Positions 1 through 64,000 of a stretch of 64,000 nt of DNA are shown here, piece by piece. Origin of the DNA: Candidatus Fermentithermobacillaceae bacterium (GTDB lineage Bacteria > Bacillota > Sulfobacillia > Fermentithermobacillales > Fermentithermobacillaceae). The notes under the pieces are model-generated. The model was not told the origin of the DNA, did no database searches, and saw only the letters and a program-made list of their open reading frames with translations. Made by a program: the position numbers and the translations under genes. Position 1 is the first letter of the stretch; each line of letters opens with the position of its first letter. The stretch lies in the NCBI GenBank assembly GCA_018052455.1, contig JAGPNE010000001.1, forward strand, positions 359,261 to 423,260, read 5' to 3'.

Positions 1-75
1 GATGATTTTAGCGAAGTTTTCACCTTTTTGCCGGCAAATCACAGTTGGTGGTTGCTTTACCTGGATGGCTCGTAA
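1..75 (+). CDS. C-terminal end of an unidentified protein (cut by window edge)
   Basis: The frame is open from the first base and encodes 24 residues rich in aromatic and hydrophobic amino acids, ending in LYLDGS, before a TAA at 73-75. The start lies outside the window. The composition is protein-like, but the piece is too short to assign a family or to be certain it is coding. The following stretch up to 267 holds no gene I can support; it contains the ribosome binding site of the next gene. Confidence 0.25.
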   Translation, partial: DDFSEVFTFLPANHSWWLLYLDGS

Positions 76-267
76 GCATCGCGCCGTTCCCAGGATGTAT
101 CGCTAGCACTCTTGGTCACAATGTAGGCCTTCTCGTTCATGCACTATCTTTCAATGATGTCAGTGCAGATTGATTGAGCATCGAGATAGTTCGTAATTTC
201 GAGAATCGCAGTAATTGAGAAAGCTATAGAGCTCTCTTGCCTGCGATGCGAGAAGGAGTGTTCCAAA

Positions 268-1566
268 TTGGGTTCGAGTTCGCGCCGCGAATCTGTCAAA
301 GGATCAAATACAGTTGACGAGCGTGCCCAAGACAATCAAGAACCTAGAAGCAAGAGCCGCTTGATCAAAACTAGGCTAGAAGGTCGCGAAGCTATGCCTC
401 TCGCGTTGTATTTTCTTTCAGTTGCTGCAGTCGGTATTCCACTTTCCGCTAGAATATTGATTGCCGAGCCAACACCAGATTCGGTCACGGCTGTTTTGTT
501 CCTGTGTCTAGGTCTCCTTTCATTTCACCTGCCGGTAGTGATGCCGTCAAATGTCCAGATTCACCCTGGAAGCCCTATTGTGTTGGGAGCTCTTTTTCGC
601 TACGGAATGCCTACCGCGCTAATCACCATCATACCTTCGTTCCTTCTGCATTTTTTCACATGGAAACATGGTCTATTGAACTGCCTGTTTAACGCCGGGC
701 AGTTTACTATATGCCTCTATGCTGCCAAGGTCATAGGAATCCTAGCGGGGTGGCGACAAGGCATGCCTGCAACCGATCCCGACCTTATACCAATAATTCT
801 CATGAAAAGCACTTTTGATACCGTTAACATCTTCTTGGTATCCATAGGTAGGTCCATTGACAATAAAGAACCCTGGAGCAAGTCTTTCATACAGATGTTC
901 TATAACGAAAGAAGATCTTCGTTCATGCTAGAAATGTTTCTCTGCATAGTATCTATGCTCATCTCTTCCTATCTTGGGTACTCTGCACCAATAATAGTGC
1001 TAATAGGGGTTTTGGCTCTTAGGCTTCAGAACGTATTCGAGAAAGAACTAGTCGTAAGAACTCAAGAAGCTGAAACCGATCAGCTCACCAAGCTCTACAA
1101 CTTACGCTATATAGAAAAATGGCTTGAGAACGATTTCAGTCTGCTGGCTCGAAACCATAAGAACTGTTCATTCATATTCGCTGACGTAGATGGATTGAAG
1201 GCAATAAACGATGCATATGGACATGAAGCAGGTGACCGCTTGCTTGTACATATTGGTAATCTTGTGTCCAGTAACATAAGGAACAAAGACTGGGTTGCCC
1301 GGTATGGCGGAGATGAATTTGTGATCGCATGTCCCGAAACAAACCTTGTTCAGGCCTTATCTATTGCCAATCGGATTATCGCCGCTACCAAGGAGAATCG
1401 TTTCTTTTACAATGGCCTGCTAGTTGGTTTCGGTTTGAGCCTAGGTGTAGCAACATGGCCTGAGCATGGTGAAACTGGCTTCGACGTTATTCGAACGGCA
1501 GATAAAGCCATGTACTTGGCCAAAAAAGAGGGCGGTAACTGCGTGCGAACAGCAAATGAACTATAA
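268..1566 (+). CDS. Membrane-bound diguanylate cyclase (GGDEF)
   Basis: Predicted to make the second messenger c-di-GMP from two GTP. The N-terminal half (residues about 40-260) holds several hydrophobic segments forming a membrane sensor domain, with conserved-looking Pro-Gly-Ser-Pro and His-Gly-Leu-Leu-Asn patterns. The C-terminal GGDEF domain carries an intact GGDEF active-site motif at residues 347-351, and the RxxD product-inhibition site (R338-N-K-D341) lies exactly five residues before it, so the enzyme looks both active and feedback-regulated. The start is TTG, chosen because AGAAGGAG at 251-258 is well placed before it. The next gene downstream is a full-length paralogue of almost identical size, so this is a tandem duplication. 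The signal sensed by the membrane domain is unknown. Confidence 0.9.
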   Translation: MGSSSRRESVKGSNTVDERAQDNQEPRSKSRLIKTRLEGREAMPLALYFLSVAAVGIPLSARILIAEPTPDSVTAVLFLCLGLLSFHLPVVMPSNVQIHPGSPIVLGALFRYGMPTALITIIPSFLLHFFTWKHGLLNCLFNAGQFTICLYAAKVIGILAGWRQGMPATDPDLIPIILMKSTFDTVNIFLVSIGRSIDNKEPWSKSFIQMFYNERRSSFMLEMFLCIVSMLISSYLGYSAPIIVLIGVLALRLQNVFEKELVVRTQEAETDQLTKLYNLRYIEKWLENDFSLLARNHKNCSFIFADVDGLKAINDAYGHEAGDRLLVHIGNLVSSNIRNKDWVARYGGDEFVIACPETNLVQALSIANRIIAATKENRFFYNGLLVGFGLSLGVATWPEHGETGFDVIRTADKAMYLAKKEGGNCVRTANEL

Positions 1567-1732
1567 GGAGCAGTTTGTCAAAGGCTGCCCTAACAGTTGT
1601 CGTCGAGTACAGACTTAAGGGCCTTAAAATCCGTCTCGTTTTGTATGATAATGCAACTAGTAAGTAAATGCTGGTGGCTTTCCCGTTCGTTTGGAATGTA
1701 GGTTGAACTCGGGGCAAAGGAGCGTCCAGGTA

Positions 1733-3028
1733 TTGAACAATTCACCTCAGAAGACCACTGACACATCAGAACAAAGTGCCCAAAAGAACCCGGCAAGGAA
1801 CCATACGGTACCTAAAGGCCGTTTCATAAGAACACGTCTAGAGGGTCGTGAGATCATACCTTACGCTCTTTCTTTTGTAGTTATTGCTTCAATCGGCATC
1901 CCAGTGGGAATAAGGTCTATCCTGACCGGCCAAATTCCAAATCCCAAAGCGGCAATGGTGTTTGCGATAGTAGGCCTTATTTCATTTCACATCTCAGTCG
2001 TGATGCCATCTGGAGTTCACATTAACCCAGGTAGCCCCATCGTGCTAGGAGCTCTTTTTCGCTACGGACTGCCTACGGCACTGGTCACCATCATGCCTTC
2101 TTTCTTGCTTCATTTCTGGACGAAAAAACACGGCCTTCTGAACTGTCTTTTCAACTGCGGGCAATTTGCTCTATGTCTCTTGGCAGCTGAAGGGGTTGGT
2201 CTTTTGACGGGATGGCAACCGGGGATACCTGCAAGCGAGGCAGACCTTATTCCTATACTCCTCATGATTTTTGTGCATGACACCTTGAATATCTTTTTGG
2301 TAGCTATACCTGTCTCGATTGACAACAAAGAGCCCTTTGCAAGAACGTTTACAAATATGTTCTACCACGAAAGAAGGAGTTCTGTCGCCCTAGAGACTTT
2401 CCTCTCAACGGTGTCCATGCTCATGTCATCTTATGTTGATTACCTTGCTCCAGTAGTAATGCTAGTAGGAGTCATGTCTCTGAGCATCCAGAATCTATTT
2501 GAGCAAGAGCTGGTCGTAAAAACACAAGAAGCTCAAACCGACCAGCTAACCAACGTGTATAACTTCCGATACTTAGAAAGGTGGCTTGAGACTGACTTTG
2601 ACGCACTCACACGTTCTCGTAAATGTTGCTCCTTCATCTTCGCAGACGTAGACGGTCTCAAGACCATAAACGATACATACGGCCATGAAGCAGGAGATCT
2701 TCTGCTCGCTCACGTTGCAGAAGTCATCAGTGCTCACACTAGAGGCAGGGATTGGGTGGCTCGATATGGCGGAGATGAGTTTGTAATCTCTTGTCCTGAA
2801 GCAGACACTGCCAAAGCGACGCTGATAGCAAATCGCATTGTAGAATCAATTAAGGGAAACCCCTTCTTCTATCATGGGCAGAGGGTAGAATTTGGCCTAA
2901 GCCTAGGGGTAGCAATGTATCCGGAGCACGGGGAAACCGGCTTCGATGTTATACGAATGGCAGATAGAGCCATGTATTTCGCCAAAAAGGAAGGTGGCAA
3001 TCTTGTCCGAACTGCCGCGCAGCTCTAG
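1733..3028 (+). CDS. Membrane-bound diguanylate cyclase (GGDEF), tandem paralogue
   Basis: Second copy of the preceding gene, similar over its whole length, including the multi-segment membrane domain and the catalytic domain. GGDEF is intact at residues 346-350 and an RxxD inhibitory site (R-G-R-D) lies five residues upstream, so activity and product feedback are both expected. The frame stays open upstream to a TTG at 1691. I place the start at TTG 1733 because AAAGGAG at 1716-1722 precedes it with good spacing and the resulting 431-residue length matches the paralogue. The 166-nt gap before it holds a 13-nt palindrome (TTAAGG-G-CCTTAA, 1615-1627) and a GATAAT-like box near 1649, so the second copy may have its own promoter. 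The N-terminal cytoplasmic tails differ most between copies. Confidence 0.9.
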   Translation: MNNSPQKTTDTSEQSAQKNPARNHTVPKGRFIRTRLEGREIIPYALSFVVIASIGIPVGIRSILTGQIPNPKAAMVFAIVGLISFHISVVMPSGVHINPGSPIVLGALFRYGLPTALVTIMPSFLLHFWTKKHGLLNCLFNCGQFALCLLAAEGVGLLTGWQPGIPASEADLIPILLMIFVHDTLNIFLVAIPVSIDNKEPFARTFTNMFYHERRSSVALETFLSTVSMLMSSYVDYLAPVVMLVGVMSLSIQNLFEQELVVKTQEAQTDQLTNVYNFRYLERWLETDFDALTRSRKCCSFIFADVDGLKTINDTYGHEAGDLLLAHVAEVISAHTRGRDWVARYGGDEFVISCPEADTAKATLIANRIVESIKGNPFFYHGQRVEFGLSLGVAMYPEHGETGFDVIRMADRAMYFAKKEGGNLVRTAAQL

Positions 3029-3166
3029 GAAGAAACTGCCAAAGAAACCTCCCAGCTTTTCTGCGATTTCAAAAAGCCCTTTGAGAACCCGAGATATGTG
3101 TGCCAAACTGCGAGGGCGTAATTTACGGGCCTTTTCAACCAAACTTACTTAAAAAGCACCGCCCTC

Positions 3167-3655
3167 CTATCCCGCAAGCATAACAATATTCAAGCCTTCC
3201 GCAGGAAATCGTCGATACTCATTGGTTTTCGGTTCGAAACAAAGCAAAAAACCATCTTCTAATTTGCCAGTACAAGCTACCACTAGGGTCTTGTTCGCGG
3301 ATATTTCCTTTAGCACCTCTATTGGTTCAAGTTCAAGACTTTCATCGAATATGATCTCAATATTGTCTAGGAGCAAAGTGTCTAGGAAAGTTCCATCTTC
3401 CATGCGCAGATCTGCCAGCATATCCTTTAGAATCCCGGCAGCCTCGAGTGGTCTGTCCTCTGGGTCTACATTCAAAAGCCTCTTACTAAGCTCTAAGGTT
3501 ACGTTAACTCTAGGCGCGCCTGTGAGTCGCTCAACTTCCTTTAGCACTCTGGTCTTACCACTGGCAGGAGGACCTACCAACATAATCAGTTTACAATCCT
3601 CAGTTCTTACTTTACCCATCTTCTCAATCACTGCATCAACAGGTCCGATGCTCAA
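3167..3655 (-). CDS. brxF: BrxF-like P-loop ATPase (orphan, type 3 BREX family)
   Basis: A 162-residue P-loop protein. Walker A is G28-P-P-A-S-G-K-T35 and a Walker B-like strand LLLDN sits at residues 94-98. Between them are features I associate with BrxF of type 3 BREX defence systems: an NVxLELSKRLL stretch after the P-loop, an R-P-L-E segment, then LLLDNIEIIFD and a short C-terminal domain with FEPKTNEYR. The family is small, about 150-160 residues, which matches. The frame is open further upstream to 3814, but TTG 3655 is preferred: GGGGGTGA lies just ahead of it, and the upstream extension is Cys-rich and unlike the family. No brxC, pglX, pglZ, brxHII or brxA is nearby; the neighbours are GGDEF genes and lemA. 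It may be a relic, a part of a system located elsewhere, or a protein with an independent role. Confidence 0.72.
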   Translation of the reverse strand: MSIGPVDAVIEKMGKVRTEDCKLIMLVGPPASGKTRVLKEVERLTGAPRVNVTLELSKRLLNVDPEDRPLEAAGILKDMLADLRMEDGTFLDTLLLDNIEIIFDESLELEPIEVLKEISANKTLVVACTGKLEDGFLLCFEPKTNEYRRFPAEGLNIVMLAG

Positions 3656-3891
3656 TCTACTCACCCCCGTCATTGTTTGCGCACATGCGACCCAACCAAC
3701 ACCCAGACACATACAGAAATTAGTTCCAATGTAATCTTTATCATACCCACCTCCATGAAACGCGTATCTGATAATAGGGTTAGTGGTCTGGGTTAGACTT
3801 CTTTGTGTCAACAAGGTTTTCCTTCTGGTTCTTTCATTGGATCGCTGACCTGATATACTAGTACAAAGAACACTTGCAAGGAGGAGTTAAG

Positions 3892-4446
3892 GTGAATTGG
3901 GGTTTGACCATTATAGGACTACTTGTAGTAGTAGTGATAGCCTACGTAATATGGCTATACAATTACCTTGTAGGACTAAGGCAAAGAGTCCACAACGCAT
4001 GGTCTCAGATTGATGTTCAACTCAAGCGCAGACATGATCTAATACCCAACCTTGTCGAAACCGTAAAAGCGTACGCCGCCCACGAGACAGCAGTGTTCCA
4101 AAAGGTAACAGAAGCAAGATCCAAGGTTGCTTCCGCAAGAACCATCGACGAGCAGATTGACGCAGAAAGAAATCTCGAAGGGGCCGTAAGGGCCCTGGTG
4201 GCTGTCGCCGAGAACTACCCCGAACTCAGATCTAGCGAAAACTTCAAGGACTTGCAGTCCCAGCTATCAGACACTGAAAGCAAGATTGCATTCTCAAGAC
4301 AGTTCTACAACGACACAGTCATGAAGTACCAGACTGCCGTACAGAGATTCCCAGCTAACCTGGTAGCGAGCACATTTGGATTTGCACCGATGACGTACTT
4401 TGAAACGGAACCTGAAACTCGAGAGTCCGTAACTGTACAGTTCTGA
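3892..4446 (+). CDS. lemA: LemA family protein
   Basis: A 184-residue LemA protein: one N-terminal membrane helix (residues about 4-24) followed by a helical bundle. The typical LemA signature is visible just after the helix: an NAWSQIDVQLKRR block, then DLIPNLVETVKAY. The C-terminal region has the usual FSRQFYNDTV and FPANLVA segments. Function in bacteria is poorly defined. The start is GTG 3892, set by AAGGAGGAG at 3879-3887; the in-frame TTG at 3874 lies ahead of that site and would lack one. A TATACT box at 3854-3859 is a possible -10 element with a weak -35. Its stop overlaps the start of the next gene by one base, so the two are translationally coupled, a common LemA/DUF2207 pairing. 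Confidence 0.93.
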   Translation: MNWGLTIIGLLVVVVIAYVIWLYNYLVGLRQRVHNAWSQIDVQLKRRHDLIPNLVETVKAYAAHETAVFQKVTEARSKVASARTIDEQIDAERNLEGAVRALVAVAENYPELRSSENFKDLQSQLSDTESKIAFSRQFYNDTVMKYQTAVQRFPANLVASTFGFAPMTYFETEPETRESVTVQF

Positions 4447-6419
4447 TGAACAGGCTCGACAAACTCAGAAGGAGACTAAGGTCAAAAGTGAGCACTCATA
4501 GTAGTTCGTACAAGGTAGGCAGGATACTGATGTACTGTATCCTGGCTATCGCCATATTTGTGCTAGGGATGTGTTCTTTTCACAATGAATGTTACGCCAA
4601 ATCGTACTATGTTTCTGACCTTCATGTTACAGCCAAAATTAACCATGATGGTTCAATGGACGTTGTAGAAGAAAGAACCTTCTACTTCAGTGGGGACTTC
4701 ACTTGGGTTACTCAGGTCCTATCTCTGGAAGGATGTTCTGCCATCACGGATATATCAGTTTCAGAAGGTGATCTTAGTTACGTCCTGGCCGACTCTGGGC
4801 CGGGCACTTTTAGCTGCAATCGAGTGGATAACACTATTGAGGTCACCTGGAGGTACAGAGCGTCTGACGAAACACGCACTTTCACCCTCTCTTATAAAGT
4901 GAAGGACGTCGTATTAGTACATGAGGATGTGGCGGAACTGTACTGGAAGTTCGTAGGAGACGCTTGGGAAGTTCCATCGAATAACGTTTCTATCGAACTA
5001 TATCTTCCCGACAGATTTGTTGAAACGGATGATGAGATCAATAAAGTACGAGCGTGGGGACACGGACCCCTATCGGGGGAGGTCCAAATCATTCCGCCAG
5101 ACAAGATAACGTGGACAATCGAAGCCTTGCCCGCTGAGACTTTTCTAGAGGGCAGGGTTGTATTTCCAAAATCAATGGTTCCAAGTGCAACACGCACTTC
5201 CGGCATGGCTAGTTTGAATTCCATCCTAGCGCAGGAGGAACAGTGGGCAGAAGAGGCCAATAGGACTAGGAAGATCCAGCGCGCCCTCTTACCTATTTCA
5301 ATAGCCTGCCTCATTGCCTGCGCGGTATCAGCAATTACCCTCCAGTTGCGGTGGGGTAAAGAGTATAGACCGGAGTTTTCGGGGGATTACTATCGCGAAC
5401 TCCCCGGAGACTATACACCAGCCGAACTGGGCTACTTATGGAACTTCAAGAAGATAGGGAGTCAAGACATAGCCGCGACCATATTGGACCTGGCGCGAAA
5501 GGGATTTCTGCGAATTGAGGTCTCTACCGAAGAGAAAGAGGTTCTCGGAGGGATTTTGGGGACCAAGACCGTTACCGATTACGTACTGGTCCTTGAAGAA
5601 AAAGGGACAGCAGTCCTTGAAGACCCAAAGGTAGAACCGGGTTTGACCGAGCACGAGAGGTTTCTTTTGGAGTACCTGTTTCGAACAGCATCAGGAGGCA
5701 AAAGCGCCTTGCCGCTCAAACGACTGGAAACTGTAGGTAACAATAGTCCTGCCTCAATCAATAAGTTCTTCCAGGGATTCAAGGAAAGAGTCGAATCCAC
5801 GCCGGCTGCACTTCAGATGTTCGACCACAAAACGGATGAGATAAGGATCCGCGAAATCATTGCAGGTTCGATCGTTTTCGGGTCGGGTCTAATTGCCCTA
5901 TCCATTACAAGGTCTATAGCCCTTCCGGTCATATTAATTTGCGCGGGCGGGTTAATACTTATCTTTTCAGGGACATTTCTCAGACGACGCAGTCAGACAG
6001 GAAGCACACACATGGAGATGTGGAAAGCGTTTCGCCGGTTCTTGGAAGATTTTTCGGCCCTGGATATGGCCGAAATTCCAAGTCTTGTCATATGGGAGCA
6101 CTACCTAGTCTACGCTACCGTATTGGGAATAGCTGACAAAGTTATTGAGCAACTGGCCGTCTTGTATCCAGAGGCTGGCCAACCTGCAACGTCACCTTTC
6201 ACAGGTTGGGCCTGGTTAAGCGGCGGGCAGAGCACCGCCAAATCGTTTGCGGAGACGCTCCATTCTGTTACCCGCAGCCTGCAAAACTCAGTCGCAGCCG
6301 CAATGACGACTTCCGGTGCCGGAGGAGGCGGTGGCTTCTCAGGCGGTGCCGGAGGAGGCGGTGGCTTCTCAGGCGGTGGCGGTGGCGGTGGTGGCGGTGG
6401 TGGCGGAAGAGCGGGATGA
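4446..6419 (+). CDS. DUF2207 membrane protein with Gly-rich tail
   Basis: A 657-residue predicted membrane protein of the DUF2207 (YciQ-like) family. It has a membrane helix near residues 27-45, an extracytoplasmic beta-rich domain with the family's early DGSMDVVEER pattern, a second helix near 280-300, a cytoplasmic domain with GYLWNFKKIGSQDIAATILDLARKG-like sequence typical of the family (shown here only as a description of the 340-375 region), a third hydrophobic pair near 475-515, and a very Gly-rich C-terminus ending in a run of glycines, RAG. Such Gly/Ser-rich tails are normal for DUF2207. The ATG overlaps the lemA stop (TGATG). Function is unknown; the co-occurrence with LemA suggests the two act together at the membrane. 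Confidence 0.9.
   Translation: MNRLDKLRRRLRSKVSTHSSSYKVGRILMYCILAIAIFVLGMCSFHNECYAKSYYVSDLHVTAKINHDGSMDVVEERTFYFSGDFTWVTQVLSLEGCSAITDISVSEGDLSYVLADSGPGTFSCNRVDNTIEVTWRYRASDETRTFTLSYKVKDVVLVHEDVAELYWKFVGDAWEVPSNNVSIELYLPDRFVETDDEINKVRAWGHGPLSGEVQIIPPDKITWTIEALPAETFLEGRVVFPKSMVPSATRTSGMASLNSILAQEEQWAEEANRTRKIQRALLPISIACLIACAVSAITLQLRWGKEYRPEFSGDYYRELPGDYTPAELGYLWNFKKIGSQDIAATILDLARKGFLRIEVSTEEKEVLGGILGTKTVTDYVLVLEEKGTAVLEDPKVEPGLTEHERFLLEYLFRTASGGKSALPLKRLETVGNNSPASINKFFQGFKERVESTPAALQMFDHKTDEIRIREIIAGSIVFGSGLIALSITRSIALPVILICAGGLILIFSGTFLRRRSQTGSTHMEMWKAFRRFLEDFSALDMAEIPSLVIWEHYLVYATVLGIADKVIEQLAVLYPEAGQPATSPFTGWAWLSGGQSTAKSFAETLHSVTRSLQNSVAAAMTTSGAGGGGGFSGGAGGGGGFSGGGGGGGGGGGGRAG
6315..6374 (+). 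repeat. Two perfect 30-bp tandem repeats encoding the Gly-rich tail
   Basis: Two identical adjacent 30-bp units, 6315-6344 and 6345-6374, each encoding the ten residues GAGGGGGFSG inside the DUF2207 gene. They are followed by a GGT/GGC-rich run. In-frame repeats of this kind can change copy number by slippage, so the tail length may vary between strains. Confidence 0.95.
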
Positions 6420-6466
6420 ATCCGCGCTAGCTTGGTTGGGCATGCTCGCATGCTTCTATTGAAGGA

Positions 6467-6520
6467 AACTGCTAGGTTCGCATAGAATTACCTTTGTGAA
6501 CTTAGCAGTTCTCATTCTTT
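6467..6520 (+). terminator. Likely terminator after lemA/DUF2207
   Basis: Inverted repeat of 13 nt with one mismatch: AACTGCTAGGTTC at 6467-6479 pairs with GAACTTAGCAGTT at 6498-6510, with an 18-nt loop, followed by CTCATTCTTTTT. The long loop and imperfect T-run make it a moderate candidate. Confidence 0.5.
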
Positions 6521-6554
6521 TTGCTAGCCAACTCAGAAGGACGGATGATCGTCT

Positions 6555-7331
6555 ATGACAACTAAGGTCGTAATATTGCAGAGCTATGATGAAGTTAGTA
6601 GTTTCGCAGCAAATGAGGTTCTCAAACTGATCAACTCAAACTCTAAGGCAGTTATAGGACTTCCAACAGGCAGTACCCCACTTGGAATGTACAAGGAACT
6701 CGTCAACATGTATAAGCAAGGACTTGTCTCATTTCAGAACGTAACTACATTTAATCTTGACGAGTACATAGGCCTAAGTCCCGACGATAAAAACAGTTAC
6801 CATTACTACATGTATGAGAACTTTTACAAACATGTGAACGTAGGCGAAATGAACATCAACATCCCGAATGGTAAGGCCTTGGACCTTGAACAAGAATGCC
6901 GAGATTACGAACACAAGATCAAAACCGCAGGAGGAATCGATCTGATGCTACTGGGCCTCGGAGTCAATGGGCACATAGGTTTCAACGAACCTGGCCCGTT
7001 ATTCTCTCCAGTAACCCACAGTATAGATCTTGACAAAAGTACCATAGAGGCAAATGCAAGGTTCTTCAAGTCCATATCCGAAGTGCCTACCAGCGCGCTA
7101 ACAATGGGCATAGGTAGTATAATGCGTTCTCGCAGAGTACTGTTGCTAGCAACCGGTGATTCAAAAAAAGTGGCGGTCAAGAACTCGATCCAAGGCCCTG
7201 TAACGCCGCAAGTCCCTGCATCGGTCCTGCAGTTGCACTCAAATGCCACTTTTCTGCTAGATAAAGATGCGGCATCTCTCTTGGAACTACCGGGTCATAT
7301 TGAATGTACCCTATACGGCAAATTGAAATAG
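6555..7331 (+). CDS. nagB: Glucosamine-6-phosphate deaminase
   Basis: Converts glucosamine-6-phosphate to fructose-6-phosphate and ammonia, the last step of GlcNAc catabolism. The 258-residue length is typical. Visible family motifs: the phosphate-binding GLPTGSTPLGMY near residue 36, the catalytic-region NLDEYIGL, and the GLGVNGHIGFNEPG motif with the active-site His and Glu. The Asn before Gly-His is as in Bacillus-type NagB; the E. coli enzyme has Asp there. The ATG follows AGAAGGAC. The next gene starts 16 nt after the stop, so the two are probably co-transcribed. The partner enzyme NagA is encoded far away, at about 42-43 kb, on the other strand. Confidence 0.97.
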   Translation: MTTKVVILQSYDEVSSFAANEVLKLINSNSKAVIGLPTGSTPLGMYKELVNMYKQGLVSFQNVTTFNLDEYIGLSPDDKNSYHYYMYENFYKHVNVGEMNINIPNGKALDLEQECRDYEHKIKTAGGIDLMLLGLGVNGHIGFNEPGPLFSPVTHSIDLDKSTIEANARFFKSISEVPTSALTMGIGSIMRSRRVLLLATGDSKKVAVKNSIQGPVTPQVPASVLQLHSNATFLLDKDAASLLELPGHIECTLYGKLK

Positions 7332-7347
7332 ACGGAGGTATGAGCAA

Positions 7348-7932
7348 ATGAAGATCTTGGCAATCAACGGGAGCCCCCGTGTTAACAGGAATACAGCATC
7401 TCTCATGAAACTTGTAATCGATGAGGCAAAGACGTGCAATTCTGACCTAAATGTAATGTGGTGCAATTTGAACGACATGACTTATGCCGGATGCCAGTCT
7501 TGCCTTACTTGTAAAACCTCGGACGTCAAAGGATGTGTCCGAAAAGACGCGCTGTCATTCGTACTTGACGTTATGCTTGCTAGCCAAGCATGGATAATCG
7601 GTACTCCAATTTACATGGGTCAGGCAAGTGGCCAACTCAAACTCCTCTTAGACAGAATGTATGGTTTTACGGGCCCCAATAAGGAAAAACGCATACCTCC
7701 CGGGAAAAAGGCAATTGTTGCTATAACACAAGCAGCTTCTGAGGAATCCCATGTGGAAGTACCCAAACAAATGAAGGCGTTTTTCACCCGGCGGGGCTTG
7801 GATACTAAAGTCATCCGCGCATGCAATATGCCAACAGCCGCACCTTCGCCCCAATTTGGTCCAGAAATCTGTGAAGAAGCCCGAAGGCTTGGGAAGTGGC
7901 TGAGTGATGAAGGTAATTTGCAGGAGAAGTAG
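7348..7932 (+). CDS. Flavodoxin-fold NAD(P)H-dependent FMN reductase family protein
   Basis: A 194-residue flavoprotein of the NADPH-dependent FMN reductase / iron-sulfur flavoprotein type. The N-terminus ILAINGSPRVNRNT is the FMN phosphate-binding loop. A Cys-rich segment, AGCQSCLTC followed by a further Cys 11 residues later, resembles the region that binds an Fe-S cluster in iron-sulfur flavoproteins. GTPIYMGQASGQLKLLLDR is the usual second flavin-contact region. The ATG follows ACGGAGG. It lies 16 nt after nagB and is probably in the same transcript. The electron partner and substrate cannot be read from sequence. A second member of this group is at 53.9-54.6 kb. Confidence 0.85.
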   Translation: MKILAINGSPRVNRNTASLMKLVIDEAKTCNSDLNVMWCNLNDMTYAGCQSCLTCKTSDVKGCVRKDALSFVLDVMLASQAWIIGTPIYMGQASGQLKLLLDRMYGFTGPNKEKRIPPGKKAIVAITQAASEESHVEVPKQMKAFFTRRGLDTKVIRACNMPTAAPSPQFGPEICEEARRLGKWLSDEGNLQEK

Positions 7933-7994
7933 ACATCCCTGAAGACCTAGAGTGTCTTTTCATTTTCTTCCTAAAAAAGGAGGACGGTGTTACA

Positions 7995-8519
7995 TTGGTA
8001 TGCAGAACCATAGGTAGCCCAGTAGGCTTTTTGAGTGTTACTTGCCAAGACGGGTTTCTTACAGGACTGTCTTTCGCTAAGCCTTCGTGTATCGACCTTT
8101 ACTCTCCTGAACCAAACAGGTCTAACACGAACAGCGATCTTTTACTCCTAGATGCAGTTATTGACCAGTTGGAAAAATACTTTTCAGGAAAACTAGACCG
8201 ATTCAGTGTTCCAACCTTGCTCTCTGGAACTAGATTCCAGCGCAAAGTGTGGTTCGAAATGAATGAGATACCGTACGGGCATACGCGGACTTACAGTCAG
8301 ATTGCCAACGCGGTGAACTCACCCCGGGCAGTGAGAGCAGTCGGCAATGCCTGCGCCGCCAATCCTATAGCGATTATCGTGCCATGTCACAGAGTCGTGG
8401 CAGCAAATGGTATGGGAGGCTACGGCGGAGGCATAGCCGCAAAACGCTGGCTCCTAACTCTCGAAGAAAACGGCTTGCCTCCGCCTTGGGTCAATTCGCT
8501 ATCCGAAGAACCTATCTAG
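7995..8519 (+). CDS. ogt: Methylated-DNA--protein-cysteine methyltransferase
   Basis: DNA repair protein that transfers a methyl group from O6-methylguanine to its own Cys. The active-site motif PCHRV is intact within IIVPCHRVVAANG, followed by the GGYGGG and KRWLLTLE features of the family. The C-terminal DNA-binding part (GTRFQRKVWFEM, PYGHTRTYSQIA, AVGNA) is complete. Length is 174 residues. The start is TTG, after AAAGGAGG at 7976-7983. The 3' end overlaps the convergent M20 amidohydrolase gene by 21 bp. Confidence 0.95.
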   Translation: MVCRTIGSPVGFLSVTCQDGFLTGLSFAKPSCIDLYSPEPNRSNTNSDLLLLDAVIDQLEKYFSGKLDRFSVPTLLSGTRFQRKVWFEMNEIPYGHTRTYSQIANAVNSPRAVRAVGNACAANPIAIIVPCHRVVAANGMGGYGGGIAAKRWLLTLEENGLPPPWVNSLSEEPI

Positions 8520-9914
8520 AGGGAACTCTCGGTCTTTTGGAAATGGGCACTGATATGGAGAATCTTTAGTTTTTTCTCTAAACTCATCCCATGCCGACTC
8601 AACAAGATTCGGGTTTTCTATGAGCTGCATGCCGCACATAGCCATGGCCTTAGCTGCAACCAACATCCCTTTGTGTCCAATAGAGCTACCCGATGAAGCG
8701 CAGTTCTGCCACGAGTGTCCCGGCGTTCCAATAGGTGACGTTGCTGCTGACATCTGCACTGTAGGCACTATCCAGCTTACATCCCCTACGTCGGTTGATC
8801 CACCACCCGATTTACCTTTCCCCCTTGGGGGAACGAGAGTAGTGTTCAGTATTTGTTCTCTTAGTTCAGGGCAATCCTGAAATTCAGGACTATTCCTCAA
8901 TCCCTCAACCATAGACTTATCAAAACTCTCAGCCAGTTTCCTCGCGAACTCAAACTCCTTTTCCTCAAATTGAGGCACGCCTACCTTTTGCATGGACTCC
9001 CACATAACATCAGCAAGGGCGTCGTTTATGAGGACCTCGTAACAACCCGTGAGAAAGTCTATTTTGAAGGTAGTCCCAGTCATAAGAGCCGCACCTTTGG
9101 CCACGTCAATCAGCCGTTCGTATATCTCTTCGACTTGATCTCGCCTAGGAGCCCTCACAAAGTACCATACCTCCGCAAAAGCAGGGACTACGTTGGGCTG
9201 ATCTCCTCCAGACGTTATCACATAGTGGATCGATGCATCCTTAATGATATGCTCCCTCAAATAATTGGCTCCTACGTTCATAAGTTCAACGGCATCCAGC
9301 GCCGAACGTCCGTGATGTGGATCCCCGGCAGCATGCGCAGTCTTACCGAAGAACTGAAACTTGGCCGAGTTCAACGCAGTGCCACTACCCAACCTGACCG
9401 AGTTCAAAGAACCGGGGTGCCACGAAATGGCTACGTCTAGGTCGTCAAACAGCCCTTCTCGTGCCATATACACCTTACCTGCTAACAGTTCTTCAGCTGG
9501 ACAGCCATAGTATCTTATGGTTGCTGAATCAGGTCTCGCTTCCAAAGCATCTTTCAAAGCTACTGCCGCCCCCAGTGAGGCCGTTCCGAGCAGGTTATGG
9601 CCACAACCATGCCCAGGGCCTCCTACGACCCGCGCTTTTCTTACAGGAGACACTTCTTGAGATACTCCCGCCAAAGCATCATACTCCCCTAAGAAGCCGA
9701 TGATCGGCTTGCCTGTTCCCCACTCAGCCACAATGGCGGTAGGAATTCCGCCTGCGCTGCGTGTAACCTTGAAGCCCTGTTCTTCCAAATAAGCTGCTTG
9801 AATCTCACAAGACCTTACTTCGTTGAAGCCGACCTCTGCAAAATCCCAGACAGAATCCGCGATCTTTACCAATTCTCCCGCTCTCTTGTCTACGTACGTG
9901 GCAACATCTTCCAC
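8499..9914 (-). CDS. M20 family amidohydrolase, AbgB-like
   Basis: A zinc-dependent amidohydrolase related to the aminobenzoyl-glutamate utilization protein B group. Motifs: GFLGEYDALAG, the GHGCGHNLLG metal-binding segment, PAEELLAGKVYMA with the catalytic Glu pair region, a dimerization insert with GKTAHAAGDPHHGRSALDAVELM, and the AbgB-like C-terminal GGGSTDVGDVSW with TPGHSWQ. The start is taken as GTG 9914 because GGGGGG at 9922-9927 is well spaced from it; a TTG at 9929 is also in frame but overlaps that site. The protein is about 471 residues. The substrate is probably an N-acyl amino acid or short peptide conjugate. The stop lies inside the 3' end of ogt. The 169 nt between this gene and the mgtE stop contain no supported gene. 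Confidence 0.88.
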   Translation of the reverse strand: MEDVATYVDKRAGELVKIADSVWDFAEVGFNEVRSCEIQAAYLEEQGFKVTRSAGGIPTAIVAEWGTGKPIIGFLGEYDALAGVSQEVSPVRKARVVGGPGHGCGHNLLGTASLGAAVALKDALEARPDSATIRYYGCPAEELLAGKVYMAREGLFDDLDVAISWHPGSLNSVRLGSGTALNSAKFQFFGKTAHAAGDPHHGRSALDAVELMNVGANYLREHIIKDASIHYVITSGGDQPNVVPAFAEVWYFVRAPRRDQVEEIYERLIDVAKGAALMTGTTFKIDFLTGCYEVLINDALADVMWESMQKVGVPQFEEKEFEFARKLAESFDKSMVEGLRNSPEFQDCPELREQILNTTLVPPRGKGKSGGGSTDVGDVSWIVPTVQMSAATSPIGTPGHSWQNCASSGSSIGHKGMLVAAKAMAMCGMQLIENPNLVESAWDEFREKTKDSPYQCPFPKDREFPLDRFFG

Positions 9915-10083
9915 ACATGATCCCCCCAACTATGTTTTTAGTCTTGCCAAAGCCGCTAACTTCAATAGACCATATTCTTGATTTCGACACCGAAATCGGT
10001 TTTCCTACATAATTCCGAACTCGAAGCATTTTTATCAGTTCTTGGGCAGCATTCTCAAAACCATGTTCAAACATCTTCTGCGT

Positions 10084-11442
10084 TCAACCGATCTTCAGCA
10101 ACCTACACGCAACTCTGAAATAAATGAGTAGCCCAGTTGCATCCACTACCGTCGTGATTAGCGGGGCCGAGAATACAGCAGGGTCCAATCCGAGTTTTCC
10201 GCCTATTAGGGGCAACGCTGCTCCTACTGTTGAACTCACGACCAATACTGCGACCAAGGTAATCGCAACGGTAAGGGCTATCCCCATGGATCCGCCCATA
10301 AGCCAACTGAAAGCAAAACCTACCGTACCCATTGCCAGACCTAGGATCGCCCCAACCTGTATTTCTTTCCATATGATCTTGGCGAAATCTTGGATGCTAA
10401 CCTCTCCTAGTGCCATGGCCCTTATGACAAGCGTTGAAGCTTGGGAGCCCGAGTTGCCTCCAGTATCGGTAAGAAGCGGTATGAAAAAGGTAAGGGTCAC
10501 CACCTGGCTTAGCACTGACTCGTAGGTCTTGAGAATATTGCCCGTTAGAAGTTCGGCAAGAAATAGAACTAGCAGCCACCCTATCCGCTTCCGGAAGACT
10601 GTAGTAACACTGCTGCTCATGTAGGGATCATCTAGAGGACGGCTTCCGCCTATCTTGTGTATATCTTCAGTATCTTCCTCTTCGATAACGTCTATTATGT
10701 CGTCTACGGTTATCACGCCCACTAGGCGACCACCGCCGTTTACTACAGGGAGTGCAAAGAAATCGTAAGCGCTGAACATTTTCGCTACATCTTCTTGATC
10801 CATGTTCACATCTACGTATACGACTTTGGTATGCATGATTTCTGACACCAAAGTCTGGGGCTCGCTCAATAAGACTTCCTTGAGGGAGACTACACCCACT
10901 AGTTTCCCCTGGCGATCAACTACATAAAGGTAGTTTGCAACACTTGCGGTTGCCCCTACCTTCCTGAAATGCTCTATCACGTTCGAAACACTCCAATGCT
11001 GTCTAACTGCAACATAGTCAAGGCTCATTATCCCACCGGCAGAGTTTTCCGGGTAGGTCATCAAATATTCAATGCCCGCAAGATCCTTCTCAGGTACCAT
11101 GGCCAGTATCCTCTTGGCCTGCAGCGGGTGTATGGCCATAACCAAGTCAGCTACCGAGTCCTCACCCATTTCAGCAATTATCGCCTTGCCGCGTTCTTCG
11201 TCCATGTGATCAAGAAGCCTGTATTGTAATTCGTAATCCATGTGTTCCAAAGTTTCCGCTGCTATTTCAGTAGGCAAAAGCGACAAAAGAGTTATCTGCT
11301 CCGCCTCAGGCAATTCTTGAAGGAGCATAACAATATCAAAAGGCTGGAATCCTGAGAGGAATTGGCGCAGTCTGTCATGATCAAAAGTAGCAAGACAGTT
11401 GAGCACATATTCAACCATGGCGTTTTTGTTCAGATCCTTCAT
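10084..11442 (-). CDS. mgtE: Magnesium transporter MgtE
   Basis: Mg2+ channel/transporter of 452 residues. Order of parts: N-terminal MgtE helical domain with the E-x-A-x-x-L-E repeats (about 1-130), a CBS-domain pair (about 135-260, with VVDRQGKLVGVVSL and VVNGGGRLVGVITVDDIIDVI), then five membrane helices. The signature TDTGGNSGSQAS that lines the pore is intact. The start is ATG 11442, directed by GGAGGTGAG; the in-frame ATG at 11457 would sit inside that site. It is the first of three MgtE paralogues here and is distinct from the tandem pair at 54.6-57.5 kb. A long untranslated region lies upstream. Confidence 0.96.
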   Translation of the reverse strand: MKDLNKNAMVEYVLNCLATFDHDRLRQFLSGFQPFDIVMLLQELPEAEQITLLSLLPTEIAAETLEHMDYELQYRLLDHMDEERGKAIIAEMGEDSVADLVMAIHPLQAKRILAMVPEKDLAGIEYLMTYPENSAGGIMSLDYVAVRQHWSVSNVIEHFRKVGATASVANYLYVVDRQGKLVGVVSLKEVLLSEPQTLVSEIMHTKVVYVDVNMDQEDVAKMFSAYDFFALPVVNGGGRLVGVITVDDIIDVIEEEDTEDIHKIGGSRPLDDPYMSSSVTTVFRKRIGWLLVLFLAELLTGNILKTYESVLSQVVTLTFFIPLLTDTGGNSGSQASTLVIRAMALGEVSIQDFAKIIWKEIQVGAILGLAMGTVGFAFSWLMGGSMGIALTVAITLVAVLVVSSTVGAALPLIGGKLGLDPAVFSAPLITTVVDATGLLIYFRVACRLLKIG

Positions 11443-11720
11443 AAAACTCACCTCCAAGACTCATCGTGGCTTTCATACCCTTAAAAGTCTCTCGACTAGT
11501 TTTCTGAGACCCTAAGGTGAAAGGTTCCTGGAGATGATTACTAGCGGCACCAATCGCAGAACATCTACACGCTTGATTGAGGTGCAAGTGCCCGCGCAGA
11601 CACACCTGGAACCTGAACTACTTCAAGCTCTGTCTGAACTGCTCTGTAGCGGACCTTATGTCTCAGTGGATATCGTTTACTACTAGGCCCAGTATCCACG
11701 CTGCACCACCACCTTTATAT
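11443..11720 (-). promoter_or_regulatory. Long leader upstream of mgtE with motif shared by the second mgtE locus
   Basis: About 400 nt separate this mgtE from the next gene. On the mgtE strand, a CTGGGCCTAGTA 12-mer (plus-strand 11681-11692) lies about 240 nt before the start codon. It is flanked by GTGGATA and TATCCAC arms (plus-strand about 11672-11699) that would put it in a hairpin loop. The same 12-mer occurs, in the same orientation and about 210 nt before the start, ahead of the tandem mgtE genes. A second stem (GGGTCTC/GAGAGAC type, plus-strand 11488-11515) lies near the gene. A TATATA/TATAAA box at about 11712-11720 could be the -10 element. It does not fit the standard M-box consensus well, so the assignment as a metal-responsive leader is inference. 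Confidence 0.4.
11534..11686 (+). CDS. Possible small protein (50 residues), antisense to the mgtE leader
   Basis: ATG-started frame of 50 codons ending TAG at 11684-11686. The C-terminal part (RLIEVQVPAQTHLEP, then LLQALSELL and VSVDIVYY) alternates hydrophobic and polar residues in a beta-alpha-beta-like manner, more protein-like than chance frames nearby. AAAGG at 11520-11524 is 9 nt before the ATG. Against it: it lies opposite a probable untranslated leader and has no recognised family. Confidence 0.22.
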   Translation: MITSGTNRRTSTRLIEVQVPAQTHLEPELLQALSELLCSGPYVSVDIVYY

Positions 11721-11843
11721 ACAAAGTAATCCCAATGCAAAATCCTATGAAGGCACACCTTATCAAGTATACACTAAGGGATCCGCATATGGAAACCTTG
11801 CGGAGCTGCCCACACAGAAACCGCTGAGAAAATGCCACCGACA

Positions 11844-12806
11844 TCAGAACCGCGGCTTGCCAGGAGACATCTTCCACTTCCCTACAACCTCAACGTTCAT
11901 TGCGTGTATGGCATCATACGTGTCTATCGTATCTTGCTGATAGACACCTGAGCTCCAGTTAGGGATAAGGCTGGTCTCGGAAATCCCTATGCCCTGGGGC
12001 AGACTAACAAGAGATTTGAGATACTCTGCGTTTCTTTGAAGAATCGCCGGCCCCTGAGGTCTTCCATGAGACGGGATAACAAGTTTCACTCGTTGTGCGC
12101 AGGCCTCTAGAAAACCAATCCAATCTACTAATCCTGAAGGATCCCCGATCGATGGTATCGGGTCTTCGACAAGATCCCCTGCTATCAACATCTGATATTC
12201 AGGTACGTAGCAGGCAATGGAGTCCTGGGTGTGCCCGCCGATATGAACAAGTTGCAAAGTCACCGCCTTTTTTCCACTTCCGCATGATTGTTCGAAGTAA
12301 AGGTTCATCCGTTCACTGAAAGTAACGTTTGGCAAGCATACTCTTGCATTTCTTACCAGACTCGGATATGACTTTCTTACCTTCTCGATATCCTCTGCGA
12401 TACGGGAGCTCAAGTGAGTTCTTGTAAGATCATGAGAAACGATGTCAATGCGACATGAGTCGCCGAATTGCTCCACAAGAGGTGAAGTTCCCAAACAGTG
12501 GTCCCAGTCACCGTGAGTGTAGATAATACTAATGTCCTTTAGTGTTCGAGTAGAGGCCACACTGCTGCCTTCCGAAGGTTCAGAGAATCTCTTCAGACTA
12601 CCGTTAACTGAGGAAACATCATTTTCATGCTCCAAACCTTTGAGCAAGCGAACAAACGGCTCCATATAGTGAGGAGCCGAAAATGTATCAACAATAATGC
12701 AATGACCGGAGATAAGGACCAGGGTGCTCGAGACATTCATACCATAGCCTTCTAGCGGCCAAGTTAGGCAGTACACATCTTCACAGACTTCCCTAATCTC
12801 GTTCAC
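11844..12806 (-). CDS. Metallo-beta-lactamase-fold hydrolase (HxDxDH variant)
   Basis: A 320-residue protein with the metallo-beta-lactamase fold. The metal motif reads THGDWDH, i.e. His-x-Asp-x-Asp-His rather than the standard His-x-His-x-Asp-His; this variant is known in some subfamilies. Later metal ligands are present as LVHIGGHTQDSIACY and IAGDLVED, and IPSHGRPQG supplies a final His. A low-complexity polar insert (about residues 63-90, rich in Ser/Glu) precedes the motif. The start is GTG 12806, with GGGGG nine bases ahead; a TTG at 12839 would add 11 residues. It is the last gene of an apparent operon C_GCAxxG_C_C/purA/this gene, with about 48 nt after purA. The substrate is unknown. 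Confidence 0.8.
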   Translation of the reverse strand: MNEIREVCEDVYCLTWPLEGYGMNVSSTLVLISGHCIIVDTFSAPHYMEPFVRLLKGLEHENDVSSVNGSLKRFSEPSEGSSVASTRTLKDISIIYTHGDWDHCLGTSPLVEQFGDSCRIDIVSHDLTRTHLSSRIAEDIEKVRKSYPSLVRNARVCLPNVTFSERMNLYFEQSCGSGKKAVTLQLVHIGGHTQDSIACYVPEYQMLIAGDLVEDPIPSIGDPSGLVDWIGFLEACAQRVKLVIPSHGRPQGPAILQRNAEYLKSLVSLPQGIGISETSLIPNWSSGVYQQDTIDTYDAIHAMNVEVVGKWKMSPGKPRF

Positions 12807-12854
12807 ACGAAAAACCCCCGGCTTAGTGAAGCACTCCAAGATCCCTAGGCTTTG

Positions 12855-14656
<1,802 letters not shown>

Positions 14657-14837
14657 TTTTTCCGCCCTCCCAAATACCAATTCTAACCTATAACACGAGA
14701 GGTTTCACCTTTTTGTAAGAACCTGCGCGGTGCAAGACCTCCATAGATCAATAAACGAAAAACCAATATACTAGGATTAGGCAAAACCAACAATGCTGCG
14801 CTATACACCGGCGTTACAAGATAGAGGTGGGAGAACT

Positions 14838-15500
14838 ATGGCAACATACTATATCGTAAGGCACGGCCAAACCCTGGCTAACAGGCAAGGAATACTCCAA
14901 GGGCATCTTGACGTGCCTCTTTCCGAACATGGCAAGAAACAGGCTGAATTGGTAGCAGAAGCACTTTCAAGAGCCAGCATTGATGCTGTCTACTCTAGCG
15001 ACCTGGATCGCGCTTGCGCAACAGCGCAGGCTATCGGAAAGTACCACAACCTTGAGCCAATCACCGACCCGCGTCTTAGGGAAATCCACTGTGGCAGTTT
15101 GCAGGGAAAAACGATGGAGGAGTCTAGGAGACTATATCCCGAGTTTTTCACGGCGTTCGAAAAGGACCCCTTAAATACCCCACGGCCTGGCGGTGGCGAA
15201 TCATTTGCTGATCTTTGGCATCGATCCGTGAGTGCGTTGGAAGACATTTTACAAAGACATCCTGACTCTAACGTAGTTATTGTGACTCACGGAGGAGTCA
15301 TAAGATGTCTGCTAGCTCACGCTGACGGAGTGAAACCAGACCCGAGTTCCACTACCCCTGCCAATGCGTCAATAAGCATCATTTCAACGCAAGGCGGCAA
15401 GTTGCGCGTAAAAAAGTTCAATGACACCACTCATCTTGCCGACTTAGGAGAGAATGTCTCCTCTTCTGAAACTCCTGATGCTTACAGGTGGTTGAACTAA
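14838..15500 (+). CDS. Histidine phosphatase family protein (phosphoglycerate mutase-like)
   Basis: A 220-residue histidine phosphatase. The catalytic YIVRHGQTLANRQG motif is at the N-terminus, the second-shell R and E are visible in DLDRACATAQA and LREIHCGSLQGKTMEE, and the second catalytic His is in VIVTHGGVIRCLL. This resembles the cobC/GpmB group, which includes alpha-ribazole phosphatase and broad sugar-phosphate phosphatases; nothing nearby fixes the substrate. The start is ATG 14838, after GGTGGGAG; the frame upstream to 14793 lacks a site. A strong hairpin follows at 15525. Confidence 0.88.
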   Translation: MATYYIVRHGQTLANRQGILQGHLDVPLSEHGKKQAELVAEALSRASIDAVYSSDLDRACATAQAIGKYHNLEPITDPRLREIHCGSLQGKTMEESRRLYPEFFTAFEKDPLNTPRPGGGESFADLWHRSVSALEDILQRHPDSNVVIVTHGGVIRCLLAHADGVKPDPSSTTPANASISIISTQGGKLRVKKFNDTTHLADLGENVSSSETPDAYRWLN

Positions 15501-15524
15501 CCACGCAAAACTCGACTATCAAGA

Positions 15525-15551
15525 AGAGGCCGCCCTCGGAAGGCGGCCTCT
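15525..15551. terminator. Bidirectional hairpin between convergent genes
   Basis: Perfect 10-bp inverted repeat AGAGGCCGCC (15525-15534) / GGCGGCCTCT (15542-15551) with a 7-nt loop, between the convergent phosphatase and amidohydrolase genes. The stem is GC-rich; the flanking T-runs are weak on both sides. Confidence 0.7.
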
Positions 15552-15582
15552 CTAATACTTCAATGCTCAAACAATGCTGGGT

Positions 15583-16764
15583 CTAGCAAGTTTTCCTTTG
15601 ATACACCAGTTCGCCCTCTATGAACACCTTCTCTGCAACTGACAAGGTGTTGAACGGATGACCGTTCCAAATCACAACATCGCCATCTTTGCCAACTTCA
15701 ATACTACCGACCCTGTCTGCGATTCCAAGTATTTCTGCAGGAATTATGGTTATCGCTCTGATGGCTAGCTCCTCTGGCATACCTTCACGGACTGCAATAC
15801 CTGTGTGACACGCGAGCCACCGAGTGTTTGACGTAGTGTCACACTGAATTGCGACAGTTACACCGGCTTTGGCCAAGATTCCGGGATTAGCCAAAGACAC
15901 ATCCAAGAGTTCCATCTTGGAACGGCTCATCAGCAAAGGGCCTACCGTAGCTCTCACCTTTTTTGCAGCCAAAACATCCGCAATCTTGTAGCCTTCTGTG
16001 CAGTGCTCAATCACGTAGTCAAGGTTGAACTCTTCAGCAATACGTATGGCTGTCATTATGTCGTCTGCTCTATGAGCGTGTATTCTTGCTTTTATCTCAC
16101 GCCTCAACACACGTGCTAGTGCTTCCATTTTCAGATCTCTTTCAGGAGGCGCAGAGTTTTCATCGGACTTCTCTTTCTCTTTGGCTTTCTCCATTTTTGC
16201 CATATAGTTCTGCGCTTTTACTAGAGCGTCGCGCAATACCCCAGCATTCCCCATACGGGTATTTGGTGCACGTTTCTGCGCCTCTCCGTAGACGCGTTTC
16301 GGATTCTCACCCAAGGCCATTTTCATTGCTTCGGTGCCCGGAATGACCATCTCATCAACTGTCCTGCCCCTAAGCTTCATTGCGAAGCCGGTACCCCCGA
16401 TGAGGTTTGCGCTTCCTGGTCCTGTATAAACCGTAGTTACGCCGCCCGTCAGAACGTCGGCAATTGCAGGATCTCTGGGGTTCAACGCGTCGATACCCCT
16501 AAGCTGCGGAGTTATGGGATCAGTGACTTCATTACCATCGGAGTTTGCCCAAACAGACGGCTCACCAAACACAGCGAGATGGCTATGGGAATCAATTAGA
16601 CCCGGGGTGACAAATTTCCCTTTGGCGTCAAAAACCTGGGCGTCCTCGGGAACAGGAATATCTTTGCCTACAGCCTTGATCTTGCCGTTGCTCATTAGAA
16701 CTACGCCTTCATCGATAGTCCCATTTGTAATTGTAAGTACTTTTCCGTTTACGATTGCTAGCAT
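15583..16764 (-). CDS. Metal-dependent amidohydrolase (imidazolonepropionase-like)
   Basis: A 393-residue amidohydrolase-superfamily enzyme. An N-terminal beta-sandwich (IVNGKVLTITNG, FVTPGLIDSHSHL with the metal-binding His-Ser-His) leads into the TIM barrel. Other metal ligands appear in KARIHAHRADDI and YVIEHCTEGYK, and the final Asp is likely in AIQCDTTSNTRW. The C-terminus IGSIEVGKDGDVVIWNGHP completes the sandwich. A GPGSANLIGGTGFAMKLRG segment is characteristic of a subgroup often annotated only as amidohydrolase. The ATG follows AAGGAGGG. It lies 68 nt after the M14 peptidase on the same strand, so a joint transcript and a role in peptide or cyclic-amide breakdown are plausible. Confidence 0.88.
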   Translation of the reverse strand: MLAIVNGKVLTITNGTIDEGVVLMSNGKIKAVGKDIPVPEDAQVFDAKGKFVTPGLIDSHSHLAVFGEPSVWANSDGNEVTDPITPQLRGIDALNPRDPAIADVLTGGVTTVYTGPGSANLIGGTGFAMKLRGRTVDEMVIPGTEAMKMALGENPKRVYGEAQKRAPNTRMGNAGVLRDALVKAQNYMAKMEKAKEKEKSDENSAPPERDLKMEALARVLRREIKARIHAHRADDIMTAIRIAEEFNLDYVIEHCTEGYKIADVLAAKKVRATVGPLLMSRSKMELLDVSLANPGILAKAGVTVAIQCDTTSNTRWLACHTGIAVREGMPEELAIRAITIIPAEILGIADRVGSIEVGKDGDVVIWNGHPFNTLSVAEKVFIEGELVYQRKTC

Positions 16765-16832
16765 GACGCTTAATACCCTCCTTTTTGTTTGAAAGACTCC
16801 TCAGCACCAAACCTCTTTCTCTACTTGACCCT

Positions 16833-19415
16833 CTAGCCAAGCAGACAGTTAAAGAGAAGTTTGAAGGTGCCGTGGGTTTGAGCCCTGAAAAGGGGCCTGA
16901 ACCCGAAAAGAACTACTTCGCCGTTTCCACACTTGGCTGTCATGACACAAGGCTTGCCAGCCATGATTTCTTCACCTATGAGCCATCCGCTCTGCAAAAG
17001 ATCCTTCTCTGGATACTCGGCAACTACGCAGTATCTATCCGATGCAAAAGTGTCCCGAACTTCAAACGCTTGACCGCCCGAAACAAGAGCATAGCACTCA
17101 TTGGGCATGCCGTATCCTATTTGGTTTCTTCCGTCCACCTTGACTCTCAGAGTAGAGCCATGACAGTAGTAATCTTTGAAGGTAAGGTTCTCCAACAGAT
17201 TGGCAACTTTTAGTTCACATGTGTCTATCGCAAATTTCGAGGACGAGTCAAAAGCAACCAGGCGCCCGCCCTTATTCACAAAATCCTTCAACGCGCAAGC
17301 CCCTTCCTTACCAATACCACTGCGGTATTCAGGAGGCATAGGCGGAAGCGGATAGGGTGTCTTCTTTGTTTCTCCTGAATCGGGTCCCAATATCATTTCG
17401 GGCCTATCAGCAGGCAGGATAATTACATCTACCTTGCTATTCAAGTTGCCTTCCCTAAAATCTGCATCCATAAGGGTCATATAGGGAAAATCGAACTTTT
17501 CCAGAACCAGCCTGCTCCAACCCTCGTCTGCATTTCCTCCCCAGTATCTTTGATACATACCAATCCGCAGTTTTTGCACCTTGTGTTTAGGAACATCAAC
17601 CTGTACCTTAACAGGGTATATAGGAACTCCACGATCGTCACACAAGGTTTTGAGCTTATCCGTAGCGTTTTCTCGATGCTCAACGTAGAAAGCCCCAGCA
17701 GGCATATGCGGGCAGTTGGGATAGTCTCCCTCACAGATAGGTCCATCAAACCTAAACACAACGTTGTCTTCCTGGAGAAGCCGGGAAACCACTGCATACG
17801 TGTCGTTCAACCTCGGATCTAGTACATATCCTTCCACTTGGTAGTAGATGCATTTGGGAGTCTCTTTTGCATCGCAGACTTTTACGTCTACATCTGACAC
17901 TATCTCAAGGTCCCCCGCTATCTCGGTATCTATGGGATCAACGCAAACACCCATAAACTCCCCAATGGTATCTGTGGCCGTATCATACATGATCGGTGAG
18001 CCATCCGGATTTCGTGTCCAGTAATTGTCTGGGTAGAATGTTCTCCCTAGCAGATTCCTTATTACTCCCATCTTGGGTTGAGCCAGGGAAACAACAAAAG
18101 ACCCTCCCGGGAACATTTTGCCGTCTGCTGCGAAACTGTCCTTTGAACGCTTAACCTCAATTCCCTGCTGCAGAAGGATTTCCACGAGTTTCAGCGCGGT
18201 AAGAGGGTCGTGCTGTTCCATAGAAATCACGTAGTTCTTGGGAGTACCCATGGCGCCTCTTTCAGTCTGGCGCGACCCCTTGAGGTAAGCATTCCACAAT
18301 ACTCTCTCCCTAAATTCGGCGCATATCTCTAGAAGAGCCCATGCTGCAATCTTCTGTTGCTCAACTATGTCGCGAAGCCGCCACCATCCGCCTGGCCAAG
18401 GGTTTGGAAAATTGGTTTGCGCCTCGTACTTTGGCATCGTCTTTGGACAAGCTCCTTCAAGTTGATGAGGATGAATGAACATAGGTGTGGCTAGTTTGGC
18501 TGAAGCAGATTCGGTGAGCATTCCCGCAATGTTGTGGTGGGTTGCAATCCAGTGGAAACCGAAATGGCCCCACCCGGGGAACTGTGCGTCATTCAAAATC
18601 CCCGTTTTCCCTTCCTGCTCAAGGGCGTATGCCATATGTGCTCCGTACCATGAGTCTTCACGCCAGACCAAGGGATCTGCATACGGCCTGATGGAGTTGC
18701 AATAAGGGGCCAGATAAAGACGTGCACCTGTGCTGCCCATATGGTGATGGTCCTGATAAGCCTGGGGATGCCACTCAGAGAACAAGATCCCACCTACGTA
18801 GCGCGATTCTATCAAGTTCATAGCAAAAGCATCCCTGTTGTTGTCATGCCCTGCATACTTATGATACAGATAAGGAAGCATGGTACCCTCGTACTCTGTG
18901 CCGAGGTATTTGTTGTACCAATCTGTAACCATTATCTGACCATCGGGATTGAAACAGGGTACCATTAAAAAGATCACATTGTCTAGTATTTTCCTGGTGG
19001 ACTCAGAGTCGTCTGACAAGAGGTCATACGCTAGCTCGGGAGCCATTTGAGTCCCGCCTATCTCGCTTGCGTGCAGGCTCATCGTCTGGCACACTACGGC
19101 TTTGCCCTCATTCACCAAACCTTTAATCGTATCTGGTTCCAGACCTCTGGGATCCGACAATTTAGCATTTATATCTTTGTAGTAGTCCAGGCGTGCGAGA
19201 TTATCCGGAGACGAAATAATGGCCAACAGAAAATCGTTTCCCTCAGTGGTTTTTCCCATGTTTATGACTTTGACTCTGTCAGACTCTGATTCGATCTTGT
19301 AGAAATAGCGAACAATATCATCCCAACGGGCCATTTTGCAATCGCTTCCGAGCCTATAACCGAAAAACTCCTCTGGAGACGTGACTTTACCTATCTGCCC
19401 AACCTCTTTTCCCAT
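16833..19415 (-). CDS. M14 family zinc carboxypeptidase
   Basis: A long (860-residue) M14-type metallopeptidase with no obvious signal peptide. The zinc motif His115-A-S-Glu118 lies in a LHASEIGG context, followed by FLMVPCFNPDGQ with the Asn/Arg-region substrate contacts, HDNNRDAF, and EWHPQAYQDHHHMG with the third zinc His. The catalytic Glu is probably in GMLTESASA. The C-terminal 350 residues form an additional domain of unknown role, including a ThuA/GATase-like VDVIILPADRPE and FVNKGGRLVAFD. The start ATG follows AAGGAGCC. It is upstream of the amidohydrolase in the same direction. The 357 nt between this gene and the divergent MATE gene hold no gene that I can support. Confidence 0.88.
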   Translation of the reverse strand: MGKEVGQIGKVTSPEEFFGYRLGSDCKMARWDDIVRYFYKIESESDRVKVINMGKTTEGNDFLLAIISSPDNLARLDYYKDINAKLSDPRGLEPDTIKGLVNEGKAVVCQTMSLHASEIGGTQMAPELAYDLLSDDSESTRKILDNVIFLMVPCFNPDGQIMVTDWYNKYLGTEYEGTMLPYLYHKYAGHDNNRDAFAMNLIESRYVGGILFSEWHPQAYQDHHHMGSTGARLYLAPYCNSIRPYADPLVWREDSWYGAHMAYALEQEGKTGILNDAQFPGWGHFGFHWIATHHNIAGMLTESASAKLATPMFIHPHQLEGACPKTMPKYEAQTNFPNPWPGGWWRLRDIVEQQKIAAWALLEICAEFRERVLWNAYLKGSRQTERGAMGTPKNYVISMEQHDPLTALKLVEILLQQGIEVKRSKDSFAADGKMFPGGSFVVSLAQPKMGVIRNLLGRTFYPDNYWTRNPDGSPIMYDTATDTIGEFMGVCVDPIDTEIAGDLEIVSDVDVKVCDAKETPKCIYYQVEGYVLDPRLNDTYAVVSRLLQEDNVVFRFDGPICEGDYPNCPHMPAGAFYVEHRENATDKLKTLCDDRGVPIYPVKVQVDVPKHKVQKLRIGMYQRYWGGNADEGWSRLVLEKFDFPYMTLMDADFREGNLNSKVDVIILPADRPEMILGPDSGETKKTPYPLPPMPPEYRSGIGKEGACALKDFVNKGGRLVAFDSSSKFAIDTCELKVANLLENLTFKDYYCHGSTLRVKVDGRNQIGYGMPNECYALVSGGQAFEVRDTFASDRYCVVAEYPEKDLLQSGWLIGEEIMAGKPCVMTAKCGNGEVVLFGFRPLFRAQTHGTFKLLFNCLLG

Positions 19416-19633
19416 GTTCTACCTGGCTCCTTACCTGCAAGGGTCTTGCACTAAGAACTACCAGGAATCAACTCCCTTCGGATAAGATTTGTGAAGAATC
19501 CTCGAGACACCTGGGTCTGTTAGAGAAAATTCGCTACGAATGTCGTAACTTCCTTTATCTTGGCGCCATAAATCTCCATAAACTACTTAGAAGATATGCC
19601 CCAAACGTAGTCTCTTCGTTTCGGTCCGCGGAT

Positions 19634-19663
19634 TTGCCTTCTACGCAAGATTTGTAATATGAT
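19634..19663 (+). promoter_or_regulatory. Candidate promoter for the MATE exporter gene
   Basis: TTGCCT at 19634-19639 and TATGAT at 19658-19663, separated by 18 nt, in the gene-free stretch before the MATE exporter. The start site would fall near 19670, giving a leader of about 100 nt. Confidence 0.4.
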
Positions 19664-19772
19664 ACTTCTGAATTGTATTTTGTGTTCCGTAATAGTTCTG
19701 CGAAAATAGGACCGTCTAGTCGAGTTGCAGCATTTGAAATAGCACATACAAAGAACAGACAAGGTGACCCAA

Positions 19773-21194
19773 TTGAAAGATCAAGGAAATGGAAGTACAG
19801 ACCAGAAGGAGCGTTCTTTGCGTCTGAGAGCCAAAGAACTGCCTCGTTATCTCGACCTGGAAAACCACACAATCGAACAGAATATTTGGATTCTCGCACT
19901 CCCTCTTATTGCCGAACGATTGCTGCAATCTGTTGTTGATGCTGCTGACATGGTTATGGTAGGACGCGTTGGAGCCGCTTCCGTGGCGGCGGTCGGACTG
20001 TCTAACCAGATCACTTTTATTGCTACAAGTTTCTACGATGCGATCCGAGTAGGAACCACGACCGTTGTTGCACGCCGTATAGGGGCGGGAGAATACGACA
20101 AGGCACAGGCAACCTTAAGACAATCCCTTATCCTAGCCTTGCTGCTTGGCCTAGTAGCCTTTGTTCTGATCTCTGGCTTCGCGGGTCCTAGCCTTGAATT
20201 ACTAGGTGCAGAAAGTGACGTAATGGAACAAGGCGTCCCATATTCATACTGGAAGGGACTATCTCTGCTATTCGAATTTGTCACAATGACCTTCACTGCC
20301 GCTTTGAGGGGATATGGCAATACGCGCCTCCCTATGTACGTTGGTATATTGGTTAACGGAACGAATCTCTTGGGCAACTACGCTTTGATATCTGGGAACT
20401 GGGGCTTTCCCGCTCTCGGAACGGAGGGCGCCGGGATTGCTACAGCATTTGCTCGTTTCTTGGGGATGATTTTCATTATACTTTTGACTGTGAAACAAGA
20501 AAGCCCGATCAGATCCTTCTATAAAGGTTCGTTCCGCCCCGACAAATCTGTCATTGACCCAGTCATTTCCGTCGGCTTGCCTGCATCAGGTGAAAGACTC
20601 ATTCTCCGAGTAGCCCAATTGTTTTACGTAAGGGCTATTGCCGGTCTGGGTACTAATGCTTACGCAGCGCACCAAATAGCTTTGCGTATAGAGTCTATGT
20701 CTCTTGTTATTGGTTTCAGTTTCGGAGCGGCAACTACCACCTTAGTTGGACAATACCTTGGTTATGGTGATCCTAAAAAAGCGGAAGACGTAGTTTTCAG
20801 GTGTGAGAAGCTTGCGGCAGTCGCAATGGGATGTGCCGGAGCACTGCTCTTTATAGCCGCACCTAACATAGTACGTGTTTTCATTCCAGATAACCCGGAG
20901 GTCACACAGCTTGGCGCTACAGTCCTTAGAATTGTTGCGGTTGCTCAGCCCATGGCGGGAGTGAACCATGTCCTGTCGGGGGGGCTCCGCGGTGCCGGTG
21001 ACACCGCTTGGGTTATGTATATAACTGGAGGTAGTGCTTGGCTTGTCAGGCTTGTTCTCACTTATCTACTGGTCACCGTCGCCGGACTTCATCTGCCCGG
21101 CGCGTGGTATGCAATGGTCGCAGATTTGACCGTTAGATCGATCTTATTTGGCAGACGCTTCAGGAGCGAAAAATGGAAATACATTGAAGTATAG
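19773..21194 (+). CDS. MATE family efflux transporter
   Basis: A 12-helix Na+ or H+ coupled exporter of the MATE (NorM/DinF-like) family, about 473 residues. After a charged 35-residue N-terminal tail the first helix carries the family pattern ILALPLIAERLLQSVVDAADMVMVGRVG, and the second half repeats it as SVGLPASGERLILRVAQLFYVRAIAGLG. The start is uncertain: TTG 19773 has AAGGTGA at 19761-19767 ahead of it and is preferred, while GTG 19764 lies inside that sequence. Substrates may include drugs or cationic metabolites. It converges on the nicotinamidase gene. Confidence 0.92.
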   Translation: MKDQGNGSTDQKERSLRLRAKELPRYLDLENHTIEQNIWILALPLIAERLLQSVVDAADMVMVGRVGAASVAAVGLSNQITFIATSFYDAIRVGTTTVVARRIGAGEYDKAQATLRQSLILALLLGLVAFVLISGFAGPSLELLGAESDVMEQGVPYSYWKGLSLLFEFVTMTFTAALRGYGNTRLPMYVGILVNGTNLLGNYALISGNWGFPALGTEGAGIATAFARFLGMIFIILLTVKQESPIRSFYKGSFRPDKSVIDPVISVGLPASGERLILRVAQLFYVRAIAGLGTNAYAAHQIALRIESMSLVIGFSFGAATTTLVGQYLGYGDPKKAEDVVFRCEKLAAVAMGCAGALLFIAAPNIVRVFIPDNPEVTQLGATVLRIVAVAQPMAGVNHVLSGGLRGAGDTAWVMYITGGSAWLVRLVLTYLLVTVAGLHLPGAWYAMVADLTVRSILFGRRFRSEKWKYIEV

Positions 21195-21206
21195 GGATAG
21201 CGCTTA

Positions 21207-21782
21207 TCAGATAATGGTTGCTCCCGAATATATCATCTCCGAAATGGCAATCTCGCCGTCTTTCGGGTTCACATTCACTGCGCGGACTCCATCTCTTATG
21301 ACCATGACCTCATAGCCCTTTCCCAGTGCGTCCAATACGGTAGCCTTGACACAGTAGTCGGTAGCTAGTCCGCCTATGTATAGGCGTCGAACCCCCTGCG
21401 TCTTTAGCCAAGCATCGAGAGGTTGCCCACCTTCGCCATCCATTGCCCCATCGAACCCTGAGTAAGCCTCTATTTCAGGATGATACCCCTTCCTGCAAAT
21501 CTCACCACCCGCTATAAGGTCCATATGTAGCTCCGCTCCCCACGTATTCTGAACACAGTGTGGTGGCCATATTCCTCCTTCTTGCCTAAACGAACTGTGG
21601 TTCGAAGGATGCCAGTCCTGTGTAAAAACAACGGGCAAGCCACGTCTTCCAAATTCCTGGATCCACTTGTTGAGGACTGGAATGACTTTGTCTCCTTCCT
21701 CAACACCCAAAGCGCCCCCGGGACAAAAGTCATTCTGAACATCAACCACAATTAGGCATGCGTCCTCATCTACATATAACAT
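21207..21782 (-). CDS. pncA: Nicotinamidase / isochorismatase family hydrolase
   Basis: A cysteine hydrolase of 191 residues, probably converting nicotinamide to nicotinate for NAD salvage. The catalytic Asp14 lies in CLIVVDVQNDFCPGGAL. The metal site is DWHPSNHSSF, and the nucleophile Cys is in GGLATDYCVKATVLDA, a nicotinamidase-type context rather than an isochorismatase one. The frame extends upstream to 21830, but ATG 21782 gives the usual short N-terminus and follows AAAGGCGGTGG. The gene converges on the MATE gene with only 12 nt between stops. Confidence 0.9.
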   Translation of the reverse strand: MLYVDEDACLIVVDVQNDFCPGGALGVEEGDKVIPVLNKWIQEFGRRGLPVVFTQDWHPSNHSSFRQEGGIWPPHCVQNTWGAELHMDLIAGGEICRKGYHPEIEAYSGFDGAMDGEGGQPLDAWLKTQGVRRLYIGGLATDYCVKATVLDALGKGYEVMVIRDGVRAVNVNPKDGEIAISEMIYSGATII

Positions 21783-21862
21783 GCTCCAACCACCGCCTTT
21801 CAAGTTCAACACATCTATTCGCTGCGACACCCCGGCTCACCTGCCGGCGGGAGAGCATTGCC

Positions 21863-21892
21863 TTGACACCGCTATCGTCCAACAATTATACT
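21863..21892 (+). promoter_or_regulatory. Promoter of the marR-RND operon
   Basis: TTGACA (21863-21868) and TATACT (21887-21892) with an 18-nt spacer, close to the consensus for the housekeeping sigma factor. The expected start site is near 21899, about 70 nt before the marR GTG. Confidence 0.75.
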
Positions 21893-21919
21893 GTCATGAG
21901 ATAATCAAGCTATTTAACC

Positions 21920-21934
21920 TTTCGTATACCGAAA
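21920..21934. promoter_or_regulatory. Candidate MarR operator
   Basis: Palindrome TTTCG-TATAC-CGAAA, perfect in its arms and near-palindromic in its centre, about 20 nt downstream of the predicted transcription start. The position would allow the encoded MarR protein to block its own transcription. Confidence 0.5.
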
Positions 21935-21968
21935 TAGTGTTCATTTGACGGTGAATTGAGGTGAGAAA

Positions 21969-22433
21969 GTGCATAAACCCGAGTCTGAACCAGCAGACGA
22001 CACCCACCGCAAACTGGTCATGGGTCAGATGATCAAATTGATGCATTCCATAAGTCGCAAATTTGGCAGAGAGATGACTCGAGCCATGGATGGCAGAGTG
22101 TCTGCTTCCCAATTCATCATGCTCAGATTCTTGAAGCAGTGCGGACCCGCTAGGGTTTCGGAGATCTCGAGAAAAATGCAGCTGACCCCGAGCGCAATTA
22201 CTTTCATGACAAAGGATCTCTTCGAAAAAGATCTGATCGAGCGGCGAAGGGACACCGAGGACAGGAGGGTTGTTTACATCAATATCACCCAAGAAGGTCT
22301 CGAAGTTGTTGAGGCGATTGAAACCTCAATACGCCAATCTGCTGAGTCACTATTAGGCAATCTCACGAATCTAGATCTGTCTAGCATCGTATGTATACTT
22401 GAGAAACTAGACACAAGCATAATTATGGCTTGA
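21969..22433 (+). CDS. MarR family transcriptional regulator
   Basis: A 154-residue winged-helix regulator. The helix-turn-helix and wing are clear: SASQFIMLRFLKQCGPARVSEISRKM then LTPSAITFMTKDLFEKDLIERRRDTEDRRVVYINIT, with the family's D-x-R-DRR wing. The start is GTG after GAGGTGAG. It is the first gene of a two-gene unit with an RND exporter 96 nt downstream, the usual arrangement for a local repressor of a pump released by the pump's own substrate. A palindrome between promoter and gene is the likely binding site. Confidence 0.93.
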   Translation: MHKPESEPADDTHRKLVMGQMIKLMHSISRKFGREMTRAMDGRVSASQFIMLRFLKQCGPARVSEISRKMQLTPSAITFMTKDLFEKDLIERRRDTEDRRVVYINITQEGLEVVEAIETSIRQSAESLLGNLTNLDLSSIVCILEKLDTSIIMA

Positions 22434-22529
22434 GTCTCTCAACAGACGGGCTTGAAAGTTGCAGTAGATTTGATTGCCCTAGTTTCTTGAAGAACGATCA
22501 CAATTACGAAGCACGAGGAGGAACTGTAG

Positions 22530-25500
22530 ATGAACCTTGCAAGAACATCCATTAGACGACCTGTCGGTATTCTAATGGTAATGTTTATGGTAGTACTTTT
22601 GGGCGTTGTGTCTGTTACAAATCTCAACTTGGACCTCCTACCCAAGATTACTCCACCCGTTGCAGCCGTTATTACCAGTTACCCAGGCGCCTCCGCCAAT
22701 GAGGTCGCAGAACTGGTAACACAGCGCGTTGAAGCTGCAGTCGTCACTACGTCAGGTATCCAAGACATAATGTCAATCTCCCAAGAGGGAGTTTCAATAG
22801 TTGTTTTAACATTTGACTGGAACCAAGACATGACTGAAGCACGTACTGATATCACGCAAAAGATTGAGATGGTCCCACTTCCCGAAGGAACATCTAAACC
22901 CACGGTAATGAAGTTTGATCCTACCATGCTCCCTGTCATGGAGATCTCGGTTACCCATAGCAAAGACACAGACCTGGCAGGGCTCACTGTTTTTACTGAG
23001 AACACTCTTAAACCGAGGATCGAAGGAATTGAGGGTGTGGCGTCTGTAGATGTGTTAGGCGGAATAAAAGAACAGATCCAAGTAAGACTTGATCCATCCA
23101 AACTAAGTGCGTTTGGATTAACTCAGGACACAGTGGCCGGGATAATTTCGGCATCGAACCTGAATTATCCTGTAGGCAAGGTGGACAAGGATGGGCTGCT
23201 GCTTGATGTCAGACTAGAAGGCAAGTTCAAATCCCTCGAAGACCTGGAAGAACTCGTTGTCGGATATGCTCCCGCAGCTTTGCTCAACGGCGATGTTACT
23301 TCTATGGAACGCGACATGAGCGCAACCTCTAAGTTGGCTAACTTTGCACAAAGTCCTATGGTACCTCTTCGGCTAAAAGACATTGCAACGGTCGAACAGG
23401 CTTTTTCGGAAACTACATCTATAGCCAGGATCAATGGCAAGCCGAGCCTCCTTCTCTCGATCAAGAAAGAAGGTAGCGCTAATACTGTAACTGTCGCCCG
23501 CAGAGTACGCGAAGAACTGGACAACCTGAAGAACCAAATCTCTGAATTTGACGCGGTGATCAGTTTTGATGAAGCCAAGTTCATTGAAGAAACTATCAAT
23601 TCTGTTGCTAAGAACCTGGTCATAGGTGCAATCCTGGCAATAATCGTGCTAATACTATTTCTCAAGGACTTCCGGACCACGCTCGTAATAGCTATAAGCA
23701 TACCATTCTCCGTCATAGCTACGTTCGTGCTTATGTACTTTGGCGATTTGACGCTAAACATAATGACCCTAGGTGGGCTCACCCTCGGGGTTGGAATGCT
23801 CGTTGACAACTCAATAGTTGTCATTGAGAACATCTATAGGCACATTGAGATGGGCACAGAGCCTAAAGAAGCCGCAGCTAGGGGTGCAGGAGAGGTAGCA
23901 ATGGCAATTACAGCTTCGACGGTTACGACCCTGGTGGTATTTCTGCCTATAGTATTCGTCGGAGGAGTCAGTGGAATCATATTTAAGGAATTAGCGCTGA
24001 CGGTGACTTTCTCCTTGCTAGCATCCCTTTTGGTCGCACTGACCGTGGTGCCGATGCTCGCATCCGTATGGTTTGTAAAGAAGAAAACACGCCCAGTCGC
24101 ATACGCTTCTCAGGGCAATGGTGACCCTTCGCCCGAAGCCAAAAAACACCAAGGCAAGTATTTCAACATGGTCCAGTGGACGCTACACAACCGGCTAGTC
24201 GTTTTGCTGATCGTTGGAGCGCTTATTGCAGGTTCAGTATACCTGGGCTCCAAAATAGGTACTGAATTCATACCAACTGCCGATGAAGGCGGGTTTTCCA
24301 TTGCAGTAAAAATGCCAGAAGGCACGCCTATTGAAAAGCTGGACAACCTCGTCTCAGAAATTGAACAGATACTAGACAAAAATCGCTCCATAGAGACATA
24401 TACGGTGTCTATAAGTGGCGGCGGTGGGAGCCTGACTTCTCTAACCACTTCAGAAGGCGGTACTGCAGCCACTATAACGGCCATAGTCACGCAAGAGACC
24501 CTTGACAAGAAAGAAACAGTAAAAGTCATGGAAGACATTGAAAAACAGGTGGATAAGATAAGAGATGGAGCCAAAATCTCTTTCACCCCACAGTCTTCAA
24601 TAGCATTGATGGCAGGAGGCATTTCAGGTTCAATTCAGGTATCAGTGACAGGTCCAGATATAACCGAGGTTTCCAGGCTAAACGACGAAATTGTAGAGAA
24701 GATCAAGGATCTAGACGACGTAAAAGAAGTGACATCTACGCTCACAGAAAGGAAACCAGAAATCCACATTGTAATCGACAAAGACAAAGCAATTGCGTAC
24801 GGTCTTACACCTGCCCAGGTAGGGACAGCTTTGTCAAGAGCGGTTAAGGGACAAACGGTCTCCAGACTGGAAAAAGGCAGCAATACATTCGATATAGTGG
24901 TCAGCTATGAGAAAGACGCAGTAGAGACAGTCGAAGATATGGAATCACTACGCTTGTCCGGCGCTCTTGGAACCGTCGCACTCAAGGACATTGCACAAGT
25001 CATAGAGGGTGAAGGCCCAATAACCATTAATCGCCTGAACCAGCGACTTAGCGCAAGAATAAGTGCCAAGTACTCAAATGTCACTTTGGGAGAGATGACT
25101 ACAAGGATTAACGATGCGGTTTCTGAAATCGATATTCCTGATGGCTACAAGATAAGTATGGGCGGCATGTCAGAATTGATGGAAGAAGGCTTCGATGCGC
25201 TCAAACTCGCACTCGTCCTTGCGATTATCCTCGTATATATGGTAATGGCTGCTTCATTTGAATCTCTATCTACCCCCTTTGTTATCCTATTTACAATGCC
25301 ACTAGGAGCAATAGGAGTGATAGTCGCGCTCTATATTTCCGGATACGCTTTTGGAGTAACAGCCTTCATGGGAGCCATAGTGCTAGCAGGCGTGGTCGTG
25401 AATAACGGCATAGTCATGGTAGATTTCATAAACCAGGAACGTGCTGCGGGCATGCCCTTGGGCGACGCAATCTGTGACGGGGCGTCTAAGCGTCTGCGGC

Positions 25501-25919
25501 CTGTACTTATGACAAGCCTTACGACCATACTAGGCCTTATACCTATGGCTCTGGGACTTGGGGAAGGTGGAGAACTGGCAGCCCCCATGGCATTGAGCAT
25601 AATGGGCGGACTCAGTTCAGGTACATTCTTTACTCTCTTTGTTATACCTGTAGTGTATAGCATATTCACCGGATATAAGCCAACCAAGCGTGCACCTGCG
25701 CCGGAATATATAGAAACGTACCAAGAAAAGCACGTGGCTGAGCCGGGAGCGGAAGATGTTGCACAAACACATGTTACCGAGACGGAAATAGTTGCTGAAC
25801 CAAGTAAGCACGAAGATACCAGTCCAAAGGTCGACTTGGACCAACAAGACCTGGAACAGCTGATAGAACTATTAACAAAACTGGCATCGTCTACTAAGAA
25901 AAAAGAGGACATCGAGTAA
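22530..25919 (+). CDS. RND family efflux transporter (AcrB/HAE-1 type)
   Basis: A 1129-residue resistance-nodulation-division exporter. It has an N-terminal helix (RRPVGILMVMFMVVLLGVVS), two large extracytoplasmic loops each followed by a six-helix block, and the TM4 proton-relay Asp in LGVGMLVDNSIVVIENI. A hydrophilic, Glu-rich tail of about 75 residues follows the last helix. In diderms these pumps need a membrane fusion protein and an outer-membrane channel; neither is present here, as is usual in monoderm Bacillota, where such pumps probably act alone or have other roles. The ATG follows GAGGAGG. It is controlled from the marR promoter and ended by a strong terminator. Confidence 0.95.
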   Translation: MNLARTSIRRPVGILMVMFMVVLLGVVSVTNLNLDLLPKITPPVAAVITSYPGASANEVAELVTQRVEAAVVTTSGIQDIMSISQEGVSIVVLTFDWNQDMTEARTDITQKIEMVPLPEGTSKPTVMKFDPTMLPVMEISVTHSKDTDLAGLTVFTENTLKPRIEGIEGVASVDVLGGIKEQIQVRLDPSKLSAFGLTQDTVAGIISASNLNYPVGKVDKDGLLLDVRLEGKFKSLEDLEELVVGYAPAALLNGDVTSMERDMSATSKLANFAQSPMVPLRLKDIATVEQAFSETTSIARINGKPSLLLSIKKEGSANTVTVARRVREELDNLKNQISEFDAVISFDEAKFIEETINSVAKNLVIGAILAIIVLILFLKDFRTTLVIAISIPFSVIATFVLMYFGDLTLNIMTLGGLTLGVGMLVDNSIVVIENIYRHIEMGTEPKEAAARGAGEVAMAITASTVTTLVVFLPIVFVGGVSGIIFKELALTVTFSLLASLLVALTVVPMLASVWFVKKKTRPVAYASQGNGDPSPEAKKHQGKYFNMVQWTLHNRLVVLLIVGALIAGSVYLGSKIGTEFIPTADEGGFSIAVKMPEGTPIEKLDNLVSEIEQILDKNRSIETYTVSISGGGGSLTSLTTSEGGTAATITAIVTQETLDKKETVKVMEDIEKQVDKIRDGAKISFTPQSSIALMAGGISGSIQVSVTGPDITEVSRLNDEIVEKIKDLDDVKEVTSTLTERKPEIHIVIDKDKAIAYGLTPAQVGTALSRAVKGQTVSRLEKGSNTFDIVVSYEKDAVETVEDMESLRLSGALGTVALKDIAQVIEGEGPITINRLNQRLSARISAKYSNVTLGEMTTRINDAVSEIDIPDGYKISMGGMSELMEEGFDALKLALVLAIILVYMVMAASFESLSTPFVILFTMPLGAIGVIVALYISGYAFGVTAFMGAIVLAGVVVNNGIVMVDFINQERAAGMPLGDAICDGASKRLRPVLMTSLTTILGLIPMALGLGEGGELAAPMALSIMGGLSSGTFFTLFVIPVVYSIFTGYKPTKRAPAPEYIETYQEKHVAEPGAEDVAQTHVTETEIVAEPSKHEDTSPKVDLDQQDLEQLIELLTKLASSTKKKEDIE

Positions 25920-25932
25920 CAAGGCAATACAG

Positions 25933-25971
25933 AAAGGCTGGGTTGCACTTGCCACCCAGCCTTTCTTTTTC
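25933..25971 (+). terminator. Rho-independent terminator of the marR-RND operon
   Basis: Perfect 11-bp stem AAAGGCTGGGT (25933-25943) / ACCCAGCCTTT (25954-25964), a 10-nt loop, then CTTTTTCG, starting 14 nt after the stop codon. Confidence 0.93.
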
Positions 25972-26009
25972 GTTAACTATGTGCCCGGGATAAAATACGC
26001 ACACTAAGC

Positions 26010-26528
26010 CTATATGTTCATCCAATTCCAGCGCTTGCTTTCTTCAACATCAAACCACATCCCGCTCTTGGTAAGATACGCTAAAACATTTGCTAAGGAG
26101 GTCACGTGCTCATATTCTTCTTTGCGTAGTATGTCGAAGTACTCTTTCTCGTTAGGGTCAGTAGATCGCTTGAAAAGGTCATTGTACATCTTGTAACTTT
26201 CTTGTTCTAGGTCCAAAGCCGCTTTCAGAGCATCTATATACGGTTCGCCTTCCTGATGTACTGAAACCTCACCAATCTTCTCAAACACGTCTTTTACACG
26301 TTCTTCAATCGGCGGGAGTTCCTCGGCAGAGAACTGTATCTCTCCTGTGTCCTCGAGGGATCTTAGAAGGTCACGAAACTTTTCCGCATGAGTTCTTTCA
26401 TCCGAAGCCAGTTCTTCGAACAGGCCCTTAACCAACGGGTTCTTGGCCTTCTCCGCCTCTGTGGCGTAAATCTCGCACCCCTTTTCTTCCATGTGCACCG
26501 CTCTTAGCAATACTTCTCGCACTGGCAC
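26010..26528 (-). CDS. Rubrerythrin-like ferritin-fold protein
   Basis: A 172-residue four-helix di-iron protein. The expected ligands are two Glu-x-x-His type helices, DERTHAEKF and EYEHVTSL, paired with AVHMEEKGCEIY and LDLEQESYKMY. It lacks the C-terminal rubredoxin domain of classic rubrerythrin, so it must receive electrons from another protein. Likely role: peroxide reduction or iron handling under oxidative stress in an anaerobe. The start is GTG 26528, preceded by GGGGAGGTG; the ATG-less extension to 26537 lies inside that site. It is transcribed towards the RND operon terminator. Confidence 0.87.
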   Translation of the reverse strand: MPVREVLLRAVHMEEKGCEIYATEAEKAKNPLVKGLFEELASDERTHAEKFRDLLRSLEDTGEIQFSAEELPPIEERVKDVFEKIGEVSVHQEGEPYIDALKAALDLEQESYKMYNDLFKRSTDPNEKEYFDILRKEEYEHVTSLANVLAYLTKSGMWFDVEESKRWNWMNI

Positions 26529-26711
26529 AAAACACACCTCCCCTTTGATTGGTAACTTTAAGCATCATACTCTGCGCTTTCACCACTAAGCGTATATCAA
26601 ATTCGCTTCAAATCCAACTGCTAGAGAACTTGGTTGTATCGTAATGCACTCGGGAAGAAGAAGGAAAAACACTGCAGCGCGGAATATACCTCATCTAAGG
26701 AGCGTGATAAT

Positions 26712-28697
26712 ATGAGCGATATCCCGTTGCTAGAAGAATTTCTAAGCATCAAGTACCTCGAAAAATGGGAATGGAGCCCAGACGGCAGGTTTATAGCTTT
26801 GATATGGGACGATGGCGGAATAGATGATCTTTGGCTAGTAGCCCCCGGAGTCTCTCTCCCCCAAAAAGTAACCTACGCTAGAAAAGGAGTATCTGATCTC
26901 GCATGGATACCCGGAACTTCCGACCTGTTTTTTGTTATGGACGACTCTATATACAAGATGTGCGCCTCACCTGTCGGCGATCCTCAGCTGATTTATAGAG
27001 CTACAGATAAGATCGCAGGTATATCGTGTTCTCCAGATGGAAGTGCCCTAGCGTTTGGGCTAGAAGGGAAAATCCATCTATATTCCATAAACTCACTAGG
27101 CATTGAGCAGTTGGAGATGCCCGGCACGTTAAGCCAGACTAGCAACCTAGGAATCGTGGCTTGGTCACCCTCAGGAACAAAGTTTGCATTCTCGTTCAAA
27201 GACGCTGACTCATATCATCAAATAGGAGTTATGAGAAAAGACGGCACCCTTATGTGGACATCCCATTACGAAGCGTCTTCGCGAGATTTCTCATGGTTCG
27301 ACGATGAAATCTTGTATTTTGCCAAACCCCAAGACTACGGCAGATCTGCAGATCTCATGTTACTCGACGTTTCTAAGGATGCCACCCATCTCAAGATGAT
27401 CATGCACCTCAGGGGTTCAGGTAAGGGACCTTTACTTTCCACAAACTGCATACCGTCACCTGATGGAACAAAAGCTCTTTTCCTGTTAGAAGAAACGGGC
27501 TTCGCGCACTATTACGTATTCCACAAGGACGACTCCAAGCTAGAACAAGTAACCTTCGGAGAATGTGAAGATTTTGCCCATGCCGATGACTACGCAGTTT
27601 GGTCCTGGGATTCTTCAAGTTTTGTCTATTCTTCCAACAGACGATCTGCAGGAGAAAGACAGCTTTACGAACATCGCCTGGATACCGCAGAAGACGTGGA
27701 GATAATAGGACTACCTGGAACTAACTCCAAAGTGAAACTTTCCGCAACTGGCCAGATGGCATTTGTGCATTGTGATGCTTACAGAAACATGGATCTCTGG
27801 GTCTGTGATCCAAACGGAGGTAACCCTACACAAGTCACATTTTCTATGCCCAACACCCTCACCGAAGACCGCCAGTTCGCACCCGAGGAAGTGTCTTTTC
27901 GCAGCGCAGGTGGGTTGACTATACACGGATATCTTATGAAACCCAGTAATATTCCGCAAGGAACCCAAATACCGGCCTTAGTTTGGGTACACGGTGGCCC
28001 TTTCAGGCAGATGCGACCAGGTTGGAATCCCTTACACAGTTATGCTCTTTTCCATGCCTTGAACCAGTATTTCGTCCATAGAGGATATGCAGTTTTGTCG
28101 GTGAACTTCCGCGGCGGAATAGGATACGGGCGAGATTTCCGCGAAGCTCTTTACTGCAAGATGGGAGTAGATGACGTGGCAGATGTAGTGAGCGCAGGGA
28201 GATTTCTGAAGTCCCTTTCCTACGTCAATCCCAACAAAGTTGCCGTGTGGGGGCTCAGCTATGGAGGCTACATGACCTTGCACAGCCTGACACAATACCC
28301 TGGCGAATTCAGAGCAGGCGTAAACATTGCCGGTATTTGGGACTTTGCCCAGTACGCTAGATGGGCCCAGAAGCGATACGGAAAAGGCATGGAGTTCTTC
28401 GAGGCGTTCTTGGAGGGAGAACCCGAGGATTCACCTCAATTGTACGCACAAGCATCTCCCGTCACTTTTGCAGATAATCTCGAGGACCCGCTTATGAGTC
28501 TTCACGGCACCAAAGACGGAAACGTCGATTTTGCACAGCTCGATAGAATAATAAAGGACTGCTTGGAACGTAGGAAACCTCACGAAGCCATATATTACCC
28601 TGACGAAGTACATGTTTTCCGCCATAGAAACACATGGTTGGATGCAGTTCCAAAAATCGAGGCGTTTCTGGCCAAACATATCTCGCCATCAGACTGA
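26712..28697 (+). CDS. S9 family prolyl oligopeptidase / acylaminoacyl-peptidase
   Basis: A 661-residue serine peptidase. An N-terminal beta-propeller (about 1-400, with repeated WSPDG, WIPGT, SCSPDG and WSPSG blades) covers a C-terminal alpha/beta-hydrolase domain that opens with ALVWVHGGPFRQM. The catalytic triad is visible: Ser516 in WGLSYGGYM, Asp602 in GTKDGNVD and His634 in DEVHVFRH. No signal peptide is seen, so it is probably cytoplasmic and works on short imported peptides. The start ATG 26712 follows AAGGAGCGTG; the frame upstream to 26634 lacks a site and is unlike the family. Confidence 0.93.
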   Translation: MSDIPLLEEFLSIKYLEKWEWSPDGRFIALIWDDGGIDDLWLVAPGVSLPQKVTYARKGVSDLAWIPGTSDLFFVMDDSIYKMCASPVGDPQLIYRATDKIAGISCSPDGSALAFGLEGKIHLYSINSLGIEQLEMPGTLSQTSNLGIVAWSPSGTKFAFSFKDADSYHQIGVMRKDGTLMWTSHYEASSRDFSWFDDEILYFAKPQDYGRSADLMLLDVSKDATHLKMIMHLRGSGKGPLLSTNCIPSPDGTKALFLLEETGFAHYYVFHKDDSKLEQVTFGECEDFAHADDYAVWSWDSSSFVYSSNRRSAGERQLYEHRLDTAEDVEIIGLPGTNSKVKLSATGQMAFVHCDAYRNMDLWVCDPNGGNPTQVTFSMPNTLTEDRQFAPEEVSFRSAGGLTIHGYLMKPSNIPQGTQIPALVWVHGGPFRQMRPGWNPLHSYALFHALNQYFVHRGYAVLSVNFRGGIGYGRDFREALYCKMGVDDVADVVSAGRFLKSLSYVNPNKVAVWGLSYGGYMTLHSLTQYPGEFRAGVNIAGIWDFAQYARWAQKRYGKGMEFFEAFLEGEPEDSPQLYAQASPVTFADNLEDPLMSLHGTKDGNVDFAQLDRIIKDCLERRKPHEAIYYPDEVHVFRHRNTWLDAVPKIEAFLAKHISPSD

Positions 28698-28723
28698 TGT
28701 GTCTTTGGAAATGCCGTCATAAT

Positions 28724-30163
28724 CTAAGAAGCGTATATACGACATTCTGGGAACTTCTTGAACATGAGGTAACATACTAAGGCCTCTGCTCCGCTTCCTG
28801 CAGCCATGGCCAAAGTACCGATCGGCCCCCCCAGACCAGGAAATAATCTCACCATCACCATTGCCATAGCGGCGGTAACAGCTACATTAGCGCACTTCGC
28901 AACGGTGACCCAAAAGGTATGTCGCTTCATGATGAGCATTCCACCGTAAAACTCGGCAAAACAAGCCGCAAGCGGCATAAGAGATACAAATGCTAAGGTT
29001 TTAAGGGTCTCAGGCAAGGTGTCCGAAGGAGCGCCGATTAGCGTTCCAAAGACCCAGTTGCCTAGAATCGGCAGACTGCTTAGAAGCAAACACACCAGAC
29101 CTATTATCCCAAGGGCTGTTGAAAAACGTTTGGCCTGCTTGAAAGACGCCTGGCCTTTTACGAAGATCACGACAAGATGATATATGTTGTAAGTAAGAGC
29201 AGTGAAAATGAACGAATAACTCAATGCCACTTGATACCCTGCAATTGAAATATCAGGGTTCACAGTCCGAGATAGAGCCGCCGCAATAATAGGCCGTCCC
29301 AAAGTCTGAACTACTGAAGCAAACACAAGTGGCAGAGCAAAGCGAAATATGTCGGCATGGCTCACCAGTGGCTCATTGGAGTCTTCATCATCTAGAGGCG
29401 GAATGAGTTTTTTGGAAACAAGCAGAGCCAAAATCGCTTCCGTGCATAATCCAAGCATCAATATGGAAGCACCTACCGGGCCGGTAGGCCAAATTGCAGG
29501 AAGAAAAGCAGCAGCCACAAACATGAAAAGTACACGTATGAGCATGTTTATGGTCATATAATGGGTTCTTTTCTTTATCACAATAGGGGTCTGAAATACA
29601 GAGCGCAAGGCAGAAGATATGGGCCAAAGTACAAACACCTTCAAAGAATCCAACGCCATAGAGTAAATCTCTTCTGAAACACCGAGAAGATCTATAAAGA
29701 CACGTCGGGAAAGTGGTGTCCATGTAACTAGCGACTGCACTAGCACCAAAACGCCAAGTATTGTTAAGGTTACCTGTGTGACTTTACGAAAGGATCTCTT
29801 CCCAGTTGTAAACGTAAGACAAATGCGCTGCATTGCGTAACAAGGAGACTCAAATACCTGACCCACGCTATATGAAACAGAGTACGCAGCCAAGGCGATA
29901 GTAGGATACATGGTTCTGGCTATTGCACCTGATACTACAGAGTGCGTCACCATCATCAATACAGAAGTTGCCGCTAGAGGCAAGTAGAACTTTAGGAGAT
30001 CAAACAACGAATAACTCAGGGAATGGTCGTAGCCTGAGCTTGGATGCTCTGCCTGCGCAGCCGCAGGAGCGTCACTATTTCCTGTCACCCCCGAACTGCT
30101 ACCCACATCGTCTGTCTTTTCCACCCGCGATTCCCTTCCCCCGTACAAAGACTCTTGAACCAT
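28724..30163 (-). CDS. MOP-superfamily membrane transporter (MATE/ANKH-like)
   Basis: A polytopic membrane protein of 479 residues with about 12 hydrophobic segments after a 50-residue polar N-terminal tail. The two halves look related, beginning LLKFYLPLAATSVLMMVTHSVVSGAIARTM and IFRFALPLVFASVVQTLGRPIIAAALSRTV. This inverted internal similarity and the helix count fit the MOP flippase superfamily. The pattern of SR/AR-T at the end of each first helix recalls ANKH-type members more than NorM-type, but I am not certain of this. The N-terminal start is ambiguous: ATG 30163 has no clear site, while GTG 30124 follows GGGAAGGGAA. Substrate unknown. Confidence 0.72.
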   Translation of the reverse strand: MVQESLYGGRESRVEKTDDVGSSSGVTGNSDAPAAAQAEHPSSGYDHSLSYSLFDLLKFYLPLAATSVLMMVTHSVVSGAIARTMYPTIALAAYSVSYSVGQVFESPCYAMQRICLTFTTGKRSFRKVTQVTLTILGVLVLVQSLVTWTPLSRRVFIDLLGVSEEIYSMALDSLKVFVLWPISSALRSVFQTPIVIKKRTHYMTINMLIRVLFMFVAAAFLPAIWPTGPVGASILMLGLCTEAILALLVSKKLIPPLDDEDSNEPLVSHADIFRFALPLVFASVVQTLGRPIIAAALSRTVNPDISIAGYQVALSYSFIFTALTYNIYHLVVIFVKGQASFKQAKRFSTALGIIGLVCLLLSSLPILGNWVFGTLIGAPSDTLPETLKTLAFVSLMPLAACFAEFYGGMLIMKRHTFWVTVAKCANVAVTAAMAMVMVRLFPGLGGPIGTLAMAAGSGAEALVCYLMFKKFPECRIYAS

Positions 30164-30255
30164 ATTATCACTAAAGAAACAAAGGCAAAACCAGTTAAAT
30201 GCTCCCGCCTCTCGACTTATTGGTTACAGACAAGTTTGAACGCCTGTCAAAATCT

Positions 30256-30296
30256 AGGAGGCGTACCCTCAGACTGATCCCGAAAGTGCGCCTCCT
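30256..30296 (-). terminator. Candidate terminator of tldD/tldE
   Basis: Perfect 8-bp inverted repeat AGGAGGCG (30256-30263) / CGCCTCCT (30289-30296) with a 25-nt loop, followed on the minus strand by AGATTTTGAC. A smaller GTCGC/GCGAC hairpin at about 30300-30318 lies between it and the tldE stop. The long loop lowers confidence. Confidence 0.4.
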
Positions 30297-30320
30297 CATG
30301 AGTCGCTTTGCGCGGCGACT

Positions 30321-31670
30321 TTAGAACTCGGTTGTGCCTGTAAAAGCAAAAGCTGGCACGCGAATCGCTGGGACAACCGCTCTTCCTGTCCTAACCATAT
30401 CTCGACCCACCATATCTATGCTACCGAAAACCCTGAGAGCGCTCTCGGTAAATCTCATGTTCTTGACAGGTCTCACAATTTCCCCATCTTCGATTAGAAA
30501 TGTTCCATCTCGAGTCATACCTGTTATCAACATCTTCATGGGATGAGCCAGATTGGTGTAGTGGAATCGCGTTACCAGAATCCCTCGGCGAGTGCTCTTG
30601 ATCATGTCATCCAGTGAGCTTTCGCCTCCAGCCATAAAGAGATTTGCAGGCATAGGCCCCCATCCGCCAAACCCGCCGTGACCAGTTGATTTTCTTCCCT
30701 CTTTTTTGGCGTTTTTGAAGTCGTACACCAATTCCTTTGCGATGCCATGGTCAACCATCGTTACCTTTGATTTGGGTACGCCTTCTAAGTCGAAGGGCAT
30801 CGGGAACCCTCGTGTGTCTAGGCCATCATCCCACATGGTAAACAAATCGCTGAAAAGTTTCTGGCCAAGTTTGCCCGCCAAGAAGCTTCTTCCCTCTCTT
30901 ACGGCCTGCGCAGAGAATCCCATCGCTGCAAGATACCCAAGCATATCTGCAACGGCGAGAGGCTCTAGGATAACTTCGTACTCGCCAGGTTCTACTGCAA
31001 CAGGGTTTTCTCCCATAGCACACTTTTCGGCAGCTACTCGTCCCAATTCAGAAACTGAAATATCGTCCACATCTATGGCCCTGCCCTGTGCATATCCTGA
31101 ACTGGTCTCTGATGTAACTACTGTGTTCAAAGAGGCTGAGGTAGAAGCATGGTATGCGCAGACACCCAGTGAATTGGCCACGCATAGTTCTCTGCCGCCC
31201 GTAGAAAAAGCGCCTGCAGCTTTGAAGCCCCTCTGGTCAGCTTGATCGGCGATCTCCTTAACGGCTCTCGCCCGTTCAATTGCCGAAAAGTTGTACGTTC
31301 TACTCGAAAAAGTGTCTATTTCCTGAATCGGCTCTGGCTCAGGTATGCCTTCGAAATCCTCATTTGGTTTCTGCAGTTTAGCTATCTCCGCAGCTGCTCG
31401 CACAACTTCCCTCAAGGAATCTTCATCTAGCGAATTTGTTGATGCCACACCGATTTTCTTCCCGAAAATGACCTTCACAGAAATGTTGTGGTCTACTTCA
31501 GCCACGTTCTGGTGGATATAGTTTTCCGTAAATCTAGTCAGACGAGATGCCCCACTGGTCACAAGTACCTGGGTTAGATCGCCAGGAGATTGCCTAATAA
31601 CATCCGCTGCAATCTCAAACACTCTTTCCTTGCCAAACAGGGATTGTCTGGAATCTCTGTCTTTCGACAT
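30321..31670 (-). CDS. tldE: TldE/PmbA-type metalloprotease subunit
   Basis: The non-metal-binding partner of TldD, about 449 residues. It has the TldD/PmbA fold pattern (TRFTENYIHQNVAE, LEPLAVADMLGYLAAMGFSAQAV, EVEGVPKSKVTMVDHGI-like segment) but no HExxxH motif. In E. coli the TldD/TldE heterodimer matures microcin B17 and degrades unfolded small peptides such as CcdA. The start is ATG 31670, two bases after the TldD stop; the in-frame ATG at 31682 is too close to GGAGA to be used. The two genes are clearly co-transcribed. Other genes in the window give no sign of a modified-peptide cluster, so a housekeeping peptide-degradation role is likely. Confidence 0.93.
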   Translation of the reverse strand: MSKDRDSRQSLFGKERVFEIAADVIRQSPGDLTQVLVTSGASRLTRFTENYIHQNVAEVDHNISVKVIFGKKIGVASTNSLDEDSLREVVRAAAEIAKLQKPNEDFEGIPEPEPIQEIDTFSSRTYNFSAIERARAVKEIADQADQRGFKAAGAFSTGGRELCVANSLGVCAYHASTSASLNTVVTSETSSGYAQGRAIDVDDISVSELGRVAAEKCAMGENPVAVEPGEYEVILEPLAVADMLGYLAAMGFSAQAVREGRSFLAGKLGQKLFSDLFTMWDDGLDTRGFPMPFDLEGVPKSKVTMVDHGIAKELVYDFKNAKKEGRKSTGHGGFGGWGPMPANLFMAGGESSLDDMIKSTRRGILVTRFHYTNLAHPMKMLITGMTRDGTFLIEDGEIVRPVKNMRFTESALRVFGSIDMVGRDMVRTGRAVVPAIRVPAFAFTGTTEF

Positions 31671-31672
31671 AT

Positions 31673-33124
31673 TTACTTCCATTCTCCGACACCTACCTTT
31701 ACATTCCTAAATCTCGCCGGAGCAGCCCCGTGTCCAACATGAGCAACTTGACCTGGCTCCCCTTTACCACAGTTGGCAAGACCCCACAAACGCCACTCGT
31801 CCTCATTGCTTACCGCATCGCACGAACGCCAAAACTCATAGGTAATGCCAGTGTAATTTGGATTCTTAAGCATCGCGCCTAGAGATCCATCTTTTATCTC
31901 GTAAGCCACTTCAGTTCCAAACTGAAAGTTTAGGCGCTTGTCGTCTATCGACCACGATTTGTTCGTCTCCATGTAGACACCTTCATCAGTATCTTCGATC
32001 ATTTCATCGAGCGTCCAATCGCCAGGCTCCAAATTAATGTTGGTCATACGTATAATTGGTATCCTGTTCCATCCGTCGGCTCTCATAGCTCCTGTCGATA
32101 CTTGCCCCAATTCAGAAGCAGTCTCTCTTGAAGATAGATAGTTCTTGAATATCCCTTCATCTATTACAGAAATCCGTTGTCCAGGGACTCCCTCATCATC
32201 ATAGCCGAAAGACCCTAAGCCTCCAGGTAGGGTAGCATCCGCAACTATATTGACTTTCTCTGAGCCGTACCTAAATGTCCCCTGTTTCTCTGGCGTGAGA
32301 AAACTAGTGCCAGCATAGCTGGCTTCTTGGCCAAATACGCGGTCCAGTTCCACTGGATGACCACATGACTCGTGGACCTGCAGCGTCAGCTGTGAACTGT
32401 CCAAAATCAAAGTCGTATCCAGGCTGGGGCACTGCTTCGCAGAAAGAAGAGCTACGGCCTCAGATGCTATGCGCTCAGCATGTTCTGCAAGATTCATGTC
32501 CAGAACCAACTCGTACCCGAGCGAAGCACAATCTCCGCCTGCAGAATTCGGATACGAACGTCTCTGCATCTCCCTCCCGTCGGTGGCCATAGCGTCGATC
32601 CCCGCTCCGGTTTCAGTTCTTATCTGCTCTATGTAGCTGCCCTCAGTCGAGGCAAAGAGCTTTTCTTCCCGCATGCACCACATACTTCCCGACGCGATTC
32701 TCACCTGCTGATTCTTACGCATGAGACTGTCTGCTTCTAGAAGAAGAGAGATTTTGTCCTCAGCCTTTACTTCAAATGGATCAATTTTGAACTTCGACTC
32801 CCATCGCGCAGTAATAGGTTCTACCGGAGCAAGTTCCACATCCTTATCCCTTTTCAAAGTAGCGGAAGCTTTGGCTATGGACACCGCCTCTTCCGTAATT
32901 GCGTTGATTTCCTTTTCATCTACTAGTGAACTAGATGCAAACCCCCAAGCACCATCGTACAGAATTCGTACGCCAAATCCCTTGCTTACCGAAGAACCCA
33001 TCGAATCTACATTACCGTTTTTGGTCCTTATGGACTCTTGTTTGTTGGTGACTATTCTAATATCCGCGTAACTGGCACCAAGACTCCTGGCCTTCTCCAG
33101 AGCTACATTGCTGAGTTCCTTCAA
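31673..33124 (-). CDS. tldD: TldD metalloprotease
   Basis: Zinc protease subunit of 483 residues. The metal motif HESCGH (His-Glu-x-x-x-His) is followed by PVELDRVFG and EASYAGTSF, as expected for TldD, and a later Cys/His-containing region completes the site. The start is TTG, after AAGGAGGTG. It is the first gene of the tldD-tldE pair and lies 91 nt after the D-aminoacylase stop on the same strand, so the three genes may form one longer unit. It acts with TldE on unfolded peptides in the cytoplasm. Confidence 0.94.
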   Translation of the reverse strand: MKELSNVALEKARSLGASYADIRIVTNKQESIRTKNGNVDSMGSSVSKGFGVRILYDGAWGFASSSLVDEKEINAITEEAVSIAKASATLKRDKDVELAPVEPITARWESKFKIDPFEVKAEDKISLLLEADSLMRKNQQVRIASGSMWCMREEKLFASTEGSYIEQIRTETGAGIDAMATDGREMQRRSYPNSAGGDCASLGYELVLDMNLAEHAERIASEAVALLSAKQCPSLDTTLILDSSQLTLQVHESCGHPVELDRVFGQEASYAGTSFLTPEKQGTFRYGSEKVNIVADATLPGGLGSFGYDDEGVPGQRISVIDEGIFKNYLSSRETASELGQVSTGAMRADGWNRIPIIRMTNINLEPGDWTLDEMIEDTDEGVYMETNKSWSIDDKRLNFQFGTEVAYEIKDGSLGAMLKNPNYTGITYEFWRSCDAVSNEDEWRLWGLANCGKGEPGQVAHVGHGAAPARFRNVKVGVGEWK

Positions 33125-33215
33125 AAATACTGCACCTCCTTACTTTTGCCTCTTAGATGACCCTAGTTTTTACCTAGAGAATCGAGGCTGGAAAATCGTG
33201 GGTAGACTCAGATGC

Positions 33216-34838
33216 TCAATACACCATTCTATGGTGGCTATCTCTAAGCACTTTCCCTCCTTTCACACCAGTAAGAACCTGGTTTTCCACTGCAACTTTG
33301 CCGTTGACCAGAACGTAGGCAATGCCTTCGGGCAGACTCGCAGGATTCTCCACTGTGGCAGTATCCCGGATCGTATTCGGTTCAAATATGACAATGTCTG
33401 CCCAATAACCTCTGAAAACACGTCCTCTATCAAGGATGTTGCACCTTCTTGCAGGCATAAATGTCATCTTCATAATGGCCTGCTCTATGGTAAGTAACCT
33501 CTCTTGTCTAACGTATTTTCCCAAGATTCGCGGATACGTTCCGTAGTGTCTTGGATGCAAGGAACCGTATCTCTTCGCATCTTCGGCATCTTTTGCAGGG
33601 TTGCCCGAAATAGCGTCTGTACCTATCATTACAAACGGGTGCGCAACTATCTTTCTGACATCGCTCTCGTTCATGATACCCGCAATCTTGACTTGGAGGT
33701 CATTTTCAATCAAGAGTTTTACGATCGCAGCCGGTATGTCGAGTCCCATCGTATCAGCTGCTTCGCCAATGTCCATCCACTCGTACTCTTTGGTTTTGCC
33801 GCAGTGCACTATCCCGTACTGATAAAGTCTAGAAGACGTGTATCCTGCGCTTTCCTCGAAATAGGTTCTGAGTTTGCTCACAAAACCCGGGTCATTTAGG
33901 ACCTTTATCAGTTCAGCGTCACCTAGTCTCTGAACATCCCTAGGGAGCTCACTTCTCAAAAGCATAATCTGGGAATAGGTGTAAGGATATACGTCAGCCA
34001 TAACATCAACGCCAAGATACCGCGCTTCTTCGATTATGGAGAGGATTTCATCTGCCCTTCCCCAACTATCCTTTCCCACAACCTTCTCATGAGCAACCTG
34101 CCCCTTAACCCCTGAACGTGCGCTCACATCAACTATTTCTCTGGTTGCCCAGTCTACATTAGACCACTGATCCTGGATATGGCTGGAATGCAGACCGTCA
34201 TATTCGGCTACAACTCTGCAGATGTCTACTATCTCTTTGATTGAGGCGTAGCAGCCAGGAACATAGGCCCGACCTGTAGTTATTCCGAATGCCCCTTCCT
34301 CTAGGCCCTGTCTGACCATATCTTTCATAAGTGAGAGTTCTTCTTCTTCTGGATACCTAGACTCGCGGCCAATCACGTTGCTCCGTATTGTTCCCTGACC
34401 CATCATCAGACATTGGTTAGTCCCTGGCCCCAGCTGATCTACATAATTAAGGTATTCCGCTACGCTCCGCCACGGAATTTCGACTTCCCCTTCGCCGTAT
34501 TCTTTCGCCATATGCTTGTATGATTCAGCAGCTTTGTCTGACAGAGGGGCCATGGACCCACCACACATGCCAGTTACCTCGGTAGTAATTCCCTGAATTA
34601 GGGAAGAACCCGACTCAGGATCACGTACTACAGATCTGTCGCTGTGGGAGTGAATATCAATAAAGCCGGGACATACTACCATGCCCTTAGCGTCAATTAC
34701 CCGCTGTGCTTCGGAATTGAGATTCATGGTCCGATCGATCACTTCAATCTTCCCATCTTTTATGCCGATATCGGCCAGATACCCTGACTGCCCTGTGCCG
34801 TCTATGACCAATCCACCCCGTATGACCAATTCAAACAT
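33216..34838 (-). CDS. D-aminoacylase (N-acyl-D-amino-acid deacylase)
   Basis: Amidohydrolase of 540 residues that removes the acyl group from N-acyl-D-amino acids. The metal site starts with GFIDIHSHSD. The Cys-containing GMCGG segment matches the position where D-aminoacylases use a Cys ligand in the metal centre. HSSHIQDQW supplies another His, and MIGTDAISGN the catalytic Asp. The C-terminus RVFRGYWADIVIFEPNTIRD closes the beta-sandwich. The ATG follows AAAGGAGT. A second, clearly related gene is at 46.9-48.5 kb. It lies divergent from the peptide transporter operon and upstream of tldD, in a peptide-use context. Dihydroorotase- or hydantoinase-like activity cannot be excluded. Confidence 0.9.
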   Translation of the reverse strand: MFELVIRGGLVIDGTGQSGYLADIGIKDGKIEVIDRTMNLNSEAQRVIDAKGMVVCPGFIDIHSHSDRSVVRDPESGSSLIQGITTEVTGMCGGSMAPLSDKAAESYKHMAKEYGEGEVEIPWRSVAEYLNYVDQLGPGTNQCLMMGQGTIRSNVIGRESRYPEEEELSLMKDMVRQGLEEGAFGITTGRAYVPGCYASIKEIVDICRVVAEYDGLHSSHIQDQWSNVDWATREIVDVSARSGVKGQVAHEKVVGKDSWGRADEILSIIEEARYLGVDVMADVYPYTYSQIMLLRSELPRDVQRLGDAELIKVLNDPGFVSKLRTYFEESAGYTSSRLYQYGIVHCGKTKEYEWMDIGEAADTMGLDIPAAIVKLLIENDLQVKIAGIMNESDVRKIVAHPFVMIGTDAISGNPAKDAEDAKRYGSLHPRHYGTYPRILGKYVRQERLLTIEQAIMKMTFMPARRCNILDRGRVFRGYWADIVIFEPNTIRDTATVENPASLPEGIAYVLVNGKVAVENQVLTGVKGGKVLRDSHHRMVY

Positions 34839-35100
34839 TGAGAGATACTCCTTTCATAGCAGAACTGTCGAAATATGCGTCAACAACAAAGACTCTATTC
34901 GATTCGCCCTGCGAAATATCCTTGTTCTAGGAGTAAAAATCACGGAGCCCTCAAGATACCAAAGCCTGCAAATAATCGACTATGTCCATATCCATTGCAA
35001 GTCCCGAAAATTGCCTAGCGTAAAAGGATTTTGTGGAATCCTGTCGAATAGTCAATCTAAAGTATACGGAAAAGCGAACACACACTTTTTACCAGAAAGG

Positions 35101-35129
35101 TTGACAGGCTTTCTCTGTAAGTATATGAA
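35101..35129 (+). promoter_or_regulatory. Candidate promoter of the peptide transporter operon
   Basis: TTGACA (35101-35106) and TATGAA (35124-35129) with a 17-nt spacer, or TATATG two bases earlier. The start site would be near 35137, leaving an untranslated leader of about 180 nt. Confidence 0.45.
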
Positions 35130-35136
35130 ACAATGG

Positions 35137-35318
35137 GAGGTGGTCTTAGGCGTCTGCCAAACGCTCAGGCACCGTAGGTGAAGTTAGGCACTACCGCTTG
35201 GGTTGTGGTCTCAGAGTTCCCACTCATAATGCCCCATGTGCCTTCCATCAGCTAGGTGCAAATATGCTGCGGCGATTTTCTACACTATCTTATTTGTAAG
35301 GAAGGTGTCACTGAAAAC
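35137..35318 (+). promoter_or_regulatory. Structured leader before the peptide transporter operon
   Basis: No gene fits the 480 nt between the divergent D-aminoacylase and the binding-protein gene. Downstream of the candidate promoter are several potential stems: GGCGT/ACGCT around 35150-35166, TGCC/GGCA around 35157-35173, and GTAG/CTAC around 35176-35197. An AAACGCTCAGGCA stretch looks superficially like part of a glycine riboswitch, but the rest of that consensus is missing. A regulatory role is inference. Confidence 0.3.
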
Positions 35319-37172
35319 ATGAAAGCGATTAAAAAAATGCTTCCTGTTTTGCTTGTCGCTCTAATGCTCTTTGCAGGATGCACGAAACCTACCGAAACGA
35401 CACCCGTGGTTAAAGAGTCAGAAGACTACTACAGCGTCTATTCGGGTGAACTAACCACCATCAACTATCTCACTACTTCTAGCACTGCTGAATTCGAGAT
35501 AGCTGCAAATACCGTGGACTGTCTCGTGGAATACGACAATCTGGGTATTGTAAGACCGGCCATGGCTACTGAGTGGACAGTGTCCGATGACGGTCTGGTG
35601 TGGACTTTCAAACTTAGAGAAGGTCAGAAATGGTACACATACGATGCTAAGGAATACGCAGAGGTAACAGCCCAAGACTGGGTAGATGCTCTTAAGTATT
35701 CCTTCAACCCCGAGAATGCTTCAGCTACAGCAGACATTTCTTACGGTGTTATAAAAAATGGCGAGAAGTATTTCAAGGGCGAGATTGACGATTTTGACGA
35801 GGTCGGCGTAAAAGCTCTAGACAAATATACTTTGGAATATACCTTGGAACATCCTGTGCCCTACTTCCTGAGCATGCTTACTTATTGTCCATTTATGCCA
35901 GCTAACGGCCAGTTCTTAGAAGAAGTAGGCGATAAGTTCGGCACGGATAACGAGTACCTCCTCTATAACGGGGCATATCTATTCTCAGTTTGGGAACCCC
36001 AAGAGATACAGGAACTCGTAAAGAACGAAAATTACTGGGATGCCGACAAAGTTTACATTAAGAAGATAACCTCCAAGTACAACAAAGAGGCTTCTACATT
36101 GGCTCCAGAAATGTTCTTGAGAGGCGAAATCAGCGGTTGTTCTATACCGACAGACCTTCTTGACGATTGGATGAATGATCCCGAAAAGAGCAAGATGGTT
36201 CGACCGGCTTCTACAAGTTTCTACACTTATTTCTATGCCTTCAACTTCGATCCGAGAAGCGTTCCAGAAGAATATGAACCCGAGAACTGGAAAAAGGCAG
36301 TTAACAACATCAACTTCAGAAAAACCCTGTTCCACGGCCTAGATCGAAAGGCGGCCGTACTCACCCTAGATCCTTATACGCCTGAAAGAATGCTGAACAA
36401 TACTATCGTTCTCAAGAACTTTGCGGCCGCAGGTGGTAAAGACTACACTGAGTTTGACGGTCTTGCCGACATAGTGGCTCGAGAGAGTTTCAATGCAGAA
36501 CTCGCCATCGAATACCGCGACAAAGCAAAGCAGGAGCTCGAAGGAGTTGTGACTTTCCCAATCAAGGTAATGATGCCTTACAACACTTCAGGTACTCAGT
36601 GGACCAACGAGTCTCAAGTTGTTGAGCAGCAGCTCGAGAACCTGCTGGGGGCGGACTTCATCGACATAATTCCTGTTGGATTCCCGCCAAGCGGATTTCT
36701 GAACGCAACCAGGAGAGCAGGTAATTATTGCTTCCAGAACTGCAACTGGGGTCCAGACTATGCAGACCCAGAGACATACACGGATCCCTGGGTGCCAGAT
36801 GGAACATACAACTGGCCTGACAGGGCTCTCGATACTGCTGCATACGAACACTACAAGGGATTAGTAGATGCAGCCAAGGCTGAAGTCCTAGACGTAGAAA
36901 ACCGTTACGACCTGTTTGCACAGGCAGAAGCATATTTGATTGATCAGGCCTGGGTTATCCCCTTCCGTCTTGGCGGCGGCGGTTACGTTGCCACCAAACT
37001 CGAGCCGTTCACCGCGCCTTATGCCCCCTTCGGCATTGCAGACCTTCAGTACAAAGGGCAAGTCGTGTTGAAGGAGCCCATGAGTACAGAAGACTACATG
37101 AAGGCGTACGAGGAATGGGAGCAGGCAAGAAAGGCAGCTCTTGCAGAAGAAGCAGCCAAGTCAGGGAAATAG
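35319..37172 (+). CDS. Peptide ABC transporter substrate-binding lipoprotein
   Basis: A 617-residue extracellular solute-binding protein of family 5 (OppA/DppA type). The N-terminus is a lipoprotein signal: two Lys, a hydrophobic core and an LFAGC lipobox, so the mature protein starts at Cys21 and is anchored to the outer face of the membrane. Family features include PAMATEWTVSDDGLVWTF, LREGQKWYTYDAK, NINFRKTLFHGLDRKA and QAEAYLIDQAWVIPF. The start ATG 35319 has GGAAGG 13 nt upstream; the frame extends further but would put residues before the signal peptide. The C-terminal tail is charged (KAYEEWEQARKAALAEEAA). A hairpin separates it from the permease genes, which usually allows more binding protein than permease. 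Confidence 0.94.
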   Translation: MKAIKKMLPVLLVALMLFAGCTKPTETTPVVKESEDYYSVYSGELTTINYLTTSSTAEFEIAANTVDCLVEYDNLGIVRPAMATEWTVSDDGLVWTFKLREGQKWYTYDAKEYAEVTAQDWVDALKYSFNPENASATADISYGVIKNGEKYFKGEIDDFDEVGVKALDKYTLEYTLEHPVPYFLSMLTYCPFMPANGQFLEEVGDKFGTDNEYLLYNGAYLFSVWEPQEIQELVKNENYWDADKVYIKKITSKYNKEASTLAPEMFLRGEISGCSIPTDLLDDWMNDPEKSKMVRPASTSFYTYFYAFNFDPRSVPEEYEPENWKKAVNNINFRKTLFHGLDRKAAVLTLDPYTPERMLNNTIVLKNFAAAGGKDYTEFDGLADIVARESFNAELAIEYRDKAKQELEGVVTFPIKVMMPYNTSGTQWTNESQVVEQQLENLLGADFIDIIPVGFPPSGFLNATRRAGNYCFQNCNWGPDYADPETYTDPWVPDGTYNWPDRALDTAAYEHYKGLVDAAKAEVLDVENRYDLFAQAEAYLIDQAWVIPFRLGGGGYVATKLEPFTAPYAPFGIADLQYKGQVVLKEPMSTEDYMKAYEEWEQARKAALAEEAAKSGK

Positions 37173-37231
37173 TATCCGTAGTTGATCGTTCATTGTAATC
37201 AATTGGATGGTTGTTGGTAGAAAAGTAATGC

Positions 37232-37273
37232 TACCAGAAGAAAAGACCGCCCTGGCAGTCTTTTCTTCTGGTA
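37232..37273 (+). terminator. Intra-operon hairpin between binding protein and permease genes
   Basis: Perfect 16-bp inverted repeat, 37232-37247 with 37258-37273, 10-nt loop. The right arm itself is T-rich (GTCTTTTCTTCTG), and the sequence after it continues TATAGGGTATAC. It probably stops part of the transcripts or protects the 3' end of the upstream message. Confidence 0.65.
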
Positions 37274-37325
37274 TAGGGTATACTAGAAGTGAATAGATTG
37301 GGAACCTGGAAGAAGGTATCACGCG

Positions 37326-38270
37326 ATGTTGAAATACAGTATTAGAAGGATCCTCCAGTCGCTCGTAACAGTGTTCATAGTCATAACCGTAGTTTTCCTC
37401 TTGATGAGGCTGCTACCTGTCGAAGGCTACTTCACTGAGAGAGTAGATAAATTGACCCCAGAGCAACAAGAAGCGATCCTTAGAAAGTTCGGACTTCTCG
37501 ATCCGTGGTATATACAGTTGAAGAACTTTTACGCATCTCTGCTCAAGGGAGATCTTGGCAATTCAATTATTTACAGGCCAAACGTGCCGGTTGTTGATGT
37601 CCTCAGACCAAAGATTCCATACTCCTTCGGGTTTGGTATAGCATCTTTGGTCTTGTCACTTGTCGTAGGACTCGCAATGGGAGTTCATATGGCCAAAGAG
37701 AAGGGCAGGTTCTGGGACAAAGTATGGACCAGTTTCGTAGTGTTCATAAACGCCGTCCCTGCAGCGGTTTACCTCTTGTTCATTCAGCTTTACCTCACAC
37801 ATATAACCAAACTGCCGATACTGTTTTCCAAGGACAGTTTTGTAAGCTGTATATTGCCTACGATCTCAATGTCTTTAGGTGGCGCGGCCGGGTACGCTAT
37901 GTGGATGAGAAGATATATGGTTGATGAGCTCAACAAGGATTACATTAAGCTTGCCAGAGCAAAGGGAATGCCAAACAAAGATATCATGGTAAGGCACGTT
38001 ATGCGAAACGCGTTTGTTCCCATGGCACAATACCTACCTTCCTCGGTGCTTTTTACAATTTCGGGTTCAATATACATCGAATCTTTGTATTCCATACCTG
38101 GCATGGGCGGTCTTTTAGTAGACGTCATACAACGACAGGATAACACCTTAGTCCAAGCGCTGGTTCTGATATATTCGGTCCTCGGAATCTTCGGTCTTTT
38201 CCTTGGAGATATCCTCATGGCCGTGTTCGATCCACGTATTAGACTTGAGAAAGAAGGAGGGGCTAGGTAA
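37326..38270 (+). CDS. dppB: Dipeptide/oligopeptide ABC transporter permease
   Basis: A 314-residue membrane protein of the DppB/OppB type: an N-terminal helix, a periplasm-facing region containing LDPWYIQLKNFYASLLKGDLGNSI (a family hallmark), then five helices. The EAA loop that contacts the ATPases reads DYIKLARAKGMPNKDIMVRHVMRNA. GAAGAAGG precedes the ATG. The stop overlaps the next ATG by one base (TAATG). The peptide specificity cannot be read from the sequence; the dpp symbol marks family only. Confidence 0.94.
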   Translation: MLKYSIRRILQSLVTVFIVITVVFLLMRLLPVEGYFTERVDKLTPEQQEAILRKFGLLDPWYIQLKNFYASLLKGDLGNSIIYRPNVPVVDVLRPKIPYSFGFGIASLVLSLVVGLAMGVHMAKEKGRFWDKVWTSFVVFINAVPAAVYLLFIQLYLTHITKLPILFSKDSFVSCILPTISMSLGGAAGYAMWMRRYMVDELNKDYIKLARAKGMPNKDIMVRHVMRNAFVPMAQYLPSSVLFTISGSIYIESLYSIPGMGGLLVDVIQRQDNTLVQALVLIYSVLGIFGLFLGDILMAVFDPRIRLEKEGGAR

Positions 38271-39241
38271 TGACAACACGTAAAGAACAACATGCTATCA
38301 CCGCGATCGAAGATGATTCGCTCTTTACCTTTGCCCATTATGATCCAGAAGCTGCAGAAAGAACAGGTTATTCAGATTACTCCTATTGGGGATCTACCAT
38401 CAGGATTTTCCTCAAGAACAAGACAGCAGTGTTCCTGCTTATCCTTATGGCATCACTTGTTCTGTTCACGATCATCCAACCCTACCTCCCCAACCAGAAA
38501 GACCCAAACAAGATCCATATCGATCCCGAAACGGGCTACCAGCTCAGGAACCATTCACCCGATGGAGAATTCTGGTTCGGCACAAACGTAATAGGACAAG
38601 ATCTGTGGGCTAGGATTTGGAGCGGCACGCGAACTTCACTGCTAATAGCCATACTTGTCGGAATATGGGAGGTTGTGTTTGGAATCTTCATAGGAGCAGT
38701 CTGGGGTTACGTCAGACAGCTTGATGCTCTGATAACGGAGATATATAACGTTATCAACAATATTCCAAATACCATTCTCCTCATGCTATTGGCGTACATT
38801 ATGAGGCCGAGTTTCAAAACGATGGTAATTGCTATGTGCCTGACCGGATGGTTAGGTATGGCACGTTTCGTAAGAAACCAGATCGTTATAATAAGGGATA
38901 GAGAGTATAACCTCGCCTCGCGCTGTCTGGGCACTCCTACCCACCGCATCATCATCAAGAATGTCCTGCCGTACCTCGTATCGGTTATAGTAATGCGAAT
39001 AGCCTTGTCCATTCCTGGTACTATCGGTTGGGAAGTATTTCTGACGTACATCGGTCTAGGGCTGCCCTTGGAAACTCCGTCGCTGGGTAACCTTCTAAAC
39101 GAAGGACGGAGGGTAATGATGTCAAGTTCTCTCAGATACCAGCTGCTATTTCCGGCAGCGGTACTGTCGATCATAACGGTCTCATTTTACGTGCTGGGGA
39201 ATGCTTTCGCTGACGCCGCGGATCCCCGTAACCACTACTAA
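38270..39241 (+). CDS. dppC: Dipeptide/oligopeptide ABC transporter permease
   Basis: A 323-residue DppC/OppC-type permease. After a cytoplasmic N-terminal stretch it has the first helix (TAVFLLILMASLVLFTII), an extracytoplasmic segment with the family's FWFGTNVIGQDLWARIWSGTRTSLLIA pattern, and further helices. Its EAA loop is NLASRCLGTPTHRIIIKNVLP. Translation is coupled to dppB by the TAATG overlap, and dppD begins 13 nt after its stop. Confidence 0.94.
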   Translation: MTTRKEQHAITAIEDDSLFTFAHYDPEAAERTGYSDYSYWGSTIRIFLKNKTAVFLLILMASLVLFTIIQPYLPNQKDPNKIHIDPETGYQLRNHSPDGEFWFGTNVIGQDLWARIWSGTRTSLLIAILVGIWEVVFGIFIGAVWGYVRQLDALITEIYNVINNIPNTILLMLLAYIMRPSFKTMVIAMCLTGWLGMARFVRNQIVIIRDREYNLASRCLGTPTHRIIIKNVLPYLVSVIVMRIALSIPGTIGWEVFLTYIGLGLPLETPSLGNLLNEGRRVMMSSSLRYQLLFPAAVLSIITVSFYVLGNAFADAADPRNHY

Positions 39242-39254
39242 GGGGGGCGGAATG

Positions 39255-40295
39255 ATGAAGGAACCAATTCTCTCAATAAGAGACCTAGTCGTAAAGTTCA
39301 ATTTGCGCGGGCAGATTCTAACAGCCATTCGAGGCGCCTCGCTAGACTTGTACCAGGGTGAGACCTTAGCAATCGTAGGCGAATCTGGTGCAGGAAAGAG
39401 TGTGCTTACTAAGACGTGGAACGGCATGCTTGATCCCAATGGTTGGGTTGAGTCAGGCTCCATAATGTTTGAGGGCGAGGACCTGGCCAAGTTCACTACA
39501 GAAGATCAATGGCTGACGGTTCGAGGGAAGAAGATAGCCATGGTCTTTCAAGACCCCATGACTGCCCTTAACCCGCTCAAGACTGTAGGAAAGCAAATTC
39601 AAGAGACTCTGGAACTCCATCAAGACATAAGGGGCGAAGCCGCAAAAGAAAGAACCATAGGGATCTTATCGCAGGTCGGCATAAGCGAACCCGAAATGCG
39701 CTACAGTCAATACCCTCACGAGTTTTCCGGGGGAATGCGCCAGCGCGTAGTAATTGCAATCACCGTTGCCTGCAATCCTAGGATCCTTATATGCGACGAA
39801 CCTACAACTGCCCTTGACGTTACCATCCAAGCTCAGATACTAGAGCTCATAAGGGAACTGCAAGCAGAGCTTGGAACGACGTTGGTATATATAACCCATG
39901 ACCTTGGGGTTGTAGCAAATGTTGCAGATAGAGTTGCCGTTATGTATGCCGGAGAGATCATAGAATACGGAACTGTCGAAGAGATTTTCTACGATCCCAG
40001 GCACCCGTACACTTGGGCGCTCCTATCTTCCCTGCCTCAGTTGGGTATCAAGGGAGAACCTTTGTATTCGATTAAAGGAACTCCGCCTAACCTTTTCAAT
40101 GAAATAGAAGGAGACGCATTTGCACCCCGAAATCCTCATGCACTGAAGATCGACTTTGTGAAGCAGCCTCCTTTCTTCCAAGTTAGCCCGACACATTTTG
40201 CTAAGACGTGGCTCCTGGATCCACGAGCGCCCAAAGTGGAACCGCCGCCGATTGTACAAGCCATGCAAAGCAAGTACAAGGAGTATGCCATATGA
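39255..40295 (+). CDS. dppD: Dipeptide/oligopeptide ABC transporter ATP-binding protein
   Basis: A 346-residue ATPase of the DppD/OppD type. Walker A is GESGAGKS, the signature motif FSGGMRQRV, Walker [13 protein letters not shown], and the H-loop YITHDLGVV. The C-terminal [14 protein letters not shown] region is the oligopeptide-transporter extension, which carries Cys residues for an Fe-S cluster in some members; here those Cys are not evident. Two adjacent ATG codons follow GGGGGGCGG; the second, 39255, has the better spacing. It pairs with DppF as a heterodimer. Confidence 0.94.
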
Positions 40296-41269
40296 GAGAT
40301 GAAAACAAAGACGTTCTAATTGAATTCAACAATGTGCGGGTCCAGTTCAAAGGAAAAGGGAAGAAACCTTTTGTAGCGGTAAAAGACGTTTCTTTCCAGA
40401 TCTACAAGGGAGAGACCTTTGGACTGGTTGGAGAAACAGGCTCCGGGAAGACAACTATCGGAAGGGCAATCGTCCGAATAAACCAAACAGCCACAGGAGA
40501 CATTCTGTTTAAGGGCCGAAAGATAAACGGTGTGATTTCCAAGGAACTAGACCGAGAAGTAACCCGAAAAATACAGATGATATTCCAAGATCCTATGGCT
40601 TCCCTTAACGAACGTTCAAAAGTTGACTACATCGTCTCCGAAGGCCTTTATAATATCAACGGGTTTACAGACGAAGAGGATCGAAAGCGGAAAGTTGAAA
40701 AAGCACTTCTTGAGGTTGGCCTTCTCCCAGAATTCGCATCTCGGTTTCCCCACGAGTTTTCGGGTGGCCAGAGGCAAAGAATCGGCATAGCACGGGCTCT
40801 TATCATGGAACCAGAATTTGTTATTGCTGATGAGCCAATATCTTCCCTTGACGTATCGATTAGGGCACAGATCTTGAATCTTCTGTCAGACCTCCAGAAA
40901 ACCAAGGGACTGACATATCTATTCATCTCCCACGATCTCTCTGTAGTACGTTTTATTGCAGATCGCGTAGCAGTCATACACAAAGGGCAGATCGTTGAGC
41001 TAGCCGAAACCGAAAAATTGTTTAACTCCCCGCTTCATCCGTATACACGCGCTCTTCTGTCTGCGATCCCAGTTCCTGATCCGAGGATTGAAAAAAAGAA
41101 GCAAATACTAGTCTATGATCCAAGTTGCCACGACTACTCGGTCGATAAACCCATGTGGATAGAAATCGACAAGGATCACTTTGTCTTGGGCAACAAAGCA
41201 GAGATCGAGCAGTACAGAGAAATGCTGGAAAACCCAGTCGCAATGCATAACACTTATGCAATGCTTTGA
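40292..41269 (+). CDS. dppF: Dipeptide/oligopeptide ABC transporter ATP-binding protein
   Basis: A 325-residue ATPase, DppF/OppF type. Walker A is GETGSGKT, the signature [10 protein letters not shown], Walker [13 protein letters not shown], and the H-loop FISHDLSVV. Its ATG overlaps the dppD stop by four bases (ATGA). The site CAAGGAG lies ahead. The C-terminal extension [19 protein letters not shown] is typical. It is the last gene of the operon, followed 22 nt later by a strong hairpin. Confidence 0.94.
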
Positions 41270-41291
41270 CAGTGCTTCAATAAATGACATA

Positions 41292-41326
41292 AAGGAGTGC
41301 CGCGTAACCGGCACTCCTTGTTTCTT
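41292..41326. terminator. Terminator between dppF and the convergent nagA operon
   Basis: Perfect 10-bp stem AAGGAGTGCC (41292-41301) / GGCACTCCTT (41310-41319), 8-nt loop, then GTTTCTTCTCT. The genes converge here, so it may serve both. Confidence 0.85.
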
Positions 41327-41351
41327 CTCTGAATACTTTGCAACCTAGTTT

Positions 41352-41837
41352 CTAGAAAAACCTTGTTCCTATCCCGAGCCAATGATAAAAGACCGTTGCC
41401 AACAATGCAAGCTGGCACGCAGACCACAATAGTATTTTGATTGTTCTTTGTGCAGCATCTAGTGAAAACTCTCTCCGCCTCTTCTCAGCTTGCCAGATAG
41501 CTTTGGGGTCTTGAGTCCTAAAAACAAGCCCATTCTCATCGCGAACGTGCAACAACTCCTCCCCCGACGATTTGTCTTCTGGGAGATCTCGAGCAAGGTC
41601 CGGTTCATTATGGCCAAGTGCTTCCACAGGCTTTTTCCTCGAGCCGGTCCTCGGTAGAAAAGCCGTTTGCCTCAGATGAATGAACCATGCTATTGATACA
41701 TACAAAACCATGAACAGGGGAATCAGTTGCGATACATAGTATATATTCCTAAATCCCCATTTCGCCAAAGCAAAAGAGACTAAGACTGCGAACCCTGTAG
41801 GCAATAATCCATATACAGCCAGATCCACTTGACTCAC
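41352..41837 (-). CDS. Hypothetical membrane protein (three helices)
   Basis: I do not recognise this protein. It has about 161 residues: two N-terminal hydrophobic segments (about 6-25 and 36-55), a polar middle region of about 80 residues with many charges (including RKKP, PEDKSSGEE), and one C-terminal hydrophobic segment (about 135-155). The AAAGGA site favours GTG 41837; a TTG at 41843 would overlap it. It is the last gene of an apparent operon with MFS and nagA, 10-15 nt after nagA, so it may assist amino-sugar uptake or be a small membrane factor. Confidence 0.7.
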   Translation of the reverse strand: MSQVDLAVYGLLPTGFAVLVSFALAKWGFRNIYYVSQLIPLFMVLYVSIAWFIHLRQTAFLPRTGSRKKPVEALGHNEPDLARDLPEDKSSGEELLHVRDENGLVFRTQDPKAIWQAEKRRREFSLDAAQRTIKILLWSACQLALLATVFYHWLGIGTRFF

Positions 41838-41852
41838 TACCAATCCTTTTAC

Positions 41853-43079
41853 TCAACGGTGGTCTCGACACTCGACGTTACTGTTGTAAGAACCGCATAC
41901 AACGTTCCCTCGAACTACGCTCAATACTACTTCGTCATTATCATCTAGGACAACCAGATCTGCATCTTTGCCAGGCGATAGAGTCCCTTTTCGATCAAAC
42001 ACGTTAGCTACTAATGATGGATTCACCGTTGCCATGGGAATCACCCGTTCAAGAGGCTCTCCAGTCCATCTCATAACGTTTTTGACACACCTAAGCAGCG
42101 TGGTTGTGCTTCCAGCCAGAGTTCCATCGCTAAGAAATGCTCTACCTATTTCATCTATAATGATATCACTGCCCAGTGAATTGTATAACCCCGGACTCAA
42201 TCCTGCAGGAGCGATGGCATCACTTACAAGATACGTCCTCCCCGTTCCTTTCGCCGCTAACAAAGCTAATATAGCACCAGGATGCACATGGATCCCGTCA
42301 CACAGTACCTCAGCCCATATGCGTCTATTTGACAAGACGGCTCCTACGATGCCAGGGTCTCTATGATGAAAACTCCTCATCGCATTGTAGGTATGATTTC
42401 CAACACTAACTCCCCACGATATTGCCTCGAGAGTTTCTTCGTACGTGGCCATGCTGTGCCCAGCCGCAACGGTCACTCCTTGCCGAGACAAAAAGGCAAT
42501 CACCTCTCTCGCGGAGGGAAGTTCAGGAGCTATGGTAACATGGTTCAATGTGCCTTCGCTCAGTTCGAACCACTTAATCATGAGATCTAAAGAAGGCTCC
42601 AACAAGTAATCTAGGCGCATCGCCCCCTTCTTTTGAGGGTTTAAAAAGGGCCCTTCAAGATGCAAGCCCAAGATATCAGCTCCCTCACTTGACTTGTCTA
42701 ACGCGATCGCCTTTACGCTTCTTATGACTTCCTCAGTGCGATCTAACGGCATAGCGCCAAGAGTGGGCAAGAAAGAAGTTGTTCCCTCGCTAGCTAGCCT
42801 GGAAGCCATAGACAAGACTGCGTCTGTATCTGCCGAAGCCACATCATAGCCCATATAGCCGTGTACGTGAAGATCTACAAGGCCGGGAATCACCTTGTAC
42901 TCGGCTAGATCCATAAATACTGCTCCTTCTACCGCCTCCGGTTCTTTACGTCCGATGTCTAGGATCTTACCTTCCGAGATCCTAATGTAGCCATCAAATG
43001 GTGCTTCATCGCCTGTGTATATCTCTCGGCACCTATAAATGTAACTTGTGCGATCCGGATAAAGGGAATCTTGCTTCAA
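41853..43079 (-). CDS. nagA: N-acetylglucosamine-6-phosphate deacetylase
   Basis: Removes acetate from GlcNAc-6-P to give glucosamine-6-P, the substrate of NagB encoded at 6.6-7.3 kb. Metal and active-site motifs: LVDLHVHGYMGYD, LHLEGPFLNPQKKGA (metal-binding Glu), VAAGHSMATYEE, GNHTYNAMRSFHHRDPGIVG and YLVSDAIAPAG with the catalytic Asp. About 408 residues. The start is uncertain: TTG 43079 follows GGGTGGTG with fair spacing and is preferred; a TTG at 43097 is also in frame. It sits between an MFS transporter upstream and a small membrane protein downstream in a three-gene operon. Confidence 0.95.
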   Translation of the reverse strand: MKQDSLYPDRTSYIYRCREIYTGDEAPFDGYIRISEGKILDIGRKEPEAVEGAVFMDLAEYKVIPGLVDLHVHGYMGYDVASADTDAVLSMASRLASEGTTSFLPTLGAMPLDRTEEVIRSVKAIALDKSSEGADILGLHLEGPFLNPQKKGAMRLDYLLEPSLDLMIKWFELSEGTLNHVTIAPELPSAREVIAFLSRQGVTVAAGHSMATYEETLEAISWGVSVGNHTYNAMRSFHHRDPGIVGAVLSNRRIWAEVLCDGIHVHPGAILALLAAKGTGRTYLVSDAIAPAGLSPGLYNSLGSDIIIDEIGRAFLSDGTLAGSTTTLLRCVKNVMRWTGEPLERVIPMATVNPSLVANVFDRKGTLSPGKDADLVVLDDNDEVVLSVVRGNVVCGSYNSNVECRDHR

Positions 43080-43106
43080 TCTCGATACACCACCCAAAGA
43101 ATTCGT

Positions 43107-44396
43107 CTAGTCCGAATGTGCGTCTGTTCGTACGAGTTCCTCCTTTTTTCCCCTCATTTCGTCTGACAGAAGATAAGCTGCAAGAAGAAGGCCCACAACA
43201 CGGATGCCAACGGTCAAATCCAACGTAGCTGTCATTCCAAGTAACTTATACAGAGAAACTCCTATAACAGGCCAAATGAACGCAGAAATCCCTAGCGTAA
43301 TATTGTACACAGCAGCATAGGTAGGTCGAGATACGTCTCCGGAAACGTCAAGCAAAGCGTTGAATATCGACAGGTTGAGCCCTGCACCAAAAAAGCCGCC
43401 AAGAGCATTGACTGCTAAGTGTACATATGGAGAACGGGAATGACCATAAAGTAAAGGAAAAAGAATGTGAGCTCCTGACGTTATGAGAAAGACCTTCTGG
43501 TTGCCGTGTTTCTCGCACCACCTTCCCCATTGGGTATATGTGAGAAATGACATGATGCCAGACACAGTCGAGAACATGCCTATCCAGGTGTTTGAAAGGC
43601 CCATTAGTTTCACCCACAAGATAGTCCATAAGGCAGCAGGAATATGGAAACCTATGTGAATAACGGCAGCTGCTCCGATGAACTTCATGAACGCCTTATC
43701 TTTCCAGACAATCCTGAACCGATTAAGTCCGCCTGGATGTTCTTCCTTCTTGGAACTACGCTCAGGGTTCTCCTTAAGGCGGGTTAGATAATACCATGAG
43801 CCCATAACAAATGCGTATCCCGTAAGATACAAAATCACGTAGTTGACCGGCCATGCCAGCGCATCAAGCATTTTACCAGCTATCACTGTTGCCAAAAGAG
43901 ATACTAGAGAAGAAACCATGTTTCTCTCGGCAAAAATCCTAGCTCTAAGAGTCGGCGTGAAAAGTTCGCCCATCATAGCCATCCACGCCACATCGCACAT
44001 AGTGCCAGGAAATCTCATTAGCGTGTAGCATATGATGAAGGTCCATGCCTTTACTCCCGATGGCAATGGAGCTATAGCGAGAAAGGCGAAAATAAGGTAA
44101 AAACTCCTTGCTACTAAAGCAGATTTGAGAGTAGGCTCCAATCTGCTATTGTACTTGTCGATAAGGATCGCGGAAGGTATCTGTGCAAGCAAGTTTGCCA
44201 GAGCCGGTAACGAAGTAAGCAACCCAAGCATGTAATCTGAAGCTCCCAATTGGACTGCAAAGGCACCCCAAAAAGGATTCGTCAACCCTGCCATTACAGA
44301 AAATAAGGCCCCGTCTATGAGACTGTTGATAGCATTTTCTTTTTCTACTGGGTCGGGGATATAATTGCAAAGTCCAAGTCTATTTGTGAGTCTCAA
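43107..44396 (-). CDS. MFS transporter
   Basis: A 429-residue major facilitator with about 12 helices. The first half contains LTNPFWGAFAVQLGASDYMLGLLTSLPALANLLAQIPSAILIDKY, a typical helix 1-2 / loop 2-3 region with a modified motif A. It is the first gene of the operon with nagA, with 10-28 nt between the stop and the nagA start, so uptake or release of an amino sugar or muropeptide is a reasonable guess. The start is TTG 44396, after AAAGGGGACC. The specificity is not readable from sequence. Confidence 0.88.
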   Translation of the reverse strand: MRLTNRLGLCNYIPDPVEKENAINSLIDGALFSVMAGLTNPFWGAFAVQLGASDYMLGLLTSLPALANLLAQIPSAILIDKYNSRLEPTLKSALVARSFYLIFAFLAIAPLPSGVKAWTFIICYTLMRFPGTMCDVAWMAMMGELFTPTLRARIFAERNMVSSLVSLLATVIAGKMLDALAWPVNYVILYLTGYAFVMGSWYYLTRLKENPERSSKKEEHPGGLNRFRIVWKDKAFMKFIGAAAVIHIGFHIPAALWTILWVKLMGLSNTWIGMFSTVSGIMSFLTYTQWGRWCEKHGNQKVFLITSGAHILFPLLYGHSRSPYVHLAVNALGGFFGAGLNLSIFNALLDVSGDVSRPTYAAVYNITLGISAFIWPVIGVSLYKLLGMTATLDLTVGIRVVGLLLAAYLLSDEMRGKKEELVRTDAHSD

Positions 44397-44633
44397 GTTT
44401 TCCGGTCCCCTTTGGCTACATTCGTGTTACTTCTGATTTCGTCAAATACGTCTTTTATCCTGCATCCCTTGCAAGCATTGGTTCATTTCTGCATAGACGC
44501 TGCCCAATACTATCAAACGCAAACGAAGAGCATCGCTCATCATTCTGGTGGTTCATATGGTAAAATAAAGGACATCTAGTGACGTAAAATACCGCTTTCT
44601 GAATTAGACGGCAAGACGAGGGAGGTCGGCTCC

Positions 44634-45371
44634 ATGCACTCTGAAGAAACTGCCATATACATCATTCTTTTGGTAGCGTTGGTGCTTCTGAGATGGCGGT
44701 CCCGCAAGGAAGGACTTGGTTCCTTCTGGATAAGTCTTCGAACCAGCGGGTGGAATAGTCTTTTCCAAGGAGCGCTAACCGCAGTTATCTATGCTCTCTC
44801 ATATGTTGCCTTAGTGCTTGCATCTGGAAGGGCACGTCTAACTTTTGATATCAGTATGTCTTCGGTTATTGCTACGATTACTTCGGCCGCCAAGTTGCTG
44901 GCCCATATTTTGCCAGAGGTTCTTTTTACAGAAATGCTCTTTAGGGGTTGCCTCTTTCCTGCGCTCTTACAGAAGAAAAATGGGCTCCTAACTCCACTAA
45001 TTCTGACATCTTCGATGTTCACAGCCTACCGGTTACTTCTTCACAACCCTTTACCATACTGGCTAGTCTACGCTGTCAACACATTTACCTTGTCTTCGAT
45101 TCTGTGTCTGATGGTATTTGCTAATCAGTCTCTTATGGGCGCTCTCGGAAAAACCCTTGTATTCGAGGTAATTCAATCGCTCGTTTTTTCAGGAAATCCG
45201 GCAGAAAGCCCAAAGAGCTGTCTAATCCTGAGCCTCAATGAGAACGTGTTTACAGGCGCTTCAGGAAACATCGAAACAAGTCTCGGGTTTTCCATCGTTC
45301 TAGTTCTCGGCCTCGCATACGAAATCCGCCACATGAAGAAGCATCATCATCTGCTGACCACAACTGAGTGA
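44634..45371 (+). CDS. Degenerate CPBP-like membrane protein
   Basis: A 245-residue membrane protein with about six hydrophobic segments. One of them contains LPEVLFTEMLFRGCLFPALL, which resembles the EExxxR motif of CPBP (Abi/CAAX-like) intramembrane proteases, but only one Glu is adjacent to the expected place. The second family motif, FxxxH, appears as MFTAYRLLL without the His at the right position, and the third His/Asn motif is not visible. So it may be a non-catalytic relative or a different membrane protein with a chance match. The ATG follows GGGAGG. It stands alone, divergent from the MFS-nagA operon. Confidence 0.6.
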   Translation: MHSEETAIYIILLVALVLLRWRSRKEGLGSFWISLRTSGWNSLFQGALTAVIYALSYVALVLASGRARLTFDISMSSVIATITSAAKLLAHILPEVLFTEMLFRGCLFPALLQKKNGLLTPLILTSSMFTAYRLLLHNPLPYWLVYAVNTFTLSSILCLMVFANQSLMGALGKTLVFEVIQSLVFSGNPAESPKSCLILSLNENVFTGASGNIETSLGFSIVLVLGLAYEIRHMKKHHHLLTTTE

Positions 45372-45463
45372 ACATATTCTGGCCATCTTTAATCTTCAAT
45401 ACAGGAATCAGCACTACGTTTGTCGAAGTAAGTCGCAAACACTTAGACAGGAGATGAATGTGT

Positions 45464-46945
45464 ATGAGGATTGCTATAGCCGGATTCTCGGATGAGACAT
45501 GTACTTTCTGCAAAGAACCAACAACAATTGACCGGTTTGAACCAGCGACCCAAAGAGGACATGAGATCATAGAAAAGAACCAGGGTATACCCACATACAT
45601 CAATGGGTTCCTTAGAGTCTTGGAATCAGAACACGTGGGAGTTGTCCCCATTGTAAACGCTCACAAAGGACCAGGAGGTTTTTCTAGCTGGCTTACTACC
45701 GAGTGCTTTGACAAGTATGCAAATGAAATAGCCGAAGGCCTAGAAGCGACCAAGAACCTAGATGGAGTCCTTCTTTCTCTACACGGAGCCATGGCAGCAG
45801 AAGGCATACCAAGACCCGAGGCCGAAATCGTACGCCGCGCCAGGTCAAAGGTAGGCGATATTCCCATAATGGTCACACTTGATCTTCATGCCAACGAAGA
45901 TCAGGAACTCGCTGAAGCTGCAGACGCAGTCTTTATCCTAAAGACCTATCCGCACATTGATTCGGAAGAGATTGGCATGATCGCTGCTAGATGTATGGTC
46001 GACACTGTAAGGGGGGATTTTTCCCCAACGATGGCAGTCAGACGTCCCGGAATCGTATCGGCTAGTATCTATCAGGCGTCAGATTACCACCCCATGAAAA
46101 AAATATATGACAGATGTCGCGAGTGGGAAAGCGTTCCGGGCGTCTACTGCGCGTCGGTTGCTCCTGGGTACGCTTACGCGGACGTTGTGGACATCGGAAT
46201 GTCCGTATTTGTTGTAACCAATAATGACCAGGCTTTGGCAGAAAAGGCAGCTCAGGATCTAAGCGATCTTGCCTGGAGTCTGAGAGAGTCTTTCACGGAA
46301 CCTCTTCCCAACGAGAAGGAAGCAACTGCGCTGGCAATGCAATATGTGAAACAAGGGCTGAGGCCAGTGATAATAGCCGATGGAGCAGACCGTATTGGAG
46401 ATAGCACCCACATGCTGCGAGAATTGATAGCGCAGGGTGCAAAAAACTGGGTTATTCCGTGCATAGCAGATCCGAAGGCGGCAAAATGGCTAGAAACCAA
46501 CTCTAAAGTCGGCGACTCTGTTACCTTGAGCGTAGGAGGCTGGTACGACGAATTCTCAGGAACTCCAGTGGAAATATCAGGCACTATCGAATATATGGGT
46601 AGACCTACGTACACACTTGTCGGGCCCATGAGCAAAGGAGCTCGCGTGCAAGAGGGTTTTGTCGCTAGAATCAACCTAGGTGACAACAGGCATGTAGTAG
46701 TAGCCGAGCGAATGCGAGGAGCAAATGATTCTTCTGGGCTGACCTGCGTAGGACTCGACTACACAGACCTAGACATAATTGTCCTCAAGGACCGAGTTCA
46801 CCACAGGGCGTTTTGGGATCAGGTAGCAAAGGTAGACATAAGAACTAGCGTTCCCGGGCAAGGACCGGCTGACCTGAGCACGCTCCAGTACAAAAACGCG
46901 CCTTACGATGCCTACCCAATAGGCGAGAAATGGAGAAAGAACTAA
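45464..46945 (+). CDS. M81 family metallopeptidase (MlrC-like)
   Basis: A 493-residue member of the M81 family, named after MlrC (microcystinase C), which opens linear microcystin peptides. Visible parts: RIAIAGFSDETCTFC, LLSLHGAMAAEG, MVTLDLHAN with metal-binding Asp/His, and LKTYPHIDSEEIG with further His. The C-terminal domain has DGADRIGDSTHMLRELI and SVGGWYDEFSGTP. In many genomes the family occurs with D-aminoacylases and peptide transporters, as here, so it probably acts on unusual peptides or amides, not on a toxin. The start is ATG 45464, ten bases after AGGAG; ATG 45458 is closer than ideal. Its stop overlaps the start of the D-aminoacylase by one base. Confidence 0.9.
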   Translation: MRIAIAGFSDETCTFCKEPTTIDRFEPATQRGHEIIEKNQGIPTYINGFLRVLESEHVGVVPIVNAHKGPGGFSSWLTTECFDKYANEIAEGLEATKNLDGVLLSLHGAMAAEGIPRPEAEIVRRARSKVGDIPIMVTLDLHANEDQELAEAADAVFILKTYPHIDSEEIGMIAARCMVDTVRGDFSPTMAVRRPGIVSASIYQASDYHPMKKIYDRCREWESVPGVYCASVAPGYAYADVVDIGMSVFVVTNNDQALAEKAAQDLSDLAWSLRESFTEPLPNEKEATALAMQYVKQGLRPVIIADGADRIGDSTHMLRELIAQGAKNWVIPCIADPKAAKWLETNSKVGDSVTLSVGGWYDEFSGTPVEISGTIEYMGRPTYTLVGPMSKGARVQEGFVARINLGDNRHVVVAERMRGANDSSGLTCVGLDYTDLDIIVLKDRVHHRAFWDQVAKVDIRTSVPGQGPADLSTLQYKNAPYDAYPIGEKWRKN

Positions 46946-48543
46946 TGCAGGCGCAGGCGTATCTCTTGAGAAATGCTGTGATTTACGACGGTACAGGTAG
47001 ACCTCCAATTCGAAGTGATCTACTCATCCTCGGTACGAGGATATCACTAATGGGCAAAATTGACGATTCCGACCTGCCGGTACGACCAATAACCATCGAT
47101 TGCACGGGTTTATGTGTATCTCCAGGTTTTATCGACATGCACAGTCACAGTGACTCTGGACTACCCCTTTACCCTGATGCCGAATGCCTCATAAGGCAAG
47201 GAATCACTACTACGATAGGAGGAAACTGCGGTAGTTCAGCAGCAGGGATCCCGTATGAGGACGAAGCAAAGTGGAAACCGTACCTAGAAGCGGGGATTGC
47301 CAAATGGAATGGTCTGGCAGAGTATCTCAGTACAATAGACAGTATCCAACCTGCAGTCAATATCGGAATGCTGACAGGGCATGGTGATCTCAGACGTATC
47401 GTATCCAATGAAACAGGCGCCGCTCTTGATTCCAATCAAAAGGCGCGCTTGAACTCGCTAGCACAAGAGTCAATTCTCCAGGGAGCTTTTGGAGTGTCTA
47501 GCGGACTAGAATATGTTCCAGGCAGATTTGCTTCTTTGGATGAGCTCATAGAACTCTCGAAAGGAGCCGCCCGTTTCAATGGCATCCATGCTTCGCATAT
47601 AAGAAACGAAGGCCCAAACCTCATAGAATCTGTAGAGGAAATTGTAGAAGTGACACAAAGCAGTAAGGTGAGATTCGAAGTCTCCCACCTAAAAGCATGC
47701 GGCCCTCGCAATTGGGGCAAAGTGTCTAAGGTGCTAGAGATCCTGGATGCTGTGCAAACACGCGGGCTTGATATCTCCTGCGACTTCTACCCCTACTTAG
47801 CGTCGAGCACCGGCCTTTCCATTGTCCTACCTGACTGGACGTTACAAGAAGGTAATAAAGCTGCGCTCGCTCTTTTATCAGGCTCAAAACGCAGCCAAAT
47901 TGCATCTCAATCTGACGAAAGGACCATTGAGCAAGGCGGCTGGGATAAAGTCGTGATAACTTCTGTATCCGCAAGAACCGATGACTGGATGGAAGGTTTG
48001 GATATCATGACAATATCGGGAACACTTCATCTCTCGCCGCCTGAGACTGCTATTGAAATACTGATTCGCAATCAATTGGACGTAGGAATAGCAAGACATG
48101 CCATGAGCGAAGAAGACCTCGTTGCCGTCATGAAGTATCCGAGTTCTACGGTGGTTACAGATGGAAGCATCTCTATTCCAGACAAAGGGAAACTCCACCC
48201 AAGGAGTATTGGGACCTTTCCCCGCATGCTCGGAACATACGTGCGCGAAATGCATGTGTTGAGCATGGAAGAAGCTATTCGGAAATCTACTTCTCTGCCC
48301 GCGAAAAAAGTGGGCATAGGCAACAGGGGAATTGTCCGGGAAGGCTATGCAGCAGATCTCGTCGTGTTCGATCCCTCGGAGATAAGAGATGTGAGCACCT
48401 ATCAAGATCCGTGGCGATATCCGCGAGGAATCGAGTGGGTATTTGTAAACGGAACTCCTGTGATCGAAAAAACCGTGGTCACGGGAAACCGACCTGGAAT
48501 CGCTCTTAGAAATCAAGTGTGCACAATCAATGGCTTGCAGTAA
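46945..48543 (+). CDS. D-aminoacylase (N-acyl-D-amino-acid deacylase), second copy
   Basis: A 532-residue amidohydrolase related over its whole length to the protein at 33.2-34.8 kb. Metal motifs: GFIDMHSHSDSG, GGNCGSSAAG with the Cys in the same place, GIHASHIRNEG and VVTDGSIS with the catalytic Asp. The C-terminus GIVREGYAADLVVFDPSEIRD matches. The ATG overlaps the M81 stop (TAATG) and has GGAG nine bases ahead, so the two genes are translationally coupled and likely act on the same compounds. An earlier in-frame ATG at 46930 is less likely. Confidence 0.9.
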   Translation: MQAQAYLLRNAVIYDGTGRPPIRSDLLILGTRISLMGKIDDSDLPVRPITIDCTGLCVSPGFIDMHSHSDSGLPLYPDAECLIRQGITTTIGGNCGSSAAGIPYEDEAKWKPYLEAGIAKWNGLAEYLSTIDSIQPAVNIGMLTGHGDLRRIVSNETGAALDSNQKARLNSLAQESILQGAFGVSSGLEYVPGRFASLDELIELSKGAARFNGIHASHIRNEGPNLIESVEEIVEVTQSSKVRFEVSHLKACGPRNWGKVSKVLEILDAVQTRGLDISCDFYPYLASSTGLSIVLPDWTLQEGNKAALALLSGSKRSQIASQSDERTIEQGGWDKVVITSVSARTDDWMEGLDIMTISGTLHLSPPETAIEILIRNQLDVGIARHAMSEEDLVAVMKYPSSTVVTDGSISIPDKGKLHPRSIGTFPRMLGTYVREMHVLSMEEAIRKSTSLPAKKVGIGNRGIVREGYAADLVVFDPSEIRDVSTYQDPWRYPRGIEWVFVNGTPVIEKTVVTGNRPGIALRNQVCTINGLQ

Positions 48544-48555
48544 TTTCGAATCTGC

Positions 48556-48585
48556 TTGACTTGACTTGAGATTTTGCAGCATAAT
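48556..48585 (+). promoter_or_regulatory. Promoter of the 90-residue orphan gene
   Basis: TTGACT (48556-48561) and CATAAT (48580-48585), 18-nt spacer, directly after the D-aminoacylase stop. Confidence 0.6.
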
Positions 48586-48635
48586 AGTCAATGTGGCGGG
48601 GAGTGCCTATAGTCCGCAGAAAGGAGGATAAAGGC

Positions 48636-48908
48636 ATGAGAGGAAGAGTCACGGTTGACTATAAAGGCAGATTGCCGGAGGACCTTCTTAGCACTATCTC
48701 AGAACTCAAGGGAGACGTAAAGGTTGAGAAAGTGAATCCTCTTGTTCTAGAGCATGACTACAGCGTAGACGGATTGCTGAACCTGGTTCTCGGTCTAATC
48801 AGGTTAAGCGATATAGAAGTAACTGGGGTTGAAATGGTAAGAGATGTTCCTGAAGTATATGAACTGGTTACAGTTCCTTTTTGTAATGTTGCAACCGATA
48901 GCGACTAA
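48636..48908 (+). CDS. Small hypothetical protein (90 residues)
   Basis: I do not recognise this protein. It begins MRGRVTVDYKG and has an alternating pattern of strands and helices (RVTVDY, DLLSTISEL, VKVEKVNP, GLLNLVLGLIRLSDI, EVTGVEMVRDV, VYELVTVPF) that would fit a small ferredoxin-like alpha/beta fold. There is no signal peptide or membrane helix. The start ATG 48636 follows AAAGGAGG; the frame upstream to 48591 has no site. It has its own promoter and terminator, so it is expressed as a single gene, and the strong site suggests good expression. Confidence 0.75.
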   Translation: MRGRVTVDYKGRLPEDLLSTISELKGDVKVEKVNPLVLEHDYSVDGLLNLVLGLIRLSDIEVTGVEMVRDVPEVYELVTVPFCNVATDSD

Positions 48909-48948
48909 CAGCACACTGCAAATCGGGCAGAGTTGTTAAACTGCCAAG

Positions 48949-48986
48949 GAGCCGGACAAGCTTATGCTGTCCGGCTCTTTCTTTTC
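48949..48986 (+). terminator. Rho-independent terminator after the orphan gene
   Basis: Perfect 10-bp stem GAGCCGGACA (48949-48958) / TGTCCGGCTC (48968-48977), 9-nt loop, then TTTCTTTTC. It also reaches the stop of the convergent isomerase gene. Confidence 0.92.
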
Positions 48987-50037
48987 AGTCTGTTCCCATA
49001 GGGAACCGATCTTTGTAAGCGTCTCTTAACGCTAGAGGAGAGAATACACCTCGATCAGTCACTATCGCGGATATGAGCGTAGGAGGAGTTATGTCAAAAG
49101 CAGGGTAGTATCCGCATACTCCAGGTGCGCCTGTTCTTACCCCTCTGCAATAAAGCACCTCCTGTGGGTCTCTTTCCTCGATTGTTACATCCGACGCATC
49201 CGGAGTAAAAACCTGAGGGCCATCGTAGCCTAACACAATAAACGGAATCCGGTGGTAGCCGGCACATATTGCGTACTGGTATGTTCCTACCTTGTTGGCT
49301 ATATGTCCATCCATCGTTATCCTGTCACAGGCAGTTATGAGTTTATGGACTCTGCCCTGCCACATAAGAAGCGCGCCCATGTTATCTGTGATTATCTTTG
49401 TCTCCACTCCAAGTTTGGACACTGACGACGCCGTAAGCCTCGCACCCTGAAGATAGGGACGAGTTTCGCTGCAGTACACCTTCACATCCTTGCCCCGCTT
49501 CCGAGCCTCTTCTAACATGTAAATAAGCGCTCCACCGGGATAACAGTGAGTCAAGATACCGTCTCCATCATTAATTAGGCCAGCTGCAAATTCTCCGCAC
49601 CGCCTCGTGAGCCGGTCATCCTCCTCCATTAATCTCTCTGTTTCCCGTACAATAGTCTGAGCAGGATCCACACCTTCGCCACGGGCCTTCAAAGCAACTG
49701 CAACCATCCTATCTACAAGTGGTACCAGATATTCTCCAGTAGGACGTGTGCTCTTTAACCTGTCAGCGGCAAGCCTAACGTTTTTCACAAATTCCGGTTC
49801 TGAAAGGCAACCAAACGTACGAGCAGCTAGAGCAAGGCCTAGACACGCAGCGAAAGCAACGCTACCTGCGCCTTGAATTACCATATCTTCAATAGCGGAA
49901 GCAACCTCTTCATAGGATAAGTAAGTCTGCCAGACTTCCTCCTCCGGATAGCGCCTTCGATCCAACATTGTCACTCTGCCATCAGTATACTTGAGGGTAT
50001 TTGAAGTACGCACCAGTACCACATCTTCGAGTCCCAT
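48985..50037 (-). CDS. MtnA / eIF2B-alpha-like sugar-phosphate isomerase
   Basis: A 350-residue member of the family that contains methylthioribose-1-phosphate isomerase (MtnA), ribose-1,5-bisphosphate isomerase and eIF2B subunits. The catalytic Cys is in ILTHCYPGGAL and the catalytic Asp in ACDRITMDGHIANKVGTYQ, so it is probably an active isomerase. It departs from typical MtnA in two places: the Cys loop reads CYPGGAL, not CNTGxLAT, and the phosphate-binding IRGA(P)xIG loop reads IQGAGSVAF, losing the Arg. The true substrate may therefore not be methylthioribose-1-phosphate. The ATG follows GGGAGG. It lies 61 nt after ribU with no clear terminator between, so it may be under the FMN riboswitch. 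Confidence 0.8.
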   Translation of the reverse strand: MGLEDVVLVRTSNTLKYTDGRVTMLDRRRYPEEEVWQTYLSYEEVASAIEDMVIQGAGSVAFAACLGLALAARTFGCLSEPEFVKNVRLAADRLKSTRPTGEYLVPLVDRMVAVALKARGEGVDPAQTIVRETERLMEEDDRLTRRCGEFAAGLINDGDGILTHCYPGGALIYMLEEARKRGKDVKVYCSETRPYLQGARLTASSVSKLGVETKIITDNMGALLMWQGRVHKLITACDRITMDGHIANKVGTYQYAICAGYHRIPFIVLGYDGPQVFTPDASDVTIEERDPQEVLYCRGVRTGAPGVCGYYPAFDITPPTLISAIVTDRGVFSPLALRDAYKDRFPMGTD

Positions 50038-50098
50038 TTCAGATCCTCCCTACGATTGGACGCAAGGCTAGCGTCTCCCTTTGCGCTAAGCGCCGACG

Positions 50099-50761
50099 TC
50101 ATCTATGGAGTATCGGGGAGACCTTCTTGTACACCAATATCGTTATCACAGAAACCACAGTCCCTTTGAGCAGATTAAATGGCAATACTGCATACAGCAT
50201 TAAGGTTTTGTAATCTACTACAAGTCCGTTAACTTTACTGCCCATATCGATAAGGTTCTTTATTTCCAGACCAAAGACCTTCGCATACAGAGGGAACATC
50301 ACAAAGTAGTTGTTTAGCGTTGCAAAGATCGTCATAACGACGACACCTAGCACCAAAGATAGCACTGCGTTTTCAAATGTCTTTTTCTTTTGGTACACAT
50401 ATCCGCAGGTGTACGCAAATACACTGCCTATGAGAAAATTGGTGAGCTCACCTACCCCGTTCGTTGTAGAGCCCTCAAGCGCAATATTCAAGATATTCTT
50501 GATTAGTTCAACCCAGACACCTGTTGCAGGACCCATGGCAAAAGAACCCAATAGTGCGGGTACCCCCGATATGTCGAGCTTGAGAAAAGCAGGCGCAAAC
50601 CATATGGGAGTATCTAGAAACATAAGTACAAACGCGATCACTCCGAGCACGGCTATCTTGACCAGCGTATTCGTTGAAAAGCGCGGTGTGGCTGCTTCCC
50701 TCTCTGAATTACCCGCTGGCTTCCGAGTTCCGACTCTAGCATCCTCCAGACTGTCTTTCAT
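50099..50761 (-). CDS. ribU: ECF transporter S component for riboflavin (RibU)
   Basis: A 220-residue membrane protein with about six helices after a 30-residue polar tail. The SGVPALLGSFAMGPATGVWVELIKN segment and the LNNYFVMFPLY region match RibU-type substrate-binding subunits of ECF vitamin transporters. Riboflavin specificity is strongly supported by the FMN riboswitch immediately upstream. The energizing units (EcfA, EcfA', EcfT) are not in this window and are normally shared. The ATG follows GGAGG. The downstream MtnA-like gene may be in the same transcript. Confidence 0.93.
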   Translation of the reverse strand: MKDSLEDARVGTRKPAGNSEREAATPRFSTNTLVKIAVLGVIAFVLMFLDTPIWFAPAFLKLDISGVPALLGSFAMGPATGVWVELIKNILNIALEGSTTNGVGELTNFLIGSVFAYTCGYVYQKKKTFENAVLSLVLGVVVMTIFATLNNYFVMFPLYAKVFGLEIKNLIDMGSKVNGLVVDYKTLMLYAVLPFNLLKGTVVSVITILVYKKVSPILHR

Positions 50762-50813
50762 CTAATTCCCTCCTAATAACTTTTTGCTTGAGGCGGAGGT
50801 GAACGAACTCATA

Positions 50814-50841
50814 GAAAAACCCCGAAGATTACACTTCGGGG
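50814..50841 (-). terminator. Riboswitch-controlled terminator before ribU
   Basis: On the minus strand, CCCCGAAG-TGTAAT-CTTCGGGG (plus-strand 50820-50841) followed by TTTTTC. An AACTCAT element at the end of the aptamer can instead pair with ATGAGTT after the hairpin, giving a plausible alternative fold. Predicted to stop transcription when FMN is bound. Confidence 0.88.
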
Positions 50842-50849
50842 TATGTGAT

Positions 50850-50978
50850 TCTTCATGAGTTCCGCATCTTCTCCCATCCAGACTTTTACTGTCGGCCCTG
50901 GAATTCCACCAGGTCAGCATCAACTAACAGCTCGCGGGCTATACCGCCGGTGAGGAATTACACCTCGCCCCGAAGATA
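50850..50978 (-). ncRNA. FMN riboswitch (RFN element)
   Basis: On the minus strand the conserved core is present: GGGGCGAGGTGTAATTCC then TCACCGGCGGTA near the 5' end, AGCCCGCGAGC, a variable arm with GACCTGGTGGAATTCCAGGGCC, and the 3' block GTCTGGATGGGAGAAG. These are the hallmark elements of the RFN aptamer that binds flavin mononucleotide. A hairpin with a T-run lies just downstream, so control is by transcription termination. The controlled gene is ribU, 90 nt away. Confidence 0.95.
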
Positions 50979-51084
50979 CATCTTGTATCCAATGTTGAAC
51001 CAAGTTATTGTAGATGTCAACTATCCTTTTGCTTTTTCGCATGTCCACTTTACTTTTGGCTCAGAACCTGATATATTTTGCCAA

Positions 51085-51350
51085 AGCCAATGAAAGGGAC
51101 ATGTTGTCTGTAGAATCGCGGTAGAGAGTCGCCGGCTGGTGCAAGGCGATGCGTGAAAGCAGACAATAGCACCCCGGAGGTGCAGGCAGAACGAATGTCG
51201 TGGTACATTTCCACTTAGTTCAAGTATGCCGTGACGGTTCCTGCCGTTATATGGGAATGAGGTTTCGGGTGTTCTGGCCCGAGATAAATCTTGGTGGCAC
51301 CACGGGAGCAGTGGAGTCTCGTCCTTGAGACAAGCTGCTCCTTTTGTTTT
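51085..51350 (+). ncRNA. T-box leader of serS
   Basis: A tRNA-sensing leader. The antiterminator T-box sequence TGGTGGCACCACGG lies at 51292-51305. It overlaps the terminator: GGAGCAG (51305-51311) pairs with CTGCTCC (51335-51341), with an inner GTCTC/GAGAC stem, followed by TTTTGTTTT. The 5' Stem I contains an AGAGAG...GGCTGGTG distal region at about 51123-51140. The likely specifier triplet is AGC at 51168-51170, a serine codon in the expected place, followed by A and a GGAGGTGC segment; this reading is by eye. Uncharged serine tRNA would allow read-through into serS. Confidence 0.88.
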
Positions 51351-51380
51351 GATGCAAATCAACTGAGGAGGCATGAGACT

Positions 51381-52658
51381 GTGTTTGACGTAGAACTAAT
51401 ACGCCAGGATCGAGAAGCCGTTGAAGATATGCTCAGGAGGCGAAATACAGAAGCGCCGCTAGACAAGATACTGTCTCTTGACGACAAAAGGCTCACCCTT
51501 GTAAGAAATATCAACCAGATGCGAGAGGAAAGAAACAGGATTACCGAAACTATACCTAAGTGCTCCGATGCCGCGGAAAAAAAAGCCCTCATTGAGTCTA
51601 ACCGAGAGCTTCGGCAAAGCATTCTAGAGTTGGAGGAAGAACTCAGGCAGACCGAACAAGAACTTAACGAGCTCCTACTTAACATGCCAAACATGATGGC
51701 TCCCGACGTACCATACGGCGAAGATGATTCTCAGAATGTTGAAATCAGGAGGTGGGGAATTCCTAGGGACTTCCAGTTCACTCCACTCGATCACGTTGAT
51801 GTCGGTGAAAAGCTAGGTGCCATTGATGTTCCGAGAGGCACGAAGATTATGGGCTCACGAGGCTACCTATTGAGAGCCGACGCTGTGTATCTCGAATTCG
51901 CTCTCGTACGTTTTGCGCTAGACCTTCTAGAATCCGAGGGTTTCACGCCTATTATCCCGCCTGTGATGGTAAAAGAAGAGATTCTGCTAGGAACCAGACA
52001 CTATCCGTTCTTCAAGGACCAGATCTACAGGATCGAAGGAGAGAATCTAGGGCTTGTAGGTACATCTGAAATTCCGCTAGCGGCCATTCATGCAGACGAA
52101 CTACTTTCTGAAGAAGATCTGCCCATCAAATACGCAGGCTTCTCACCCTGCTATAGAACAGAAGTCGGAAGTGGTGGCAAAGATATCAGAGGATTAATGA
52201 GAGTACATCAGTTTGACAAGGTTGAAATGTTCATTTTCTCGGAACCATCTAAGTCAGAGGAGATGCATGAATATATACTTGCGCTAGAAGAACAGATCTA
52301 TCAGTCTCTTGAGATTCCTTATCGGGTAGTCAAGATATGTACCGGGGACTTGGGACCTATTGCATACAAGAAATACGACATCGAGTTCTGGCGACCATAC
52401 GAGGGCATATATCGAGAGATAACATCATGCAGCAACTGCACAGACTTCCAGGCCAGAGGCCTTAATGTAAGATACAGACCGAAAAACGGCGGGAAGACTC
52501 AGTTTGTTCATACGCTCAACGGGACAGCAATTGCCATAAGCAGAGCCCTTGTGGCTATACTGGAAAACTACCAAGAGCAAGACGGCAGCGTAGTCGTTCC
52601 GAGTGTGCTACGCGAGTATATGCCGGGAAAACTGGAAGCAATACGCCCGAATGCATGA
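51381..52658 (+). CDS. serS: Seryl-tRNA synthetase
   Basis: Charges tRNA-Ser with serine. A 425-residue class II synthetase: an N-terminal antiparallel coiled-coil arm (about residues 28-100, rich in Arg/Glu heptads) that contacts the tRNA long variable arm, then the catalytic domain. Motif 2 is FSPCYRTEVGSGGKDIRGLMRVHQF, and motif 3 contains NGTAIAISRALVAILE. The start is GTG 51381, after GAGGAGG, giving the canonical FDVELIRQD beginning; the upstream open frame runs through the T-box leader and is not coding. Confidence 0.98.
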   Translation: MFDVELIRQDREAVEDMLRRRNTEAPLDKILSLDDKRLTLVRNINQMREERNRITETIPKCSDAAEKKALIESNRELRQSILELEEELRQTEQELNELLLNMPNMMAPDVPYGEDDSQNVEIRRWGIPRDFQFTPLDHVDVGEKLGAIDVPRGTKIMGSRGYLLRADAVYLEFALVRFALDLLESEGFTPIIPPVMVKEEILLGTRHYPFFKDQIYRIEGENLGLVGTSEIPLAAIHADELLSEEDLPIKYAGFSPCYRTEVGSGGKDIRGLMRVHQFDKVEMFIFSEPSKSEEMHEYILALEEQIYQSLEIPYRVVKICTGDLGPIAYKKYDIEFWRPYEGIYREITSCSNCTDFQARGLNVRYRPKNGGKTQFVHTLNGTAIAISRALVAILENYQEQDGSVVVPSVLREYMPGKLEAIRPNA

Positions 52659-52664
52659 TCCAAA

Positions 52665-52697
52665 GTGAGGGGACGTAGAAGTCCCCTCACTCTTTCT
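52665..52697 (+). terminator. Rho-independent terminator of serS
   Basis: Perfect 10-bp stem GTGAGGGGAC (52665-52674) / GTCCCCTCAC (52681-52690), 6-nt loop, then TCTTTCT. Confidence 0.9.
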
Positions 52698-52711
52698 ATT
52701 AGAGCATAGTC

Positions 52712-53257
52712 CTACTCTACAAATACAGCAGAGTACCAGTTCACCGGATCTGTCTCATCTTTGAGCGTATCTATTGGTAGACCGAATTTCCTCACTGTCT
52801 TGAAAACGTCAATCCCTACGCTGTGAAACGCAGGGCGCGCTTTCTTAGGATTAATGCAGGGGCTACCGTGAAAACCCGCACACTCTCTGCAAAGAGCACA
52901 ATCGCTCATTGAAAATGCAAAGTAGTAGCCCTTGAGAAAAGCCTCTCTTTCCAAGGCAAAGGATACCTCTTGAGATATGCTTTTGTCTTTAGAATGTACT
53001 ATGACGCCCCATGAATACCTCCTCAGTACTTGCTCGTATTCCCAAGGTTTGAGAGATCCAGGCCTAGACGGGCATGTATGCCCAAAACCCCAATCGGCGC
53101 AACCAAACGCACACTTCAATATGGTCCTAGGATCAAACACAATATCCTCAATGCCAAAATGCACTGCATCGTCTGCACCCATACCCACAGCCATGTCTAT
53201 CAGATATCTGCCGAACTCCAACCTGGTACCATTTCTACTCATATCTGAGACGGTCAC
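52712..53257 (-). CDS. DUF2284 metal-binding protein
   Basis: A 181-residue Cys-rich protein of the DUF2284 family, predicted to bind metal or Fe-S clusters. The family Cys pattern is complete: KCAFGCADWGFGHTCPS, then SDCALCRECAGFHGSPCINPKKARPAFHSVGIDVFKT. Its biochemical role is unknown; it is common in anaerobic bacteria and archaea. The start is GTG 53257, with GGGGG eight bases ahead. It converges on serS and is divergent from desulfoferrodoxin. The 229 nt between it and the desulfoferrodoxin gene hold no gene that I can support. Confidence 0.88.
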   Translation of the reverse strand: MTVSDMSRNGTRLEFGRYLIDMAVGMGADDAVHFGIEDIVFDPRTILKCAFGCADWGFGHTCPSRPGSLKPWEYEQVLRRYSWGVIVHSKDKSISQEVSFALEREAFLKGYYFAFSMSDCALCRECAGFHGSPCINPKKARPAFHSVGIDVFKTVRKFGLPIDTLKDETDPVNWYSAVFVE

Positions 53258-53486
53258 GCGTCTGCCCCCTTCCAGTTATTGATAACATTTCTAATACCAT
53301 TCTTCTTTCGACATATCCTGCCCCAAACCTGCGGGTACATATTTCATTTACATACATAGGAACGATTCCTCCCTAGCATTAAGCGCCCTTTTATGAGAAA
53401 CTTTTACTTGGTAGGGATCTGAAAACCGAAACTCTCTTTATGATAAGCTTTGGGAAAAGAACAGAAACTATACGGGGGGTATTGAA

Positions 53487-53864
53487 ATGGCCAGCGTCCA
53501 TGAAGTTTACAAATGTGAGATTTGCGGAAACATCGTGAATGTTCTGCACGGTGGAAAAGGTCAATTGGTATGCTGTGGTCAGCCAATGACTTTGCTCCAA
53601 GAAAAGACTTCTGTCGATGAAGGGCTAGAGAAGCATGTACCTGTACTAGAAGAAGGTGAGGTCCTCACCGTAAGGGTAGGTTCTGTAGAACACCCTATGA
53701 CCGAACAGCACCATATCGAGTGGATCGAGGTCCAAGAAGACAACGGGCAGGTCCAGGTAAAATTCCTGACCCCCAATGACAGACCGATGGCACAGTTCAA
53801 ACTTTCCGGCAAACCCGTAAAAGTAAGGGAATACTGTAATATTCATGGTCTTTGGAGAAACTAG
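53487..53864 (+). CDS. dfx: Desulfoferrodoxin (superoxide reductase)
   Basis: A 125-residue two-domain superoxide reductase. Centre I (a rubredoxin-like site) uses YKCEICGN and the CC pair in VCCGQPM. Centre II, which reduces superoxide, uses EKHVPV, HPMTEQHHIEWIE and the C-terminal REYCNIHGLW, giving the four-His one-Cys iron site. The full domain pair identifies class I desulfoferrodoxin, a standard oxygen-defence protein in anaerobes. The ATG follows CGGGGGG. A terminator follows 25 nt after the stop. Confidence 0.97.
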   Translation: MASVHEVYKCEICGNIVNVLHGGKGQLVCCGQPMTLLQEKTSVDEGLEKHVPVLEEGEVLTVRVGSVEHPMTEQHHIEWIEVQEDNGQVQVKFLTPNDRPMAQFKLSGKPVKVREYCNIHGLWRN

Positions 53865-53889
53865 TCTCCAAAACGCCGCATCTGTTACG

Positions 53890-53919
53890 AAAACCGCTCG
53901 TTTTCAGAGCGGTTTTCCA
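53890..53919. terminator. Terminator between dfx and the convergent flavoprotein gene
   Basis: Perfect 10-bp stem AAAACCGCTC (53890-53899) / GAGCGGTTTT (53907-53916), 7-nt loop. The A- and T-rich ends make it usable in both directions. Confidence 0.88.
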
Positions 53920-53922
53920 TTG

Positions 53923-54600
53923 TCATCTGTATCTTTCAGCGATGCTTCTTGCTAAGGCTCTTGTCTCTTCGAGGGCTTCTTTGCGCCCGTCTATAGCTGT
54001 AGGCTTATCGACTCCTCTTACAAGGACTTTGCCCGCATATTCGAAATCAATGGCGTCATACCAGAATCTGGCGCTTGCAGAGATGCCGGTAAACAGACTG
54101 TCTCCCCGAGTAGCACCGCAACAAAGGAGCACCCCTGTACCCGGCCTATCACGCCATCTTTCTTTGCGTGTGTACTTCTTGTTGTAGAAAAGTTGACACC
54201 GATCGATGATTGCCTTGACATGCGAGGGAACACCGTAAAAATAGACGGGGGACGACAAGACAACAACGTCTGCAACCTTCAGTTTCTCGTACATTTCCAC
54301 CATTGAGTCTTCTTGCACACACTTTCCGCTCACGCAAAAATCGCAGCCCAAGCATGGATTTATGTTCCATACACGCTCATCAATAGAAGTTTCGCTATTG
54401 GGATACCTATGTATGTCCAACCCTTTCAAGACGCCTGTTCCCATACTCTTTTTGTCCTTGACTTTGCCGCCGTCAATCAAGACCAGTTTCTCGACGTGCC
54501 AGTCCGAAGCACTTGAGATGAATTCGTCTATGAAGAGGTCTAAAAGCCTTTCTGAATTGCCATTTCGTCTGGCGCTGCCTGCAATTGCAACTAGGTACAT
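53923..54600 (-). CDS. Flavodoxin-fold NAD(P)H-dependent oxidoreductase
   Basis: A 225-residue flavoprotein. The FMN-binding loop is AIAGSARRNGNSERLL, and the flavin-contact strand VVVLSSPVYFYGVPSHVKAIIDRC follows. A Cys motif NPCLGCDFCVSGKCVQED between them resembles the cluster-binding region of iron-sulfur flavoproteins. The C-terminal part GVLLCCGATRGDSLFTGI is typical of this subgroup. The start ATG 54600 follows GGGGGTCAGGG; the frame open to 54780 is not like the family. It is related to, but distinct from, the protein at 7.3-7.9 kb. The electron partner is unknown. Confidence 0.85.
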   Translation of the reverse strand: MYLVAIAGSARRNGNSERLLDLFIDEFISSASDWHVEKLVLIDGGKVKDKKSMGTGVLKGLDIHRYPNSETSIDERVWNINPCLGCDFCVSGKCVQEDSMVEMYEKLKVADVVVLSSPVYFYGVPSHVKAIIDRCQLFYNKKYTRKERWRDRPGTGVLLCCGATRGDSLFTGISASARFWYDAIDFEYAGKVLVRGVDKPTAIDGRKEALEETRALARSIAERYR

Positions 54601-54635
54601 GTGCCCTGACCCCCTATGCTGAAACATTGTAGAAA

Positions 54636-56051
54636 TCATACTCCAAGATACAATTTGGCAGTAAAGAAATAGATAATGACTCCCAATATGTCCGCGATAG
54701 ACGCAACTAACGGAGAACTTGCGGAAGCAGGGTCCCAGCCAAATCTCATCAACACAAAAGGAACCATGGCTCCCAGGCAACTCACAACTACTACACTAAG
54801 AAACATCGCGGTCCCAACGACCACCCCGATGTCAAATCCAGCCGAAACCGCGCCTACACCCATGACTAGCACCCCAATAATGAGCCCCATTATACTTGAA
54901 ACGGTCAGTTCCCGCATAAAGACCTTTGGCCAATCACGAAAAGTTACATCACCTACGCCGACGTCCCTGACCACAAGAACCGCTGACTGAGACCCTGCGT
55001 TGCCTGAGCAGTCCAGAATCAGGGGGAGGAAAAACACCAAAGATATGGTGCTAGCAATTGCTCCCTCAAAAGAAGACATAACACCACCTGAAATGAGATA
55101 CACCAAAGATAGAAGAACGAGCCAGACTACCCGGTTCTTGTATAGAAGCAAAGGGCTGGCATCTGCTAGGCTAACCCTTATGGGTGAAACACCAGCACTC
55201 TTATGGAAGTCCTCTGTAATTCTTTCAGTTGCGGCCTCAAAAACGTCGTCACCTGTCACTATTCCCAACAAAACCCCGTCTGAGTCGGTGACAGGCAATA
55301 TCCACAATCCATAGCGCTGCATCAACTCATAGGCCTTTTTCCTATCTTCGAAAGCATTGACGCTCATAACTGACGTCCTCATTATGTCCTCTACCTTAGA
55401 TTCAGGGTTTTCCAAGACAAGCTGCCTCAATGAAACTGCGCCGATGAGCTTACCCGTCTCATCTACCACATATATCATGCTCGCAGTCTCGCTATCCCTT
55501 CCCCATTGCCTCACGTACTCAAGAACCTGGCCAAGAGTCCAATCTGGGTGTACGGACAGATAATCCGGTGTCATGAGACGCCCTACGCTTTTTTCTGGAT
55601 ATCCAAGAAGCCAGCGTACTTCCGCGAGATCTTCCGGGCTGAGCTGTTCTAAGAGTCTAGCAGTAACTTGAGCAGGTAATTCTTCCAAGAGCTCGGTGCG
55701 GTCATCAGGCGCAAGGTTTGCCATGATATGGCGAGCTTCTTCATCAGTAAGGTCTCTCAGGAGATCGTCTTGCTCAAAAGGCTCAAGGTAGGCAAACACT
55801 TCCGCAGCTATATCCCTTGGAAGAACACGGAATACAAGGATCCTGTCTTCTTTGTCCAAATCAGAAAGCAAATCCGCGATTTCTGCGATCGGCATGTTCT
55901 CTACAAGATAGTCCCTTAGACCATCCCAATTTCTACCGTTTATGAGGCTTCTAACTACACCCATCTCTATGGCTTCGCCAACCGGAATAGGTTCATCCTT
56001 CCTATCTTTACCAAGCAGAGGCTGATTACGGTCAAGATTCTTATGCTCCAT
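54636..56051 (-). CDS. mgtE: Magnesium transporter MgtE (third paralogue)
   Basis: A 471-residue MgtE: N-terminal helical domain, CBS pair (VVDETGKLIGAVSL, VTDSDGVLLGIVTGDDVF), five helices. The pore motif is LDCSGNAGSQSA. The start is ATG 56051, with AAAGGAGG upstream; a TTG two codons earlier is possible. It follows the next mgtE by 58 nt on the same strand, so the two are co-transcribed. The two tandem copies resemble each other more than the one at 10-11.4 kb: both have CSGNAGSQ where that copy has TGGNSGSQ, and both have EDFHKS linkers. Confidence 0.95.
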   Translation of the reverse strand: MEHKNLDRNQPLLGKDRKDEPIPVGEAIEMGVVRSLINGRNWDGLRDYLVENMPIAEIADLLSDLDKEDRILVFRVLPRDIAAEVFAYLEPFEQDDLLRDLTDEEARHIMANLAPDDRTELLEELPAQVTARLLEQLSPEDLAEVRWLLGYPEKSVGRLMTPDYLSVHPDWTLGQVLEYVRQWGRDSETASMIYVVDETGKLIGAVSLRQLVLENPESKVEDIMRTSVMSVNAFEDRKKAYELMQRYGLWILPVTDSDGVLLGIVTGDDVFEAATERITEDFHKSAGVSPIRVSLADASPLLLYKNRVVWLVLLSLVYLISGGVMSSFEGAIASTISLVFFLPLILDCSGNAGSQSAVLVVRDVGVGDVTFRDWPKVFMRELTVSSIMGLIIGVLVMGVGAVSAGFDIGVVVGTAMFLSVVVVSCLGAMVPFVLMRFGWDPASASSPLVASIADILGVIIYFFTAKLYLGV

Positions 56052-56108
56052 GTTCAATCTTGCCTCCTTTATTGTCCACCTTATCCTCTCCTGCATTGCG
56101 CCACAGGG

Positions 56109-57476
56109 TCACAAATTCAGGATCTGCATAGCCAACTCGAAGTAAATCAAGATCCCTAGTATATCTAGAATGGACGTGATCAAGGGCGAACTTGAAGTTG
56201 CAGGGTCGAACCCTAGTTTTCTAAGCAAGAACGGCATAACCATACCGATGATTCCTCCTACCAGCACTGTCAGTGCAGCGCTGATGCCTACTACCATCCC
56301 TACGCCAAACCCGCCTTGTAAAATAGCAGGTCCGCAGACAAATAGAGCAACAGTGATCCCTAGACCCGCCGAAACAAGCGCCTCTTTAAGGGTAAGCTTG
56401 GGCCAGTCTTCTAGACCGATTTCGCCTACTGCCATATCTCGAACAGCCAACGTTGAAGACTGCGACCCTGCGTTTCCACTGCATCCAATGATAAGTGGCA
56501 AGAAGAACACGAGCGCTACCACTTGAGATATGGCATCTTGAAATTGGGCCATGAGCTGCGCACCCACAAGGTCAATTAACGCTAGGAAAACAAGCCAGCC
56601 AATCCTGCTTCTCAAGAGGACCCCAAGGCTCGATTCAAGATAACTTGTTTTGAGCGGTGAGACAGCCCCCGACTTGTGGAAGTCTTCAGTTGCCTCCTCT
56701 ATGGATACGTCGAAGATGTCGTCTGCAGTGACAATTCCAACTAGCGTTCCGTCAGAGGAAACAACAGGTAACGCGTAAAGGTCATATTTATCCATGACCC
56801 TGGCCGCTTCTTCTTGATCGTCAAAAGCAGACAGATAGATCGGCGGAGTTGTCATTATGTCACGAACGATTTCGCCAGGATCAGCTAAGATGAGCTGTCT
56901 CAACGACACTACGCCCAGCAGTTTCCAGTTGTCATCAACTACATAAATCGCGTCCACTGTCTCAGTATCTCTACCCCTGCGTCTTACATGCAATAGCGCC
57001 TGAGACACTGTCCACCCTGGACGGACCGCAACGTAGTCGGGAGTCATGAGACGCCCTACGCTTCTTTCGGGATACCCCAGGAGCATGCGTGCTTCTTCCA
57101 TATCTTCTGGTCTCAAGAGATTCAGAAGCCGCTGCGTAGCCTGACCTGGAAGCTCCTCCAGCAACTCTGTTCTGTCGTCCGGACGCATAAGCGAGAGCAA
57201 GAGTTGTGTTTCGTAGTCTGTAAGGTCTCTCAGAAGAGCGTCAGCATCTTCGCTCTCAAGCTCCGAAAATACCTCGGCCGCCATCCTCCTAGGCAGACAT
57301 CTGAAAAGCAGCACCCGCGTGGGCTTGTCCATCTCTAGCAATAGGTCGGCAATGTCCGGCGCACGCCATTCAGCCAAAAGGTCGCGCACAGCAGCCCAAT
57401 TGTGTGCAAGGATCATGGCTTTAACTCGAGACACGTCGGAAAGAAAAGTCTCACTGGACGAATCTATCCTGTTCAA
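56109..57476 (-). CDS. mgtE: Magnesium transporter MgtE (second paralogue)
   Basis: A 455-residue MgtE with the same order of parts: helical domain, CBS pair (VVDDNWKLLGVVSL, VVSSDGTLVGIVTADDIFDV), five helices, and pore motif IGCSGNAGSQSS. The start is TTG 57476, with GGGGGG nine bases ahead. It is the first gene of the tandem pair and is preceded by a 260-nt leader and promoter. Two slightly different copies might form separate channels of different affinity, or one may carry another divalent ion. Confidence 0.95.
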   Translation of the reverse strand: MNRIDSSSETFLSDVSRVKAMILAHNWAAVRDLLAEWRAPDIADLLLEMDKPTRVLLFRCLPRRMAAEVFSELESEDADALLRDLTDYETQLLLSLMRPDDRTELLEELPGQATQRLLNLLRPEDMEEARMLLGYPERSVGRLMTPDYVAVRPGWTVSQALLHVRRRGRDTETVDAIYVVDDNWKLLGVVSLRQLILADPGEIVRDIMTTPPIYLSAFDDQEEAARVMDKYDLYALPVVSSDGTLVGIVTADDIFDVSIEEATEDFHKSGAVSPLKTSYLESSLGVLLRSRIGWLVFLALIDLVGAQLMAQFQDAISQVVALVFFLPLIIGCSGNAGSQSSTLAVRDMAVGEIGLEDWPKLTLKEALVSAGLGITVALFVCGPAILQGGFGVGMVVGISAALTVLVGGIIGMVMPFLLRKLGFDPATSSSPLITSILDILGILIYFELAMQILNL

Positions 57477-57736
57477 GGGAATCGCCCCCCTTCAGATACA
57501 TTTTGCAAGGATCAAATGAACCGTACTCTTGTAACCAGACAAAACATTCGGAAGGAGGGGTATGCTCCGCAGTCTTAGTACCTCGTCACCTGCAAGTACT
57601 TCTCTGCGAATGAAGAGGCATCATCGGCTAGGCAACAAAAAGCCAGGCAGGAAAGCAGGCCCTACCTCCTCGGTCAGTCTGTTCTTACTAGGCCCAGGGT
57701 CAGTACTATCTCTGTCCACTTTCCTCACCTGCCTCT
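57477..57736 (-). promoter_or_regulatory. Leader of the tandem mgtE operon, candidate metal-responsive RNA
   Basis: A 260-nt transcribed leader if the promoter upstream is used. On the mgtE strand it holds CTGGGCCTAGTA (plus-strand 57686-57697), identical to a 12-mer in the leader of the other mgtE locus. Nearby are a GGTGAGG element (plus-strand about 57724-57730) and a GAGGTACTAAGACTGCGG stretch that faintly resembles conserved parts of the M-box Mg2+ riboswitch. No clear terminator was found. Overall fit to the M-box is poor, so I call it a candidate only. An open frame on the plus strand across this region (57562-57777) looks non-coding. Confidence 0.4.
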
Positions 57737-57742
57737 TTACAC

Positions 57743-57771
57743 ATGATATGAAGACTTACCTTACTACGCAA
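57743..57771 (-). promoter_or_regulatory. Candidate promoter of the tandem mgtE operon
   Basis: On the minus strand, TTGCGT (plus-strand 57766-57771) and TATCAT (57743-57748) with a 17-nt spacer. Predicted start near 57736. Confidence 0.5.
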
Positions 57772-57929
57772 TTGTAATGCCTATCTCAGTTTACTCTTAC
57801 CACACGGCAAAATAAAGCTTGGCCTGTCAATTCTTCCATGAATAGTCTCGAAAGGACCGGCGATCACAAACCATTTGCTCATATCCGCACCAGATGCTAG
57901 AGTTGTTTTGGACTACGGTTTGATACGAG

Positions 57930-58733
57930 GTGATCCAACTGGGTATAGATGAAAGAAACCTGGCTATTGATTCCATGGTGCAGCTAGGTTTTACTGAATA
58001 CGAAGCCAAAACATATTTGGCTCTACTGAAAGACAATCCGGCCACAGGATATCAGATAAGCAAGAATGCCGGGATACCTCGCTCCATGGTATACGAAGCG
58101 CTCGGTCGCCTATCCAACAAAGGTGCGGTCATGTCGATCCCAACTGGCGATACAACCAGATACGCACCCATCCCTGTTACTACTCTTCTAGACACATTGC
58201 GTCACAAGTATGAAGACGCATTGGACACAGCCCAAGAAGTACTATCTAAAGAAGAATCCCAAGCCCCTCAAGAGCAAGTTTGGAACCTTTCAGGATATGA
58301 CTTAGTCATCTCACGCGCCCGGGAAATGGTGAGACACTCCAAGAAAGAGATCCTTGGATTTCTAGATGACCGCACTTTGGTGGTACTATTCTCAGATCTC
58401 AAGGATGCTTACGATAGGGGGATCTCAACTCGTCTGATTCTAATAGGTGAAGCAGAGGTAGATTTTGGCCACGTGATGCGACACCCCATAGAAGAAAGCG
58501 AGCTTCAAAATATCGCCAGGAGCATTGTTTTGGTATCAGACAACAATGAGACTCTAATTGGCGGAACTGCTCCTTCAGATACATGCGTCTGGACCGCCAA
58601 CAACCACGTAGTCTTTATCGCACGGCAGTTCATATGGCAAGAGATGTTTACGCAAAAGGCAGTGGAACTGCTTGGCAAGGAAATTCTCTCCATGCTCACA
58701 GACGAAGAGCGGAAGGCAATTCTCTGGGAGTAA
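57930..58733 (+). CDS. TrmB-family transcriptional regulator
   Basis: A 267-residue regulator. The N-terminal winged helix has the TrmB signature LGFTEYEAKTYLALLKDNPATGYQISKNAGIPRSMVYEALGRLSNKGAV. A coiled region (about 95-120) leads to a C-terminal sugar-sensing-like domain of PLD-like fold (ILGFLDDRTLVVLFSDLKDAYDRGISTRLILIG). The start GTG at 57930 has a poor site; the real start may be ATG 57975 (SMVQLG) or a non-standard codon after GAGGTGATCC. It is divergent from the mgtE operon. The regulated gene is not known, but M28 peptidase or mgtE are the nearest candidates. Confidence 0.85.
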   Translation: MIQLGIDERNLAIDSMVQLGFTEYEAKTYLALLKDNPATGYQISKNAGIPRSMVYEALGRLSNKGAVMSIPTGDTTRYAPIPVTTLLDTLRHKYEDALDTAQEVLSKEESQAPQEQVWNLSGYDLVISRAREMVRHSKKEILGFLDDRTLVVLFSDLKDAYDRGISTRLILIGEAEVDFGHVMRHPIEESELQNIARSIVLVSDNNETLIGGTAPSDTCVWTANNHVVFIARQFIWQEMFTQKAVELLGKEILSMLTDEERKAILWE

Positions 58734-58945
58734 CCGCTGAACAAGGTTTCCGCAACTGTGCTTGTTGCGTAATACATGCCCTACTTTGTACCTCTTTGTT
58801 CTGTCTGAGATCCCCCAAGAAGGTTATATTGCGTCTCGTCCCGAATACTCCAGACCATTGGTTCATATGCCCCTCATGTACAGCACTAAGCATTGAAGTA
58901 AAAAGTAAGGGCATAAAGGGAGCAACGCGAAAGGAGCGAAGTGAC

Positions 58946-60208
58946 GTGTCTTTCTGTGGCGAAAAAGCAATGGGATTTCTCAAGAGAATTGCGTTTACGC
59001 GGTGTGCAGGCACACCAGAGGAACAACTTGCAGCAGAGATAATATGCGAAGAACTACGATCTCTAGGGCTCAAGCCAGAAATCGAAGAGTTTGATTTGCT
59101 CGCATATTCCGATGACGAGGGCCTAGTAGAAGTTGTAGAGCCGTACCACGCGAGGTACGAAGCGTCTGTACTCGGCTTGAGCGGCAATACCCCGGATGGG
59201 GGTATTGAAGCGCCCCTCAAATACGTAGAAACCGGGCAGCCCGAGTATCTGAACAATATTAGTGGGAAGATAGTCCTTGCAAGCGAAGGAGGAGGATTCA
59301 AGAGCTTTGAAAGGGCCAAAAAGGAAGGAGCTATAGGTCGTATTTTCATAGGCGGAGCCGGCAGAGATACTCCTAACATAGCCATGAACAGATGTATTAG
59401 GGACAGACTTGGAACACTCCCTACAGTGTACGTCAGATACGAACATGCACTAGAAATGATTACAAATGCTGCAGAGAAAGTGCGGCTTACAGTACGCCAA
59501 AACGAGGCATGGTCCAAATCACGCAATGTTGTCGTGGATATACCAGGTACTTACGAACCTGATGAAATAGTGATCGTAGGAGCACATTTTGATAGCGTGT
59601 ACAAGAACCAGGGAGCCCACGATAACGGAGCCGGGTCTGCGACTATTATGGAGCTCGCCAGGCACTTTAGCCAGAACCCACCTAAGCGAACCCTTCGGTT
59701 CATTTGGTTTGGCGCTGAAGAAATGGGCCTCATGGGCAGTTGGGCACATATAGAGAAGCAGAAAGAACAGGTCCAGAAGTACATATTCATGGTAAACGTA
59801 GACGTTGCTGGCGGTATCATCGGCAACAACTCTGCATCGGTCATGGGTTCAGATAAGCTAGTGAACTACCTAGATGTCATGGGTGCCGAATTTGGACGAG
59901 GACTTCGATCTCACCAATCCATATACTCAGGAGACTGCATACCTTTGGGATACGAAGGCATTCCTTCTGTGACTTTTTCGCGGGGAGGCGGAGCTACTTC
60001 GTACATACACGCTCCAGGTGACACAATCGAACACATAGACGCTGAGCACTTGACACTGTTAGGCGACATGGTTCTAGAATTCACTGATCGGATCGCCAAC
60101 GCAGTAAAATTCCCATTTGATAGAGAGATCCCGGAAAAGATCAAAAAGGACATAAGGGACTACATGGAAAGAGGCGGACGTACACCCGAAGATAAGAAGG
60201 CAAGATAG
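58946..60208 (+). CDS. M28 family zinc aminopeptidase
   Basis: A 420-residue cytoplasmic metallo-aminopeptidase. A protease-associated type insertion (about 80-190) precedes the catalytic core. Zinc and catalytic residues are visible: VGAHFDSV (His, Asp), AHDNGAGSA (bridging Asp), FGAEEMGLMGS (Glu-Glu), VNVDVAGG (Asp) and SYIHAPGDTIEHID (His). The start is GTG 58946, with AAAGGAG nine bases before; the frame is open to 58583 but that part overlaps the regulator gene in another frame. No signal peptide is seen. It completes the set of peptidases in the window. The 212 nt before it hold no gene. Confidence 0.9.
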   Translation: MSFCGEKAMGFLKRIAFTRCAGTPEEQLAAEIICEELRSLGLKPEIEEFDLLAYSDDEGLVEVVEPYHARYEASVLGLSGNTPDGGIEAPLKYVETGQPEYLNNISGKIVLASEGGGFKSFERAKKEGAIGRIFIGGAGRDTPNIAMNRCIRDRLGTLPTVYVRYEHALEMITNAAEKVRLTVRQNEAWSKSRNVVVDIPGTYEPDEIVIVGAHFDSVYKNQGAHDNGAGSATIMELARHFSQNPPKRTLRFIWFGAEEMGLMGSWAHIEKQKEQVQKYIFMVNVDVAGGIIGNNSASVMGSDKLVNYLDVMGAEFGRGLRSHQSIYSGDCIPLGYEGIPSVTFSRGGGATSYIHAPGDTIEHIDAEHLTLLGDMVLEFTDRIANAVKFPFDREIPEKIKKDIRDYMERGGRTPEDKKAR

Positions 60209-60220
60209 GAACATAGATAG

Positions 60221-60266
60221 ACCCATGCGTTCAGCACTATCTGAATGCATGGGTTAACTTTTTTCT
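60221..60266. terminator. Terminator between M28 peptidase and sbcC
   Basis: Near-perfect 14-bp inverted repeat ACCCATGCGTTCAG (60221-60234) / CTGAATGCATGGGT (60241-60254), 6-nt loop, followed by TAACTTTTTTC. The sbcC stop lies inside it. Confidence 0.85.
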
Positions 60267-63200
60267 GCTTAATGCCTGTATCTTACTGCCAGTACCATCG
60301 TCTTTAGCAGGGATAACCTCTAGATATGAAGGGAGCCTGTCCTTAAGTTCCTTCACATGGCTAATTATCCCTACCATCCTTTCTTTGTCCTGTATATGCT
60401 CCAACGAATCCATAACTAGGTCCAATTTGGTGCTGTCCAAAGTGCCAAAACCCTCATCAAGGAAGAAAAAGCCCAGAGGATATTCTCCCTTAAGCTGAAT
60501 CTTGGAAGACAACGCTAAGGCCAGCGCTAGGGATGTTAGAAAGGTCTCCCCGCCTGACAGGGTTGTAACTGACCTTCTTTCACCACCGTTAAAGTCATCA
60601 CGGATTACAAATTCGGCGTTATCCGACAGTTCTAGGGCATATCTCTGCCCCGTGAGAGTGCCCAAAGTGATAGACGCTTCTCCTACCATATCTTTTAGGT
60701 GCTCTTCAGCCAGAAACTGAACAAAACGTCTTCCGCTTATAAGGCTAAGCAGCCTATTTGCCACATCCCTATCTTTTTCTGCTTTCCTGCGTCGAGAGTC
60801 TAGATCCTCCCACCTTTTTCGAGCCTTCGTCAAGTCATCAAGGGTTTTTGCTGCTATTGCCGCCTCTTCCGTCAATCTCTTTTCTGCACTTTGCGCGTCT
60901 TCTAACTCCGCCGCTGCCTTAGTAAATGCATCTTCAGAGAACTCCCTTGAGTCTATTCTGGTTCTTAGATCCTTGATCTTGCTCTGCGCCTCTATGGACG
61001 CTTCGTTATAGCTCCTTATATCCTCCTGCAACTCTTCCAATTCTTCAGGCAAAAGCATGAATTGTACTGCTTCTTCTTGGGTATCAAACCCCGCCAGCTC
61101 CAACTGGCTAGATAACGATACTGACAAAGAATCCAAATTGGTCTTAGCTTGCTCAAAAGCAGATTTTGCCTTCTCGTGGGTCAAGCGAGCGTCTGAAAGG
61201 GCTGTTTGAGCGGCTTTCTCGTGCTTAAGGGCCATGTGATGACTGTCTTGAATAGTTCTAATCTCCGACTCTACTTCCTCCAGTGCTTCTTCAGGATGCT
61301 TATCGCCGCAGATTTCCTCTATACTCTTATCAATAGCTTGAATCTGGGAACCCAAGGCTTCAAGATAGCCTGCTAGGGAGCTTCTATCTACGTTCAAATC
61401 GCTCAAGGAACTTGAGATTTCCTGCATCTGTTTCTGAATATTTGAGATATGAACCGATACATCCTTTATTTCTCTTCTTAGCATTTCCATCTGTTTGTCT
61501 TTTTGTGTGACCGCTCGTACGCACGCATCAACCTCGTCCATTCCAGGCTTGAGAACTTCGTACACACTTAGCCTTTCAGGCCCCGCCAGAAGTTGGTAAG
61601 CTCGCGCCTTTCCGTCGCGCGTTATTCTTGCTGATATCTCCTCCAGTAGGTCTCTCCCCAGAACTGACTCCGCTTTCTGCACAAACTCGTTGCACACGGG
61701 CAAAAACTGGTCATATTCCACGATTGATTGAAAGATCAACTCCTGGTGATTTTGTACCGCATTATCCCATGACTGTACAGATTTGGTGAGATCTATATAC
61801 CAGTTTTGAACTGCGTTAAAGCAATCTGCGGCAAGCCTTTCGGCCTCTTGGGCCATGCGGGTCATTTCGCCATCGCCTGATACACAAGGCTGAGGGTGGT
61901 TCAACGATCCACAGACAGGACAGGGCTCTCCTTCTCTGAGTCCTCTAGCCAGAACTGAAGCTTGCTCTCGAATGAGCGCTTCTTCCTTTTGGGTTTGGCA
62001 TTTTCTTAAGAAAGCCTGGGCTTTATCTCTTTCGCTCTCGCCAATGGACAGCAAGTCATCTCTTGAAAGCAAAGCCGATGGCGCGACACCGCCCCAAAAG
62101 ACTGGATCAAGAAACGTATCATCTAGGGAGTAGGCGATATGTTCATCGCTAAGATACGACCTTTTGCGCAACTCTACGGGAAACCTCTCTGCGCCGATAT
62201 TCCCGGGCAAAAGATCATCCATAACTACCTGGCGCTCAGTTTTTACTATACCACCACCGGCAAACACATATCTAGAAGCCGATATGTCGAATATTTGCCT
62301 AAACACTTGTAAGACCCTGCGTCTAGATACCTCTAGCGCCTTTTTCTTTTTCATCACGTCTTTCTCGATACTCTCTAATCTATCCATGCACGTCTTGAGG
62401 TCCAAATAACAGTAATATGCGCTATCTAGAGCTTCTCGCCGCGACGGGTCTACGTGGAAGTCTGCCTCCTTCTGCGTAAGAGCCTTTTCCTTTTCGGATA
62501 GCTCCGAGAGCTGTGCCTTCAGGTCTCCCTCAGCTACAGTTTTCTCCTTAATTACTGTGTCGATTTTGTCTAGAGACTCTTTCCTCTCCATTTCGGTTGC
62601 TCTAACCGATTCCAGTTCCTTTTTGTCTTGAACCGCCTTTTCAAACCGAGACTTCTTTTGCAGCAGCAGAGGTATCCTTTCTTTCTCACAAGACTCCGCT
62701 GCTTCCAACGTCTCCTTTGCCTGACGATAATCCTTTTCTGCATCCTGCAGTCTTGATTCAAGCAGGCATAGGCACGTCTTACGCTTATCTACCTCTTTTT
62801 GTGCTGTGAAAACCTGCTCGATTTGGCTTTTCAGCGGGATGGCCTTTCTGGCAAGTTCAAGTTTTGCAGATTGCAGGTTTGCGTGCTCTTTTTGACTATC
62901 AAGATCTGCTTGCTGTTTTAGCGCAAGCCCTAGCTCGTCATAAAGTTTTTTGAGCTCCGCTTGTTCTTCGCAAATGGACTTGGCCCTAATTAGGATCTCT
63001 TTTGCCGATTGGAGTTGCGTCGCTATAGTCTCTATGTTAGCCTCGGCAGCTTGCAAGGCTTCATCAGAACAGTCACCAAGTTCTAATTGGGCCGCTTCGA
63101 TTCTGGAGAGCATATTGTTATGTAGTTCCACCCTCTTTTTCGCCTTGACTCTAAGGTCTTCTCCGAATTTCTCTAGCCCAAAAATGTTCTCCAACATTGC

Positions 63201-63707
63201 TCCACGTTCGGACGGTTTGAGTCTTAGAAACTGGTCGAATTTCCCCTGGGGCAGAACGACAGCACGCAAGAAATCATCGGCTCCAAACCCGAGCAGTTCT
63301 TTGATGTACTCGTCACAACCAGTAAGGCCTTCCGCCACAACTTCGTCCTGGCTCCCTGGAAATCTGCCATGTTTTATGACCCTTGAGTACCTAGCTTTGA
63401 CGTTTTCGACGTCTTCTTTCATTCGTTCATAACGTCTTTGAGCGGTATAGCGCTGTCCCGCCAATTCAAAGGTAAACGAGATTTCCGCATTAGACTCTAG
63501 CTGGTTTATGATCCCATATGTCTTACGTGGAGCCCTGTCTACAGCCCCAAACAGGGCAAGTGTTATTGCGTCAAGAATCGAAGACTTGCCGCTACCAGTG
63601 GGCCCAAAAATGCCAAAGAGCCCAAAACGTCCTAGTTCTTCAAAATCGATCTTTTGACGCTCTCTGTAACTATGAAGTCCGCAGAATTCAAGGGTCACAG
63701 GTCTCAT
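60237..63707 (-). CDS. sbcC: Exonuclease subunit SbcC (Rad50-like)
   Basis: ATPase subunit of the SbcCD nuclease that cleaves hairpins and DNA-protein blocks. 1156 residues: N-terminal Walker A FGPTGSGKSSILDAITLALFG, Q-loop region, two long coiled-coil arms, and a zinc hook at mid-protein reading CPVCGSLNHP. The C-terminal half has the signature TLSGGETFLTSLALALALS and Walker B FFFLDEGFGTLD. The ATG overlaps the end of sbcD by four bases (ATGA), so the two are translationally coupled. Length is in the normal range. Confidence 0.96.
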   Translation of the reverse strand: MRPVTLEFCGLHSYRERQKIDFEELGRFGLFGIFGPTGSGKSSILDAITLALFGAVDRAPRKTYGIINQLESNAEISFTFELAGQRYTAQRRYERMKEDVENVKARYSRVIKHGRFPGSQDEVVAEGLTGCDEYIKELLGFGADDFLRAVVLPQGKFDQFLRLKPSERGAMLENIFGLEKFGEDLRVKAKKRVELHNNMLSRIEAAQLELGDCSDEALQAAEANIETIATQLQSAKEILIRAKSICEEQAELKKLYDELGLALKQQADLDSQKEHANLQSAKLELARKAIPLKSQIEQVFTAQKEVDKRKTCLCLLESRLQDAEKDYRQAKETLEAAESCEKERIPLLLQKKSRFEKAVQDKKELESVRATEMERKESLDKIDTVIKEKTVAEGDLKAQLSELSEKEKALTQKEADFHVDPSRREALDSAYYCYLDLKTCMDRLESIEKDVMKKKKALEVSRRRVLQVFRQIFDISASRYVFAGGGIVKTERQVVMDDLLPGNIGAERFPVELRKRSYLSDEHIAYSLDDTFLDPVFWGGVAPSALLSRDDLLSIGESERDKAQAFLRKCQTQKEEALIREQASVLARGLREGEPCPVCGSLNHPQPCVSGDGEMTRMAQEAERLAADCFNAVQNWYIDLTKSVQSWDNAVQNHQELIFQSIVEYDQFLPVCNEFVQKAESVLGRDLLEEISARITRDGKARAYQLLAGPERLSVYEVLKPGMDEVDACVRAVTQKDKQMEMLRREIKDVSVHISNIQKQMQEISSSLSDLNVDRSSLAGYLEALGSQIQAIDKSIEEICGDKHPEEALEEVESEIRTIQDSHHMALKHEKAAQTALSDARLTHEKAKSAFEQAKTNLDSLSVSLSSQLELAGFDTQEEAVQFMLLPEELEELQEDIRSYNEASIEAQSKIKDLRTRIDSREFSEDAFTKAAAELEDAQSAEKRLTEEAAIAAKTLDDLTKARKRWEDLDSRRRKAEKDRDVANRLLSLISGRRFVQFLAEEHLKDMVGEASITLGTLTGQRYALELSDNAEFVIRDDFNGGERRSVTTLSGGETFLTSLALALALSSKIQLKGEYPLGFFFLDEGFGTLDSTKLDLVMDSLEHIQDKERMVGIISHVKELKDRLPSYLEVIPAKDDGTGSKIQALSRKKLTHAFR

Positions 63708-64000
63708 GAGGTCAGACCTCCCTCATACCTACCAGATTCTGCCTCTGATTCTCCTGCCTCTTCGTGCACGAGTTCCAAGAAGAGATCGACCAGTTCCGGT
63801 TCAGGATCATGTCCCATTTGGCGTAGGCAGAACAGTTTGAACCTATCGACAAGCGGCATCTCAGCAATGCGCTTTTCTTGAGGATCGAAAACTGCTCTAC
63901 TACCTGTCCAGCGTATACTTACAATGAAGGGGTGCTCTCTACGGAGCGCAGCCACATCGGCAGTTCCGATAGGCTCGTCACATCCGATCTCCAAGTCCAC
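63704..64000 (-). CDS. sbcD: Exonuclease subunit SbcD, C-terminal part (cut by window edge)
   Basis: The last 98 residues of the nuclease partner of SbcC. The open frame runs to the window end without a start I would accept, so the N-terminal metallophosphatase motifs lie outside. Position directly upstream of sbcC with a four-base overlap, and the capping-domain-like C-terminus (FIVSIRWTGSRAV, then a helical MPLVDRFKLFCLRQ region), support the assignment. Based mainly on context. Confidence 0.8.
   Translation of the reverse strand: MDLEIGCDEPIGTADVAALRREHPFIVSIRWTGSRAVFDPQEKRIAEMPLVDRFKLFCLRQMGHDPEPELVDLFLELVHEEAGESEAESGRYEGGLTS

Follow-up and report, generated by a model that had tools for sequence, protein, structure and literature searches.

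The analysed window, the whole stretch of 64,000 nucleotides, carries at 3167..3655 on the minus strand a gene for a standalone BrxF-like P-loop protein. Two GGDEF proteins are encoded to its left, the first after metG (268..1566, plus strand) with a weak MASE9 match below the cut-off, and the second (1691..3028, plus strand) convergent with the BrxF-like gene. To its right follow the divergent neighbour LemA (3874..4446), a DUF2207 membrane protein (4446..6419) and a presumably nagB-like gene (6555..7331), all on the plus strand. The position between c-di-GMP synthase genes and lemA/DUF2207, described in an initial annotation of this DNA, was confirmed by Pfam matches for both GGDEF proteins, LemA and DUF2207.

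The protein (MTGVSRLSIGPV...VMLAG) is encoded by a minus-strand ORF that ends at 3167 and comprises 162 aa when read from TTG 3655 or 168 aa when read from ATG 3673. A ribosome-binding-like GGGGGTG (3662..3668, minus strand) precedes the TTG by about 7 bases, and both elements are common to all three species of the genus, indicating that the 3167..3655 coordinates of the initial annotation are probably right. The residues encoded ahead of the TTG have low confidence in the AlphaFold model, and translation of the ORF likely begins at TTG 3655. Counted from this start, the Walker A motif GPPASGKT (3551..3574, minus strand) occupies residues 28-35 (34-41 from the upstream ATG) and the Walker B-type strand LLLDN (3362..3376, minus strand) residues 94-98 (a beta strand at 99-103 in the model), in agreement with the length and motif positions first reported. 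Within LLLDN the Asp is conserved, and an Asn stands where the catalytic Glu is usual. A genus-specific insertion of six residues lies before this strand (3383..3400, minus strand) and corresponds to a gap in the other BrxFs of the alignment. In the beta-hairpin cap region (3206..3283, minus strand; defined by column counts and by model strands 129-139, 142-147 and 152-157), the BREX-typical R126, W134, Y145 and H150 are replaced by A, C, C and T. The BREX-like stretch NVTLELSKRLL is present, and most standalone proteins lack it. The gene is monocistronic, with neighbours that differ from those of other standalone genes. The promoter scan found no promoter-like site for this gene, the terminator scan gave a count at chance level, and the Rfam scan returned no RNA family.

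Family assignment and BREX content of the genus

The protein matched the NCBIfam model NF033453 (BREX_3_BrxF) with 123.9 bits (E 4e-36) over profile positions 3-148 of 149, against a curated cut-off of 50 bits, and the PADLOC BrxF model with an E-value of 2e-33, which places the similarity far beyond chance. Pfam gave just weak general P-loop matches below the cut-off. The window protein is a BrxF-family P-loop protein, and the BrxF-like character proposed at the outset, for which a profile search had been the suggested check, is well founded.

No BREX gene adjoins the window gene, as noticed from the start, and the genome-wide search extended this observation to the window genome (G000; 1.54-Mb, 30 contigs, 92% complete). 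With a type 3 BrxC query, brxC was found neither in G000 nor in G002 (85% complete), which together with G001 makes up the other two known genomes of the genus; the same query gave strong matches in G001, G005, G007, G010 and G014, and NF033441 agreed for G000-G002. The pglZ profile PF08665 was absent from G000 and detected in G014, G420, G403 and G519, while G002 had no pglZ above the cut-off and one sub-threshold PglZ match of 20.6-bit. The pglX-type N6_N4 methylase (PF01555) was likewise absent from G000; it was detected in the BREX of G001, and two matches were present in G002, one of them within a 945-aa frame. None of the type 3 BREX markers brxC, pglZ and pglX-type N6 methylase was therefore found in the 92% complete window genome.

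The genome G001 does hold a BREX-3 locus, on another contig than the lone gene, where its own brxF precedes brxC and the locus runs off the contig end. The BrxF of this locus is without a Walker A motif and shares 17% identity with the window protein. G001 therefore has two unrelated BrxF-type genes, one that belongs to its BREX and the lone brxF, which comes in addition. A gene for a group II intron reverse transcriptase/maturase was observed just upstream of the BREX-3 locus (L055:5608-6903).

One option raised initially was a trans-acting piece of a system encoded elsewhere in the genome; such a BREX or BREX-like system might lie in DNA missing from the assembly or on a mobile element. The incompleteness of the window genome and the BREX-3 locus of G001 would leave room for it, but it appears very unlikely, given that G000 and G002 contain neither brxC nor a pglZ above the cut-off, that PF01555 is missing from G000, that the BREX of G001 has a BrxF of its own, and that the window protein is without the BREX-typical cap residues.

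Synteny, selection and origin of the gene

The order metG, first GGDEF gene, second GGDEF gene and convergent brxF-like gene is common to all three genomes of the genus, and the orthologues of the brxF-like gene in the two other genomes occupy the same place with 68-77% identity. LemA and DUF2207 come next in G000 and G001 (2/3 genomes, by Pfam and synteny), and in G002 the nagB-like gene directly follows the brxF-like gene. In the sister genus (seen fully in G008, G010 and G013 and partly in G005), metG and one GGDEF gene are followed by the nagB-like gene, which marks where the ancestral site ends on the right, or by its next neighbour; neither brxF nor lemA is present there, and the site is empty. 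In G013 the GGDEF gene that follows metG has either been duplicated or been split into tandem pieces (L092:5183-8089), and two copies exist in the window genus.

The brxF-like orthologues have dN values of 0.14-0.23 and a dN/dS of about 0.1, matching the flanking GGDEF genes, with dS near saturation. The gene is shown to have been passed on vertically within the genus, staying at one site and under purifying selection. Within the sampled family and order, the gene is restricted to this one genus. Because the sister-genus site is empty, the synteny is shared and dN/dS is about 0.1, the evidence speaks for a gene that the common ancestor of the three species gained and that has been maintained since, rather than one that is decaying.

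These data bear on the idea, also raised initially, that the gene is a relic. In this view a BREX-3 locus once stood here and decayed, and its brxF escaped deletion and is now drifting. Such relics exist (G491 and G197, with fragments in G061 and G049), and intact brxF-brxC pairs occur within the same family (G005 and G007). Nevertheless, the idea must be regarded as highly unlikely: the gene is intact in all three species, as syntenic orthologues with a complete Walker A motif, evolves under a constraint similar to that on its GGDEF neighbours, and has kept its start codon and ribosome-binding-like site, whereas no BREX fragment was seen at the window site and the corresponding site of the sister genus is empty. 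The close orthologues are likewise without adjoining BREX genes, so that the neighbours of relatives are not ordinary BREX genes lost only in the window genome.

The suggested link to membrane signalling fared no better when gene neighbourhoods were compared. A role in membrane or c-di-GMP signalling, together with the neighbouring GGDEF or LemA/DUF2207 proteins, could draw on the GGDEF pair that adjoins the gene in 3/3 genomes of the genus, and on the G096 contig, on which LemA/DUF2207 lie 6-9 kb from a brxF. However, the GGDEF genes are convergent with the window gene and form no operon with it, the site in one of the three species (G002) is without LemA/DUF2207, the sister genus has GGDEF without BrxF, standalone genes elsewhere have other neighbours, and a membrane segment is evident neither in the sequence of the window protein nor in its model. 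As the association is not kept outside the genus, the LemA/DUF2207 or GGDEF link was rejected, and this role is very improbable.

Two mobile sources were also considered and rejected. For a phage origin, neither phage records nor viral contigs yielded a match; for a plasmid origin, the matches were 24-34% identical, three of the four being annotated as BREX-3 brxF.

Standalone relatives and their motif signature

Across the phylum, BrxF was found above the cut-off in 61 of 398 genomes, mostly with brxC immediately after it. Intact lone genes were found in family f56 (five genomes, four with the same neighbours), in f147, f107 (arranged as greA-lysS-gene-uppP) and f100, and in G096. Neither brxC nor pglZ above the cut-off was detected in the five f56 genomes or in G222, G439, G208, G355 and G096, while in G519 and G403 a BREX is encoded at another locus of the genome. 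When the class of G439 was searched, relatives turned up in 121 of 300 genomes, belonging to 43 of 97 genera; the class is likely Negativicutes on the basis of gene content and of the SLH and outer-membrane-barrel proteins nearby. Among 32 loci inspected in this Negativicutes-like class, brxC was present at two; the remaining 30 had sigH upstream in 23 cases and uppP downstream in 27, with yacP, an rlmB-like gene and pfkA around. Nearly all inspected copies thus have sigH (or an envelope-protein gene) on one side and uppP on the other, as illustrated by L178:5021-5485 and L169-L199, where sigH-[gene]-uppP loci belong to a conserved chromosomal cluster of yacP, sigH, pfkA and uppP. The sigH-uppP proteins score 94-155 bits as BrxF with NF033453, and PADLOC agrees, so that automatic annotation would label them as BREX.

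Some individual loci are of note. The lone brxF of G096 (L056:8654-9199) lies next to apparent argH/argG genes, with the LemA/DUF2207 pair mentioned above; it sits on a long branch with the BREX BrxFs and is therefore probably a separate escape. In G491 (L089:2890-4386), brxF is fused in frame with the C-terminal part of a helicase, apparently because the middle part of a BREX-3 locus was deleted. In G197 (L090:8542-9021), brxF is followed by a brxC match of merely 22 residues and adjoins a probable DNA adenine methylase gene, and this locus is likely a BREX remnant. G049 has a BrxF-like segment within a 764-aa frame, followed by methylase fragments (L018:7077-9371), which represents a broken BREX-3 locus, and a BrxF fragment was seen in G061.

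In the unrooted tree, built from 86 proteins, a split with a support of 86/85 separated 44 BREX BrxFs and the G096 protein from 38 standalone proteins and the window trio, and the trio formed its own deep branch on the connection between the standalone clade and the BREX BrxFs. In AU tests, the following placements of the trio were neither shown nor rejected: nesting with a BREX cluster (p 0.27 and 0.14) and nesting with the Negativicutes-like clade (p 0.32).

Motif columns were counted in three genus proteins, 38 standalone proteins and 64 BREX proteins, which are phylogenetically non-independent and amount to one independent pair. Walker A GK[ST] in register was found in 3/3 genus and 38/38 standalone proteins and in 35/64 BREX BrxFs, and Asp103 in 3/3, 38/38 and 46/64, respectively; a basic residue at position 74 characterizes 41/41 standalone and window proteins versus 49/64 BREX proteins. 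The cap triad R/K126 + Y/F145 + E/D152, which we derived here as the mark of a functional BREX BrxF, is present in 63/64 BREX proteins, seven of the 41 standalone and window proteins and none of the three from the window genus, where the window protein has A/C/E. The HP[ED][YFH] motif occurs in 31/64 BREX proteins versus 0/41, and a Cys at the W134 position together with the six-residue insertion is confined to the window genus. At the level of sequence, the two groups form a double dissociation, in which the standalone proteins always retain the ATP site but are variable at surface residues that the BREX BrxFs hold constant, and the BREX BrxFs show the reverse. The window protein shares three features of the standalone group: no adjoining BREX, an intact ATP site and a lost cap triad.

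It is conceivable, though we think it somewhat improbable, that the window gene is a brxF whose departure from BREX was recent, in the ancestral lineage of this genus, where it was recruited for a new job independently of the other standalone genes. The restriction of the gene to one genus of the sampled family and order would fit such a history, as would the retained NVxLELSKRLL stretch, which is typical of one BREX BrxF cluster, and the nesting in that cluster, which was not rejected (p-AU 0.27). On the other hand, the best tree places the trio outside all BREX clusters (86/85), and the trio shares the standalone signature of an intact Walker A motif and a lost cap triad.

Predicted function and relation to known systems

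The AlphaFold model, built from 7 sequences, has a pLDDT of 88. Its top fold matches in the PDB included ORC5, other AAA+ proteins and BrxB of 9zll, a BrxC-BrxB-PglZ crystal structure (E 2e-4; TM 0.53/0.48, a weak match by TM-score). BrxF has been treated as the counterpart of BrxB, with a fold made of an ORC-like core and cap hairpins after strand 4 and without a C-terminal helical bundle (PMC12839542); by its secondary structure and the 9zll match, the model of the window protein has this fold. In type 1 BREX, BrxB is an inactivated AAA+ domain. It binds to the AAA+ face of BrxC, with ATP at the interface, raises the BrxC ATPase, competes with additional subunits of BrxC and forms a bridge to PglZ (PMC13326643). 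W135 of Escherichia fergusonii BrxB is a PglZ contact (PMC12205998). The idea that the loss of W134 means loss of a PglZ contact was dropped, as the BrxB Trp aligns, weakly and by profile alignment, with F109; F109 is conserved in the window protein, so that a loss of this contact does not follow from the alignment.

Among the three options of the initial annotation, a BrxF-derived protein with another job fits best. We propose, with moderate confidence, that the window protein belongs to the BrxF family but stands alone, independent of BREX, and works as an ORC/Cdc6-type mini-AAA+ (STAND-like), ATP-binding and nucleotide-controlled adaptor, probably for an AAA+ partner. The protein is predicted to bind ATP, and its hydrolysis could be slow or partner-dependent, as suggested by the Walker B motif, where Asp is followed by Asn and not by Glu. 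Like type 1 BrxB on BrxC, it may sit on the face of a partner AAA+ protein that carries ATP, and thereby cap the partner or regulate its assembly; this adaptor role is inferred from the likeness to BrxB. The sigH/uppP neighbourhood, which the window genus does not share, is no more than a lead to such a partner. Against our proposal stand the monocistronic window gene, which has no partner or conserved operon, the place of the trio on the connecting branch of the tree with the AU results given above, the BREX-like NVTLELSKRLL that was kept, the weak TM-score of the PDB match, the motif contrasts that are not phylogenetically independent, and genomes that are 92% (G000) and 85% (G002) complete. 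It is conceivable but unlikely that the BrxF/BrxB module predates BREX. In that case an ATP-binding standalone ancestor, inherited vertically on Firmicutes chromosomes (in the Negativicutes-like class between sigH and uppP), would have been recruited by BREX and reduced to an ATP-independent adaptor, and the window gene would be an early branch of the standalone lineage.

The best reading of our results is that the window protein is functional and independent of BREX and is one member of a large set of standalone BrxF homologues; no description of standalone or orphan BREX genes was found in the open-access papers searched. BrxF serves as a defence marker in NCBIfam and PADLOC, and because the lone genes are widespread chromosomal genes in other Firmicutes, an entire branch of the family probably carries the BREX "defence" label wrongly. 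If this large BREX-free chromosomal branch is true, the NCBIfam and PADLOC models would mislabel proteins across a whole Firmicutes class, and single-gene BREX calls could be inflated. A BREX-free relative with an ATP site would also offer a simple way to probe the BrxB/BrxF fold alone, a point of the BREX mechanism.

Compared with known systems, the window protein resembles the BrxF of type 3 BREX (NF033453; PADLOC PDLC02496/02497) in profile, length, motif order and fold, and its best-matching BREX-type BrxFs, which precede brxC, are 30-39% identical to it. It differs from them in the insertion and the four replaced cap residues, in a genome without detected brxC/pglX/pglZ, and in a complete ATP site, which nearly half of the sampled type 3 BrxFs lack. 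With the standalone proteins of the Negativicutes-like class, f56, f100, f107 and f147, it shares the absence of adjoining BREX, the intact Walker A motif, the basic residue at 74 and the BREX cap triad that is mostly lost in that group, but those proteins have another genomic place, are mostly acidic rather than basic at 64-65, and all have W134. The BrxB of type 1 BREX (9zll and 9nv3) has a similar fold, with 9zll among the best matches, yet it binds PglZ and BrxC and is without Walker motifs, whereas the window protein has a complete Walker A. Finally, at 162 aa the window protein is without the C-terminal lid helices and the winged helix of ORC/Cdc6 and other AAA+ ATPases (ORC5, p97 and TRIP13), but has the ORC-type P-loop core in common with them.
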